A model generated the notes under the pieces. That model was not told where the DNA came from, made no database searches, and saw nothing but the letters and a program-made list of their open reading frames with translations. A program made the translations under genes and the position numbers. A stretch of DNA of 46,975 nucleotides. It comes from Anaerolineae bacterium (GTDB taxonomy: Bacteria > Chloroflexota > Anaerolineae > CG2-30-64-16). The stretch covers positions 1 through 46,975 of the forward strand of contig JAPKMS010000142.1 of the NCBI GenBank assembly GCA_026645775.1. The letters are read 5' to 3'. Positions 1 to 46,975 of this stretch are shown piece by piece; position 1 is the stretch's first letter; each line of letters opens with the position of its first letter.

Positions 1-693
1 ATGGCCGCTGCGGGGTTCGATTCGGTCATCATTGACCTCCAACACGGCCTGATCGGTTACGAGACCGCGGTGACCATGCTCCAGGCAATGTCCGGGAGTG
101 AGACCGTCCCACTGGCACGGCTGGAATGGAATGACCCGGCGACGATCATGCGGATGCTCGATGCAGGCGCGCTGGGGGTCATCTGTCCGATGATCAACAC
201 GGCCGCTGAATGCGCCGCGTTCGTCGGTGCGTGCCGTTACCCGCCGGCGGGCTATCGCAGCTACGGTCCCATCCGGGCCAGCATGCGGTGGGGACCCGAC
301 TACCTCGCGCACGCCGGTGAGATCCTGGCGCTGGCCATGATCGAGACCGCCCAGGCGTTGGAAAACGTGGACGAGATCGCGGCCACGCCCGGGCTCCACG
401 GGTTGTATGTCGGCCCCTACGATCTGAGCATCAGCCTGGGGCTGGCGAAGCCGGCCGACTTCGGAGACCCGGCGCTCCAGGTTGCCCTGGATGTCGTCCT
501 CGCCGCCGCGGCGCGCCATAATCTCGTCACGGGCATCTACGCAGGCACCCCGCACGATGCGCTCATGTTGGCGCAACGGGGCTTTCGGCTGGTCACCGCG
601 GTGCAGGATACGACGCTGTTGCAGACATCCGCGGCCGCGGCTCGCGCGCAGATGGACGCAGGATTGCCGCAGGGGAGCCGCCCGCATGCGTAA
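1..693 (+). CDS. HpcH/HpaI-family aldolase, 5' end outside the window
   Basis: Class II pyruvate aldolase family (2,4-dihydroxyhept-2-enedioate aldolase type), which makes or breaks carbon-carbon bonds between pyruvate and an aldehyde using a divalent metal. The readable part starts at AAAGFDSVIIDLQHG, which in full-length family members lies about 20-25 residues in, so the true start is upstream and the ATG at position 1 is probably internal. Metal ligands fit: Glu in ALAMIETAQALENV and Asp in GLYVGPYDLSISLG. The usual D-x-EHG near the N-terminus reads DLQHG. Family members are about 250 residues; 230 are visible. The stop overlaps the next start by 8 nt, so the amidotransferase is translationally coupled. 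The physiological aldehyde cannot be told from sequence. Confidence 0.85.
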   Translation: MAAAGFDSVIIDLQHGLIGYETAVTMLQAMSGSETVPLARLEWNDPATIMRMLDAGALGVICPMINTAAECAAFVGACRYPPAGYRSYGPIRASMRWGPDYLAHAGEILALAMIETAQALENVDEIAATPGLHGLYVGPYDLSISLGLAKPADFGDPALQVALDVVLAAAARHNLVTGIYAGTPHDALMLAQRGFRLVTAVQDTTLLQTSAAAARAQMDAGLPQGSRPHA

Positions 694-1414
694 ACTGGCG
701 ATCTTCAAGACCGGCGGCACCCTGCCCGCGCTCGCCGCCGGCCGCGGCGACTTCGAGGACTGGACCCTCGCGGGGCTGGGTGCGGCGTCGGACGACGTGC
801 TGATCATTGATGCGCAAGGCGGCCAGCCGCTGCCGGACTTCGATGACCTGGCCGGGGTGGTGCTCACCGGCTCGCACGACATGGTCACTGACCGCCTGCC
901 CTGGAGCGAGCGGCTGGCCGCGTGGCTGCCCGGCCTCATCGAACGCGGCATTCCGACCCTCGGCATCTGCTACGGACACCAGCTCTTGGCGCACGCGCTC
1001 GGCGGCGAGGTGGCCGACAACCCGGCCGGCCGCGAGTTCGGCACGATCCCGCTCGATCTGGCGCCGGCCGCGGCATCCGATCCGCTGCTGGGCGTGCTCG
1101 CTGCGCGGCCAGCGCCCGAGGTGCAGGTGTGCCACACCCAGTCGGTGATCCGCCTGCCGGACGGCGCGCGGCGGCTGGCCTCCAGCGACCGGGACGCCAA
1201 TGAAGCATTTCGCATGGGCGAAGCGGCCTGGGGCGTGCAGTTCCACCCGGAGTTCGACGCGGAGGTGGTGCGGACTTACATCCGCGAGTATTCCACCAGG
1301 CTCACGGCGGAGGGCCAGGATCCCGAGGCGCTGGCGGCCGGCGTCCACGACACACCGGTCGGCGACGCCATTCTGCGGCAGTTCATGCGCATCGCGACCG
1401 GCAACGGATGCTGA
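686..1414 (+). CDS. Class I glutamine amidotransferase (GMP synthase-like)
   Basis: A 242-residue stand-alone class I glutamine amidotransferase domain, the type that hydrolyses glutamine to ammonia or acts as a gamma-glutamyl hydrolase. The nucleophile elbow is LGICYGHQLLAHALGG, with Cys in GICYG. The catalytic His-Glu pair is in WGVQFHPEF. There is no synthetase domain, so this resembles the free GMP-synthase-like amidotransferases rather than GuaA. The reading frame stays open upstream to 482, but the ATG at 686 is preferred: it lies in the 8-nt overlap with the aldolase stop and gives the canonical beta-strand RKLAIFKTGG. Partner and substrate are unknown. A 13-bp-stem palindrome follows immediately. 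Confidence 0.85.
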   Translation: MRKLAIFKTGGTLPALAAGRGDFEDWTLAGLGAASDDVLIIDAQGGQPLPDFDDLAGVVLTGSHDMVTDRLPWSERLAAWLPGLIERGIPTLGICYGHQLLAHALGGEVADNPAGREFGTIPLDLAPAAASDPLLGVLAARPAPEVQVCHTQSVIRLPDGARRLASSDRDANEAFRMGEAAWGVQFHPEFDAEVVRTYIREYSTRLTAEGQDPEALAAGVHDTPVGDAILRQFMRIATGNGC

Positions 1415-1425
1415 TCTGAACATAC

Positions 1426-1460
1426 GTTTGTAGGGCGGCAGGGCATCCCGCCCTACAAAC
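1426..1460. repeat. Intergenic palindrome, 13-bp perfect stem
   Basis: Arms GTTTGTAGGGCGG (1426-1438) and CCGCCCTACAAAC (1448-1460) are perfect reverse complements with a 9-nt loop. It follows the amidotransferase stop by 11 nt and has no T-tract, so it looks like a REP-type palindrome rather than a classical intrinsic terminator, though it could stabilise the mRNA 3' end. Confidence 0.8.
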
Positions 1461-1583
1461 CCGGAGCTGGGACGCGGACAGGCGCGGATGACGGCGCCGC
1501 TCCACGCATTTTGCGCCGCCACGGTGGCCGCTGAGGCTGGGGCAGTCCACTCAGAGCTGAACATCACGAAGACCAAACGAGCC

Positions 1584-2339
1584 ATGAACGCACGGCAACT
1601 CGTCCTCCCCAACCGTCCCAAACCCTACGTGATGGCGCACCGGGGCAACTCGACGCAGTGCCCGGAAAACACGTTGGCCGCGTTCCGCCGCGCCCTGGCC
1701 GATGGCGCGGACATCATCGAGACCGACATGCACTTGACGGCGGACGGCGCCTTCATCTGCATCCATGACGGCCTGGCCGACCGCACCACCGACGGCCACG
1801 GCCCGGTGGCGGAGATGACCCTGGCCCAGGTCAAGGGGCTCTCCGCGTCCTACGGCCGGCCGGAGTTCGCGGCCGAGCGCGTGCCGACCCTGGCGGAGCT
1901 ATGTGCGCTGCTGGTGAGCGAGGCGCCAGAGGTGGCGCTGGCGCTGGAACTGAAGACCGACCGCTTCCTGGAGCCGGACGTCTGTCGGAAGCTGGCCGGC
2001 GAGTTGGCGGCCGCGGGCCTGGTCGAGCGGACGGTGGTGCTTTCGTTCAGCCTGGCGCGCGTCCAGGCGGTGGCCGCGGCCGCGCCGATCATCCCCAAGG
2101 GATTCATCACGATGTCCAAGCTGACGCCGCGGGGCGTGGACGCCGAGCTTATCGGCGCGTTCTGGCCGGTCTACTTCCTCAACCCGTTCCACGTCCGCCA
2201 GGCGCACGCGCAGGGCCAGATCACCTGTCCGCTGGACCCGACGCCGAACGGCCGGCTGTGGTACTACCGCTGGCTCGGCTGTGACGCGGTGTTGGCAAAC
2301 GATCCCGCCGCGACGATCCGGGCGCTGAGGCGCGGCTAG
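1584..2339 (+). CDS. Glycerophosphodiester phosphodiesterase
   Basis: GDPD family TIM-barrel enzyme that hydrolyses glycerophosphodiesters to glycerol-3-phosphate and an alcohol. Signature residues are visible: the catalytic His and Glu in MAHRGNSTQCPENT, the metal-binding pair in IETDMHLTADG, the second catalytic His in CIHDGLADRTTDG, and LALELK further on. The C-terminus has GCDAVLANDPAATIRAL, the usual end of this fold. No signal peptide is present, so a cytoplasmic enzyme is likely. The frame is open from 1488, but residues before MNARQLVLPNRPK show no domain character, so the ATG at 1584 (251 aa) is chosen. Hairpins start directly after the stop. Confidence 0.87.
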   Translation: MNARQLVLPNRPKPYVMAHRGNSTQCPENTLAAFRRALADGADIIETDMHLTADGAFICIHDGLADRTTDGHGPVAEMTLAQVKGLSASYGRPEFAAERVPTLAELCALLVSEAPEVALALELKTDRFLEPDVCRKLAGELAAAGLVERTVVLSFSLARVQAVAAAAPIIPKGFITMSKLTPRGVDAELIGAFWPVYFLNPFHVRQAHAQGQITCPLDPTPNGRLWYYRWLGCDAVLANDPAATIRALRRG

Positions 2340-2340
2340 G

Positions 2341-2457
2341 CCGCCTACGGTTTCAACCGTAGGCGGGCACAAACCAAACCCGCTGGGGCGGGTTGCCGCC
2401 CCCGTGCGCAGTGCGTTTCAACGCACTTTGGGTGCCAGACGGTGATTTCAATCACCG
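2341..2457. repeat. Cluster of four short hairpins in a 348-nt gap
   Basis: The gap 2340-2687 holds four perfect inverted repeats in its first 118 nt. Stems: CCGCCTACGGTT (2341-2352) with 2355-2366, 12 bp; AACCCGC (2377-2383) with 2388-2394, 7 bp; AGTGCGTT (2410-2417) with 2420-2427, 8 bp; CGGTGATT (2440-2447) with 2450-2457, 8 bp. The first, third and fourth share the same centre TTTCAA with differing stems. None is followed by a T-tract. The rest of the gap (2458-2687) has no convincing gene or promoter, only the AGGAGG ribosome binding site at 2676-2681. Confidence 0.85.
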
Positions 2458-2687
2458 GCCCGAATGGCCTCACTCCTCTGATCCGCGTGAACCTGCGTTT
2501 ATCCGTGCCGCCACCCGGCTCAATTCTTCACTTCGTAATCCTCCTTACACTCTGCGCGCCCATCAGGCGCGACACTTGATCACAAGCACTTTACAACCAT
2601 TTCACGCAACCAGCACAGTGAAGTGGCAATACATCCACCGGTGTCACAGCCGGCGCGATTCTTGCATCTAGCCCCAGGAGGTATCTG

Positions 2688-3407
2688 ATGCACGTGCAGA
2701 CCGTCCTCGACTTCGTCCGACGCACCGCAGGCAAACACAACCGGGCACTTATGCTATTCACCGGCGCGCTCCTGCTCGTCACCGGCGCGCTCCTGCTCGT
2801 CACCGTCGCAGGGCTGCTGCTGGTCCGCGGCAACGCGGCCGCCAGCACTTCGACTTCGCTGGCTGAGACCCCGAGCCACCAAGCAGCCGCCGGCCAATAT
2901 CGCTGGAGCTACTCCATCAAGTTCGTGTGCGGCTACCAGCCCGAGTTGAAATTCGACCCCGGCACAGCCTTCCGTGAACCGGTGGTGAAACCCGGGAACT
3001 ACGCCACCGACATCAACATCAACAATCCGCAAGCAAAAGAGCTGCCGCTGAACAAGTGGATCACCGTCATGGTGCAGGGCGAGGAAGTGCTTGCCCGGGA
3101 GCCGGTCAGCGTGAATCCCCGCACCAAGCTGAGCATGGTGCTCAAGCCGTATAACGCCACCATGGATGACTGCAACAACCTGTGGCGCTTGCTGCAAATG
3201 CCCATGCCGCCCCCGCCGGCCAGTTCGCTCACCATCGGCTATCTGGTGGTCCAGAGCCCGCTGGAGCTGGACATCGATGCCGTATACACCGCGGAAGTAC
3301 CGGGCGGACCTGACGCAGCGGGCACGATTGCCTCGCCCACCGGCATCTCCATCGATGTGGAGCGCGTGCCAGGCAAGCGGGTCTTTGTACCGGCCGGCCA
3401 GCCGTAA
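2688..3407 (+). CDS. Exported protein of unknown function with KFVCG motif
   Basis: 239 residues starting 6 nt after a strong AGGAGG. A basic N-terminus is followed by one long hydrophobic stretch (about residues 22-48, TGALLLVTGALLLVT...VAGLLLV) that can act as signal anchor. The soluble part (about 65-239) begins WSYSIKFVCGY, then GNYATDININNPQ and a later DCNNLW, and ends in a beta-rich region; the two Cys may form a disulfide outside the cell. I recall similar short exported domains with a KFVCG start in other environmental bacteria but cannot name a family. It is followed 21 nt later by another exported protein, so the two are probably one operon. The hydrophobic segment contains an exact 21-bp duplication. 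Confidence 0.7.
   Translation: MHVQTVLDFVRRTAGKHNRALMLFTGALLLVTGALLLVTVAGLLLVRGNAAASTSTSLAETPSHQAAAGQYRWSYSIKFVCGYQPELKFDPGTAFREPVVKPGNYATDININNPQAKELPLNKWITVMVQGEEVLAREPVSVNPRTKLSMVLKPYNATMDDCNNLWRLLQMPMPPPPASSLTIGYLVVQSPLELDIDAVYTAEVPGGPDAAGTIASPTGISIDVERVPGKRVFVPAGQP
2760..2801 (+). repeat. Exact 21-bp tandem duplication inside the signal anchor
   Basis: 2760-2780 and 2781-2801 are identical (starting ACCGGCGCGCTCCTGCTCGT). The duplication is in frame and lengthens the hydrophobic segment by TGALLLV. Confidence 0.9.
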
Positions 3408-3428
3408 GGCCGGCCCAAGGAGGTTCAG

Positions 3429-4211
3429 ATGAACCGCTTGCTTCTCGGATTATACCTGGCCCTGGTGTTGGTGATTGGTCCGTCGGCAGCCACGCCCACC
3501 CGCGCGGAGGCGCCGGATCGCTTCTGCTACAACTGGGGCTTTCTCAATAACACACCGGTTGATGCCGATGGCCTCCGGGCGCGGCTGGCGAGCATCCAGA
3601 CCGTCGGCGAAATGTACACCGGACTGTGGAATCCCTTCGGTGCGCCCCTGCCGGTCAGCGGCTACAACCCCAAGACCGACAGCTACCTGCTCGCCTTCGA
3701 CGGCGGCCCGGCCTATGCCGGCGACCTGATCTATCTCGGCTTCTGCACGGGCGCGGCCACGGTGCGCTCCGCAGGGACCGGTGACTCGCCGCTGACCTGG
3801 CAGGTGGGCAGCCAACAGGCGGCGCCCGCGCCGCTCTTCCTGGGCGTGCGTTGGACGTGGGTCGGTCGCAGCGGCGTGCAGATCCAGATCTACAACGACA
3901 ACCCGCTTGCTATCACCTTGTTGACGGCCAATCTGCTCGACCCGGGTGAGGCCTTGCCGCTGGATGACCTCACCCAGGATGTAGTCCCGGGCCTGTCTCC
4001 GCTGCAGGAGCTGCTGGCCGAACCGCTGGCCTTGCCTGCCGGCAGCATGGCGACTTTCACCTATACAGCCGCGCCATGGTTGGCAGATCAGCCCCTGGTG
4101 CTGGAGGCAGTTGCTGCGGCCGATGATGACCCCGGCAATCTTACCTCCCTGATCGCCCAGGCCCGAGCCCCGTTGCAGTTTTATCTGCCGGTGCTGCTTC
4201 GAATGAAGTAA
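3429..4211 (+). CDS. Secreted protein with C-terminal YLPVLLRMK tail
   Basis: 260 residues with a clear signal peptide (NRLLLGLYLALVLVIGPSA, cleavage near residue 25) and no other membrane segment. The mature part contains FCYNWGFLNN and FCTGAA, so two Cys are available, and looks like an all-beta fold; no family is recognised. The last residues, FYLPVLLRMK, match a C-terminal style (aromatic-L-P-hydrophobic-hydrophobic-R/K) that I associate with many exported Chloroflexota proteins and that may be a sorting or anchoring signal. An AAGGAGG precedes the ATG by 6 nt. It lies 21 nt after the preceding exported protein, in the same direction. Confidence 0.68.
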   Translation: MNRLLLGLYLALVLVIGPSAATPTRAEAPDRFCYNWGFLNNTPVDADGLRARLASIQTVGEMYTGLWNPFGAPLPVSGYNPKTDSYLLAFDGGPAYAGDLIYLGFCTGAATVRSAGTGDSPLTWQVGSQQAAPAPLFLGVRWTWVGRSGVQIQIYNDNPLAITLLTANLLDPGEALPLDDLTQDVVPGLSPLQELLAEPLALPAGSMATFTYTAAPWLADQPLVLEAVAAADDDPGNLTSLIAQARAPLQFYLPVLLRMK

Positions 4212-4218
4212 GGCGCCC

Positions 4219-4255
4219 GCGGGTGCGGTTGGGCCTGCCGGTCCGCCGCACCCGC
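4219..4255. repeat. Hairpin after the exported gene pair
   Basis: GCGGGTGCGG (4219-4228) pairs perfectly with CCGCACCCGC (4246-4255), 17-nt loop, 8 nt after the stop codon. There is no T-tract, so termination is possible but not typical. Confidence 0.6.
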
Positions 4256-4318
4256 ATCCCCACACAGAGTTCTGCTATCACACAAACCCCGATTTATCCG
4301 TTGACAAGCCCCGGTGTT

Positions 4319-4347
4319 TTGGCGATCGCTCCGAGGGGCGGTATAAT
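4319..4347 (+). promoter_or_regulatory. Sigma-70-type promoter for the methyltransferase-lgt operon
   Basis: TTGGCG (4319-4324), a 17-nt spacer and a consensus TATAAT (4342-4347). The predicted start near 4354 leaves a leader of about 88 nt before the ATG at 4442. A TTGACA at 4301-4306 is 35 nt from the -10 and cannot pair with it. Confidence 0.65.
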
Positions 4348-4441
4348 GGCCAGCGGTCGTCTACGGACGGCCAGCCGTGCGGGGGCGAAGTCCCCGCCAA
4401 GTCCCGTCATCCCACCCAATCCTGATGGAGGAGATCCCCTT

Positions 4442-5383
4442 ATGCAGACCGTGCTCCGCTCTAAAAACGGTGTTGAGGCCATCATCGGCCACGACCTCCC
4501 CTTTGTCGTCGTTGGCGAGCGCATCAATCCCACGGGCCGCAAGGCCTTGGCCGCCGAGATGCTGGCCGGCAATTTCGAGCGGGTCAAGCAAGACGCCATC
4601 GCCCAGGTCAAGGCGGGCGCGACGGTGTTGGATGTCAACGCCGGCCTCGGTGTCGCCAACGCGCACGAGCTGGAGCCCGAAGTGATGGTGAAAGCCATCG
4701 AGGCGGTGCAGTCCGTCGTGGATGTGCCGTTGAGCATCGACTCATCGGTGGTCAACGCACTGCGGGCCGGGATCAAGGCCGCGGGCGGGCGGCCGCTGAT
4801 CAACTCTGTGACCGGCGAGGAGGAGCGCATGGAAGCGGTCTTCCCACTGATCGCGGAGCATCAATGCGCGGTGATCGTGATCTGCAACGATGAGACCGGC
4901 ATCAGCATGGATCCCAAGGTGCGCTTTGAGGTCGCCAAACGGATCGTCGCCCGTGCTGAAAGCTACGGCATCGGGCGCGAGAATTTACTGATCGACCCCC
5001 TGGTGATGCCCGCGGGCGCGGTGCCCGGCGCAGGCAAGGCGGTGCTGGAACTGGTGCGCTGGATCAACGATGACCTGGGCTGCAACACGATCTGCGGTGC
5101 GAGCAATGTGTCATTCGGCCTGCCCGACCGGGAAGCGATCAATGCCAACTTTCTGGCGATGCTGATCGCCGGCGGCATGACCAGCGCAATCACCAACCCG
5201 CTGAAGCCGGAATTGAAAAAGGCGATCCTGGCCGCCGACATGCTGATGGGGCACGATGAGAACTGCATGAGCTGGCTCAAATATCAGCGCCAACTGGCGC
5301 GCGAAGCCGCGGCCGCGGCCGGCGGGGGTGCGGCGCCCGCCGACGCGCGCGAGGCGCGCCGCGCAGCCCGTCGCACCGAATAA
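4442..5383 (+). CDS. Pterin-binding methyltransferase (methyltetrahydrofolate:corrinoid type)
   Basis: 313-residue pterin-binding TIM barrel related to dihydropteroate synthase and to AcsE/MtgA-like methyltetrahydrofolate:corrinoid methyltransferases. Visible motifs are VVGERINPTGRK at the N-terminus, VLDVNAG, VPLSIDSS, LINSVTGEE and GASNVSFGLPDRE, all from the pterin and cobamide methyltransferase barrel. The last 25 residues are Ala/Arg-rich and probably disordered. GGAGGAG lies 8 nt before the ATG, and the predicted promoter at 4319-4347 puts the upstream part of the open frame outside the coding region. No corrinoid protein or other Wood-Ljungdahl gene is in the window, so the partner is unknown. 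lgt follows after 39 nt. Confidence 0.8.
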   Translation: MQTVLRSKNGVEAIIGHDLPFVVVGERINPTGRKALAAEMLAGNFERVKQDAIAQVKAGATVLDVNAGLGVANAHELEPEVMVKAIEAVQSVVDVPLSIDSSVVNALRAGIKAAGGRPLINSVTGEEERMEAVFPLIAEHQCAVIVICNDETGISMDPKVRFEVAKRIVARAESYGIGRENLLIDPLVMPAGAVPGAGKAVLELVRWINDDLGCNTICGASNVSFGLPDREAINANFLAMLIAGGMTSAITNPLKPELKKAILAADMLMGHDENCMSWLKYQRQLAREAAAAAGGGAAPADAREARRAARRTE

Positions 5384-5422
5384 TGCCGCCCGGCGGCCCA
5401 AATCCCTCTTGAGGAGTTGTGC

Positions 5423-6307
5423 ATGGATCCCGTATTGCTTCGTATCGGCGGCCGTGATGTCGTCCATTGGTACGGCCTGTTGATCGTTTTCGGCGCAGTT
5501 GTCGCGGCGTGGCTGGCCACCCAGGAAGCTGCCCGCCGCAAGGAGGACCCGGAGCACGTGTGGAACCTGCTCACGTGGTGTTTGATCCTCGGCATCATCG
5601 GCGCGCGGCTGTACCACGTCTTTTCCACACCCACGGGCAACTTTGCCGGCTGGTCCTACTATCGTGAGAACCCCATCGAGATCATCGCCTTTTGGCACGG
5701 TGGGTTCCGCGGGCTGGGCATCTACGGCGCGGTGGCCGGCGGCGTGTTGGCCGTCGTGCTGTACGCCTGGCGCGCCAAGCTGAGCCTGCCCCGCTGGCTC
5801 GACATCCCCACGCCCGGGCTGCTGGTGGCGCAAGCCGTCGGCCGCATGGGAAACCGCATCAACCAGGAACTCTACGGCCCGGCGACCGACGCGCCGTGGG
5901 CGTTCCACATCAACCCGGCCTTCCCTTGCCAGGAGCCGACCGGCTCACCGATGGCCTGCGGGCTGGCCGATCGCTTAACCACCGAGGCCCGCCAGTGGTA
6001 CGCGGCCAACGGCTTCCATCCCACCTTCTACTATGAGGCGCTGTGGAATATCGGCGGCTTCCTGCTGCTATGGTTCGGCGGCCGGAAGCTGGCGGGCTGG
6101 CTGCGCGACGGCGACATCTTCCTGTCATACCTGGTGTGGTACGGCGTCGGCCGTTTCTGGGTCGAGATGTTCCGGCCCGACGCGTGGCGCCTGGGCACGC
6201 TGGCCACCGCCCAATGGATCGGCCTGGGGCTGGTCGTGATCGGCATTCTCGGCCTGATTCTCAACCATCGACGGCCACAACCGGCCGCAACGGGCCAAGC
6301 CGCTTAG
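5423..6307 (+). CDS. lgt: Prolipoprotein diacylglyceryl transferase
   Basis: Integral membrane enzyme that transfers diacylglycerol from phosphatidylglycerol to the lipobox Cys of prolipoproteins. The Lgt signature is clear: VGRMGNRINQELYG, preceded by GGFRGLGIYGAV and followed by HPTFYYEALWN. About seven hydrophobic segments are spread over 294 residues, the normal length. GARLYHVF matches the conserved H-containing loop. The C-terminal segment YGVGRFWVEMFRPD has the conserved R-x-x-x-E. GAGGAG precedes the ATG at 5423; a TTG two codons upstream is less likely. It presumably shares the upstream promoter. Confidence 0.93.
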   Translation: MDPVLLRIGGRDVVHWYGLLIVFGAVVAAWLATQEAARRKEDPEHVWNLLTWCLILGIIGARLYHVFSTPTGNFAGWSYYRENPIEIIAFWHGGFRGLGIYGAVAGGVLAVVLYAWRAKLSLPRWLDIPTPGLLVAQAVGRMGNRINQELYGPATDAPWAFHINPAFPCQEPTGSPMACGLADRLTTEARQWYAANGFHPTFYYEALWNIGGFLLLWFGGRKLAGWLRDGDIFLSYLVWYGVGRFWVEMFRPDAWRLGTLATAQWIGLGLVVIGILGLILNHRRPQPAATGQAA

Positions 6308-6375
6308 CGGACGCCGCGGGGACATCTAGGAGTGTCGGCACGGCGCCTTGATCATCCGTTCTCCAGGAGGACACA

Positions 6376-7509
6376 ATGGCCGAACAACCCTCTGCTGCGG
6401 AACGCCGACAGCTTGCGGCGCGCTATGCCTCCGGTGTTCAAGCCGCGTTGACACCCCCAGCCACCCGCGGCCGGGATGAAGCGCTGGCCGCCGTTTCCGC
6501 CCCCAATCTTCTGCCGGCCTCGCGCGCGCTCGCCGCGGCGGCCGGTGCGGGCCTGACCGCCGCGGACTCGCTGGAAGTGGCCGCGGCCGAGGTGCAACTG
6601 CTGGCCGGCGCCGCCCTCGACCTGCTGCTCGTGAGTTCTCTGGCCGAACCGATGCCGGCAGCCGTGCGCGGCTATGCCGCGGAGCTGGCGGGGGTCGGTT
6701 ATGAGGCCCTCACCCCCGGATTGGACGAACTGCAAACGATTATCAGCGCGCCCGAAGCCTACCTGGTGGGCAGCGTCGCTGGCCGCGGGACTCGTGCGCT
6801 GGCCATGCGGCGCACCCGCGCGCTGAGCGAACCTGCCACAGCGCTGTCTGACGCGGTGCATGCGGCGCTGGCCGGCATCCGCGGCGACGTGGTGACGACC
6901 GGCGCGCACGCCGTCGAAGGGCTGCTGCTCCTGGATGCCGCGCTGCTGCGCGAGGCCATCGGCGTTGTCGGCGGCGATGTAGCCGGGAAACTCGGGCTCG
7001 ATCTGGCCGGGTTCGGTGGCCGTGCGGTGAACTACCTGCTGGCAGCCAACGAGAAGATCCTCGCGTTGGTGGGCTTGGATGCCGTGAGCGAGGCGCGCAA
7101 GCAATTAGAGCGCTGGCTGGGCCAGTTACGCGAGGGCGCCCTGTTCCCCAACCTGACTGAACGCGTCCTGCGCACACGCGCAACCGAGACCGAGATCAAA
7201 GGCTGGCTGGCCGCCTATCAGGGGGACGAGGCCGCGCTGCTGCTGGGCTGCGACCAGGTGACACAACTCACGGGCCGTTTTGCAGCCAAGATGCGCGTGG
7301 CGGACAAAGTCGCCGCCGGGCTGGCCGTGGCCAAGGTTCTCCCGCCGTTGATGACCCCGGCCGGCCGCATCGCCGTGGCGGCGGTCTACCTGGGGCTGTT
7401 GGCCTACATCGTCGGCTCCGGCTATGACCACGTGGACTCGGACCGCATCAAGCTGTTGGACCGGGTGGAAGGCGTGCGCGGGATCAGTAAACGGGTGCTG
7501 GCGGGCTGA
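6376..7509 (+). CDS. Unknown Ala/Leu-rich protein with one C-terminal membrane segment
   Basis: 377 residues, no recognised domain. The sequence is helical and rich in Ala, Leu and Glu through most of its length, and has one hydrophobic segment near residues 336-355 (IAVAAVYLGLLAYIVGSGY) followed by a charged tail (DRIKLLDRVEGVRG). There is no signal peptide. This points to a cytoplasmic helical body tethered to the membrane near its C-terminus. AGGAGG lies 6 nt before the ATG. It is 68 nt after lgt, with no terminator between. I cannot assign a function. Confidence 0.6.
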   Translation: MAEQPSAAERRQLAARYASGVQAALTPPATRGRDEALAAVSAPNLLPASRALAAAAGAGLTAADSLEVAAAEVQLLAGAALDLLLVSSLAEPMPAAVRGYAAELAGVGYEALTPGLDELQTIISAPEAYLVGSVAGRGTRALAMRRTRALSEPATALSDAVHAALAGIRGDVVTTGAHAVEGLLLLDAALLREAIGVVGGDVAGKLGLDLAGFGGRAVNYLLAANEKILALVGLDAVSEARKQLERWLGQLREGALFPNLTERVLRTRATETEIKGWLAAYQGDEAALLLGCDQVTQLTGRFAAKMRVADKVAAGLAVAKVLPPLMTPAGRIAVAAVYLGLLAYIVGSGYDHVDSDRIKLLDRVEGVRGISKRVLAG

Positions 7510-7649
7510 ATCCAGCCTGGCGGCTAAATTAGCAGTCCGAATTACGGAAACAGGTGCGGAGCACTGTTACAATAAAGTTGTACTGAAGCGTCGGCCAGGT
7601 TAACAACCGGCCCTACAAGCTTATGCCCAAAACAAAAGGAGCCATCCGC

Positions 7650-7859
7650 ATGTCAACCCATGTCACCCTCAACATCCCAGCGATCTCCTGCGGCCACTGC
7701 GTCATGACCATCAAGCGCGAGACCGAAGAGCTGCCCGGTGTACTGGCTGTAGAAGGCAGCCCGCAGGCCAAGACCGCGACCTTCACCCTGGAGAGCGAGG
7801 CCGTCCTCGCTGAGGTGAAGAAGACGCTGATCGAGATCGGATATCCGCCGGCAAACTAG
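7650..7859 (+). CDS. Heavy-metal-associated (CopZ-like) small metallochaperone
   Basis: 69-residue single HMA domain with a beta-alpha-beta-beta-alpha-beta pattern. The metal site is AISCGHCVMTIK, matching CxxC but with Ile-Ser before the first Cys instead of the common Gly-Met. Copper(I) is the usual ligand in CopZ/Atx1 proteins. The AAAGGAG 10 nt before the ATG at 7650 favours that start over the ATG at 7623. It sits just upstream of the cytochrome c maturation genes, which is compatible with copper supply to respiratory oxidases, but no copper ATPase is present here. Confidence 0.8.
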   Translation: MSTHVTLNIPAISCGHCVMTIKRETEELPGVLAVEGSPQAKTATFTLESEAVLAEVKKTLIEIGYPPAN

Positions 7860-7866
7860 GGGCAAA

Positions 7867-7895
7867 TTGCACCACCCTCCCTTTGGTGGTATACT
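7867..7895 (+). promoter_or_regulatory. Promoter for ccmE with an inverted repeat in the spacer
   Basis: TTGCAC (7867-7872), 17-nt spacer, TATACT (7890-7895). Start expected near 7902, leader about 37 nt. The spacer region contains ACCACC (7871-7876) and GGTGGT (7885-7890), a 6-bp dyad overlapping both promoter boxes, so a repressor could bind there. Confidence 0.6.
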
Positions 7896-7938
7896 TGCCC
7901 CCGCTTGCCAGAAGCGAAACCCATGTATCGGAGAGATG

Positions 7939-8427
7939 ATGTCAGAGAGTTCAACTATCCTGCAGGGAGCTGTATCGACCAGTCGGGCCAATAGCAAGGT
8001 CAAATTCATCGTGGGCGGTGGCGTCATCGTCGTGCTGATCGCCTACCTGATCATTTCCTCCATCACCACCCAGGGCGCCTACTACCGCGAAGTGGGCGAA
8101 GTGGTGGCGCAGCAGACCGCGCTCAGCGGCAAGAATCTGCGCGTCAGCGGCAAGATCGTCACCGAGAGCATCCAATATGATACGGCGACGCTGAATCTCG
8201 ATTTCAGGATCTCGGACCCCAAGGATAGCAACCAGCAATTGGCGATCCATTTCCACGGCGTCCAACCGGATCAGATCGCCCGCCAGGACACCGAGGCCAT
8301 CGTCGAAGGCACCCTGGGACCAAACGGCACGCTTGAAGCCAACAACCTGTTGCTGAAGTGCCCGTCCCGCTACGAGGAAGGGGTGCTCAAGGAATACGAA
8401 GAGGTCAAGGTCGACGCGGTCAAATAG
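7939..8427 (+). CDS. ccmE: Cytochrome c maturation heme chaperone CcmE, CXXXY type
   Basis: Periplasmic-side heme chaperone of cytochrome c maturation System I, anchored by one N-terminal helix (about residues 23-42). The soluble OB-fold domain covers about 48-145 (GKNLRVSGKIVTES, IVEGTLGPNGTLEANNLLLK). The covalent heme site in classical CcmE is HxxxY; here it is KCPSRYEE, with Cys141 and Tyr145, i.e. the CXXXY form known from archaea and some anaerobic bacteria (System I*). The start at 7939 is preferred over 7936 because GGAG (7930-7933) is only 2 nt from the latter. 162 residues is normal. It has its own promoter and a terminator after it. Confidence 0.88.
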   Translation: MSESSTILQGAVSTSRANSKVKFIVGGGVIVVLIAYLIISSITTQGAYYREVGEVVAQQTALSGKNLRVSGKIVTESIQYDTATLNLDFRISDPKDSNQQLAIHFHGVQPDQIARQDTEAIVEGTLGPNGTLEANNLLLKCPSRYEEGVLKEYEEVKVDAVK

Positions 8428-8470
8428 CCCGACTCACGATGACAGACCGTTGATGAAGGCTAAATGATAC

Positions 8471-8506
8471 AAACGGTCGCCCGCCTGGGCGGGGGACCGT
8501 TTTCTT
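8471..8506 (+). terminator. Intrinsic terminator after ccmE
   Basis: AAACGGTC (8471-8478) pairs with GACCGTTT (8495-8502); inside, CCCGCC (8480-8485) pairs with GGCGGG (8488-8493) around a TG turn, with one G-G mismatch. The stem runs into TTTTCTT. It lies between ccmE and the cytochrome fusion gene, so downstream genes may depend on read-through or an unseen promoter. Confidence 0.8.
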
Positions 8507-8540
8507 ATGGCAAAAATACCGCTTCAGGAAGAAGAAAACG

Positions 8541-10292
8541 ATGCGCTTGAACCTGTTATCAGCCGCCATCCTGGTGGTCCTGGCGCTGACCCTTCCCGGC
8601 ATCGCCGTGGCACAGACGCCCACCCCGACGACGGTTACACCGCCCGCACCGCTTGCCGGCAAAACCCTGTACGCCCAGAACTGCGCCCCCTGCCACGGTG
8701 ACACCGGCGGAGGCGACGGCGCGTCAGCGTCGGGCCTCAGTGTCCCCCCCGCCGCCCTGGGCAATGCCGAGATCATCTCCGCCAAGTCGTTGACCGAGCT
8801 GTTCGCTATCACCAAGAACGGCAACATGCAGCGCATGATGCCGCCGTGGAAGAACCAGCTCACCGATCAACAGATTTGGGACACCTTGGGCTATGCGTGG
8901 ACGCTGCACACCACCCATGCTGAGCTGCAGGCAGGCAAAACCGTTTATGATGCCACCTGTGCCGCCTGTCACGGCGCAGACGGGCGGGGCGCCAGCCCTA
9001 ACGTGCCCAGCCTGGCCGATTTCGCGGCCACATCCCAGGTCAGCCAGGCGGCTTGGGCCGAGGTTGTGGCCAATGGCCGGGGCGCGATGCCCGGTTTGGC
9101 GGGCCAGCTCACGGCGACCGAGCAAAAATCTGTCCTGGAATATGCCCGCAGTCTATCGTTCGGCGGATCGCTGTTCCGGGACGCGCTGGCCAAGGGCACG
9201 GGCGTCATCAGCGGCACGGTGACCAACGGCACAACCGGCTCAGCGATGGCCGACCTGGAGATCGAGCTGGGCATTTTCGACAGCACCTCGCTGCTGGAGC
9301 AACGCACGACCCGGACCGATGCGACCGGCTTCTACCAATTCACCGAGCTGCCCACAGACCCGACCCTGATCTACGCCTCGCGGGTGGTCTACCCGGCCGG
9401 CATGCCCTACAGCTCCGACTTCGTCAGCTTTGAAGATGGCAAAGCGGGCATCGACCTGCCGATGGCTGTCTACGAAACGACTGCCGATGGCAGCGGCGTG
9501 CGTGCCGAACGGGTGCACTTCATCGTGGAGTTTGCGGGGGGCAGCGCCCAGGTGGCCGAATTGCTCGTCTTCAGCCTGGACGGCGACCGGACGTACACTG
9601 GCGATGGCAGCGCGGTTTTGCGTTTCACCTTGCCTGCCGGCGCGCAAGGTCTCTCCATCGATGGCGCCGATGACGCGGGGCGTTTCGAGGTGACGGCCGA
9701 TGGGTTTGTCGATAAACTGGGGCTGCCGCCGGGCCAAAACACCCGCCAGGTATTGTACCGCTACTCGCTCCCCTACTCCGACGGAAAGCTGGACATCGTG
9801 TGGTCGCTGGCGTACCCCGCGACCAACGTGAACGCCCTGGTCAGCGATATCGGCCAACAGGTCAGCAGCGAACAGTTGGCCAGCCTGGGCCTGCGCGAGA
9901 CGCAAATGGGCAATTACTACAACCTGAGCGCCCAAAACATCCCGGCCGGCCAGGCGATCACCCTCCGGATGACCGGGCTAAGCGCAATGGCAGCCGGCGC
10001 AACGACGACGGCGCCGACCGGCGGGACCGGGTCCTCGATTCCCCGCCCGCTCCTGTTCGGGCTGATCGGCCTGGCGGCAGCCGGCGCCACGGCCCTGGTG
10101 CTGCTGCCCTTGGTGCGCGGTCGCAGGACGCCGACCGCCGCGGCGCCAACCGAGCGCGACGCGCTGATCGACGCCCTGGCGCAATTAGACCTCGCCTTTG
10201 AGGCCGGCGACCTGAGCGAATCGGCCTACCGCGACCAACGTCTGCTGCTGAAAGCCCAACTCAGCGATATCCTGCGCAAGGAAGCCCTGTGA
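8541..10292 (+). CDS. Di-haem cytochrome c fused to a CcmI-like C-terminal segment
   Basis: 583-residue membrane-bound c-type cytochrome. A signal peptide (1-25) is followed by two cytochrome c domains: CAPCH (Cys48, Cys51, His52) with candidate Met ligand in NMQRMMPPW, and CAACH (Cys140, Cys143, His144) with GRGAMPGLAG. Next comes a carboxypeptidase-regulatory-like beta domain (about 200-290, GTVTNGTTGSAMADLEIE), a further beta-rich region, one TM helix (about 503-525) and a cytoplasmic tail, RDALIDALAQLDLAFEAGDL through SESAYRDQRLLLKAQL. That tail resembles the short segment after the membrane helices of CcmI-type proteins. The stop overlaps the ccmA start by 4 nt, so it belongs to the maturation operon. 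Haem-binding role is certain; partner and electron pathway are inferred. Confidence 0.85.
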   Translation: MRLNLLSAAILVVLALTLPGIAVAQTPTPTTVTPPAPLAGKTLYAQNCAPCHGDTGGGDGASASGLSVPPAALGNAEIISAKSLTELFAITKNGNMQRMMPPWKNQLTDQQIWDTLGYAWTLHTTHAELQAGKTVYDATCAACHGADGRGASPNVPSLADFAATSQVSQAAWAEVVANGRGAMPGLAGQLTATEQKSVLEYARSLSFGGSLFRDALAKGTGVISGTVTNGTTGSAMADLEIELGIFDSTSLLEQRTTRTDATGFYQFTELPTDPTLIYASRVVYPAGMPYSSDFVSFEDGKAGIDLPMAVYETTADGSGVRAERVHFIVEFAGGSAQVAELLVFSLDGDRTYTGDGSAVLRFTLPAGAQGLSIDGADDAGRFEVTADGFVDKLGLPPGQNTRQVLYRYSLPYSDGKLDIVWSLAYPATNVNALVSDIGQQVSSEQLASLGLRETQMGNYYNLSAQNIPAGQAITLRMTGLSAMAAGATTTAPTGGTGSSIPRPLLFGLIGLAAAGATALVLLPLVRGRRTPTAAAPTERDALIDALAQLDLAFEAGDLSESAYRDQRLLLKAQLSDILRKEAL

Positions 10293-11053
10293 GCGCTGAC
10301 GCCGTAGCCATGATTGATGTGCGCAACCTGACGAAATCGTTCGGCAGCAAGTATGCGCTGCGCGGCGTCAATCTGCACGTGATGCCGGGCGAGTCGCTGG
10401 TGCTTTTCGGGCCGAACGGCGCGGGCAAGACCACGCTGATCCGCATCCTGAGCAGCCTCAGCCGGCCGAGCAGCGGCAGCGTGCATATCGGCGGGCTGAA
10501 CCTGGCCACTCACTCCGACGGCATCCGGCGCTATCTGGGCGTGGTATCCCATGCCCCGCTGCTGTACGACAGCCTCACAGCCGAGGAGAACCTGGCTTTC
10601 TTTGCCCGCCTTTACGATCTGCAACAGCCGGCTGCCCGCATCGCGGCCATGCTGGCGCAGGTCGGATTGACCAGCCGGCGCGGCGACCTCGTGCGCACTT
10701 TTTCGCGCGGCATGTTGCAACGGCTGGCCATCGCGCGGGCCCTGCTCCATGACCCGGAAGTGCTGTTGCTGGACGAACCCGACACCGGCCTGGATCCGCA
10801 GGCTGCTGAAATGCTGCACGGGCTATTGACGGAGTTGAGCGGCCGGGGCGCAGCCGGAAACGGACGCGCAGGAGCGGGTCCAGGCCCGACAAAGCGCACC
10901 ATCGTGACGATCACGCACAGCATCGAGCGCGGCCTAGCCATCGCCGACCGGGTCGTCATCCTCGCGGCCGGGCGCATCGCGTTCGAGGCCGACGTACGCG
11001 GCATGACCCCGGCCGAGTTTCGGCCGCTGTACGACACATACGTGGGATCGTGA
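10289..11053 (+). CDS. ccmA: Heme exporter ABC ATPase CcmA
   Basis: 254-residue ABC ATPase. Walker A is GPNGAGKTTL, the signature FSRGMLQRLAIARALL, and Walker B VLLLDEPDTGLDP, followed by the His switch in ITHSIERG. With CcmB and CcmC it forms the complex that releases holo-CcmE. The GTG start at 10289 overlaps the preceding stop (GTGA), giving tight coupling to the cytochrome fusion. The stretch between Walker B and the H-loop is a little longer than usual (GRGAAGNGRAGAGPGPTKRT), a Gly-rich insert. ccmB starts in the stop codon. Confidence 0.9.
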   Translation: MSADAVAMIDVRNLTKSFGSKYALRGVNLHVMPGESLVLFGPNGAGKTTLIRILSSLSRPSSGSVHIGGLNLATHSDGIRRYLGVVSHAPLLYDSLTAEENLAFFARLYDLQQPAARIAAMLAQVGLTSRRGDLVRTFSRGMLQRLAIARALLHDPEVLLLDEPDTGLDPQAAEMLHGLLTELSGRGAAGNGRAGAGPGPTKRTIVTITHSIERGLAIADRVVILAAGRIAFEADVRGMTPAEFRPLYDTYVGS

Positions 11054-11724
11054 TGAGATTCTGGAAAATCGTCGCCGCCATCATCGGGAAAGATATCCGG
11101 GCCGAGCTGCGCACCAAGGACATCTTCAGCAGCATGTTTGTCTTTGCCCTGCTGGCGGTCATCGTCTTCAACTTCGCCTTCGAGCTGCGCGTGCCCTCCA
11201 TGAAGATGGTGGTGCCCGGCATCGTCTGGGTGGCGGTGACGTTCGCGGGGACGCTGGGGCTGAACCGGGCGTTCGTGATCGAACAAGACAAGGGCAGCCT
11301 GGCCGGCTTGCTGCTGGCGCCGGTGGATCGGGCTGCGATCTACTTCGGGAAGATGCTGGGAAACCTGATCTTCATCACCGTCGTGGAGGCGATCCTGCTG
11401 CCGCTGGTGATGGTCTTCTTCAACCTGTCGCTGCTCACGGGCCCCCACCTGCTGGCCCTGTTCCTGGGCACCTATGGGTTTGCCGCGGTGGGCACCATCT
11501 TCTCAGCCATCGCCGTCAACACCCGGGCCCGAGAGGTGCTGCTGCCCGTCCTGCTCTTCCCGGTGCTGCTCCCGGTGCTGGTCGCCGGGGTGAAAATGAC
11601 CGGCAGCCTGCTGGATGGCGAGTCGTTGAGCAGCCTGGCCAACTGGCTGCGGCTGATCGCGCTGTACGACGTGGGATTCACGGTGGTGGCCTATCTCACG
11701 TTCGGATTTGTAATGGAAGAATGA
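11053..11724 (+). CDS. ccmB: Heme exporter permease CcmB
   Basis: 223-residue polytopic membrane protein with about six helices, the partner of CcmA. It starts with an amphipathic RFWKIVAAIIGKDIRAELRTKD typical of CcmB, followed by a hydrophobic FVFALLAVIVFNFAFEL. The conserved region around GTLGLNRAFVIEQDKGSLAGLLLAP is the CcmB cytoplasmic loop. The ATG at 11053 shares its A with the ccmA stop; a GTG one codon upstream is possible. The 70-nt gap to ccmC has no terminator. Confidence 0.88.
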   Translation: MRFWKIVAAIIGKDIRAELRTKDIFSSMFVFALLAVIVFNFAFELRVPSMKMVVPGIVWVAVTFAGTLGLNRAFVIEQDKGSLAGLLLAPVDRAAIYFGKMLGNLIFITVVEAILLPLVMVFFNLSLLTGPHLLALFLGTYGFAAVGTIFSAIAVNTRAREVLLPVLLFPVLLPVLVAGVKMTGSLLDGESLSSLANWLRLIALYDVGFTVVAYLTFGFVMEE

Positions 11725-11794
11725 GGCGAGCGACGAATGGGCACTCCCGCGATTCGGCCATTCGCCCCGTCCGATTCCCGGTTCGGAGTTGTTT

Positions 11795-12487
11795 ATGAGA
11801 TCCAATCGCATCCTGACTGTCTTGACCGTGATCTCGGCGCTGGCCATCCTGGCCGCGGCCGTGATGGCGCTGTGGGTGGCGCCCTCGGCGGCCGGGCTGA
11901 CCAGCAACGAGACTTTCGCGCAGCGGATCATCTATTTTCACGTGCCCATCGCCTGGCTGAGCATGCTGGCGTTCGGCGTGACGATGATCGGCAGCATCGG
12001 CTACCTGGTCAGCAGCAAGCGCAACTGGGACAACCTGGCGGTATCATCGGCCGAGCTGGGGCTGATCTTCACGTTGGCGACTGCGACCAGCGGCGCCATC
12101 TGGGCCAAGCCGGCCTGGAACGTCTGGTGGACCTGGGACCCCCGGCTGACGACCTACACCATCATGTTCCTGCTCTTCGTGGCGTATTTTATGCTGCGCG
12201 GCGCGATGGAAGACCCGGCGCGCCGCGCGCGCTTCGCCGCGGTGTACGGGATCTTCGCCTTCTTAAGCGTGCCGATCACCTTCATGTCGATCCGCTGGTG
12301 GCGCACCATCCACCCGGTGCTCATCGACCCGAACGAGGGCTTCGGGCTCTCTGCGGGCATGATGACCGCCTTTTTCTTCGCGCTGGCCGCTTTCACCTTG
12401 TTTTATGTCGTGTTGCTAATGCACCGTTACCGGCTGGAGCAGACGGCGGAACAGGTGGAAAGCCTGAAAGAACAAATTAACTACTAA
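11795..12487 (+). CDS. ccmC: Heme-handling membrane protein CcmC
   Basis: 230 residues, six membrane helices. The tryptophan-rich WWD heme motif reads WAKPAWNVWWTWDPRLT. The two external His that ligate heme are in RIIYFHVPIAWLS and RWWRTIHP. CcmC loads heme onto CcmE. GGAG (11785-11788) sits 6 nt before the ATG at 11795, preferred over the TTG at 11789. ccmD follows after 15 nt. Confidence 0.92.
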   Translation: MRSNRILTVLTVISALAILAAAVMALWVAPSAAGLTSNETFAQRIIYFHVPIAWLSMLAFGVTMIGSIGYLVSSKRNWDNLAVSSAELGLIFTLATATSGAIWAKPAWNVWWTWDPRLTTYTIMFLLFVAYFMLRGAMEDPARRARFAAVYGIFAFLSVPITFMSIRWWRTIHPVLIDPNEGFGLSAGMMTAFFFALAAFTLFYVVLLMHRYRLEQTAEQVESLKEQINY

Positions 12488-12502
12488 CTGAGGAGCTTCC
12501 CC

Positions 12503-12652
12503 ATGGAATATATGATTGCTGCTTACCTGGTGGTCTGGCTGGCTGCATTTGCCTTCATCTTCAGCATGGTGCGCCGGCAGAGTAGCCTGCAACGCGAAAT
12601 CGATGCCCTGAAGGAGCAGTTGCGCGATCGGGAAGCCCACCGATCCCGTTGA
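12503..12652 (+). CDS. ccmD: Small heme-exporter protein CcmD
   Basis: 49-residue membrane peptide with one helix (AAYLVVWLAAFAFIFSMV) followed by a charged amphipathic tail (RRQSSLQREIDALKEQLRD). This is the shape and length of CcmD, which holds CcmE to the CcmABC complex. The aromatic N-terminal EYMIAAY also fits. GAGGAG lies 7 nt upstream, at 12490-12495. It lies between ccmC and the CcdA-like gene. Confidence 0.85.
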   Translation: MEYMIAAYLVVWLAAFAFIFSMVRRQSSLQREIDALKEQLRDREAHRSR

Positions 12653-12663
12653 GGAGCGCCTTG

Positions 12664-13503
12664 ATGACTACCGGCAATCGCTGGCTGACCTTCTTCCATG
12701 CCCTGGCCTTCGTATTTGGCTTCAGCGCGATCTTTATTGCACTGGGCGCCTCGGTGGCGTTTTTTGGCAATGCGCTGAATCCCATGATGTCGACGATCGC
12801 CAAAATCGGCGGGATCATCTTGATCCTGTTCGGTCTACATGTTGCGGGGATGCTGGGCTGGGTCGCCGACCGGATTCGCGCGGCGGGGGGCGACCGGAAC
12901 GTGCTCGGCCGCGCCTACCTGGCGTTTGTTAACCTGCTCGGTCGCCTGATGTACACCGAGGGCCGCGTCCAGATGAACGCCGATCCGCGCCTGGGCTACC
13001 TGGCGTCGTTCATCATGGGCATTTTCTTCTCGGCCGGCTGGATTCCGTGCGTCGGCCCCGTGCTGTCCGCGATCCTGGGGCTGGCCAGCCAAGTGCAAAC
13101 GGTGGCGCAAGGCGCCGGGCTGTTGGCTGTCTACTCGGCCGGGCTGGGCCTGCCGTTCCTGATCACCGGTGCGGCTCTGGCAACCGTGACGCCGTTGCTG
13201 CGGCGGATGAACCGCCACCTGGGCATTGTGTCGAAGATCACCGGCGTCTTCTTGATTCTGATGGGCGTGCTGCTGTACAGCAACCGGCTGACGATCATCG
13301 CCAATCTCCTGGTGGGACAGTTTGGCACCGGGCTGGCCAGCGTGGAGCTGGGGGGCGCGGGTCTGGCGTCAGCCATCACCATCCCGATCGCCTTCATCGC
13401 CGGCCTGTTGTCGTTCCTGTCGCCGTGCGTACTGCCGTTGATTCCGGCCTATATCGGCTATCTGAGCGGCACGACCGTGGCTGGCCGGCCGACGTCTGCA
13501 TAG
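12664..13503 (+). CDS. ccdA: CcdA-type thiol-disulfide membrane protein, circularly permuted
   Basis: CcdA passes reductant across the membrane for cytochrome c maturation through two Cys in six helices. In ordinary CcdA the first helix carries GLLSFLSPCVLPLIPAYIGY. Here that segment is the last one (residues 240-270, Cys255), ending shortly after at GTTVAGRPTSA. The protein instead begins with what is normally helix 2 (WLTFFHALAFVFGF). The second Cys lies in SAGWIPCVGP (Cys129). So both Cys and all six helices are kept but in the order 2-3-4-5-6-1. The ATG at 12664 has GAGGAG 7 nt upstream and ccmD ends 11 nt before it, so no upstream helix 1 is missed. 279 residues in total. Confidence 0.85.
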   Translation: MTTGNRWLTFFHALAFVFGFSAIFIALGASVAFFGNALNPMMSTIAKIGGIILILFGLHVAGMLGWVADRIRAAGGDRNVLGRAYLAFVNLLGRLMYTEGRVQMNADPRLGYLASFIMGIFFSAGWIPCVGPVLSAILGLASQVQTVAQGAGLLAVYSAGLGLPFLITGAALATVTPLLRRMNRHLGIVSKITGVFLILMGVLLYSNRLTIIANLLVGQFGTGLASVELGGAGLASAITIPIAFIAGLLSFLSPCVLPLIPAYIGYLSGTTVAGRPTSA

Positions 13504-13524
13504 GCGCGACCGGCGGAGGTGCGC

Positions 13525-14265
13525 ATGACCGACCAGAAAAAGCCCCCGGACGTCGAAGTGCGGCTGCCCACCACCGGGCCGCTGGCTCGACTCTCGCACG
13601 CCGTCGACCGGCTGGCGGTTTGGTTGGCCCAGCATTGGTTGGCACTATTCAACGCCCTCGTCGCGGTCTTCGTCGGCCTGCCGTTCCTGGCGCCGGTGCT
13701 GATGCACGTGGGCGCGGCCGGCCCTGCGCGCGTCATCTACGCGATCTATGCGCCCACCTGCCACCAGTTGCCTGAGCGCTCGTTCTTTCTCTTCGGCCCG
13801 CGGGGCGTCTACACCGAGCTTGAGCTGGAAACGCAGGGCGAGATACCCGCCGGTCTCAACATCTTCCAACGCCAGGCGCTGCGGTTCATCGGCACGCCGG
13901 AAACGGGTTACAAGGTCGCCATCTGCGAGCGGGACACGGCGATCTACGGCGCGATCCTGGTGAGCGGGCTGCTGTTCGGCGTGCTGCGCACGCCGCTCGC
14001 ACGGCGCCGCGCACGCCTGCCCAAGATGCCGCTGTGGATGTACGTGCTGGTGCTGCTGCCAGCGGCCGTAGATGGCGGCAGCCAGTTGGTGGGGCTGCGC
14101 GAGAGCACATGGCTGCTGCGCCTGATCACTGGGGGCCTCTTTGGTGCAGGGACGGTGTGGCTGGCATATCCGTACGTGCAGGAAGCCATGGCGGATGTGC
14201 TGAAGACCTCCGCGCCGAATCCTGAAAAACAGACACCCCCAAACTGGACAAAAACGGCCCCTTGA
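13525..14265 (+). CDS. DUF2085-family membrane protein
   Basis: 246 residues with four to five membrane helices. DUF2085 hallmarks are present: YAPTCHQLPERSFFLFG, KVAICERDTAIYGAIL and PAAVDGGSQLVGLRES. The family function is unknown; the conserved Cys, His and Cys suggest a redox or metal role, which fits the position straight after the CcdA-like gene (21 nt gap), but that is inference. The ATG at 13525 has GGAGG 5 nt upstream. The 3' end of the gene overlaps the predicted rpsT promoter. Confidence 0.85.
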   Translation: MTDQKKPPDVEVRLPTTGPLARLSHAVDRLAVWLAQHWLALFNALVAVFVGLPFLAPVLMHVGAAGPARVIYAIYAPTCHQLPERSFFLFGPRGVYTELELETQGEIPAGLNIFQRQALRFIGTPETGYKVAICERDTAIYGAILVSGLLFGVLRTPLARRRARLPKMPLWMYVLVLLPAAVDGGSQLVGLRESTWLLRLITGGLFGAGTVWLAYPYVQEAMADVLKTSAPNPEKQTPPNWTKTAP

Positions 14266-14273
14266 GGTATAGT
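14245..14273 (+). promoter_or_regulatory. rpsT promoter
   Basis: TGGACA (14245-14250), 17-nt spacer, TATAGT (14268-14273), lying across the stop codon of the DUF2085 gene. Expected start near 14280, giving a leader of about 100 nt, long enough for the autoregulation known for S20 in other bacteria. Confidence 0.65.
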
Positions 14274-14381
14274 TGCCGTCTGTGGTCAGCGATAACCACC
14301 CATCAGAAACAACACCCGGTGATCTCTGCCGTTGCGGCGTTTGAATATCATCCGGTGTGAGTAGATTTACGGAGGCTCTAG

Positions 14382-14654
14382 GTGCCAAATCTGAAGAAGA
14401 ACCCATCCGCGTTGAAGTGCGAGCGTCGCGATGCACGCAAAGCCATTTTCCGCGGCGCCGTCCGCACCAGCAGCCGCACCAGTGTCAAGCGGGTGCGTAC
14501 ACTTCTGGCCGCCAACAAACTCTCTGATGCGCAGCAGGCGCTGCAAGTCGCGATCAGCGCGCTGGACAAGGCCGCTGCAAAAGGCGTCATCCACAAGAAC
14601 AACGCGGCGCGACGCAAGTCACGTCTGATGAAGGCGATGAACCAAGCCCTGTAA
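14382..14654 (+). CDS. rpsT: 30S ribosomal protein S20
   Basis: 90 residues, highly basic, made of long helices: SALKCERRDARKAIFR, VKRVRTLLAANKLSDAQQAL, and the conserved GVIHKNNAARRKSRLMKAMN near the C-terminus, which is the S20 signature. S20 binds 16S rRNA early in 30S assembly. The start is GTG with GGAGG 6 nt upstream. It is monocistronic, framed by its own promoter (14245-14273) and terminator (14690-14714). Confidence 0.95.
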   Translation: MPNLKKNPSALKCERRDARKAIFRGAVRTSSRTSVKRVRTLLAANKLSDAQQALQVAISALDKAAAKGVIHKNNAARRKSRLMKAMNQAL

Positions 14655-14689
14655 GCAGACTACAGAGAATTTAGTCCCCCTGCCACGCG

Positions 14690-14714
14690 ATCGGCGCCAT
14701 CAAGCGCCGATTTT
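14690..14714 (+). terminator. Intrinsic terminator after rpsT
   Basis: ATCGGCGC (14690-14697), loop CATCAA, GCGCCGAT (14704-14711), then TTT. It is 35 nt downstream of the rpsT stop. Confidence 0.78.
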
Positions 14715-14764
14715 GCGTTTAAGGGGAGCTTGGCCGGGCCAGGTCCGCCTGTCAGACCAGACGA

Positions 14765-15487
14765 TCAGTCCTCTAGTTCCGAGGGTTGCAGGGGATCGGG
14801 AGGAAGTTCGGCGCCTGGCATGATCAGTTTATAGCCAACGCCGCGCTGAGTCACAAGCACCGTGGGATTGTGGGGATCAACCTCGATTTTCTCGCGCAGC
14901 CACCGGATGTGCACATCGAGCGTGCGGGTGTCGCCCAGATAATGGGTATCCCAGATCTCATTCATCAACTCCTGGCGGGAGATGACCTGGTTGGGACGCC
15001 GCATAAAGGCGGAGAGCAGCTTGCATTCCTTGGGTGTCAAGTGCTCGCGGCCTTGTGCGCCGCTGACCACGCGGGCCGTCAAATTGAGCTCCACCTCGCC
15101 CAATTGCAAGGTGTGCGGCAGGGTCGATTCCAACATCTTGCGGACGGTCTCGCGGAGCTTGTGGCCGGTGAAAGGCCGGACCAACCGCTGCTCGCAGGGA
15201 ATCTGGGCCCCCTCGCCGCGCTCCACGATCAGCACACGCTGGGCGCCCGGCAGACGCCGTGCCAGGATACGACAGAGGCGATCACCGGAAAAATGGCTGT
15301 TGACTGTGTTAATCACGACGATGTTGGGCTGAAACTGCCGCGCCAGTTGTAAGCCCATCGTTTGCGTACGCGCAAAATGCACAGCGCATCCCTCTTGCTG
15401 GAAACTCTGCAAAAATTTCTCATAGCTGGGTTCGGCCCGTCCGACGAAAAGGATCTGTATCGGCCTGCCATTTGGGTCGCGGCCCAT
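14765..15487 (-). CDS. OmpR-family response regulator with degenerate receiver
   Basis: 240 residues: an N-terminal receiver-like domain (about 10-118) and a C-terminal winged-helix DNA-binding domain (about 128-226; HLTPKECKLLSAFMRRPNQV, TLDVHIRWLREKIE, VTQRGVGYKL). The receiver lacks its chemistry: the acidic pair after strand 1 is missing (QILFVGRAEP), the phosphoacceptor Asp after strand 3 is Asn60 (NIVVINTVNS), and the conserved Lys is Arg104 (LVRPF). It probably acts without phosphorylation. No histidine kinase gene is nearby. It has a strong promoter and is divergent from the mannosyltransferase gene, which it might regulate. Confidence 0.88.
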   Translation of the reverse strand: MGRDPNGRPIQILFVGRAEPSYEKFLQSFQQEGCAVHFARTQTMGLQLARQFQPNIVVINTVNSHFSGDRLCRILARRLPGAQRVLIVERGEGAQIPCEQRLVRPFTGHKLRETVRKMLESTLPHTLQLGEVELNLTARVVSGAQGREHLTPKECKLLSAFMRRPNQVISRQELMNEIWDTHYLGDTRTLDVHIRWLREKIEVDPHNPTVLVTQRGVGYKLIMPGAELPPDPLQPSELED

Positions 15488-15524
15488 AGCTCACACCCCT
15501 TTGCTTGGTCAGCGCGTGAACTCT

Positions 15525-15553
15525 ATTATACGCTGAAGCCGCAGCAGTCGCAA
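15525..15553 (-). promoter_or_regulatory. Promoter of the response regulator
   Basis: On the minus strand: TTGCGA (15553-15548), 17-nt spacer, consensus TATAAT (15530-15525). Start expected near 15518, about 30 nt before the ATG at 15487. Confidence 0.72.
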
Positions 15554-15566
15554 GTCAGACCAGTCT

Positions 15567-15595
15567 TTGACCTTTATCAGGGGCCGTGGTAAAAT
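15567..15595 (+). promoter_or_regulatory. Promoter of the mannosyltransferase, nearly leaderless
   Basis: TTGACC (15567-15572), 17-nt spacer, TAAAAT (15590-15595). Start expected near 15602, only about 4 nt before the ATG at 15606. The two divergent -35 boxes are 13 nt apart, so one bound regulator could affect both. Confidence 0.68.
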
Positions 15596-15605
15596 CGCGG
15601 GCGTT

Positions 15606-16373
15606 ATGCCTTCCGAACCAACCAACGACACACCCACCCGCGGGAAGACCATCATCGTCATCCCTACTTACAACGAAGCCGAGAACCTGCCCGGCTTGGT
15701 CGCTGAATTGCACGCGTTGGCGGTATCCGATCTGGCGGTGTTGATCGTCGATGACAACTCGCCTGACGGAACCGGGCGCGTCGCCGATGCGCTCGCCGAG
15801 CGATTCCCCGGGATCGTCGCCGTGCGGCATCGCGCTGAAAAACAGGGCCTGGGCCGGGCATATGTCGACGGCTTCTCGCACGCCCTGGCGATGGGCGCAG
15901 ATTACCTCATCCAAATGGACGCAGACTTCTCGCATCCGCCCAGCGCCATCCCAACCATGCTCGAACAGATGCAAGCTTATGACGTGGTGGTTGGCTCGCG
16001 CTATGTCAGCGGGGGGCAACTGGATGAACGTTGGAGCTGGTGGCGGCGCTTTTTGAGTTGGTGGGCCAACGAAGTTTGGTCGCGCCGGCTGCTGGGTCTC
16101 CAGACGCGCGATATCACAGCCGGCTTTAAGTGTTGGCGCGCGGCCACGTTGCGCGGCATCGACCTGCGCCGGGTGCAGGCCAATGGCTACGCATTCCAGG
16201 TCGAAATGGCCTACTTGACCGAGCGGCTGGGCTTTCGTGTCAAAGAAATCCCCATCTACTTCGAAGATCGACGGATCGGTCAATCTAAGATGAACATGTC
16301 GGTCAAGCTCCAAGGCGCCCTGGATGTCATACGCATCTGGTATCGGCATCGCAACGCGAAACGGAGCGAATGA
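15606..16373 (+). CDS. Polyprenol monophosphomannose synthase (GT2 family)
   Basis: 255-residue GT-A glycosyltransferase of the dolichol-phosphate mannose synthase group, which moves mannose from GDP-mannose to a polyprenyl phosphate on the cytoplasmic membrane face. Motifs are [17 protein letters not shown], the nucleotide site [12 protein letters not shown], the metal motif [11 protein letters not shown], and [11 protein letters not shown] with GYAFQVEM. It lacks the C-terminal TM helices of longer forms, so it is the short soluble or peripheral type. The product would feed the YfhO-like GT-C region of the next gene. No ribosome binding site precedes the ATG, in line with the nearly leaderless promoter. 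Confidence 0.88.
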
Positions 16374-16376
16374 CGC

Positions 16377-16405
16377 GTAACGAGTCAACCCAGGTTACTC
16401 GTTAC
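16377..16405. repeat. 9-bp inverted repeat of a GTAACGAGT unit
   Basis: GTAACGAGT (16377-16385) and ACTCGTTAC (16397-16405), 11-nt loop, in the 51-nt gap before the fusion gene. It resembles one unit of the GTAACGA-type tandem repeats seen in other genomes. Confidence 0.65.
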
Positions 16406-16424
16406 CGGTTCTGGAGACCGCCCC

Positions 16425-19400
16425 TTGAAATCCTCGCACAGGTTAGATATCCTTTGCATCCTGGCACTGCTGCTGCTGCCGCTCCTGTGGTTTGCGCCAC
16501 AGGTGCTGGGCGGCAAAACGCTGCTCCCTGTCGATAATCTTTACACCTTCAACCCCTGGCAGAGCTTTGCTGCGCAACAGGGCGTCGGTGTGCCGCACAA
16601 CGGCCTCATCAGCGACCTGATCCTGGAGAACTACCCGTGGAAGTCGTTCATCAGCGAGGCGCTCCGGACGGGCGACCTGGCAGGTGTGCTGTGGAACCCG
16701 CGGCTATTTGCCGGGGCGCCGTTCCTGGCCGCGGGACAGCAGTCCGCGCTCTACCCGTTGACGGCGTTATTCTACATCCTGCCGCTCTGGCTCGCTTACG
16801 GCGTCTTCACCTGGCTCCAGATCGGGCTGGCCGCGGCCGGCATGTACGTCTTTGCGCGGGTGCTGCGTCAGCGCCGGTTGGCCGCCATGCTGGCCGCGGT
16901 CGCCTATGCGTTCTCCGGCTTCTTCATTGTCAGCGTCAACTTCACGATGATCATCGCCGCGGCCGCCTGGCTGCCGCTGATCCTGGCGATGATCGAGATC
17001 GCCATCCGCAAGCAGGAGCAGAAAGGCGCCGGCCCCTTCTCGCCGGTGCCCTACATCGCAGCGGGCGCGCTCTTCTTGGGGATCGAGAACCTCGCCGGGC
17101 ACGTCGAAATCACCTACTACACCCTGATGGTCAGCGCGTTCTACGCAGCCTGGCGGTTGATCGCACTCCGGCGCCGGGTCGGCGCCTGGCGGCCCGCGCT
17201 GCGGTTGGCCAGTTGGTTGGGGGTGATGGTGGCACTGGGGATGGCCCTCGGCGGCGTGCAACTGCTCCCGCTGTTCGAGTTGGTGCGGCAGAGCTTCCGT
17301 GAAGGGTCGGCCAGCTTGCAACAAGTGCGGGATTGGGCCTGGCCCAGCCGGCAGATCATCACCTTCCTGCTGCCCGATGCGTTCGGCAACCCGACCACCC
17401 ACAGCTATTTCGACATCTGGCAGCGCGTCTGGACACCCGTGACGCAAAACGCACTCGGCGGCGAACTCACTGCCATCGATTGGGGCGTGAAGAACTACGT
17501 CGAGGGTGGGAATTACCTGGGCATTCCAACGTTGCTGCTGGCAGTCATCGCAGTCATGACATCCGTTATCCGGAATCGAGGCTTTAGCCGGTTTGTCGGA
17601 TTCCCCACGCAACCGGCTGAAGCCTCGATTCCGGAGCCATCGAACCGCCGTGGCTCCGTCTCCCTCTTTGCTGTCCTGGCCGTGCTCTCGCTCCTCTTCG
17701 CTTTCGGCACACCGCTGTACGCCATCCTCTACTATGGGCTGCCCGGCTACAGCCAACTGCACTCCGCGTTCCGCTGGGTGTTCCCCTACACGCTGAGCAT
17801 GGCGGTGTTGGCAGGGTATGGGCTGGACGCGTTAATTGCAAATTGCGAATTGCGAATTGCGAATTCACCTGCCTATCCAAAGCAATCTACGATCCGAATT
17901 CCGCAATCCGCAATCATCCTCGGTTGGTTGGCCGTGATCGCCGGGACCGGGGCGCTGGCCGCGGTGCTGGTCAGCATCTTCGTGCCGGGACCCTTCGTGG
18001 CGCTCGGCGACCGGCTGCTGGCCGCGTCCGATCTGGCGCGGCAGTTTGGCTATGCCGACGGCGCGATGGCCTGGAGCCATCAGGCGTTGGGGCTGGCGCG
18101 GTTTGGGGCGATGGCGTTGCTGTCGGGCGGCCTGTTGGTGTGGGGAACACGGAGACGCGGAGACAAGGAGACAAGGAGACAAGGAGACAGGGATCTCCCC
18201 CACACTCCCATCCTCCCACACTCCCATCCGCCCATACTCCCCCTCGCCGCGTCCTTCATCGCCCTGCTCATCCTCGATCTCTGGCTGTTCGGCCATCATT
18301 TCAACCCGGCGACCGACCCGGGGCTGTTGCAGTTCAAGCCACCGGCCATCGAGTACCTGCAAAGCAAGCTGGATGCGACGCAGCCGTGGCGGCTCACCAG
18401 CTTCGACGTGCCCGGCGAGAAGGTCTTGAACGCCAACGCGGCCATGTCGTACGGGCTGGAAGACGTACGCGGTTACGACTCGATCATCCCCAAGCAGTAC
18501 GTCGCGTACATGCGCCGCATCCAGACGCAAGATGACCTGCTCTACAACCGCATCGCGCCGATCTACACGCAGATCGGCGGCCAGCCCAACTATGACGCGC
18601 TGGATAATCCGTTACTGGATCTGCTGGGCGTCCGTTATGTCGTCACCACGCATGCGATCCCCAACGCCGGTTATGAGCTGGTCTACGATCAGGAAGTCAA
18701 GGTCTACGAGAACCGGGGCGCGTACCCGCGTGCCTTCATCGTGCCGGCGGCGGTCGCTGCGGCCGATCAAACCCAGGCGCTGGACCTACTGCAAACCGTG
18801 GATCCCGCGCAAACCGTGGTCATTGAAGGCCTCGCCGCAGATAAACTACCGGCGCCGGCATCGCCCCAGGTGCGCGAGGCGCGGATCAGCCAGCGCGGCA
18901 ACCGCGAGATCTTCGTGGACGTGAACATCAGCGATCGCGGTTGGCTGGTGTTCACCGACAACTATTTCGACGGCTGGAAGGCGTACCTGCGGCCGTTCGG
19001 GGTGGAGGGCGAGGGCGTCAACGAACAGGGCGAGTCCATCGAAGAGCAACTGTCGCTCTACCGGGCCGATGGCACGTTCCGCGCAGTGTACCTCCCGGAA
19101 GCGGGCCAGTGGACGGTGCGCTTCGTTTATTCCCCGCGCAGCCTGCTGCTGGGGCTCTACGCCAGCTTCCTGGCGGGCATCACGCTGCTCCTGCTGGCCG
19201 GCTGGTGGGCGTGGGGCCGTTTTTATCGCGGCGAGCGCAGCGAGATGGGCACCGTCGCCAAGAACAGCGCGGTGCAGATGGGCATGTCGTTGCTGAGCAA
19301 GGGCATCGATTTCGCGTTCGCGATGCTGCGTCTGCGCATACTGAGCCCAGCCGGCGAAGGCAGTTACGCGTTTGCGATCGCATTCTACGGCATCTTCGAG

Positions 19401-20744
19401 ATCGTGACCCGGTTCGGCCTGGGCACCCTGGTCACGCGCGATGTCGCCATTGACCGCAGCCGCGCCCGTCGGTTCCTGGCCAACACCCTCGCGCTGCGCA
19501 CCGGGCTGTGGCTGCTGAGCTTACCAGTGATGGCCGCCGTCGCGCTGAGCTATCGCGTCTTCCTCCATCAGCTCACCGGCGCCGAAGCACAGGCGATCCT
19601 GCTGTTCGCCGGCGCACTGCTGTTCGCCAATATCAGCGACGGCATCAGCTCGATCTTCAATGCTTATGAGGAGATGGAGTACCCGGCCGGCATCGCGACG
19701 GCAATCGCCACGGCCAAGGTCGCGTTGGGCGCGCTGGTGCTGCTGCCCCCCTTGGAGCTCGGTTTTGTGGGCCTGGCCGGCGTCTCGCTGGTGATGAACA
19801 TCGTGCAGATGATCTGGCTGTGGGTCGTGCTCCAGGATAAGGTGCTGGGCCGAGAAAACGCGGCGACGCGGGGACGCGGGGACGCGGGGACGCGGCGAGG
19901 GAGGCTCGGCCTCGACCTGCCCCTCCAGCGCTACATGCTGCGCGAATCCGGCCCGCTGATGATCAACAACCTGCTGGCGACGGTGTTCTGGCGGATCAGC
20001 CAGTTCGTGCTGCGCGGGGCGACCAACCCGGCGGCGCTGGGCATCTTCTCTGCCGGTGTGAAGTGGTTGGACGGCTTGAACGTGATCCCGGCGTATTTCA
20101 CCCTGGCCATCTTCCCGTTGATGAGCCGTTATGCGCAGGCGGGCAAGGATTCGCTGGTGAAAGGTTACCGGCTGGCGTTACAACTGCTGTTCATCGTCGC
20201 GTTGCCCATCGCCATCTTTTTCACCTTCGCCGCCACGCCGCTGATCCAGATCCTGGGCGGTGCGGCATATCTGCCCGACTCGGCCATCGCGCTGCGCATC
20301 ATGATCTGGTCGATCCCTATCGGCTTCGTGAACTCGGTGACGCAGTACGTGCTCATCGCAGTCAACCAACAGCGCACCCTGACCAAAGCGTTTATCATCG
20401 GCGTGCTGTTCACTGCCGCGGCCAACCTGATCTTCATCCCCCGGTTCGGCTACGTCGCCGCGGCCATCATCCAGATCCCGGCGGAGCTTTCGCTCTTTAT
20501 CCCGTTCGGTGTCGCCGTAAGACGCCACGTGGCGCCGATGAACTGGGCGGCGCTGTTGGGCCGGCCGCTGCTGGCCGCAGGGCTGAACGTCGCGGCCGTT
20601 TGGGGCTTGCAGCGTATCGGTTTGCCCCTGTGGCCCGCGCTGGCGATCGGCTTCGGCATCTACGCGGCGGTGCTCCTCGTCCTCGGCGTTTTCCGGGCCG
20701 AGGAATTTGGCGCCCTTCGCAGTCTTCTGAGACGCAGGCGGTAA
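16425..20744 (+). CDS. YfhO-like GT-C membrane protein fused to a Wzx-type flippase
   Basis: 1439 residues in two membrane parts. Residues 1 to about 935 look like a YfhO-family GT-C protein: several N-terminal helices, an exported loop with NLYTFNPWQSF and NYPWKSF, many helices, then a soluble domain (about 620-895) and a final helix. From about 938 (MGTVAKNSAVQMGMSLLSKG) to the end it is an oligosaccharide flippase of the MOP superfamily with about 12-14 helices. The parts are often separate genes; here they are one frame with no stop. The start is TTG at 16425 with GGAG 9 nt upstream. Four low-complexity insertions (residues about 382-403, 470-497, 575-606, 1147-1158) lie in loops and keep frame. 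The likely role is glycosylation or export of a lipid-linked glycan, using the upstream mannosyl donor. Confidence 0.82.
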   Translation: MKSSHRLDILCILALLLLPLLWFAPQVLGGKTLLPVDNLYTFNPWQSFAAQQGVGVPHNGLISDLILENYPWKSFISEALRTGDLAGVLWNPRLFAGAPFLAAGQQSALYPLTALFYILPLWLAYGVFTWLQIGLAAAGMYVFARVLRQRRLAAMLAAVAYAFSGFFIVSVNFTMIIAAAAWLPLILAMIEIAIRKQEQKGAGPFSPVPYIAAGALFLGIENLAGHVEITYYTLMVSAFYAAWRLIALRRRVGAWRPALRLASWLGVMVALGMALGGVQLLPLFELVRQSFREGSASLQQVRDWAWPSRQIITFLLPDAFGNPTTHSYFDIWQRVWTPVTQNALGGELTAIDWGVKNYVEGGNYLGIPTLLLAVIAVMTSVIRNRGFSRFVGFPTQPAEASIPEPSNRRGSVSLFAVLAVLSLLFAFGTPLYAILYYGLPGYSQLHSAFRWVFPYTLSMAVLAGYGLDALIANCELRIANSPAYPKQSTIRIPQSAIILGWLAVIAGTGALAAVLVSIFVPGPFVALGDRLLAASDLARQFGYADGAMAWSHQALGLARFGAMALLSGGLLVWGTRRRGDKETRRQGDRDLPHTPILPHSHPPILPLAASFIALLILDLWLFGHHFNPATDPGLLQFKPPAIEYLQSKLDATQPWRLTSFDVPGEKVLNANAAMSYGLEDVRGYDSIIPKQYVAYMRRIQTQDDLLYNRIAPIYTQIGGQPNYDALDNPLLDLLGVRYVVTTHAIPNAGYELVYDQEVKVYENRGAYPRAFIVPAAVAAADQTQALDLLQTVDPAQTVVIEGLAADKLPAPASPQVREARISQRGNREIFVDVNISDRGWLVFTDNYFDGWKAYLRPFGVEGEGVNEQGESIEEQLSLYRADGTFRAVYLPEAGQWTVRFVYSPRSLLLGLYASFLAGITLLLLAGWWAWGRFYRGERSEMGTVAKNSAVQMGMSLLSKGIDFAFAMLRLRILSPAGEGSYAFAIAFYGIFEIVTRFGLGTLVTRDVAIDRSRARRFLANTLALRTGLWLLSLPVMAAVALSYRVFLHQLTGAEAQAILLFAGALLFANISDGISSIFNAYEEMEYPAGIATAIATAKVALGALVLLPPLELGFVGLAGVSLVMNIVQMIWLWVVLQDKVLGRENAATRGRGDAGTRRGRLGLDLPLQRYMLRESGPLMINNLLATVFWRISQFVLRGATNPAALGIFSAGVKWLDGLNVIPAYFTLAIFPLMSRYAQAGKDSLVKGYRLALQLLFIVALPIAIFFTFAATPLIQILGGAAYLPDSAIALRIMIWSIPIGFVNSVTQYVLIAVNQQRTLTKAFIIGVLFTAAANLIFIPRFGYVAAAIIQIPAELSLFIPFGVAVRRHVAPMNWAALLGRPLLAAGLNVAAVWGLQRIGLPLWPALAIGFGIYAAVLLVLGVFRAEEFGALRSLLRRRR
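17570..17634. repeat. 22-bp inverted repeat inserted in coding sequence
   Basis: 17570-17591 (beginning CCGGAATCGAGG) and 17613-17634 (ending CCTCGATTCCGG) are reverse complements over 22 nt with one T/C difference that still pairs as G-U. The 21-nt loop is in frame. It encodes about RNRGFSRFVGFPTQPAEASI between two helices of the fusion protein. Confidence 0.85.
17834..17916. repeat. AATTGCG tandem repeat with inverted counterpart
   Basis: AATTGCA then three AATTGCG units (17834-17861), a short spacer, and CCGCAAT twice (17901-17914), which reads as the same unit reversed. The translation is IANCELRIANS...STIRIPQSA, a low-complexity stretch familiar from unrelated proteins of other genomes. 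Confidence 0.82.
18152..18243. repeat. GAGACAAG octamer repeat followed by CCCACACT-type octamers
   Basis: Five 8-bp units GAGACGCG, GAGACAAG (three times), GAGACAGG run 18152-18191. A run of related pyrimidine octamers (CCCACACT, CCCATCCT, CCCATCCG, CCCATACT) follows to about 18243. Translation is RGDKETRRQGD then HTPILPHSHPPIL. The purine arm and pyrimidine arm form an imperfect inverted arrangement. All in frame. Confidence 0.82.
19864..19899. repeat. GACGCGGG octamer repeat in the flippase part
   Basis: Four copies of an 8-bp unit GACGCGGG (last one degenerate), encoding TRGRGDAGTRRG in a loop of the flippase domain (about residues 1147-1158). The same unit recurs at 28969-29016 on the other strand. 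Confidence 0.8.
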
Positions 20745-20745
20745 C

Positions 20746-21588
20746 ATGGAAACGACCTACAATGTCCTGGAACTCGCGCATCTCACCATGAAGTTTGGCG
20801 AGGCGGTTGCGCTCACCGACCTGTCGCTCGAGGTCGGTCCCGGCGAAATTTATGCCCTGTTGGGCGAGGACAGCTCAGGGATCGTGACCCTGTTCAAAAT
20901 CCTCGCCGGCCTCCACCGTGCGGGCGCCTACTCCGGCGAAATCCGCGTCGCCGGCCAGCCGGTCATCTTCCGCGAACCGCAAGATGTGCTGCGCGCCGGC
21001 ATCGGCATCGTGCCCCGCCACAGCAGCATCTTCGGCAAGCTCAGCGTCGCCGAAAACGTCACCATCGGGCTGTGGCAGAGCCAGGGCAGCTTCCTGGTCA
21101 ACCAGCGGAAGATCGCAGACCAGGCCCGCCCCATCCTGGATGTGCTGGGCCTCAAGGTGGATCTTGAGACGCTGGCCGGTAAGCTTACCCCAGGGCAACA
21201 GCGGCTGCTGATGATTGCGCGGGCGATCGCGCCGCGCCCCAAGCTGGTGGTCTTCAGCGAGCCGGCCGCGACCCTCAATTCGCCCAGCGAGCTCAGTCAC
21301 CTGATCCGAGCCATTCGCACCCTGGCCGAGCAGAACATCGCCAGCCTGTACCTCACGCGCCGGCCGGCCGAGGTGCTGCAGATCGCGGATCGCGCCAGCG
21401 TCTTGCGCGATGGCCAGCTCAACGGAACGTGGCCGCGGGCCGCGCTCGATCAGACGACCCTGGCCCTCGCGATGGCCAGCCAGCGGATCGGCGATGGCGG
21501 CTACGTAGACAGCGATGAACCGGAAGCGCGGGGCGGCCTATTTGGCTCATTTTCATCGTTCTTCGGGTTCGGTAAAAGAAAAGGGTAA
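20746..21588 (+). CDS. ABC ATPase-like protein lacking catalytic motifs
   Basis: 280 residues, closest to the N-terminal half of sugar-importer ATPases (RbsA/MglA style). Every catalytic motif is altered: Walker A reads GEDSSGIVTL (Lys replaced by Ile46), the signature is LTPGQQRLLMIARAI, Walker B is LVVFSEPAATL (Asp replaced by Ser171), and the H-loop has TRRPAE where His is expected. It may still bind nucleotide or DNA/protein weakly but should not hydrolyse ATP normally. There is no permease next to it. It is 1 nt after the fusion gene and 12 nt before the phosphofructokinase gene, so it is co-transcribed. A C-terminal Gly/Phe-rich tail (GGLFGSFSSFFGFGKRK) is added. Confidence 0.8.
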   Translation: METTYNVLELAHLTMKFGEAVALTDLSLEVGPGEIYALLGEDSSGIVTLFKILAGLHRAGAYSGEIRVAGQPVIFREPQDVLRAGIGIVPRHSSIFGKLSVAENVTIGLWQSQGSFLVNQRKIADQARPILDVLGLKVDLETLAGKLTPGQQRLLMIARAIAPRPKLVVFSEPAATLNSPSELSHLIRAIRTLAEQNIASLYLTRRPAEVLQIADRASVLRDGQLNGTWPRAALDQTTLALAMASQRIGDGGYVDSDEPEARGGLFGSFSSFFGFGKRKG

Positions 21589-21600
21589 CGGGAGGTTCTC

Positions 21601-23805
21601 ATGCGCATCGGCATCATCACCAGCGGCGGCGATTCACCGGGCATGAACGCGGCCATTCGCGCGGTCACCCGCTGCGCGTTGGATCGCGGCATTGAGGTCG
21701 TCGGCATCCACGAAGGGTGGCAGGGTGTCGTGGACGGCGGCGACAAATTCCAGCCATTCAACTGGCGCAGCGTGGGCGGCATCCTCCAGTTGGGCGGCAC
21801 CATCCTCGGCACGGCCCGGTCGGAAGATTTCCGCAAGCCCGAAGGCCGGCGGAAGGCGGTGCGCAATCTGGTGAACGCGGACATCGACGGCATGGTAGTC
21901 ATCGGCGGAGACGGCTCGCTGACCGGGGCGCTCCTGCTCTATCGGGAATGGGCCGATCACCTGACCGCGCTGGCGGCCGAAAACGCGATCCCCGCGAAGA
22001 AGGCCAAGAATCCGGCGCCATTTCGTGTCGTCGGCCTGCCCGGCTCCATCGACAACGACCAGTTCGGCACCGATATGAGCATCGGCGCGGATACGGCGTT
22101 GAACACCATCGTCGAGGCGGTGGACAAGCTGAACAGCACGGCCGACTCACACCAGCGCACCTTCGTCGTCGAGGTGATGGGGCGCCGCTGCGGCTATCTG
22201 GCACTGATGAGCGCGGTCGCCACTGGCGCCGATTGGGTGCTGATCCCCGAAGAAGAGATGGACTCGCGCTGGCATTACAAGATGGTCGACGCGTTGAAGC
22301 GCGGGCGCGCCGCGGGCCGGCGTCACGACGTCATCATCTTCGCCGAGGGCGCGCGCCACAGCGATGGGCTGCCGATCAAGGCCGACACCATCGTCGAAAT
22401 CCTGAAACAACGCATGGGCGTGGAAGCACGTGTCACCGTGTTGGGCCACGTGCAGCGCGGGGGCACGGCCACCCCATTTGAACGCAACCTGGCCTCGCGG
22501 CTCGGCGCGGCGGCGGTGGAGCATCTCGCGGGCGACGATCCTACCCCGGTGATGGTCGGCCTGATCCACAACGAGCCCAAGACGACCTCCCTGGAAGAGG
22601 TCGTCGCCAAGAGCCAGGCCATCAACGCGGAGATTGACAGCGGCAACTTCGAGCAGGCGCTGGCGCTGCGCGGGCGCAGCTTCGCCGACTCGCTGGAGCT
22701 GCTGAGAACGCTGGCTCGCGCCGCGCCGAAGCAGGATGTGACGGACCGCGGCCGCATCGCGGTGATGACCGGCGGCCCGGACGCGCCCGGCATGAACGCG
22801 ATCGTGCGCACCGCGCTGCGCATCGCTCGCAACGAAGGTCAGGACGTGGTCGGTGCGCGTTACGGGTTTGGCGGCCTGGCGCAGGGCGATGTCCAGGCAA
22901 TCCACTGGATGGATGTCCAGGGCTGGATCAACCTGGGCGGCAGCGAACTGGGGGCCGTCCGCCACGAGCTGACGCCGGAAGAAATCGGCCAGATCGCTGA
23001 GCAGATCAAGAAATGGGATCTGCGCGGGATGATTGCGGTCGGCGGCATGGAGACTTACAAGGAGGTGCGCAAGCTGATCGATGCGCGGGAGCGCTACCCT
23101 GAACTGCGCATTCCTATCATCTGCGTGCCCGCAACCGTCGACAACAACCTCCCCGGCACCGAGATCACCATCGGCGCGGACACGGCGCTGAGCAACATCG
23201 TGGACGCGATCGATAAGATCAAATACACCGCGGGCGCTGCACACCGCGCGTTCATCGTCGAAGTGTTTGGCCGGCGTTGCGGCTACCTGGCGATGGCGGC
23301 GGCGATGGCCAGCGGTGCGGAGATGGAGATCCTGGCCGAGGATGGCATCAACCTGGATTTACTGCAGAAGGATATTGCGGTCCTGCGCAGCGGTTTTGCC
23401 GCCGGCAAGAAGATGGGCATTGTCGTCATGGCCGAAAATGCCTCGCCCTACTACAACAGCGACTTCGTGCGCCGGATCATGGAGGCTGAGGCGCAAGGCT
23501 TCTTCCAGGTGCAGACCACGATCCTGGGCCATCTGCAGCGCGGCGGCGTCCCCACGGCGTTCGATCGTATCCAGGGCAGCCGGTTGGGCGCATTTGCCGC
23601 GCGGCGGATCATCGACGAGATCGCCGCAGGCCGCGATCAGGTTCTGGTCACCGGAATCCAACGTCGAGGGGTGGTGGCCACGCCCTACGACGAGGTGATG
23701 GAGGACTTTGATCTGGAGCACGAGCGGCCCAAGGAGCAGCCCTTCATGAGCTGGCGGACGCTGGCGGATACGCTGGCGAAGCCGGCGCCCAGTGTCGAGG
23801 AATAA
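21601..23805 (+). CDS. pfkA: Tandem 6-phosphofructokinase, eukaryotic-type architecture
   Basis: 734 residues made of two PFK domains. The N-half (1 to about 370) is catalytic: SGGDSPGMNAAIR, VIGGDGSLTGA and GLPGSIDND with the catalytic Asp151. Gly in GGDGS and in LPGSIDND indicates ATP rather than pyrophosphate. The segment SHQRTFVVEVMGRRCGYLA is close to the animal enzyme. In the C-half (about 378-734) the catalytic motifs are lost: GGDGS becomes GGMETYKEV and TIDND becomes ATVDNN, which suggests a regulatory half. Bacterial PFKs are usually about 320 residues. GGGAGG precedes the ATG. It phosphorylates fructose-6-phosphate in glycolysis. Confidence 0.9.
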   Translation: MRIGIITSGGDSPGMNAAIRAVTRCALDRGIEVVGIHEGWQGVVDGGDKFQPFNWRSVGGILQLGGTILGTARSEDFRKPEGRRKAVRNLVNADIDGMVVIGGDGSLTGALLLYREWADHLTALAAENAIPAKKAKNPAPFRVVGLPGSIDNDQFGTDMSIGADTALNTIVEAVDKLNSTADSHQRTFVVEVMGRRCGYLALMSAVATGADWVLIPEEEMDSRWHYKMVDALKRGRAAGRRHDVIIFAEGARHSDGLPIKADTIVEILKQRMGVEARVTVLGHVQRGGTATPFERNLASRLGAAAVEHLAGDDPTPVMVGLIHNEPKTTSLEEVVAKSQAINAEIDSGNFEQALALRGRSFADSLELLRTLARAAPKQDVTDRGRIAVMTGGPDAPGMNAIVRTALRIARNEGQDVVGARYGFGGLAQGDVQAIHWMDVQGWINLGGSELGAVRHELTPEEIGQIAEQIKKWDLRGMIAVGGMETYKEVRKLIDARERYPELRIPIICVPATVDNNLPGTEITIGADTALSNIVDAIDKIKYTAGAAHRAFIVEVFGRRCGYLAMAAAMASGAEMEILAEDGINLDLLQKDIAVLRSGFAAGKKMGIVVMAENASPYYNSDFVRRIMEAEAQGFFQVQTTILGHLQRGGVPTAFDRIQGSRLGAFAARRIIDEIAAGRDQVLVTGIQRRGVVATPYDEVMEDFDLEHERPKEQPFMSWRTLADTLAKPAPSVEE

Positions 23806-23812
23806 GGACTGC

Positions 23813-23849
23813 GTCATCGGGTGGGTTCAACTTGAACCCACCCGATGAC
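23813..23849. terminator. 18-bp near-perfect palindrome between convergent genes
   Basis: GTCATCGGGTGGGTTCAA (23813-23830) and its exact reverse complement (23832-23849) flank a single C. It lies 8 nt after the pfk stop and 24 nt from the end of the minus-strand alpha-oxoamine synthase gene, so it can act as a bidirectional terminator even though T-tracts are absent. Confidence 0.6.
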
Positions 23850-23872
23850 TATGTTGGCTGGCTGTGCCCGGC

Positions 23873-24973
23873 TCACACCAGCCGGCCTATCTCCGCCACC
23901 AGCCGATCGATCTGCTCCGCCGTGTGCGTCGCAAAGATCGCGATGCGCAGCGCACCGCCGGCAGGGGTGCTGCTGTAACGCGTCACGTGCGCCACGCAGA
24001 GATCACGGGCGAAAAGCTCCGCCTGGATCCGGGCCAGGTCAACCCCCGGCCGCGCGGCCAGGCAGAGGATCGGCACGGGCGTGTCGGCCAGCGCCCAGCC
24101 CAACCCGCGCAGGCCGGCGCGGGCGTGGGCCACGTTGGCCCGGAGCTGCTGGCGGAGCGCCGACTGGCCCCCCGCCAGCGCCAGCGCCTGGGTCGCGGCC
24201 GCGGCCACGGCCAGCGGCGCCGGGCTGGTTGCGCCGAACGCGGCCGCATCCCGGCGCAGACGCTCGATCAGCGCCGCATCCCCGGCGAACAACCCGCCGG
24301 CGCAGCCCAGTGCTTTACTGAGCGTGTGCGTGCTATAGAGCCGCAGGCCCGTCGGGATTCGCTCGCCCCAATACTCCCCCGTCCCCTGCCCCTGCTCACC
24401 GATTACCCCGGTGGCATGCGCGTCGTCCAGGCACAGGATGGCGCCCTCGCACTCTGCCAGCACCGCCGCATAGGCCGGCGCCGGCGCGATCTCGCCGGAG
24501 ATGGGGAAGACGCCGTCGCTCAGCACCAGCGGCCGCTCGCCCGGCCGCAGATGGGCGCGCAGTTGGCCGGCCAGATCGCCGGCATCCCGGTGGGCGAAGG
24601 GATGCACGGGCGCCCCCACCGTGCGGGCGCCGTCCCATACGCTGAAATGTGCAGCCGCGTCGACAAAAATGCGCTCGTAATCGCCGCGCAGGCCCTGGAG
24701 CAGGATCGTGTTGCCCAGGTAGCCCGAAACGTAGTAGAGTGCGCCCGCCGTTGAGAAATAGCGGGCCGCCGCGGCTTCCACGGCCGAGTAAACCGGGTGC
24801 TCGCCGTAACCGCCGCGCGAAGTGCCGGTGCCCAGCCCGTAGCGCGTGAGCGCCGCGTGCGCGGAAGCGATGAGCTCGGGGTGGTTCTGCAACCCAAGGT
24901 AACTGCACCCCGAAAAATAATCCCGCTCTCGACCGTCGATGACGACGCGCGGGCCGACAGGTGATTCCATCAT
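23873..24973 (-). CDS. Alpha-oxoamine synthase (PLP enzyme, BioF/Kbl family)
   Basis: 366-residue class II aminotransferase-fold enzyme that condenses an amino acid with an acyl-CoA. The PLP lysine is in STHTLSKALGC, the cofactor Asp-His pair in LCLDDAHATGVIG. The N-terminus YFSGCSYLGLQNHPELI and GTGTSRGGYGEHPVYSAVE are family signatures; GTG-SR-GG fits 8-amino-7-oxononanoate synthase and relatives. It is somewhat short and has no biotin, threonine or sphingolipid genes around, so the exact substrate is open. The ATG at 24973 has GAGGG 8 nt upstream; a GTG seven codons earlier is also open. It is divergent from corA. Confidence 0.85.
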   Translation of the reverse strand: MMESPVGPRVVIDGRERDYFSGCSYLGLQNHPELIASAHAALTRYGLGTGTSRGGYGEHPVYSAVEAAAARYFSTAGALYYVSGYLGNTILLQGLRGDYERIFVDAAAHFSVWDGARTVGAPVHPFAHRDAGDLAGQLRAHLRPGERPLVLSDGVFPISGEIAPAPAYAAVLAECEGAILCLDDAHATGVIGEQGQGTGEYWGERIPTGLRLYSTHTLSKALGCAGGLFAGDAALIERLRRDAAAFGATSPAPLAVAAAATQALALAGGQSALRQQLRANVAHARAGLRGLGWALADTPVPILCLAARPGVDLARIQAELFARDLCVAHVTRYSSTPAGGALRIAIFATHTAEQIDRLVAEIGRLV

Positions 24974-25098
24974 GTAGCTTACCCTCATCTGCACAGAGCA
25001 ACCGGTGTCATTCGCTCATTCGACCAGGAATTCTCACCTTCGTCCTCTCGACTTTTATAAGATACACGATCGTTGTAAAATGCAGAGGGAGGTGGCCC

Positions 25099-26220
25099 AT
25101 GTTGGATGAGACACAATTCCAATACATTCCGAAATATGTTCCGCGTGTTCGACACACCCTCGGCGCGGCGCCCGGCGTTGAGCATGACGAAATCGCTGCG
25201 CTGCCCAGCGGCCCCGAACGGGCGCGTGTGACCTGCATCGACTACAGCCCGGCCCACGTCCAAACCCAGGAGATCGATGACCTGGAGCCATTCCTCGGCA
25301 TCCATCGCCCCGAATGGTCGATCGTGCGCTGGATCAACGTCGACGGCCTGACCGATATGACGGTCATCCATGCCCTGGCCACCAAATACGAGCTGCATCC
25401 CCTGGCGGTCGAAGATTTGCTCTACGTACCGCAGCGGCCCAAGGTTGAGCCCTACGGCAGCGGCGAAGGTGAATTGCGCTCCCGCCTGTTTATCCTGGCG
25501 CGCACCCTGCAAACCGGAGAGGCCGGACTGCACAGCGAGCAAGTCTCCATGTTCCTGGGTCACAACACCATCCTGACGTTCCGGGAAGCCACCAACAATG
25601 CGTGGGAGCCGATCCGCCTGCGCCTCCAGGTCAAAAACACCCGTTTGCGCAACAGTGACGCCAGCTTTCTGATGTACTCGCTGCTCGATGCCATCATCGA
25701 CCGCTTTTATCCGATCCTTGAGTCGTACGGGGATCACATGGAGGAGCTCGAGGCCCTGATTCTGGAACGCTCACCGCGCGCCACCATCAATGAAATCAAC
25801 CAGATCAAACGCGATCTGCTCTTGATGCGCCGGGTGGCCTGGCCGATGCGCGAAGTCGTCTCGACCCTACAGCGTGAGCCCCACGAATGCCTGGGCGAGA
25901 CTACGCGCGTCTATCTCCGGGACCTCTACGACCACGTGGTTCAAATCATGGACATCATCGAGACCTACCGCGAGATGGCTGCCGACCTCACCGATGCCTA
26001 CATGTCATCGATCTCCAACCGCATGAACGAAATCATGAAGGCGCTGACCGTCATCAGCACCATCTTCATCCCCCTGACCTTCCTGGCCGGAGTCTACGGC
26101 ATGAATTTCCACCACTTCCCCGAACTGGACAAACCGTGGGCCTATCCGGTTTTTTGGATCGTCTGCGCCACCCTGGCAGGGGGCATGTTCGTGGTATTCC
26201 GCCGCCGGCGTTGGCTGTGA
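25099..26220 (+). CDS. corA: CorA-family magnesium/cobalt transporter
   Basis: 373 residues: a large N-terminal cytoplasmic domain with long helices, then two C-terminal TM helices (about 309-328 and 347-366). The CorA selectivity motif is AGVYGMNFHHFPEL (YGMNF conserved; the usual MPEL reads FPEL). The helix RDLYDHVVQIMDIIETYREM is typical of the CorA stalk. Mg2+ uptake driven by membrane potential is the known role. The ATG at 25099 has GGGAGG upstream; in-frame codons before it are not supported. The 125-nt divergent gap to the synthase gene has AT-rich stretches (TATAAG near 25056, GTAAAAT near 25075) but no confident -35 box. It ends 10 nt from the convergent endopeptidase gene. Confidence 0.92.
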   Translation: MLDETQFQYIPKYVPRVRHTLGAAPGVEHDEIAALPSGPERARVTCIDYSPAHVQTQEIDDLEPFLGIHRPEWSIVRWINVDGLTDMTVIHALATKYELHPLAVEDLLYVPQRPKVEPYGSGEGELRSRLFILARTLQTGEAGLHSEQVSMFLGHNTILTFREATNNAWEPIRLRLQVKNTRLRNSDASFLMYSLLDAIIDRFYPILESYGDHMEELEALILERSPRATINEINQIKRDLLLMRRVAWPMREVVSTLQREPHECLGETTRVYLRDLYDHVVQIMDIIETYREMAADLTDAYMSSISNRMNEIMKALTVISTIFIPLTFLAGVYGMNFHHFPELDKPWAYPVFWIVCATLAGGMFVVFRRRRWL

Positions 26221-26230
26221 GCTTCACAGA

Positions 26231-27265
26231 TCATACGAAGGACCGTGCGCCGACAAAGCTCTCCCGCAGATGCTCCACCGCACGCACATCGTCCTCGTGG
26301 ACACCGTTGCGCGAGCGCGAGGAATGGATGATGCGCCAGCCGCCCAGGCTCACACCGACGTGCGTGATCTTGCGGGCCCCTCCGTCGCCTTCCCCGAAAA
26401 AGAGCAGGTCGCCGGGCCGAAACGGCTCCTCAACCGGACGCCCTGCCGCGAACTGCTGATCGGCATCGCGCGGCAGGATGACGCCCACCAGGCGGTGCAG
26501 CAACTGCGCATACCCCGAACAGTCGATCCCCAGCGCCGTGCAGCCGCCCCAAAGGTACGGCACACCGACGAAGAGTGCCGCATCCGCCATGATCTGCTTG
26601 CGGCGGCCGGCTTCGTCCCTGGGCAATGCGGTCAGGGCGCGTAGGTCTGCCGCCGGGACCCAGCCGGTCAGCGGGGACCGCAGCGGGGCCTTCGGGTCGC
26701 CCGGCAGTGTGACGTAGGCCCACGCGCCCTTGATCTGGGCCGCGACCGTGGTGCCGCCCAGGATTCGCTGGGTGAAAGGCGCCTCAGCAATCGGCGCATC
26801 GCGGAGCAGCGCTTCGGTCACAGGGATGATGTATGTCGGCGCCGGCGCGGCCACCTCAGCCAGGTAGGGCCGGTAGGCCCACCCCAGATACCCATCGGCC
26901 TGCCGCACGAAACACCAGCGGCCTTCTTCCAGCAGCACTTCCACCGGCCAGCCGTTGAGGAGCTGACTCATCTGCTCGGCCAGGAACGAGGAGCCGGCAT
27001 AGAGCCCGGTCAGGTTGGTCGCCACGGTCAGCACCTGGGAGGCATCACCGCGCAGGATGTGCACGCGGTTCACATCAAACGTCAGGCCGGGCAGGCGCGC
27101 GCCCAGGCCGGCACGCACCCCCGCCAACGTCGTCGCATCCAGCACCACGCCCGCCAGTATGCACCGTGCGCCATCCAGCGCCACCGCGTCCAGCCGACAA
27201 TAGTGGATACGTGTGTCTCGGTAGGCCTGTGTGACCTCGGCCAGCGCCCGCAAAATCTCTTCCAT
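26231..27265 (-). CDS. NlpC/P60 endopeptidase with SH3-type domains (YkfC-like)
   Basis: 344 residues. The C-terminal NlpC/P60 domain (about 222-340) has the catalytic Cys in WGGCTALGIDCSGYAQLL, His in KITHVGVSLGG, and a third polar residue in WRIIHSS. Two SH3b-like regions precede it (about 75-135 and 145-210, e.g. WCFVRQADGYLGWAY and GWVPAADL). This layout matches gamma-D-glutamyl-L-diamino-acid endopeptidases such as YkfC, which cut murein peptides. There is no signal peptide, so it may act on recycled peptides in the cytoplasm. The gene lies in a minus-strand run with a dipeptidase and a dipeptide epimerase, which supports that role. GGAGG is 12 nt and AGAGG 6 nt upstream of the ATG. Confidence 0.88.
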   Translation of the reverse strand: MEEILRALAEVTQAYRDTRIHYCRLDAVALDGARCILAGVVLDATTLAGVRAGLGARLPGLTFDVNRVHILRGDASQVLTVATNLTGLYAGSSFLAEQMSQLLNGWPVEVLLEEGRWCFVRQADGYLGWAYRPYLAEVAAPAPTYIIPVTEALLRDAPIAEAPFTQRILGGTTVAAQIKGAWAYVTLPGDPKAPLRSPLTGWVPAADLRALTALPRDEAGRRKQIMADAALFVGVPYLWGGCTALGIDCSGYAQLLHRLVGVILPRDADQQFAAGRPVEEPFRPGDLLFFGEGDGGARKITHVGVSLGGWRIIHSSRSRNGVHEDDVRAVEHLRESFVGARSFV

Positions 27266-27290
27266 AGAACCTCTGCCTCCGTACCATCGA

Positions 27291-28340
27291 TCAGGATGCC
27301 AACACGCCCTCGAAAGCCCGAGCCATATTCCCCCAGCAGACCAGCTCCACTTGCCGCTCGGTGAGCCCGGCCGCGGCCAGGATTTCGGGGATCAACGGGT
27401 AGCTTTCTGCCCCGGTGAACCCAGCGGGCATAAAGCTGATGCCATCCAGGTCACCCCCCAGGCCGACGCACGCCTCGCCGCCAACGGCCATCGCATGGCG
27501 GACGTGCCGGGCGATCCAGTCCGGGTCCGGCAGCGGGATTGCACCGAGCTGAGGGCCGGCGGCCTCACGCAGCTTCTGCCGGGTCGCTGCATCGGCGCCC
27601 TTGATCGGCGCCATGATCGCGTCCCAGGCGGTCCGGTAGTCGGGCGCGAGGAAATCCGCCGCCAGGTTGATGCCCATCACGCCACCCCGATCGGCCAATG
27701 TACGGATTTGCGCGTCGGTCAGATTGCGCGGCGCGGGACACAGCGCCCGGCAGTTGGAATGGCTGGCAACGAAGCGTCCCTGCACGATCGCGCTGATCTG
27801 CTCGAACGCCGCATCGGAGGCGTGCGACATGTCCACCATCACACCCAGCTCCTGGCACAGCTCGACCAGCTTGACCCCCTCGGCAGTCAACCCCGCGCCC
27901 GAGCCGAAGGAAGTGCCGGAGAACGCGTTATCGTCCCACGCCGGGATCACCAGCCGCACGCCCAGGTCGTAAAAATACCGCAGATTATCGGCTTTCCCTT
28001 CGAGTGGATCCGCCCCTTCGAGGCCGATGATGGCGAGGAGATCCGGCCTGGCCGCGATCCGCCGCTCAGCCTCGCTCTGTTGTCTTCCCGCCACCCGCAT
28101 CCGGCCGTCCGAGGCCGCGGCCCAGCCGTGAACGGCTGCGATCGCCGCCTCAGCGTAGGCGCGCAGGTCGCGGCCGGGATAGTAGCTGGCCGGCGCAAAA
28201 ACCGCGAACAGTTGCGCACCGTATCCCGCGGCCAGCAGCCGCGGCAGATCCACGTGGGTTCGGCCGCATCCCGCGACAAAATCATAATCACCGTCATCGA
28301 AATGCATGGCGGCATCGCAGTGGGCGTCAAAAAATCGCAT
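27291..28340 (-). CDS. Membrane-dipeptidase-type peptidase (M19)
   Basis: 349-residue metallo-dipeptidase of the renal dipeptidase family, cleaving dipeptides including D-amino-acid ones. Metal ligands: FFDAHCDA (normally DxHxD), the bridging Glu in IIGLEGADPLEG, His in VDMSHAS and ASHSNCRAL, and Asp in LGGDLDGI. The end WGNMARAFEG is typical of the family. No signal peptide is visible, so it is probably cytoplasmic. It is 25 nt upstream of the endopeptidase gene in transcription order. GAGGAAAG lies before the ATG, directly next to an 8-bp repeat. Confidence 0.88.
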   Translation of the reverse strand: MRFFDAHCDAAMHFDDGDYDFVAGCGRTHVDLPRLLAAGYGAQLFAVFAPASYYPGRDLRAYAEAAIAAVHGWAAASDGRMRVAGRQQSEAERRIAARPDLLAIIGLEGADPLEGKADNLRYFYDLGVRLVIPAWDDNAFSGTSFGSGAGLTAEGVKLVELCQELGVMVDMSHASDAAFEQISAIVQGRFVASHSNCRALCPAPRNLTDAQIRTLADRGGVMGINLAADFLAPDYRTAWDAIMAPIKGADAATRQKLREAAGPQLGAIPLPDPDWIARHVRHAMAVGGEACVGLGGDLDGISFMPAGFTGAESYPLIPEILAAAGLTERQVELVCWGNMARAFEGVLAS

Positions 28341-28350
28341 AGCTTTCCTC

Positions 28351-28374
28351 TGATTCGCTGATTCGCTGATTCAG
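28351..28374. repeat. TGATTCGC octamer repeat, three units
   Basis: TGATTCGC twice and TGATTCAG, at 28351-28374, fill the 36-nt gap between the chromate transporter and dipeptidase genes and end next to the dipeptidase ribosome binding site. Confidence 0.82.
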
Positions 28375-28376
28375 TA

Positions 28377-28931
28377 TCACCGATAGATGAAATACCCCAG
28401 CCCCGCCGCACCCAGGATGACAAACACGGGATTGATCTTGGTGAAGGTCAGCAGGCCGAAGGCCACCAGCGCGATGGCTGCTTTGTCCCAACCCTGGGCC
28501 AGCGCCGCCCCCCAGCCCAGCTTCCTGGCGCCGAACACGCTGTTCGCCATATCATAGGCTGTCCAGATCAGCAGGCCAACAACCACCGGCCGCACCGCGG
28601 TCAACATGGCCTTCACCGCCGCGCTGTCCTTGATGCGGAAAAAGAAGAAGATCATCACCAGCATCAAAACGGTCGTCGGCAACACGGTGCCCGCGGCTGC
28701 GGCGATCGCGCCCGGCACCCCGGCCACTTGATAGCCCACGAACGCCGACACCTGCGGCGCGATGGGTCCGGGCAGCGCGTTGCCAACGGCCACACCATCC
28801 GCGAATTGATCCGACGTGACCCAACCGGCCGCGGTACACTCGCGCTGCATCAGCGCCAGTGACGCCGGCCCGCCGCCCCAGGAAAAAAGTGCAACCCGCG
28901 TGAACAACCAGAAGATCTGCCAGAGCACCAT
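28377..28931 (-). CDS. Single-domain chromate-transporter family protein (CHR)
   Basis: 184 residues with about five membrane helices, one CHR domain. Motifs: LFSWGGGPASLALMQRE, FADGVAVGNALPGPIAPQVS and GALPGP-like turns are family signatures (G-G-P and the G-x-x-P-G-P loop). Long CHR proteins have two such domains; short ones usually come as adjacent pairs. Here only one is present. The ATG at 28931 has GGAGG 7 nt upstream, so the open frame upstream, which reads through repeats, is not coding. Chromate is the textbook substrate, but a different anion in this operon is possible. Confidence 0.85.
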   Translation of the reverse strand: MVLWQIFWLFTRVALFSWGGGPASLALMQRECTAAGWVTSDQFADGVAVGNALPGPIAPQVSAFVGYQVAGVPGAIAAAAGTVLPTTVLMLVMIFFFFRIKDSAAVKAMLTAVRPVVVGLLIWTAYDMANSVFGARKLGWGAALAQGWDKAAIALVAFGLLTFTKINPVFVILGAAGLGYFIYR

Positions 28932-28946
28932 TGAACCTCCGTGTAA

Positions 28947-29016
28947 CGTGGAGCGTGGAGCGTCGCCCCATCCCCGTGTCACCGCGTCCCCGCATCCCCG
29001 CGTCCCCGACACCCAA
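28947..29016. repeat. CGTGGAG heptamers and CGTCCCCG octamers
   Basis: CGTGGAG twice (28947-28960), then about five 8-bp units of CGTCCCCG/CATCCCCG type from 28969. The array fills the gap between the epimerase and transporter genes and runs into the 3' end of the epimerase gene, supplying its last residues (RGRGDAGTR). Confidence 0.82.
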
Positions 29017-30028
29017 TCCCCGCCCGTTCCGGGATGCGCACCCGCGCGCCCGCGCCGAACGTGATGCCCGCGAACGGGTCGTTTGCAATCAGCAGCGGCG
29101 CGTCCAGGTCGAGCCAGTCGGCCAGGCCGGCCAGATGTGCCATCGCCGTGGCGCCGATCGAGGTCTCGATCATGCAGCCGAGCATAACCTTCAGCCCGAG
29201 CGCCTTGGCCCGCCGGAGCATCGCCACGCCCGGCCCCAGACCGCCCACCTTCTGGAGCTTGAGGTTGATGCCGCGCACGCCGGCCGCAGCCAGCGCCTCT
29301 ACGTCGGCCAGCGTCTGCACGGACTCATCGGCGACGATCGGCAGATCGGTGTGCGCCTGGACGTAGCCCATGCCCGCGATGTCGTGTTTGCCGACCGGTT
29401 GCTCGACCATCTCCAGGCCAAAGCCGGCGAGCTCACCGATCCGCACCACGGCTTCATCGGGCAGCCAGCCGGCGTTCGCGTCGACGCGCAAAATCGCATC
29501 GGGCCGCGCTGCGCGCACCGCCGCCAACCGCGCCGCGTCGTCGTCCGAGCCCAGCTTGATCTTCAGGATCGGGTAGCGGTCCGCCTCTGCGGCCAGCCGC
29601 GCCATCTCAGCGGGTTCGGCGATGGCGATGGTGAAAGAGGTAGGCAGGTCGACCGGCGCGGGGAGCCCCAGCAGCCGCCAGAGCGACACACTGCGCTGCC
29701 GGGCGATGCGATCGTGCAGCGCGAGGTCGAGCGCACAGCGAGCAGGCGCCGGGCCCGCTGCGCCGACCCACGCCGCGACCGCCGCCGGATCGTCGGGCAA
29801 GACAGGCTGCGCCGCTTGGCGATCCAGCATCTGCTTCCAATACGCGATCATCGCGTCATCGGAGATCCCGTAATACGGCGGGATCGCTGCCTCGCCCCAC
29901 CCCGCGTCGCCGGCCAGCCGGAGCCAAAACGACTGCCGCGTCTCGCTGACGCCGTAGGACAGGCGGAACGGGTTGCGGAGGTTAAGCGTGATCGGTTGCC
30001 AGGTAAACCAGGGTGAAGAAACCAACAT
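28979..30028 (-). CDS. Dipeptide epimerase (enolase superfamily, YkfB-like)
   Basis: 349 residues of the muconate-lactonising subgroup of the enolase superfamily. Catalytic lysines: K-x-K in YPILKIKLGSDDD and the second Lys in GINLKLQKVGG. Metal ligands: RVDANAGW, EMVEQPVG and IVADESVQ. The C-terminal motif LGCMIETSIG matches L-Ala-D/L-Glu epimerases, which invert Glu in murein dipeptides. With the endopeptidase and dipeptidase downstream this makes a murein-peptide degradation set. The ATG at 30028 has GAGGAA 9 nt upstream and lies about 33 nt after a predicted promoter start. The C-terminus runs into the octamer repeat. Confidence 0.87.
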   Translation of the reverse strand: MLVSSPWFTWQPITLNLRNPFRLSYGVSETRQSFWLRLAGDAGWGEAAIPPYYGISDDAMIAYWKQMLDRQAAQPVLPDDPAAVAAWVGAAGPAPARCALDLALHDRIARQRSVSLWRLLGLPAPVDLPTSFTIAIAEPAEMARLAAEADRYPILKIKLGSDDDAARLAAVRAARPDAILRVDANAGWLPDEAVVRIGELAGFGLEMVEQPVGKHDIAGMGYVQAHTDLPIVADESVQTLADVEALAAAGVRGINLKLQKVGGLGPGVAMLRRAKALGLKVMLGCMIETSIGATAMAHLAGLADWLDLDAPLLIANDPFAGITFGAGARVRIPERAGIGCRGRGDAGTR

Positions 30029-30067
30029 GGGACTGCCATTCCTCTTGTGAGATTCACGAACTGGGAG

Positions 30068-30096
30068 ATTGTGGCGCAGATAGAGCATCCTGTCAA
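30068..30096 (-). promoter_or_regulatory. Promoter of the murein-peptide operon
   Basis: Minus strand: consensus TTGACA (30096-30091), 17-nt spacer, CACAAT (30073-30068). Start near 30061. The -35 box lies in the T-tract of the preceding gene's terminator. Confidence 0.65.
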
Positions 30097-30117
30097 AAAA
30101 CTACGCCGCGGTCGGCG
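30095..30117 (-). terminator. Intrinsic terminator overlapping the DUF6504-like stop codon
   Basis: Minus strand: CGCCG (30117-30113), loop ACCG, CGGCG (30108-30104), the TAG stop, then TTTTTT (30100-30095). The 5-bp stem is short but all GC. Confidence 0.58.
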
Positions 30118-30469
30118 CCAACTCGCGGAACAGGAACCATGCGCCCTTGCGCTGGCTTGAGCCCTTTGGCGCGCGGTCGTAGTAGAGGTCAAAGATCGGC
30201 CCGGCGTCGGTGCGAACACGGAAATATGCGCGCCCCACACCCCAGGAGCCGCGCACCGCGGCCGCCTCAGCGTGATCGGGGCGCATGTTACCCGCCATGC
30301 GGCCGCGGCGCGCATAATCGTGCCACTCGTTCAACAGCTCGGCCACCCGATAGGTCTCGCCACGCCAGAGGAACGCATCGGGACACGGCGGGCGCTTCTC
30401 GAACACCGGCGCGGCCGCAAAACGGACTTCGATCGGTTCGTCAATAAATCGCAGGGGAGATAATTCCAT
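30101..30469 (-). CDS. DUF6504-like small protein
   Basis: 122 residues, cytoplasmic. The central part FLWRGETYRVAELLNEWHDY followed by RAYFRVRTDAGPIFDLYYD and a terminal GAWFLFRELAP matches my memory of DUF6504 proteins (short, beta-rich, W-R-G-x-x-Y-x-V motif), function unknown. The start at 30469 is chosen because AAGGTG is 7 nt upstream and because the ATG at 30490 lies inside a predicted TATAAT box. Own promoter and terminator, so it is separate from the epimerase operon. Confidence 0.65.
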   Translation of the reverse strand: MELSPLRFIDEPIEVRFAAAPVFEKRPPCPDAFLWRGETYRVAELLNEWHDYARRGRMAGNMRPDHAEAAAVRGSWGVGRAYFRVRTDAGPIFDLYYDRAPKGSSQRKGAWFLFRELAPTAA

Positions 30470-30488
30470 CTCGTTCACCTTGACGCCC

Positions 30489-30497
30489 ATTATAGCA
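30489..30497 (-). promoter_or_regulatory. Extended -10 promoter of the DUF6504-like gene
   Basis: Minus strand TGCTATAAT (30497-30489), a consensus extended -10; no good -35. Start near 30482, 13 nt before the chosen ATG. Confidence 0.6.
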
Positions 30498-30546
30498 CGA
30501 AGGTCGTACGGGGAAGAGAACGCGATGAGGAGCAAGCCGTGAAATA

Positions 30547-30581
30547 GAAAAGGGTGGCGGCTGTTATGCAAGCCACCACCC
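30547..30581 (-). terminator. Intrinsic terminator after the CSLREA surface-protein gene
   Basis: Minus strand: GGGTGGTGGCT (30581-30571), 8-nt loop, AGCCGCCACCC (30562-30552) with one G-U pair, then TTTTC. It lies 27 nt after the stop of the large surface-protein gene. Confidence 0.8.
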
Positions 30582-30607
30582 CGTCACCAATTGAAATCGG
30601 TAGGCGA

Positions 30608-33145
30608 TCAAGCCGGTGTCTGGGGCGTGTGTGCGTCCCTGGCCCGCACCCGAAGCATCTGGCGCCGACGGCGAGCCAGCCACACACCGCCCAGGCCCAG
30701 GATGCCGCCCGCCAGCAGCAGGCCGGGGAACAAGGTTGCGTCCCCCCGGGCAGTGAAGCCAGCCAGATGCACGGCTGTCGGGCCGACACTCGAGCCGACC
30801 GCCCAATCCGAGAAGCCGGTGATGTTTGTGCGTGTCACCGTCGAGGTTGTGCTGGTCGTGTTCGCGCCGTTATCGCAGTCCCACCCAGAGCCGCCCAGGC
30901 CGCCCGGATACCGGCAGACGCGTGGGCTGGGCAGGTTGCTGTGCGGCAGCGCCAGCGTCACCTGGTAGCCGCTGGCCGCTCCGCCGCCGCTGGCTGTGCC
31001 GTTGATCGTCCAGTAGCGGCCGGTCTGGATGCCGGTCGTGGCGTTGGGATGATTCGCATCGGTGCGCGTCACCGTAATGCAGTCCAGCGTGCCCACGGTG
31101 ACAACCGTGATCGCGACCGTATTGACGGTCGTGAAGTTGTAGGTGTTGCCCGCCGTGAACCCACACTTCGTCTCACTGATCGCCTGGACGATGGTCGTGG
31201 GATCATTGGCGGTATCGTTGCCGGTATTGGACTCGCCGCCGCCCGACACAGTCGCCGTGTTGGTGACGCTCGGCCCGGCGTTAGCCGCGACGTTCACCGT
31301 CAACGTGAGATCGTTGTAACTGGCGCCCGCGCCCAACGCATCGCTGCGCGTGCAGGTCAGCGTCGCCAGGGTGCAGCTCCAGCCCGTGCCGCCGAGCGCC
31401 GTGGCGGTCAGGCCGGCAGGCAATGTGTCGACCACACTGACGGCGCCGCTGGTTGCCGCGGTGCCACTGTTCGTGGCCCGGATCGTGTAGGTGGCGCCGG
31501 TCTGGCCCTGGGTGAAGTTGCCGGCGTGCGTCTTGGTGATCGTGAGGTCGGGCGCAGTGACCGTAATAGTCGCCGTGATCTTCTGGCCGTCGGCGGTCGC
31601 ATCCGCGCTGCCCGCACCCGGCGTCGTGCCGGCGTTATAGGTCGCGCTGGCCTGGCCGCCGGTGAACTGCGTGCTGGCTCCCGTAAGTGTGCCGAGAACC
31701 GCGTTGCTGAACACTGTGCCGGCGGGCACGGGGAACGCGGCCAGGTTGGTCAAGCTGCTGGCAGCGATGGCCCCGCCGGAGTTGCGCCCTAGCAGATCGG
31801 CGGCCAGGGCCGACGTGCCGTTGATGAGGATCGTCGTTGGGCTGGCGGCGTGGCGAAGCTGAAGCCAACGGGTGACGGTGGCGCCGGCGTTGGTGTTGGG
31901 CGCGACGGGACAGCCCGTGCCGGTCGCGCCAGGCCCATCGTTGCAGCCCCACCAGTTGTCTTCGGCGGTCAGCGTGCCGGCCGAGCGCGACACGCCGCTG
32001 CCGGAAGGGGCCGTGTTACCGACGATCCGGCTGAAACTGACGTTGAGCACTGCGCTGGCGTTGCTGTCGTTACGAATGCCGCCGCCCGCGGTGGTCGCGC
32101 TGTTGTTGAAGAACGTCACGTTGGTCAGCGTGGTCGTGCCGGGGGCGTTGTTGAACAGCCCGCCGCCGTATCGGCCCGAGCTGTTGCCGCTGAACACCGT
32201 GCCTTGGTCAATGGTCAGCGCATCGGTGGTGTAGATGCCGCCGCCGTCGCTGGGCGCCTGGTTGTTCGAGATGGTCCCGCCGTGGATCGCCGATCCGGCG
32301 GGCGAGGCATCTCCGAAGTAGAAGATGCCGCCGCCCTGGCCCTGCCCCGCAGACCCCATCACCGAATTGCCGGTAATGTTGGTATTGGTGAGGACGAACT
32401 TCATGTTGACGCCAAAGAAGATCCCGCCGCCGACGGGTGAGCTTGCTCCGACGCGCCCCGGGTGGTTGTTGGCGATCGTGCTGTTGGTGATGGTCACCAG
32501 GCCGTTGCCGGCTGTGCTGTTAGTTGCCGCGAGCCCGCCCCCATCCCCATCCGTGGTCGAGTTATCGGTGACGATGCAGTCCGTGAGGGTCAGGTTGCCG
32601 GTCCCGGAAGCCTCGAAATCCAGGCCGCCGCCGAAACCATCTCCTAAATAGCCGCTGGGGTTCTTGCCGTAGCGGATCGTCATGCCGCTGAAGGAAACGT
32701 TCAGCGGCGTGCCGAAGTTCGGGTTGACCGAGAAGACCTTGTCAATGCCGCTCCCCGCGCTGGCGCCGGCCTGGATGATCGTGCTGCCCGACCCCGCGCC
32801 GACCAGGCTCATGCTCTGCAAGATGTCGAGGTCGCCGGTGGCGGCCGCGTTCTCGTTGGCTCCGGCGATGGACAGGGTGTAGGTGCCGGCCGGGATGGTG
32901 ATGGTGTGCGGCCCCGCGCTGGCGTTCGCCGCCACGATGGCCTCCCGCAGGCTGCAATCCGCGTTGCAGGTCCCGTCGTTGGTATCGGCGGTCTTGGTGA
33001 CGGTGAACGAGGCCGCCGACGCGCGCTGGACGGGCAGAACCATTAGCCCAAGCACCAACAGGAGCGCCCAGGCGCCGAAAACCAGGCGTTTGCCGACGCC
33101 AGACCAGCCGGTCTGGCGTGCTGAATGGGGCGAGTGAGTTTCCAT
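30608..33145 (-). CDS. CSLREA/beta-helix/DUF11 cell-surface protein
   Basis: 845 residues. Signal peptide (about 1-45, VFGAWALLLVLGLMVLP), then the CSLREA domain (FTVTKTADTNDGTCNADCSL then REAIVAANA), a right-handed beta-helix of Asn/Gly-rich turns (about 80-400; repeated GGGI, TNSTIANN, NNQAPSDGGG), a DUF11 domain (about 525-640; DLTITKTHAGNFTQGQTGAT), a Cys-containing beta domain, and a C-terminal anchor (FPGLLLAGGILGLGGVWLAR then RRR). The last part is like a PEP-CTERM or TM-Arg retention tail. It is a large adhesin-like or surface-layer protein. The ATG at 33145 has CAGGAGAAA upstream. It lies downstream of the collar operon, behind two hairpins. Confidence 0.85.
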   Translation of the reverse strand: METHSPHSARQTGWSGVGKRLVFGAWALLLVLGLMVLPVQRASAASFTVTKTADTNDGTCNADCSLREAIVAANASAGPHTITIPAGTYTLSIAGANENAAATGDLDILQSMSLVGAGSGSTIIQAGASAGSGIDKVFSVNPNFGTPLNVSFSGMTIRYGKNPSGYLGDGFGGGLDFEASGTGNLTLTDCIVTDNSTTDGDGGGLAATNSTAGNGLVTITNSTIANNHPGRVGASSPVGGGIFFGVNMKFVLTNTNITGNSVMGSAGQGQGGGIFYFGDASPAGSAIHGGTISNNQAPSDGGGIYTTDALTIDQGTVFSGNSSGRYGGGLFNNAPGTTTLTNVTFFNNSATTAGGGIRNDSNASAVLNVSFSRIVGNTAPSGSGVSRSAGTLTAEDNWWGCNDGPGATGTGCPVAPNTNAGATVTRWLQLRHAASPTTILINGTSALAADLLGRNSGGAIAASSLTNLAAFPVPAGTVFSNAVLGTLTGASTQFTGGQASATYNAGTTPGAGSADATADGQKITATITVTAPDLTITKTHAGNFTQGQTGATYTIRATNSGTAATSGAVSVVDTLPAGLTATALGGTGWSCTLATLTCTRSDALGAGASYNDLTLTVNVAANAGPSVTNTATVSGGGESNTGNDTANDPTTIVQAISETKCGFTAGNTYNFTTVNTVAITVVTVGTLDCITVTRTDANHPNATTGIQTGRYWTINGTASGGGAASGYQVTLALPHSNLPSPRVCRYPGGLGGSGWDCDNGANTTSTTSTVTRTNITGFSDWAVGSSVGPTAVHLAGFTARGDATLFPGLLLAGGILGLGGVWLARRRRQMLRVRARDAHTPQTPA

Positions 33146-33210
33146 GGCGTTTTCTCCTGGACGAATTCGTTGGCATCTCGCGATCCGATGCTGCGCGATT
33201 AACATGTCCA

Positions 33211-33237
33211 GTGGGACAGGTTGGCGGCCTGTCCCAC
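33211..33237. repeat. 10-bp perfect hairpin
   Basis: GTGGGACAGG (33211-33220), 7-nt loop, CCTGTCCCAC (33228-33237), upstream of the surface-protein gene. There is no T-tract. Confidence 0.8.
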
Positions 33238-33263
33238 ATCAGTGGGTATCTTCTCAAAAATCC

Positions 33264-33319
33264 GGGGGCAACGTGCCTGGCACTTCCGCCAAGTACCAGG
33301 CACGTAATTGCAAGCCCCC
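33264..33319. repeat. 56-nt hairpin with ACGTGCCTGG core
   Basis: Outer GGGGGC (33264-33269) pairs with GCCCCC (33314-33319). Inside, ACGTGCCTGGCACTT (33271-33285) pairs with AAGTACCAGGCACGT (33291-33305), one G-U, loop CCGCC. The position, 20 nt after the end of the collar operon, suits a transcript-end structure; the AAGTGCCAGGCAC core looks like a dispersed palindrome seen elsewhere. Confidence 0.78.
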
Positions 33320-33338
33320 TAAAAATAGAGAGGACACA

Positions 33339-33867
33339 TCAGTTGCGCGACGGGAAGACACCTTGCAGCGCGATGATGAAACTGACACCCAGATAGGGTG
33401 AACGGTTGTTGTGCGGTTGGCTGCCCCCGGTCGGGGCCAACGCCTGCGGGCTGAGCGCAGCGCCCGGATTTGAATTGGCTGCGTAGGCAGCGCGGGCGGC
33501 CGCGGCCGCCCGCGCCCCAGGTTGCGCCCGCCGGGCTCATCTGCCCGCTCGCCGACGCGTCCGCTTGCGGCTGGTGCGCATGGGCCGGCATCTCGCTCGC
33601 GATCAACGTGACGGTTGTGTTGCCGCCGATTTCTCCCAAGTCGCGCGAGGTCAGGCCGGGACCCTGGCCCAGATGCATCGGCGAACGATTCTGCAAATCG
33701 GGCAGGGCGAAGGTGGTCTGGCCGTTGCCCCCGTACGTCGTCCCAAGGAGCGAGAAGAGGGCCGTATTCTGGGCGATTGACAGGATTTGACCGTTGCAGA
33801 ACGCCCAGCCCCTGGGCGCAAAGTTGCCAGCGAACATCCGGATCTCACCGACAAATGGATCGGACAT
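33339..33867 (-). pseudogene. Tail-collar protein paralogue 1, frameshifted
   Basis: The N-terminal half (SDPFVGEIRMFAGNFAPRGW, ALPDLQNRSPMHLGQGPG, ASEMPAHAHQP) is a normal collar-domain (microcystin-dependent-protein-like) sequence. After about residue 118 the frame turns to unrelated residues (GGRGRPRCLRSQ). In the +1 frame the expected ending returns: YAANSNPGAALSPQALAPTG then GSQPHNNRSPYLGVSFI and IALQGVFPSRN, stopping at 33339-33341. One extra G in a GC run (33491-33520) explains it. If the frame is restored the protein is about 175 residues, like its neighbours. Start ATG 33867 with AAAGGAG upstream. The shift could be a sequencing error in the palindrome or a real mutation. Confidence 0.85.
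33491..33514. repeat. 24-nt perfect GC palindrome at the frameshift
   Basis: CGCGGGCGGCCG followed by its exact reverse complement, centred between 33502 and 33503. All G and C, so prone to slippage and sequencing errors. In the restored frame it encodes an Ala-rich stretch of the collar protein. Confidence 0.85.
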
Positions 33868-33909
33868 GGTACTCTCCTTTATGTGCCACACTGGGCGGTC
33901 GGAAACCGC

Positions 33910-33979
33910 TGCAACCTTTGCCAGGTCAGCCTACGCTGACCGATCCTGACCGACAAAGGTCGGCTTTGCACAGGTTGCA
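33910..33979. repeat. Nested hairpins between collar genes 1 and 2
   Basis: Outer TGCAACCT (33910-33917) pairs with AGGTTGCA (33972-33979). Inside, GGTCAGC/GCTGACC (loop CTAC) and CCGAC/GTCGG (loop AAAG) form two small hairpins. It fills most of the 136-nt gap between the first two collar genes, so it may uncouple their expression. Confidence 0.7.
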
Positions 33980-34003
33980 ACGACCTCGGTCGCCCGCCGC
34001 AGC

Positions 34004-34504
34004 CTAATTCCGCGAGGGGAAGATCCCCTGCAGTGCAATCACGAAGTTGACCACGAGATAGGGCTGCTGGTTGGTATGCGGCTGGCTGCCGCCGGCCGTA
34101 CTGACCGACGCCGGGTTCAGCGCGGTATCCGGTGCGCTGTTGCTGAATGGGTTACTGGACGCCGCCGCCCAAACGTTGTCGGCCGGGGATGCGGCGCTCG
34201 CATCGGCAGCGTCGCCCTTCACCGCATGGGTGTGCGCGGGCATCTCGGAGCTGCTCAGCGTGTGGTTCTCTTCGCCGCCGGTCTGGCCCAGTTGAATCTC
34301 GCTGCCGGGGTGGGCAGGGCTGCGCCCGCGCAGATCGGGCAGCGCAAAGGTCGTCTGACCATTGCCACCGTAGGTCGTGCCCAGGAGCGAGAAGAGCGCC
34401 TGGTTCTGGTTGATCGGCAACAACTGGCCGTTGCAAAGCGCCCAACCCTTCGGCGCATAGGTAAAAGCAACCATTCTGATTTCGGCGAGGAACGGAGTGG
34501 CCAT
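34004..34504 (-). CDS. Tail-collar domain protein, paralogue 2
   Basis: 166 residues of the phage tail collar/microcystin-dependent protein family. It begins ATPFLAEIRMVAFTYAPKGW, then LCNGQLLPINQNQALFSLLG, TTYGGNGQTTFALPDLRGRS and SSSEMPAHTHAV, and ends VVNFVIALQGIFPSRN. There is no signal peptide. The family forms trimeric tips in phage tails; in bacteria the free-standing forms have no established function. AGGAGG precedes the ATG at 34504. It lies 39 nt after paralogue 3 in transcription order, 136 nt before paralogue 1. It lacks the GQGPGL segment shared by the other two. Confidence 0.9.
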   Translation of the reverse strand: MATPFLAEIRMVAFTYAPKGWALCNGQLLPINQNQALFSLLGTTYGGNGQTTFALPDLRGRSPAHPGSEIQLGQTGGEENHTLSSSEMPAHTHAVKGDAADASAASPADNVWAAASSNPFSNSAPDTALNPASVSTAGGSQPHTNQQPYLVVNFVIALQGIFPSRN

Positions 34505-34543
34505 GATTTCCTCCTGAAGATGGCGCAACGCCTGGCTGCGGCG

Positions 34544-35059
34544 TTAGTTCTGCGCCGGGTAGATGCCCTCGAGGGCGATGATGAAGCTGACGACCTGGAA
34601 AGGCATCATGTTGTCATGCGGCAGGCTGCCACCGGCTGGGCCAATCGCCGCGGGGCTCATTCCGGCGCTGGGCGGGTTCGCGGAGAACTGATTCAGCCCG
34701 GAGGCCGCCCAAATGCCGCCGCCCGGCGCCGGCTGATTCCCTGCCGCGGACTGCGCCTGCGCCGCGTGCGTGTGCGCCGGGAACTGCCCTTGGGTCAGCG
34801 TCACGGTCTCGCTGCCCGCGCTCTGGCCCAACACGTAGCTCGACAGGCCGGGACCCTGACCCGCGTGCACCGGAATCCGGCCGCGCAGGTCAGGCAGGGC
34901 AAAGGTCGACTGCCCGTCACCGCCGTAGGTCGTTCCGATCAGGCTGAAGAGCACATCGTTCTGGGAAATCGCCAGGAGCTGGCCGTGACAAAACGCGAAA
35001 CCGCGCGGCGCGAAATTGCCGCCGAACATGCGGATCTCACCGATAAAGGGTGTACCCAT
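34544..35059 (-). CDS. Tail-collar domain protein, paralogue 3
   Basis: 171 residues of the same family: GTPFIGEIRMFGGNFAPRGF, CHGQLLAISQNDVLFSLIGT, TYGGDGQSTFALPDLRGRIP, VHAGQGPGLSSYVLGQSAG, FPAHTHAAQAQ, and the end VSFIIALEGIYPAQN. It is the first of the three collar genes in transcription order and follows the DUF6916 gene by 102 nt. AAAGGAG lies 8 nt before the ATG. The conserved His of PAHTH is kept in all three paralogues. Confidence 0.9.
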   Translation of the reverse strand: MGTPFIGEIRMFGGNFAPRGFAFCHGQLLAISQNDVLFSLIGTTYGGDGQSTFALPDLRGRIPVHAGQGPGLSSYVLGQSAGSETVTLTQGQFPAHTHAAQAQSAAGNQPAPGGGIWAASGLNQFSANPPSAGMSPAAIGPAGGSLPHDNMMPFQVVSFIIALEGIYPAQN

Positions 35060-35087
35060 GTCTAACTCCTTTTCTAACACCAACCCT

Positions 35088-35162
35088 GTCTCTGCGCGGC
35101 AGGAGCAGAGACGGAAAGGATTAATCCCCCGCTGAACCTTTCCCTCATCCCGGTTCCGGGAT
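35088..35162. repeat. Hairpins between DUF6916 and the collar genes
   Basis: GTCTCTGC (35088-35095) pairs with GCAGAGAC (35105-35112). ATCCCGG (35147-35153) pairs with CCGGGAT (35156-35162) around TT, touching the DUF6916 stop. Processing or partial termination here could set a different level for the collar genes. Confidence 0.65.
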
Positions 35163-35470
35163 CACTCAGGCCGCAGCCGATTAAACACCGCCTCGTACAG
35201 AAATCCATCAGCTTCCTGGCCGACTGGCGCCAGGAACAAGTCGAACCGCCCCAACGCAGGGTGTTCCATCGGGAGCGTGCCCTGGCCCAGGAAGCGCTCC
35301 CGCGGCCCCCGAAAAGTGAGCGCAAACTGCTCCTGGCGATCAGCGGCCCGACCCTCGCGCAGCTCGATCAACGCGATCTCGCACGCCTCACCTTCCGCGC
35401 CAAGCACCCGAAAGTTGCTGTTGAGCTGTGCGGCGAAGTTATCCCTGCTCAACTGTTCTAACACGATCAT
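35162..35470 (-). CDS. DUF6916-family small protein
   Basis: 102 residues, soluble. The pattern LNSNFRVLGAEGEACEIALI, FALTFRGPRERFLGQGTLPM and EHPALGRFDLFLAPVGQEA with a final YEAVFNRLRP matches DUF6916, a short family that I know from loci with tail-collar proteins. The function is unknown; the beta-rich pattern suggests a capping or chaperone role. It overlaps the sulfotransferase 3' end by 32 nt, so it is translationally coupled. Confidence 0.78.
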   Translation of the reverse strand: MIVLEQLSRDNFAAQLNSNFRVLGAEGEACEIALIELREGRAADRQEQFALTFRGPRERFLGQGTLPMEHPALGRFDLFLAPVGQEADGFLYEAVFNRLRPE

Positions 35471-36503
35471 CCACCTCTCGATCTTCCGGCAAGCGCCGGT
35501 GAAACGCCAAGGGCTCCCCTGCCCTGCCGAGGCGCACCGCCTCCAGTTCGGCATACAGCGGCCCGAGCTGCTGCTCGGCCAAACCCCGCATCGCAGGCGT
35601 GACTGCGGCCTGCTTGGCCGCGGTGTCGGCTGTGAACAAAAGCGACGGCGCCTTGGCATCGTAAACGGCTGCCCGACGCATCCGATCCAATTCAGCGGCG
35701 TCAAACGTGGCCCCAAAATGGCCGGCGATCTCCGCAAAGACCGCCTCAGGCAACTGCCGATAGTTCACGAACAGCCCGCCATCATCCCGGTGCGCCAGCA
35801 CGCCCTGGCAAATGGTCGCCAACACACGCACAGCATATTCATCGAGTGACAACGCAGCAGTCGCAGTCATGTCCAACCCCATCCAGCCGGGACCCACGAT
35901 GCCGGGCACCATCTGGGCGCCGGGCTGCCGCCGGTGCGACACGAGCACCTCGGCCGGCTCCCGGTACAAGAAGATCCACGGCACGTCCGGATACGCCCGG
36001 CGGATCAGTCCCAAGTCCACCGTGTGCCAGCTATCGAACTTGATAAACAGGCGCTGTTCTTGGGCGGTGCGCGGCCGGCCGAGTGCACTGATCACTCCCT
36101 GCAGCCAGGCGATACGCTGAGCATCGGTGACACTGTGATCCCATAACCCAGCCCGCAGCACGCTTTCGATCACACTGGCTTCCGAAATCATGATATTCGA
36201 CGGGAGCGCCGCCAACATCTGCGAGACCAGGGTCGAGCCGCAGCGTGACATATGAAAGATGAACCCCGTCGGGCGAATTCCGGGGGCAGCCGTCTGCGTG
36301 TCCACCAACGCCTCGATGGGCGTCTGCCGGCGAAAGACCAGGTTGAACGGCCGCTGCAGGCACGAACCGATCGTCTCGTCAAAGAACGGGGCCGTGAAGC
36401 GTGCGCCGTCCAAGAAACACCAATCCACTGCCCAGCGGCCGTCTCGTCGGTAGACACGGATCGGCGCCCAGTCTCGCCACAGGTCGGGGGTCAGGGCAGC
36501 CAT
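35439..36503 (-). CDS. Sulfotransferase-family protein
   Basis: 354 residues. The PAPS 5'-phosphosulfate loop is FIFHMSRCGSTLVSQMLAAL (P-loop-like RCGST), and a second site lies in IFLYREPAEVLVSHRRQPG, matching the 3'-phosphate motif R-x-P-x-x-V-x-S. The region before it (about 1-85) is family-specific. Substrate unknown; in this operon a peptide or protein tyrosine/serine is a reasonable guess. ATG at 36503 is chosen; a GTG at 36515 is possible. It overlaps the Nif11-like gene by 13 nt and the DUF6916 gene by 32 nt. Confidence 0.83.
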   Translation of the reverse strand: MAALTPDLWRDWAPIRVYRRDGRWAVDWCFLDGARFTAPFFDETIGSCLQRPFNLVFRRQTPIEALVDTQTAAPGIRPTGFIFHMSRCGSTLVSQMLAALPSNIMISEASVIESVLRAGLWDHSVTDAQRIAWLQGVISALGRPRTAQEQRLFIKFDSWHTVDLGLIRRAYPDVPWIFLYREPAEVLVSHRRQPGAQMVPGIVGPGWMGLDMTATAALSLDEYAVRVLATICQGVLAHRDDGGLFVNYRQLPEAVFAEIAGHFGATFDAAELDRMRRAAVYDAKAPSLLFTADTAAKQAAVTPAMRGLAEQQLGPLYAELEAVRLGRAGEPLAFHRRLPEDREVDDRVRTVEQG

Positions 36504-36727
36504 CGCTCGATCCACGTGCGCTTCCCGGCCTGCATGGCCTGCCGGACGTCTTCGGCCGCAAAGCTACATCCGTGGGACTCGCCGAGCGCCACAGTCAGCG
36601 CCACGAACGCCTCACGCTCCGTCTCAGCCCACAGTTGGCCCTGGAGCGCCGCGTCCGTCATGACCAGCCGCCGAAAACCCGTAAGCGCATCACCGGCCTC
36701 CGCCGCGGGTGTGAGCAGGTCAACCAT
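36491..36727 (-). CDS. Nif11-like small protein
   Basis: 78 residues, acidic and helical. The pattern ALTGFRRLVMTDAALQGQLW, then AFVALTVALGESHGCSFAAE and DVRQAMQ resembles the Nif11 domain (short helical domain used as leader in some ribosomal peptide precursors). The C-terminus is only GKRTWIERWLP with no Gly-Gly cleavage site and no Cys-rich core, so it is either a leader-like recognition protein or an unrelated regulator. It overlaps the hydroxylase gene by 8 nt and the sulfotransferase by 13 nt. The assignment is tentative. Confidence 0.6.
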   Translation of the reverse strand: MVDLLTPAAEAGDALTGFRRLVMTDAALQGQLWAETEREAFVALTVALGESHGCSFAAEDVRQAMQAGKRTWIERWLP

Positions 36728-37301
36728 CTGACCCGACCCCCTGCGACTCCAACTGGAAGAATTGCGTCAGCCACTCATTGACCACACAATCGATCACCAG
36801 ATGGGTCCGGTCGATTCGGCTGCGGTTCTCGACCCGATGCGGGAGGTTGACGTTGAGATACCAGCACTCGCCCACCGCCAGCGGGATACGGTCTCCGGCC
36901 AGGAAAAAGGCCACGTCTTGATCTGTCACGATGGGCACGTGGATCCGGACCTCGCCATCCTCGTAGCCCAGCCGATAGTCGCGGTGCTCGGCGATGCTCG
37001 ACCCGGCCTGGAGTCGCAGCAGACGCACCGAAGTCAGCAGGCACTGGAAGGTTGCCAGAACTTCCTGGTAATACGGACAGCGTCCCAACGTCTCGGTGTC
37101 GGCGAAACGATCGGTGGCCGTCGGATCGGGATAGAGCTGCATCGCCTTGCCGCCGACCGAGCGCAGGGCCACGCCGCTCCAATCGCCCTCATAAATGCTT
37201 TTGTTGAAGTGCGGAACCCATTCCTCTGCCGCGATGCGGCCCAGATCGGCCGTGAGACGGGCCGGATCAAAACGGAAGGGTAACTTGAGACTTGTGACCA
37301 T
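36720..37301 (-). CDS. Aspartyl/asparaginyl beta-hydroxylase-family oxygenase
   Basis: 193 residues, Fe(II)/2-oxoglutarate oxygenase of the aspartyl/asparaginyl beta-hydroxylase family. Metal triad: His106 and Asp108 in SSIAEHRDYR, and His155 in VNLPHRVENRS. Arg in RIDRTHLVIDC fits 2-oxoglutarate. The typical start LPFRFDPARL and HFNKSIYEGDW are also present. The likely action is hydroxylation of Asp, Asn or Pro side chains in a peptide or protein. It starts within the GNAT stop (TGATG, 1-nt overlap) and overlaps the Nif11-like gene by 8 nt. Confidence 0.85.
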   Translation of the reverse strand: MVTSLKLPFRFDPARLTADLGRIAAEEWVPHFNKSIYEGDWSGVALRSVGGKAMQLYPDPTATDRFADTETLGRCPYYQEVLATFQCLLTSVRLLRLQAGSSIAEHRDYRLGYEDGEVRIHVPIVTDQDVAFFLAGDRIPLAVGECWYLNVNLPHRVENRSRIDRTHLVIDCVVNEWLTQFFQLESQGVGSDG

Positions 37302-37879
37302 CAGCGCTGCTCCTGTGTCACAGGGACTGTGACAGTAGGTGTCATACCCTGTGCGGTGCTCGGACGCCACGCCATCTCCAGGTAGATGTCGTCACCCGCC
37401 GTTTGCGCGAATTCCAACCGCTCGTACAGGCGCCGCGCCCGGTTGGCTTGATCCACGTGCAGCACGACCGGCCTGCCGGCCTGAGCCGCCTCAACCTGGA
37501 GCGCGCGGATCAACACCGTGCCGAGGCCAGCGTTCCGATGTTCCGGCAGCAGGCTGATGTCAACCAGGTGCAGCGCCTCCGCGGAGCGATCCACGATCAG
37601 GCGGCCGGCATCAACAGCTTCGCGCTGGATAATATACTGGTCTGCGCCCGGAAACTGCGCCAGATAAGAGCGGCGTTGCGCCTGATACTGCAGCTCCAAA
37701 AACGCTTGCTGCTGCGTCCCATCCCAGGCCATCATGCCCAACACCTCTGCGCGCGTGCTGGCGAACACCTGGCGCAAAAAACTGTCGTCCTGCGCAGTAG
37801 CGGGTCGCAACTTGGCTGACACGTACACCTTCGGCTGGCCTCTCAGATTCTCGACGGGCCCCGATCCGGGGTATGCCAC
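37301..37879 (-). CDS. GNAT-family N-acetyltransferase
   Basis: 192 residues. GNAT fold: KLRPATAQDDSFLRQVFA at the N-terminus, the acetyl-CoA loop in DISLLPEHRNAGLGTVLIRA (Q/R-x-x-G-x-G/A variant), and LHVDQANRARRLYERLEF near the end. About 25 extra C-terminal residues are Thr/Pro-rich. The substrate is unknown; it is the first gene of the operon. The GTG at 37879 is the likely start because the frame lacks an ATG near it, though a GTG further in (before SAKLRPAT) is possible. Confidence 0.82.
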   Translation of the reverse strand: MAYPGSGPVENLRGQPKVYVSAKLRPATAQDDSFLRQVFASTRAEVLGMMAWDGTQQQAFLELQYQAQRRSYLAQFPGADQYIIQREAVDAGRLIVDRSAEALHLVDISLLPEHRNAGLGTVLIRALQVEAAQAGRPVVLHVDQANRARRLYERLEFAQTAGDDIYLEMAWRPSTAQGMTPTVTVPVTQEQR

Positions 37880-38312
37880 TTCCGGCCATCCTGTGACTTG
37901 ACGGTAAACGCATGATCCTAAACCACTCTCGTGGCAGTCATTTCGCCGTCCCGTTCAACAATCTTATAGCGATCAATTATAAATCAAACACTGTACAAAT
38001 GCAGTCTACGCCCCACGGAGCATTCATACTGTAAGAACAGCTACAAGAACACATTTCACGATCAATTGCGCGGCAGGATAAGGCGCGAAGCGGTCCCCTG
38101 GTGGGGCGTTCGGCATGAGGCTCGCCATTTCGGGCCGCTGATTGCAGGACCGGTGAAGGAGAGACTATCAGGGAGGCAGATCAGCGGCCCAGGCGAAAGT
38201 CCTAAACCGTAGTCAGGCCCGATCGGAATACACGCCGCGTGCCCCGATGACTTCGCTGCATCCGCCATCCCGTGGTAAACTGGCGCATCACACCCAAACG
38301 AGGAACCCGATT
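37880..38312. other. Divergent 433-nt gap upstream of the collar operon and the M20 gene
   Basis: No gene is supported. The part 37955-38045 is AT-rich against the GC-rich background and, read on the minus strand, holds TATAAT- and TATAAG-like boxes without a good -35; it is the likely promoter region of the GNAT-to-collar operon. An 11-bp inverted repeat, GGGCCGCTGAT (38132-38142) and ATCAGCGGCCC (38180-38190), lies in the middle. For the plus-strand peptidase, TAAACT (38276-38281) is a possible -10. Confidence 0.5.
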
Positions 38313-39449
38313 GTGACTGATAACAAACGCTTGCATTCCTATCTGCGCGACCACGCACCTGACATGGTTGCGCTGCTGACACGGCTCGTCGAAATGGAGT
38401 CGCCCAGCGACCACAAACCGTCGCTCGACCGGCTGGCCGGGGCCCTGGCCACTGAGGCGCTCAGCCTTGGCGCAGAGGTCGCCGTGCTGGCGCGCGAGAC
38501 GGCCGGCGACATCGTGCGCGCCCGCTGGGGCGACGCCGCGGGCGGCACGCTGCTTCTTTGCCACATGGACACCGTCTGGGAGCTGGGGACGCTGGCCACC
38601 CGGCCCGTGCGGATCGAGGATGGCCGGCTCTACGGGCCGGGCGCGTTCGATATGAAGGGCGGGATCGTCAACGCATTGTGGGCGGTGCGGGCGCTGCGCG
38701 AGCTGGGCCTGATGCCATTGCGGCGGATCACCCTGCTGATCACCAGCGATGAGGAGACGGGCAGCCAGGCCTCACGCGCACTGATTGAGGCCGAGGCGGT
38801 GGCCCATGAGGCGGTCTATGTCCTGGAGCCGGCTTATCCCCCGCTCGGCGCGCTCAAAACCTGGCGCAAGGGCACGGGAGAGTACACCGTCACCGTGACC
38901 GGCCGCGCGGCGCACGCGGGCGCGGCGCCCGAGCAGGGAATCAACGCCATCGTGGAGCTGGCCCAGCAGATCCCGACAATTGCGGCGCTCACCGACTACG
39001 CCACCGGCACCACCGTGAACGTGGGTGTGATCAGCGGTGGATCGCGCAGTAACGTCGTGCCCGACCGAGCGTGGGCCGAGGTGGATGTACGAACGATGAA
39101 TGCGGCCGAGGCTGCCCGGATTGATGCAGCGCTCCGGGGCCTGACACCGCGCCTGCCCGGCGCGCAGATAACGGTCGGTGGCGGCGCAAACCGGCCGCCC
39201 ATGCCCCGCTCCGAGGCGACGTTGGCGCTCTATGCTCGGGCCAAGGCTGCGGCGGATGAGCTCGGCCTGCCCCTCTCGGAGACCGGCACCGGCGGTGGAT
39301 CGGATGGCAATTTCACCGCCGCGCTGGGCGTGCCGACGCTGGATGGCCTGGGGGTGACCGGGGATGGCGCGCACGCGCTGCACGAGCATGTGGAGCTCGC
39401 ATCGCTGCCGGAGCGGGCCGCGCTCCTGGCGGCCCTGCTGCGGAGCTGA
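38313..39449 (+). CDS. M20-family metallopeptidase (glutamate carboxypeptidase type)
   Basis: 378 residues. Two-zinc amidohydrolase fold: metal His/Asp in CHMDTVWE, bridging Asp in GPGAFDMKGG, catalytic Glu pair in SDEETGSQ, Glu in VLEPAYP, and His in ALHEHVELAS. Dimerisation domain in the middle (KGTGEYTVTVTGRAAHAGAA, with the RAAHAG signature). Closest in style to CPG2-like glutamate carboxypeptidases acting on N-acyl or peptidyl glutamate. The start is GTG at 38313, with GAGGAA 7 nt upstream. It ends 8 nt from the convergent CHAT gene. Confidence 0.88.
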   Translation: MTDNKRLHSYLRDHAPDMVALLTRLVEMESPSDHKPSLDRLAGALATEALSLGAEVAVLARETAGDIVRARWGDAAGGTLLLCHMDTVWELGTLATRPVRIEDGRLYGPGAFDMKGGIVNALWAVRALRELGLMPLRRITLLITSDEETGSQASRALIEAEAVAHEAVYVLEPAYPPLGALKTWRKGTGEYTVTVTGRAAHAGAAPEQGINAIVELAQQIPTIAALTDYATGTTVNVGVISGGSRSNVVPDRAWAEVDVRTMNAAEAARIDAALRGLTPRLPGAQITVGGGANRPPMPRSEATLALYARAKAAADELGLPLSETGTGGGSDGNFTAALGVPTLDGLGVTGDGAHALHEHVELASLPERAALLAALLRS

Positions 39450-39457
39450 TGCCGGCA

Positions 39458-41698
39458 TCACGCCTTGCTTTTCGTGGCCAGCCGGCTCTGTAGCGCCTTG
39501 AGGATGTCCGCGAGGGACTTGACGTCGACCTCACTCCAGCGGCCGTCAAAGAACTGCTCCGGCCCAAGCGCCACCCGGCTCATCCACCACTGTGCGTTGA
39601 ACTCGCGCTGCGGAAACTCCGCGTAGCAGATGCGCCCCGGGCCCGGCTGGCCGAATCCGACGTTCTTCGGGTTGTAGTAGTAGATGCCGTCGCAGCCGAA
39701 CAGGAACCAACCTTGCCATAACGCCGCCATCGAGGCCGTGACCAGCCCCAGGACGCGCTCCGCGGCCGGCACATCGCAGAGTTCCCGGGCCTGGGCCAGC
39801 TTGTCCGCTGGGATGTTCGGATCCAGGTACAAGCGCCCCTGTTTGAAGCTTTTGAGGAGATCGCGGATCTCATCTGGGGCCAGCAGCGTCCCGGAGGCCG
39901 CGTCGGGCGCCAGTGGCCGCGCCGGCAGGATCTCCAGTGTGCCTTCAGCCTGGACCGTGATGCGTTGGCCGTTGCTCGCCAGCGCCTCCACCGAGACCGT
40001 CTCGGAGATCAGCCCCGGAAACGCGTACGCGGCCTCGAAGGACACGGTCCGCTCCTCGCCGCAGGCCAGGGAGACCGGCCCGAGCAGGCTCGCGGCGCCG
40101 CGCCTGGCTTTGACCTCCTTCAGGGCGGCATCTCCATCGTTTTTGATGCGTACGTGCCACGTTGCTGGGCTACCTGCGTCGATGGCGCCGGGCCTGGCCG
40201 ACAGCTTGACGGCCAGATGGGGGTGAATCGGGGGGCGCGGCGCGGGCTCAGCAGGCGCCTTTGCAGGCTCTGATTTTCGGTGCGACAGGGCCGTCTGGCT
40301 GTCTGCCGCGGCCGGCTTCCCCCCGCCGGTGGATGCGACGCCGGCCACCGGGGCAGAAGTCTTCGTGCCGCCGCCCTTGGCGCCTGCTGGCCGAGGCCGC
40401 CGCTTAGCGGGTGCAGCAGCCTCGGCGGCCGGCTTGGCCTTGACGGGTTCCTGGTCGACAGGCGCTTCGGCAGGCGCGGCCTTCAGCGCCGCCTGGCGCA
40501 CCGGCGGCTCGGCCTCAACCGGCTCCGGCCGTGGGGCCCTTTCGACTGGGGCCGGCGCCGGAACGACTTCGAAGACGCGGCCTTGCGGCACGCGCATGAA
40601 CAGCACCGGTGTGGCCCACTCGAAGCCACGCGCATCTTGCATCCGCACAGCTCTCCGCCCTTCAGCGACCGCCGCATCCACCGGATTATCCCGGGCCAGC
40701 AACGGGTAAAAACGCTGCGCAAACGTGATCGCCGCCGCATCCGAGATGGGAAACTGCATGGCTACGACGGCAGGAACCCCGGCCAGCACCATCGCCGTGG
40801 CGACGCCGGCAAAGGGGTTGAGCCCTTGCCCCTGGGCCGATTGCGCTGTCCGGCAGGCGTTCAGGAACACCAGGCCCAACTTCGCGTCCCGCAGCAGGAT
40901 TCCCAGCGTTTCGCCATCGACCCGCTGGGCCTGGCCGTGCTGGTCTTCCAGCAATATGACCCCGCGGCCGGTCTCCTGATCGAAATCGCCATGGCCCATG
41001 AAGTGCAGGATATGATACGGCTTCTCGACCAGGCGGTCCTGCAACTCCTGGATCGCGGCGCGCTGAATGAACTCCACCTCGACATTGTCCTGTTTGGCCC
41101 AACTGTCCTGGATCAACTTGCGCTCCCGGTCGAGGTCGAGCGGATCATAGCCGGGCGGGCTGGCAATCACCACCAGGACGCGCAGGGGCAGTTCCAGTGG
41201 CACCGGATTGTCGGGCTGCTGAACGTTCAAGTAGCGGATGATAGGGGTTAATCTGGAGAGGCTCAAAAACTCGCTGGTGTGCCTGTAGTGGAGCAGTTCC
41301 CAGGGCAGGTTGGCCAATAATCTCAGGCTGGGCTCAGTCGGGTCGATGTGCAGCTTGATCCGCAGCCCGCGGCGCCCGGGACGCTCGTCACGCCACCCAA
41401 AGCTCCGCTCCAACAGCGAGCGCACGGAACCCGAAAAAAGAGCATCGAAGAGCTGATCTCCGGCATCCTCGGCCTGCGGCCCCGCGGCAGCCGGCGGCGC
41501 GGGTGCGATCGTGGGCTGTGCGCCGCGCACGACCTGGCCCAGATCCACCAACAGCGGCCCGATCGCCTCGGGGTCGAACGGCAGGCGGAATGTCGAGCGG
41601 CCTTCGCCGGCCGGGGATTGCAGCACCAGCGCCGTATACCCCCCATCCTCGTCCGGTTCGATCTTCAGCGAGAAATCACGGTACTCGACTTCGATCAT
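39458..41698 (-). CDS. CHAT-protease fusion with Ig-like and unknown C-terminal domains
   Basis: 746 residues. N-terminal region (1-165) with a wing before the protease (LPWELLHYRH). CHAT caspase-like protease (about 170-370): catalytic His236 in YHILHFMGHGDFD and Cys282 in LGLVFLNACRTAQ, and the end GFEWATPVLFMR. A Pro/Ala/Glu-rich linker follows (about 375-490), then an Ig-like domain (about 495-600; HVRIKNDGDAALKEVKA). The last 145 residues form a domain I do not recognise, with many aromatics (LFGCDGIYYYNPK, EFNAQWWMSRVALG). No signal peptide. No sensor or partner gene is adjacent. The ATG at 41698 has AAGGGGG 7 nt upstream. Confidence 0.85.
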   Translation of the reverse strand: MIEVEYRDFSLKIEPDEDGGYTALVLQSPAGEGRSTFRLPFDPEAIGPLLVDLGQVVRGAQPTIAPAPPAAAGPQAEDAGDQLFDALFSGSVRSLLERSFGWRDERPGRRGLRIKLHIDPTEPSLRLLANLPWELLHYRHTSEFLSLSRLTPIIRYLNVQQPDNPVPLELPLRVLVVIASPPGYDPLDLDRERKLIQDSWAKQDNVEVEFIQRAAIQELQDRLVEKPYHILHFMGHGDFDQETGRGVILLEDQHGQAQRVDGETLGILLRDAKLGLVFLNACRTAQSAQGQGLNPFAGVATAMVLAGVPAVVAMQFPISDAAAITFAQRFYPLLARDNPVDAAVAEGRRAVRMQDARGFEWATPVLFMRVPQGRVFEVVPAPAPVERAPRPEPVEAEPPVRQAALKAAPAEAPVDQEPVKAKPAAEAAAPAKRRPRPAGAKGGGTKTSAPVAGVASTGGGKPAAADSQTALSHRKSEPAKAPAEPAPRPPIHPHLAVKLSARPGAIDAGSPATWHVRIKNDGDAALKEVKARRGAASLLGPVSLACGEERTVSFEAAYAFPGLISETVSVEALASNGQRITVQAEGTLEILPARPLAPDAASGTLLAPDEIRDLLKSFKQGRLYLDPNIPADKLAQARELCDVPAAERVLGLVTASMAALWQGWFLFGCDGIYYYNPKNVGFGQPGPGRICYAEFPQREFNAQWWMSRVALGPEQFFDGRWSEVDVKSLADILKALQSRLATKSKA

Positions 41699-41727
41699 CG
41701 TGTTCCCCCTTAATGCACCACACTGCC

Positions 41728-41733
41728 ATTATA
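41728..41733 (-). promoter_or_regulatory. -10 box of the CHAT gene
   Basis: Minus strand TATAAT (41733-41728). The region that would hold the -35 is the T-tract of the zinc-ribbon gene's terminator, giving only a weak TTTTTG at 17 nt. Start near 41721, leader about 23 nt. Confidence 0.5.
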
Positions 41734-41750
41734 CCAGATCGCGAAGACAA

Positions 41751-41783
41751 CAAAAACGGGAGAGCAGTATCTGCCCTCCCGTT
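41751..41783 (-). terminator. Intrinsic terminator after the zinc-ribbon gene
   Basis: Minus strand: AACGGGAG (41783-41776), GCAG (41774-41771) pairing with CTGC (41767-41764), CTCCCGTT (41762-41755), then a T-tract (41756-41752). One mismatch in the stem. It lies 39 nt after the stop. Confidence 0.8.
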
Positions 41784-41822
41784 CATTACCATATTCCTAG
41801 GGGAAGATGGTTCTAGACGACT

Positions 41823-42239
41823 TTACCAGTCGCTGCGGCCGCCGCGGCTGCCGCGATCACGGCTGCTGCTGCCGCCGCTGGAACGACCGCCGCCGTAGCC
41901 ACCGCTGCCGCCGCTGGAGCGACCGCCACCGTAGCCACCGCTCGTGCCGGCCGGGCGCTGGGACTTGAAGCAATCGGAGCAGTAGACCGGCTTGTCACCG
42001 CGCGGCTGGAACGGAACTTCGGTTTCCTTGCCACACTGCGCGCACACGGCCGGGTACATCTGGCGATCGCCACGATCGGCGAAACCGCCGGCCCCGCGGC
42101 TGGCCTTGCGGGCCGCGCGGCAGCTCGGGCAACGGGTCGGTTCGTTGGTGAAACCCTTCTGGGCGTAGAATTCTTGTTCGCCGGTGGTGAAGACGAACTC
42201 ATTACCACAATCTACGCAAACGATAGTCTTGTCTTGCAT
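41823..42239 (-). CDS. Double zinc-ribbon protein with RGG-like tail
   Basis: 138 residues. Two zinc-ribbon motifs: CVDC with CPSC (25 residues apart), and CAQC with CSDC (17 residues apart, the C-x2-C-x17-C-x2-C pattern). The C-terminal third is Gly/Ser/Arg-rich with two exact copies of GGYGGGRSSGGS and ends SRDRGSRGGRSDW. Such tails bind RNA or drive condensation in RGG proteins, so nucleic acid binding is likely; the precise target is unknown. The ATG at 42239 has GAGGAG about 10 nt upstream. The 249-nt divergent gap to the helicase gene has the helicase promoter at its far end, and no clear minus-strand promoter. Confidence 0.82.
   Translation of the reverse strand: MQDKTIVCVDCGNEFVFTTGEQEFYAQKGFTNEPTRCPSCRAARKASRGAGGFADRGDRQMYPAVCAQCGKETEVPFQPRGDKPVYCSDCFKSQRPAGTSGGYGGGRSSGGSGGYGGGRSSGGSSSRDRGSRGGRSDW
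41868..41939 (-). repeat. Two 36-bp tandem copies in the Gly-rich tail
   Basis: Residues 101-112 and 113-124 are both GGYGGGRSSGGS. The DNA copies differ at a few synonymous positions. Confidence 0.85.
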
Positions 42240-42459
42240 GGTGAATAGACTCCTCTGAACTGAAACTGAAAGAAATGAGATAGTTATTGGGTCGATCCGT
42301 TTGCGCGAGTCTGGTAGGGGGGCACAAGCCTCAAGGGAACTACAGAGAAGTCCCACCCGGTTCCACCGAGCCACGGAAAGCAACAACGAATTAGAATGTA
42401 CCACCATTCTGAAAAAAGCGCAAATCTACCATAATAATCTTTACGCCGTAGCTTCTGGG

Positions 42460-42488
42460 TTGCGGGCACGCCGCGGGTGTGGTATAAA
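42460..42488 (+). promoter_or_regulatory. Promoter abutting the start of the helicase operon
   Basis: TTGCGG (42460-42465), 17-nt spacer, TATAAA (42483-42488). Start expected near 42495, where an in-frame GTG lies, so translation may be leaderless from that GTG rather than from the ATG at 42489. 42240-42459 shows only AT-rich stretches. Confidence 0.62.
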
Positions 42489-44738
42489 ATGGCCGTGCAG
42501 CCACAGACCCTCCTGCCGGCCCAAATTGCCCTGGTGAACCTGCCCGCTGACCGTCGGATTTTCCTGGAAGGCGCCGCCGGCACAGGCAAGACGACCGCGG
42601 CCGTCGCACGCATGTTGGCCCTGCTCCGCGCCGGCGTCCCGGCAGACGAAATCCTGATTCTGCTGCCCCAACGCACCCTGGCGACGCCCTACACCGACGC
42701 GCTGCGCCGGCCGGCAGTGCCCGCGGGCGGTGAGGTCACCGTGCTGACGTGGGGCGGCCTGGCGCAGCGGATGACCGAGCTATTTTGGCCGCTGATCGCC
42801 GGGGAGGCCGGCTTCGCCACCCCCAATCGCCCCCCTGTCTTCCTCACGTTGGAAACGGCGCAGTATTTCATGGCGCGCATGGTCGCGCCGCTGCTGGAGG
42901 CCGGTTACTTCGACAGCATCGCTGTCGACCGAAACCGCCTCTACAGCCAGATCCTGGATAACTTGAACAAGGCCGCCAGCGTCGGCTTTGCCCACACCGA
43001 GATCGGTGAGCGGCTGAAAGCGGCCTGGGTGGGCGAATCGGCGCAGGCTCGCGTCTACGATGAGGCGCAGGAGTGCGCGACCCGGTTCCGATCGTACTGC
43101 CTGGCGCACAACCTGCTGGACTTCTCGCTCCAATACGAGGTCTTCGCCCGCCATCTGTGGCCGCTGCCCCAGTGCCGCGAGATGCTGCTGGGCCGCTACC
43201 GGCACCTCATCGCCGACAACGTGGAAGAGGACACGCCGGTGTCCCACGACCTGCTGCTCGACTGGCTGGCCGCGTGCCGCTCCGCACTCATCCTCTACGA
43301 TGTGGGCGCCGGCTACCGCCGCTTCCTGGGCGCCGACCCGATCAGCGCATACCGGCTGAAGGCGCAGTGCAGCGAGCACAGGGCCTTCAATCAAGCCCAT
43401 ATTATGTCCACCGATATCGGAGCCCTGAGCATGGCGCTGGGCCGTGCCCTGGGGCCGCCGGGCGGGCAGCGTCAGCAGGCTGCCGCGCCGGCGGCGATGG
43501 GACGCGTCCGTGCGGAAGAGCTGACGTTTGCTGAGCCGACCACGGCCATGCCGGCGCCTGAGCCGATCGTCGGCGCCCCGGCCAGCCCGCGCAGCGCGCT
43601 CGATTTCACCGCGCACCGCTTCCACCCTGAGATGCTGGACTGGCTGGCCGCAGAAATCGCCGGGCTGGTACACGATCAGGGCGTGCCGCCGAAGGAGATC
43701 GTGGTGCTGGCGCCGTTCCTGGGCGGCGGGCTGCGGTTTTCGCTGGAGGCGCGGCTGGCGGCCCGCGCTGTTCCCGTGCGCTCGCACCGCCCGTCCCGCG
43801 CGTTAAATGAGGAACCGGCAACCGGCTGCCTGCTGACGCTGGCCGCCTTGTGCCATCCGACCTGGGGCATCCTCCCAAGCCGCTTTGATGTGGCATACGC
43901 GCTGATGCAGGCCATCGAGGGCCTGGATCTGGTGCGCGCCCAGCTTCTGGCCGAGATCGCCTACCGCGTCCGAGAGGGGGCGCCCACGCTCAGCGCGTTC
44001 GACGAGATCGAGCCGGAGATGCAGGAGCGCATCACGTTTCTGCTCGGCGGGCGGTACGAAGGGCTGCGCACCTGGGTGGCGGCGCACACGAAGGCCGCAG
44101 CAACGACGGCCGGCCCGCGACGCCAAACCGCAGCCCGGCGCCGCACTGAGTTAGACCACTTCTTCAGCCGGCTGTTTGGCGAGCTGTTGTCGCAGCCCGG
44201 TTACGGCTTCCACGGCAATTTCGACGCGGGCGAGATCACAGCCAACGTGATCGAATCCGCGCGCAAGTTTCGACAGGTGATGGCGCAAGCGGAGCCCGAT
44301 CGGCAGCCGGAACTGAGCCGCGAATACGTCCAGCTCGTGCGCGATGGCGTGGTGGCGGCCCAATATGTGCGCAGTTGGCAGCGCCAGCCCGAAAACGCGG
44401 TCTTGCTGGCCCCGGCCTACACGTTTCTGATGGGCAATCGGGCGGTTGACCACCAGTTCTGGCTGGATGTAGGCAGTCCCGGCTGGTGGGAGCGCCTCTA
44501 CCAGCCGCTGACGCAGCCTTACGTGCTGAGCCGGCGCTGGCCAGTGGGCACACCCTGGACCGACTTGGACGAATATAGCGCCCGGCAGGAAGCGCTGGCG
44601 TGCCTGGCGTTGGGGCTGGTGCGCCGATGCCGCGTCCGGGTGCACCTGGGTCTATCGGAGATGGGCGAGCAGGGCCTGGAGCAGCGCGGGCCGCTGCTGC
44701 GCGCGATCCAGCGCGTATTGCGGGACACGCAGCCATAA
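42489..44738 (+). CDS. AddB-like ATPase/helicase subunit
   Basis: 749 residues. Walker A RIFLEGAAGTGKTTAAVARM (Lys34) at the N-terminus; a degenerate Walker B, HLIADNVEEDTPVSHD (Asn-Val in place of the acidic pair spacing), further on; RVRAEELTF and AHRFHPEMLDWLAAEIAGLV, then DQGVPPKEIVVLAPFL, like the second helicase lobe of AddB/UvrD proteins. A Pro/Ala-rich insert lies between (about 320-370). No nuclease C-terminus or Fe-S Cys is visible. It is 9 nt before a full superfamily 1 helicase gene, so the pair may form an AddAB-like repair complex with a nuclease beyond the window. The true start may be the ATG at 42489 or the GTG at 42495. Confidence 0.72.
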   Translation: MAVQPQTLLPAQIALVNLPADRRIFLEGAAGTGKTTAAVARMLALLRAGVPADEILILLPQRTLATPYTDALRRPAVPAGGEVTVLTWGGLAQRMTELFWPLIAGEAGFATPNRPPVFLTLETAQYFMARMVAPLLEAGYFDSIAVDRNRLYSQILDNLNKAASVGFAHTEIGERLKAAWVGESAQARVYDEAQECATRFRSYCLAHNLLDFSLQYEVFARHLWPLPQCREMLLGRYRHLIADNVEEDTPVSHDLLLDWLAACRSALILYDVGAGYRRFLGADPISAYRLKAQCSEHRAFNQAHIMSTDIGALSMALGRALGPPGGQRQQAAAPAAMGRVRAEELTFAEPTTAMPAPEPIVGAPASPRSALDFTAHRFHPEMLDWLAAEIAGLVHDQGVPPKEIVVLAPFLGGGLRFSLEARLAARAVPVRSHRPSRALNEEPATGCLLTLAALCHPTWGILPSRFDVAYALMQAIEGLDLVRAQLLAEIAYRVREGAPTLSAFDEIEPEMQERITFLLGGRYEGLRTWVAAHTKAAATTAGPRRQTAARRRTELDHFFSRLFGELLSQPGYGFHGNFDAGEITANVIESARKFRQVMAQAEPDRQPELSREYVQLVRDGVVAAQYVRSWQRQPENAVLLAPAYTFLMGNRAVDHQFWLDVGSPGWWERLYQPLTQPYVLSRRWPVGTPWTDLDEYSARQEALACLALGLVRRCRVRVHLGLSEMGEQGLEQRGPLLRAIQRVLRDTQP

Positions 44739-44747
44739 CGAGAAGCT

Positions 44748-46975
44748 ATGTTCACACCGCGTCCCAAACAAGCAGAAGTCCTCACCTACACCGGCGGCAA
44801 GATGGGCGTCTCGGCGGTGCCCGGCAGCGGCAAGACGCAGACACTGTCGGCGCTGGCCGCGCGGCTGGTGGCCGAAGCCAACCTGGCCGACGACCAGGAG
44901 GTGTTGATTGTCACCCTGGTCAATTCGGCCGTGGATAATTTTGCGCGGCGGGTGGGCGATTTCGTCTCGGAACGCGGGCTGCTGCCGCACATCGGCTACC
45001 GGGTGCGCACCCTGCACGGCCTGGCCCACGACATCGTGCGCGAGCGGCCCACCCTGGTGGGCCTGTCCGACGACTTTCAGATTGCGGATGAACGCGAAAC
45101 CGGCCAGATCCTCCAGGAAGCATCCGAAGCGTGGATCGCGGCGCACCCGTACGCCGCCGACGCCTGGCTGGATCCCGATCTGGACGACCGGAAACGCGAG
45201 TGGGCCCGTCGCGACCACTGGCCCAAGCTGGTCAGCGGCCTGGCCGGCAACTTCATCCGCCTGGCCAAAGACCTGGAGCTGATCCCCGCGGTGCTGCGCG
45301 AACAGGTGGACCATTTGCAGGCAGCCGCGCCGGATCTCGCTGTCTGGCCCCTGCTCGACATGGCCGCGGCGATCTACGCCGATTATCAGCGCGGCCTCAC
45401 CTACCGCGGCGCGGTGGATTATGACGACCTGATCCGCCTGGCCCTGCTGGCGCTGCAATCGGATGGCGAGTACCTCAAGCGGATGCAGCACCGGTGGCCC
45501 TACCTGCTGGAGGATGAAGCGCAGGACAGCAGCCGGCTGCAGGAGCAGATCTTGCGGCTGCTGTCGGACGCCACCGGCAACTGGGTGCGCGTGGGCGACC
45601 CCAACCAGGCCATCTTCGAGACGTTCACCACCGCCAGCCCGCGCTTCCTGCGCGATTTCCTGGCCGAACCCGGCGTGATCGCGCGCGATCTGCCTAACTC
45701 AGGGCGCTCCGCGCCGGCGATCATGGATCTGGGCAACTATCTGGTGGCGTGGACCCGGGCGCGGCATCCCGTGCCGGCGCTGCGCGACGCGTTGGCCCCC
45801 TCGCGCATCGAACCAACCCCGCCGGGCGACCCGCAGCCCAACCCGGAGGACGAACCAAACGGCGTCCGGTTGAGCGTGCGCAAGTTCACCCCCGCCGAGG
45901 AGCTGGAAGCGGTGGTGCGATCGCTGATCCGCTGGCTGCCAGAGCACCCGGATCGCACCGTGGCCGTGCTGACCCCGCGCAACGACCGCGGGGAGGCCGT
46001 GGTCGGCGCTTTGAAAGCCGCGAACATCGAAGTCATCGAACTGCTGCGCTCCACCAGCAACACGCGCGCCGGCTGCGGCGCGCTCGCCAACGTGATCCAC
46101 TATCTGGCCGACCCCGCGTCGCCCAAGAAACTCGCCACCGCCTACGAGGTCTGGCGACGGGCCGACCGGGAAGAGCCCGCGGCGAAAGCCCGCATGGAGC
46201 TCGTGAGCCGGGCTCTGCGCCGCTACCGGCAGGTGGAAGATTTCCTCTGGCCGCGTGCCGGTGCAGAGGCGTTGACGGCCATCGAACTGCCGGACGACGA
46301 TGACCTGGTCGAGCAGGCGCTCCGTTTCCGCGATCTGGCGCGCCGGTGGCAGGGCGCCACCACCCTCCCCATCGATCAGCTTCTCCTGACCATCGGCCAG
46401 GATCTGTTCGCTCGGCCGGCCGATGTCGCGATTACCCACAAGCTGGCCGCCGTGCTGCGGCAGTTGAGCCAGAGCCATCCCGAGTGGCGGCTGCCCGAGC
46501 TGACGCAGGAATTAGCCGTAATCGCCAAAAACGAGCGCAAGTTCATCGGTTTCTCGGACGACGACACCGGCTTCGACCCGGAAAAGCATCGCGGCAAGGT
46601 GGTCGTGGCCACGATGCACAAGGCCAAGGGACTCGAATGGGATCGGGTTTACCTGATGTCAGCCAATGCCTATGACTTTCCCTCAGCATTGCAGGGCGAT
46701 TCGTTTATCTCCGAGAAGTGGTTCGTGCGCGACCGCCTGAACCTGGAGGCCGAGGCGCTGGCGGCGCTGAAAGCATTGGCCACCGATGGCGCGTTCCGTC
46801 CGCTGGGCGTGGCGACTCAAGCCGCTCGCCTGGACTACGCCGCCGAGCGCCTGCGGCTGCTCTACGTCGCCATCACCCGCGCCCGCCGCGAGCTGATCAT
46901 CACCACCAACACCGGCCGCCAAACCGGCGGGGATATCCAGCCTGCGGCCCCGTTGATCGCGCTGCACGCGTGGTC
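44748..46975 (+). CDS. UvrD/AddA-type ATP-dependent DNA helicase, 3' end outside the window
   Basis: 742 residues visible, reading to the window end. Superfamily 1A motifs in order: Q motif PRPKQAEVL, Walker A SAVPGSGKTQTLSAL, motif Ia VTLVNSAVDNFARRV, motif II YLLEDEAQDSS, motif III WVRVGDPNQAIFE, motif V VVVATMHKAKGLEWDRVYL, motif VI LLYVAITRARREL. All catalytic residues are intact, unlike the preceding gene. UvrD family members are 650-750 residues; AddA is over 1100. A 3'-to-5' helicase in repair or recombination is expected. It starts 9 nt after the AddB-like gene with weak spacing to a purine-rich CGAGAAG. Confidence 0.88.
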   Translation, partial: MFTPRPKQAEVLTYTGGKMGVSAVPGSGKTQTLSALAARLVAEANLADDQEVLIVTLVNSAVDNFARRVGDFVSERGLLPHIGYRVRTLHGLAHDIVRERPTLVGLSDDFQIADERETGQILQEASEAWIAAHPYAADAWLDPDLDDRKREWARRDHWPKLVSGLAGNFIRLAKDLELIPAVLREQVDHLQAAAPDLAVWPLLDMAAAIYADYQRGLTYRGAVDYDDLIRLALLALQSDGEYLKRMQHRWPYLLEDEAQDSSRLQEQILRLLSDATGNWVRVGDPNQAIFETFTTASPRFLRDFLAEPGVIARDLPNSGRSAPAIMDLGNYLVAWTRARHPVPALRDALAPSRIEPTPPGDPQPNPEDEPNGVRLSVRKFTPAEELEAVVRSLIRWLPEHPDRTVAVLTPRNDRGEAVVGALKAANIEVIELLRSTSNTRAGCGALANVIHYLADPASPKKLATAYEVWRRADREEPAAKARMELVSRALRRYRQVEDFLWPRAGAEALTAIELPDDDDLVEQALRFRDLARRWQGATTLPIDQLLLTIGQDLFARPADVAITHKLAAVLRQLSQSHPEWRLPELTQELAVIAKNERKFIGFSDDDTGFDPEKHRGKVVVATMHKAKGLEWDRVYLMSANAYDFPSALQGDSFISEKWFVRDRLNLEAEALAALKALATDGAFRPLGVATQAARLDYAAERLRLLYVAITRARRELIITTNTGRQTGGDIQPAAPLIALHAW

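Follow-up and report, generated by a model that had tools for sequence, protein, structure and literature searches.

A polysaccharide-flippase gene with four inserts

The window, that is, the whole stretch of 46,975 nucleotides that was analysed, is contig 74 of the 4.38 Mb draft genome of an Anaerolineae bacterium, a metagenome-assembled genome in 478 contigs. On its plus strand, a gene at positions 16425-20744 encodes a protein of 1439 aa for which Pfam and relatives indicate a YfhO-like N-terminal half (PF09586 at residues 107-296) fused to a Wzx-type polysaccharide flippase (PF01943 at residues 944-1236). The protein was matched in 60 of the 60 relatives searched, and many of these carry the same fused protein at full length. 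Four inserts lie in frame in this single ORF: a palindrome, arrays of AATTGCG and of GACGCGGG and, between these two, the paired arrays GGAGACAA/CCCACACT. Short-repeat peptides in bacterial proteins are commonly written off as noise. A sequence-only reading of this DNA had nevertheless pointed to four features interrupting one membrane-protein gene, each in a predicted loop, and had quoted from them the peptides IANCELRIANS, GDKETRRQGD, HTPILPHSH and RGDAGTR. We find the four features at those places in one open frame, the four peptides in its translation, and a smoothed hydropathy below the transmembrane threshold used at all four insert sites, as corresponds to hydrophilic loops. The same reading took them as four insertions of one kind, which they are not: the palindrome belongs to a dispersed family and the other three are tandem arrays, so that the four inserts are two different things. 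Moreover, it did not see that insert 2 has a second arm, that insert 3 is made of two arrays with unrelated units, or that the arrays follow a rule of polarity.

Insert 1 (17569-17635) is a copy of this lineage's dispersed palindromic repeat, an element of ~67 nt with 25-bp arms and a 17-nt loop, whose consensus, from an alignment of 29 copies, is TCTGGAATCGAGGCTTTAGCCGGTTTCTC-loop-AACCGGCTGAAGCCTCGATTCCGGA. The inverted repeat previously noticed is therefore real, although its arms (17569-17593 and 17611-17635, 96% complementary) are 25 nt long and not 22. In the sequence of this genome examined the family has at least 47 copies, with matches from E = 2e-15 downwards, and 17 of the 47 lie within ORFs. 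Two same-family genomes have half-copies, and one of these lies in the orthologue of the host gene, at another position (L012:362-389). An Rfam search with the palindrome gave no family above threshold and two sub-threshold miRNA hits only, and the flanks of the 47 copies, all filled sites read by eye, showed no obvious target-site duplication. In being a dispersed palindrome that sits in frame inside ORFs, insert 1, and insert 1 only, resembles the Rickettsia palindromic elements, which however belong to another lineage; the likeness is one of description. REP/REPIN elements with their RAYT transposases are likewise small dispersed palindromes, but the GTAG-type head that marks them is absent from our consensus; two Y1 transposase matches were found in this genome. 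On two other contigs of the assembly (304 and 316; L090 and L096) several palindrome copies, ~100-280 bp apart in L090, have a common flank (GTCAGAT...TTCGGGATTCGCGAT...), which suggests a larger repeat or a tandem duplication.

The remaining inserts, all described on the plus strand, are short-unit arrays. Tandem-repeat detection delimits in insert 2 a G-rich arm, the 7-mer array AATTGCG (17834-17865), to the right of which a short, inverse-complementary C-rich arm, GAATTCCGCAATCCGCAATC (17896-17915), stands out with a partner score of 11.5 and folds with the array. Insert 3 joins a G-rich 8-mer array of GGAGACAA (18147-18193), again from tandem-repeat detection, to a C-rich 8/16-mer array of CCCACACTCCCATCCT (18199-18241) whose unit is unrelated to that of the G-rich arm. 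Insert 4 is an 8-mer array of GACGCGGG (19858-19895) with no clear C-rich partner, its partner score being that of the background. Shuffled sequences used as a control contained no arrays of comparable strength at any period from 4 to 15. Tandem repeats of 36 and 21 nt found elsewhere in the window (41868-41942 and 2758-2818), in probable coding sequence, are of a different, codon-phased kind.

A population of heptamer and octamer arrays

The arrays of the host gene belong to a large population. In 0.40 Mb of this genome analysed with TRF, periods 7 and 8 were the two commonest, with 58 of 150 rows against 4 rows for periods 9-11, and octamers were as common as heptamers. Genome-wide figures were drawn from ~0.67 Mb of stretches of this genome, where 74 period-7/8 arrays were found; the resulting density of ~11 per 100 kb is an upper estimate, because part of the sample was chosen for containing hits. 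Arrays are rarer in ORFs than expected (37 of 74 inside, for a coding fraction of 85%), as would be the case if most insertions into genes were purged. Purifying selection for frame, as earlier proposed, is a different matter. Stop trinucleotides occur in 7 of 32 intragenic arrays versus 39% of intergenic strands (p = 0.15), and since this depletion is not significant and an intact ORF was a precondition of the sample, selection for frame is not demonstrated; stop depletion was consequently dropped as a proof of it. Other large ORFs are also affected, such as the one at L071:45-7854, with 4 arrays and a palindrome.

The sequence-only reading called the encoded peptides familiar as low-complexity scars of unrelated genomes, and the same units do recur there. 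An identical 26-nt array of GGAGACAA (the exact 26-mer GGAGACAAGGAGACAAGGAGACAAGG) is present in at least 113 stretches of named genomes from at least seven phyla: Cyanobacteria, Chloroflexota, Planctomycetota, Acidobacteriota, Verrucomicrobiota, Bacteroidota and Chlorobiota. Isolate genomes such as those of Hassallia, Calothrix and Nostoc show the same array architecture. Two genes of the minus strand flank a further octamer array, CTGATTCG, in the window (28350-28372), and its unit, AATCAGCG, recurs in L093 as well as in L123 of genome G006.

Array pairs run from G-rich to C-rich

Wherever two arrays are neighbours, their order is almost invariable. Adjacent pairs in this genome are G-rich then C-rich in 11 cases and the reverse in none, and those of same-family genomes in 14 and none (25:0 altogether), while the two types are balanced overall, with 29 G-rich and 37 C-rich arrays in this genome and 44 of each in the same-family genomes. 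An intergenic example in the window (28940-29008, detected by array scan) has a CGTGGAG... array followed by CCCCGCGTC... between two minus-strand genes. Among the 113 GGAGACAA loci listed, mostly from other phyla, inverted partners were found 19 times to the right and never to the left. When flanking arrays of any unit are counted at these listed loci, the right side has 40 C-rich and 4 G-rich arrays and the left side none and 16, respectively, and the other array pairs within them run 19 times from G to C and once in reverse. A search of 301 genomes of the phylum for exact 15+15-nt inverted-pair patterns found none of either polarity, a pattern too strict to be informative. The polarity is identical when read on either strand and so characterises the pair rather than the replicated strand. 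We regard it as practically certain that neighbouring arrays share this order across phyla and unit types, and an order common to phyla and to unrelated units points to one shared generating process, symmetric about its centre and acting on both strands. Such a shared process makes the origin of the arrays testable, and the polarity gives annotators a means of spotting insertions within ORFs.

The two arms are near-complementary to each other in 18 of 55 arrays, compared with 0 of 55 for control sequence at a distance of 500-620 bp. Many pairs, nonetheless, have arms of unrelated units, as in insert 3 of the host gene, ACTGGAA with AATCCCC (L061), CTGGAAA with CAACATT (L071) or GGTGACAA with CCGCAAT (L285). 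These observations bear on the best of the alternatives, in which plain replication slippage would amplify chance seeds in unconstrained loops and a hairpin template switch would make the inverse arm, with no need for a break or a special enzyme. Loops are tolerant, a third of the arrays have a complementary arm nearby, and the excess of heptamers in bacteria has been ascribed to polymerase footprint and slippage (in work cited in PMC4692102). Slippage with template switching explains the matching arms but not the polarity, since a template switch would yield both orders equally and the counts are 25:0 and 19:1. Neither the many pairs of unrelated units nor the identical 26-nt arrays in at least seven phyla are what it would lead us to expect, and we consider this account rather unlikely, though worth keeping in sight.

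A fixed polarity would come naturally to the ends of a transposon, and the pairs could then be miniature elements whose terminal inverted repeats are the tandem arrays, serving as transposase-binding sites. Spacers such as GAGAATAATTCT are indeed common to some cyanobacterial loci. In this genome, however, every listed spacer and unit is different, and the two arms of a pair can be of unrelated units. Array load has no clear link to IS200-type Y1 transposases, and G006, the genome richest in GGAGACAA, yielded none of them. With no significant association, an IS200/RAYT-type transposase was discarded as the cause, and the miniature-transposon explanation as a whole appears improbable.

Relation to known repeats

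Part of this picture is already published, namely the excess of heptamers, the STRRs and the convergent pairs of one G-rich heptamer in Xanthomonas (PMC4692102). Rehm et al. 2015 described G-rich heptamers genome-wide, GGGAATC in Xanthomonas and GGGGA(C/T)T in Nostoc, with 70 and 75 cases in Xanthomonas of two convergent arrays, which corresponds to G-rich then C-rich, and few convergent pairs reported in Nostoc (PMC4692102). The arrays studied here share with them the genome-wide distribution and the convergent G-then-C order. They differ in that the heptamers of Rehm et al. are one unit per genome, of the G-quadruplex type, whereas here many 7- and 8-mer units coexist in a genome, arms can be of different units, about half of the arrays lie in ORFs, and the same polarity is found in many phyla. 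By the quadruplex criterion of G-tracts of at least three, only GACGCGGG qualifies, as AATTGCG and GGAGACAA reach GG at most. The STRRs of cyanobacteria include three heptanucleotides in Calothrix, according to work cited in PMC4692102. Like the present arrays, the STRRs of Calothrix and Nostoc are dispersed tandem heptamers, but here octamers are equally common. To our knowledge, neither polarity nor the pairing of mixed units has been described for STRRs. A more distant likeness is offered by the interstitial telomeric sequences of mammals, short G-rich repeats reported to be inserted in double-strand break repair (PMC7215372). We use it as a working likeness for short G-rich repeats inserted when breaks are repaired; those sequences are hexamers of a eukaryotic telomerase, whereas the arrays here have no fixed unit. 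We know of no telomerase for them. In a search of the open-access literature we found no description of a polarity rule that crosses phyla, includes octamers, joins arms of unrelated units and operates inside coding loops.

Recurrence and turnover in orthologues

The same four loops of the host protein carry arrays of differing units in the orthologues of about eight genomes, the present one and other genera included. The loops repeatedly hit are those around residues 382-408, 475-487, 581-598 and 1151-1156, and the orthologues concerned are L009, L010, L012, L013, L014, L017, L029 and L037. For instance, L014 has GGGTATT...CCCAATA at site 1, GGATTTC...CCGCAAT at site 2 and the pair GGCAACAA...GGTCACCT at site 3, and L010 has GATTGCA...CACGCAA at site 1. 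Several orthologues are free of arrays, among them L011 from the same family, and the sequence, length and unit of the inserts are not conserved. The earlier proposal of a gain therefore stands, the inserts being lineage-specific, and the same inserts were not seen as conserved domains in distant lineages. In the congeners G006 and G009 (~78-92% DNA identity over aligned blocks) different units occupy several shared positions between conserved flanks, from which it follows that the sites persist and their content turns over. It is from these differences between two congeners that the gain may be called active, as had been suggested. The orthologue in L012 (1-5769, genome G005) has in-frame inserts of great length, a repeated stretch (VHAGRGATADENV / VHAGRGATGDENV) and its palindrome half-copy among them, and that in L021 (genome G039) is split by a single TGA near insert site 1 into ORFs of 406 and 999 codons.

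Repeated hits in the same loops, and several arrays in one gene, are what an adaptive explanation would invoke, with repeat tracts in loops tuning the length of a surface-polysaccharide transporter or making it phase-variable. Set against it are the lack of conservation in sequence, length and unit, the orthologues without any array and the other large ORFs that are hit too, such as L071:45-7854. Moreover, every array-bearing full-length copy that was read is in frame, so that no off state was seen, and adaptive inserts seem to us very improbable. An artefact of a fragmented assembly of 478 contigs can practically be dismissed, given the intact coding frame and flanks and an architecture that recurs both in independent assemblies and in isolates such as Hassallia, Calothrix and Nostoc.

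A possible origin at broken ends

The reading that we favour, with somewhat more belief than doubt, is that the arrays are insertions specific to lineages and for the most part non-adaptive, which loops tolerate, and that their repeats were added at a break or stall to the 3' ends of the two sides. Its parts are not equally firm. Dispersal, tolerance in loops and polarity are practically certain, while the step of 3'-end addition is held tentatively, as the polarity fits this mechanism but does not prove it. A break or a stalled fork would expose 3' ends, and short G-rich repeats would be added to the one on each side, through slippage or by a dedicated polymerase. Since the two sides would be extended independently, the arms may differ in unit. 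The extended ends would then be joined, and the top strand would be left with G-rich DNA to the left of the centre and C-rich DNA to its right, the arrangement of a head-to-head telomere fusion. Those insertions that leave the ORF open, in tolerant loops, would survive with no function for the protein being needed. Over 60 genomes, two unrelated units vary in concert (rho 0.58, with 8 of the 10 richest genomes in common), a sign of a common cause acting in trans. Two observations go against 3'-end addition: the complementary arms (18 of 55) are more directly explained by a hairpin or template switch, and insert 4 stands without a C-rich partner.

This genome and 57 of 59 relatives, all the array-rich ones among them, lack Ku, and the sole family member with Ku is almost free of arrays. 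Classical NHEJ is thus not the joining route, Ku/LigD NHEJ was ruled out as the cause, and joining would have to be Ku-independent. If the arrays do represent end repair without Ku, this would matter greatly. We would go further only as speculation, and a doubtful one: many bacteria may own an activity that adds 7/8-nt G-rich repeats to 3' ends at breaks, the capped ends being then joined, in a telomerase-like or reverse-transcriptase-based end healing that leaves G-then-C scars. A lead to the enzyme, and only a lead because phylogeny was not controlled, comes from the RVT_1 reverse transcriptase, which is commoner in array-rich genomes (9 of 11 versus 13 of 49 among G000-G059, p = 0.001) and keeps, with two units counted, a partial rank correlation with array load of 0.38 after genome size.
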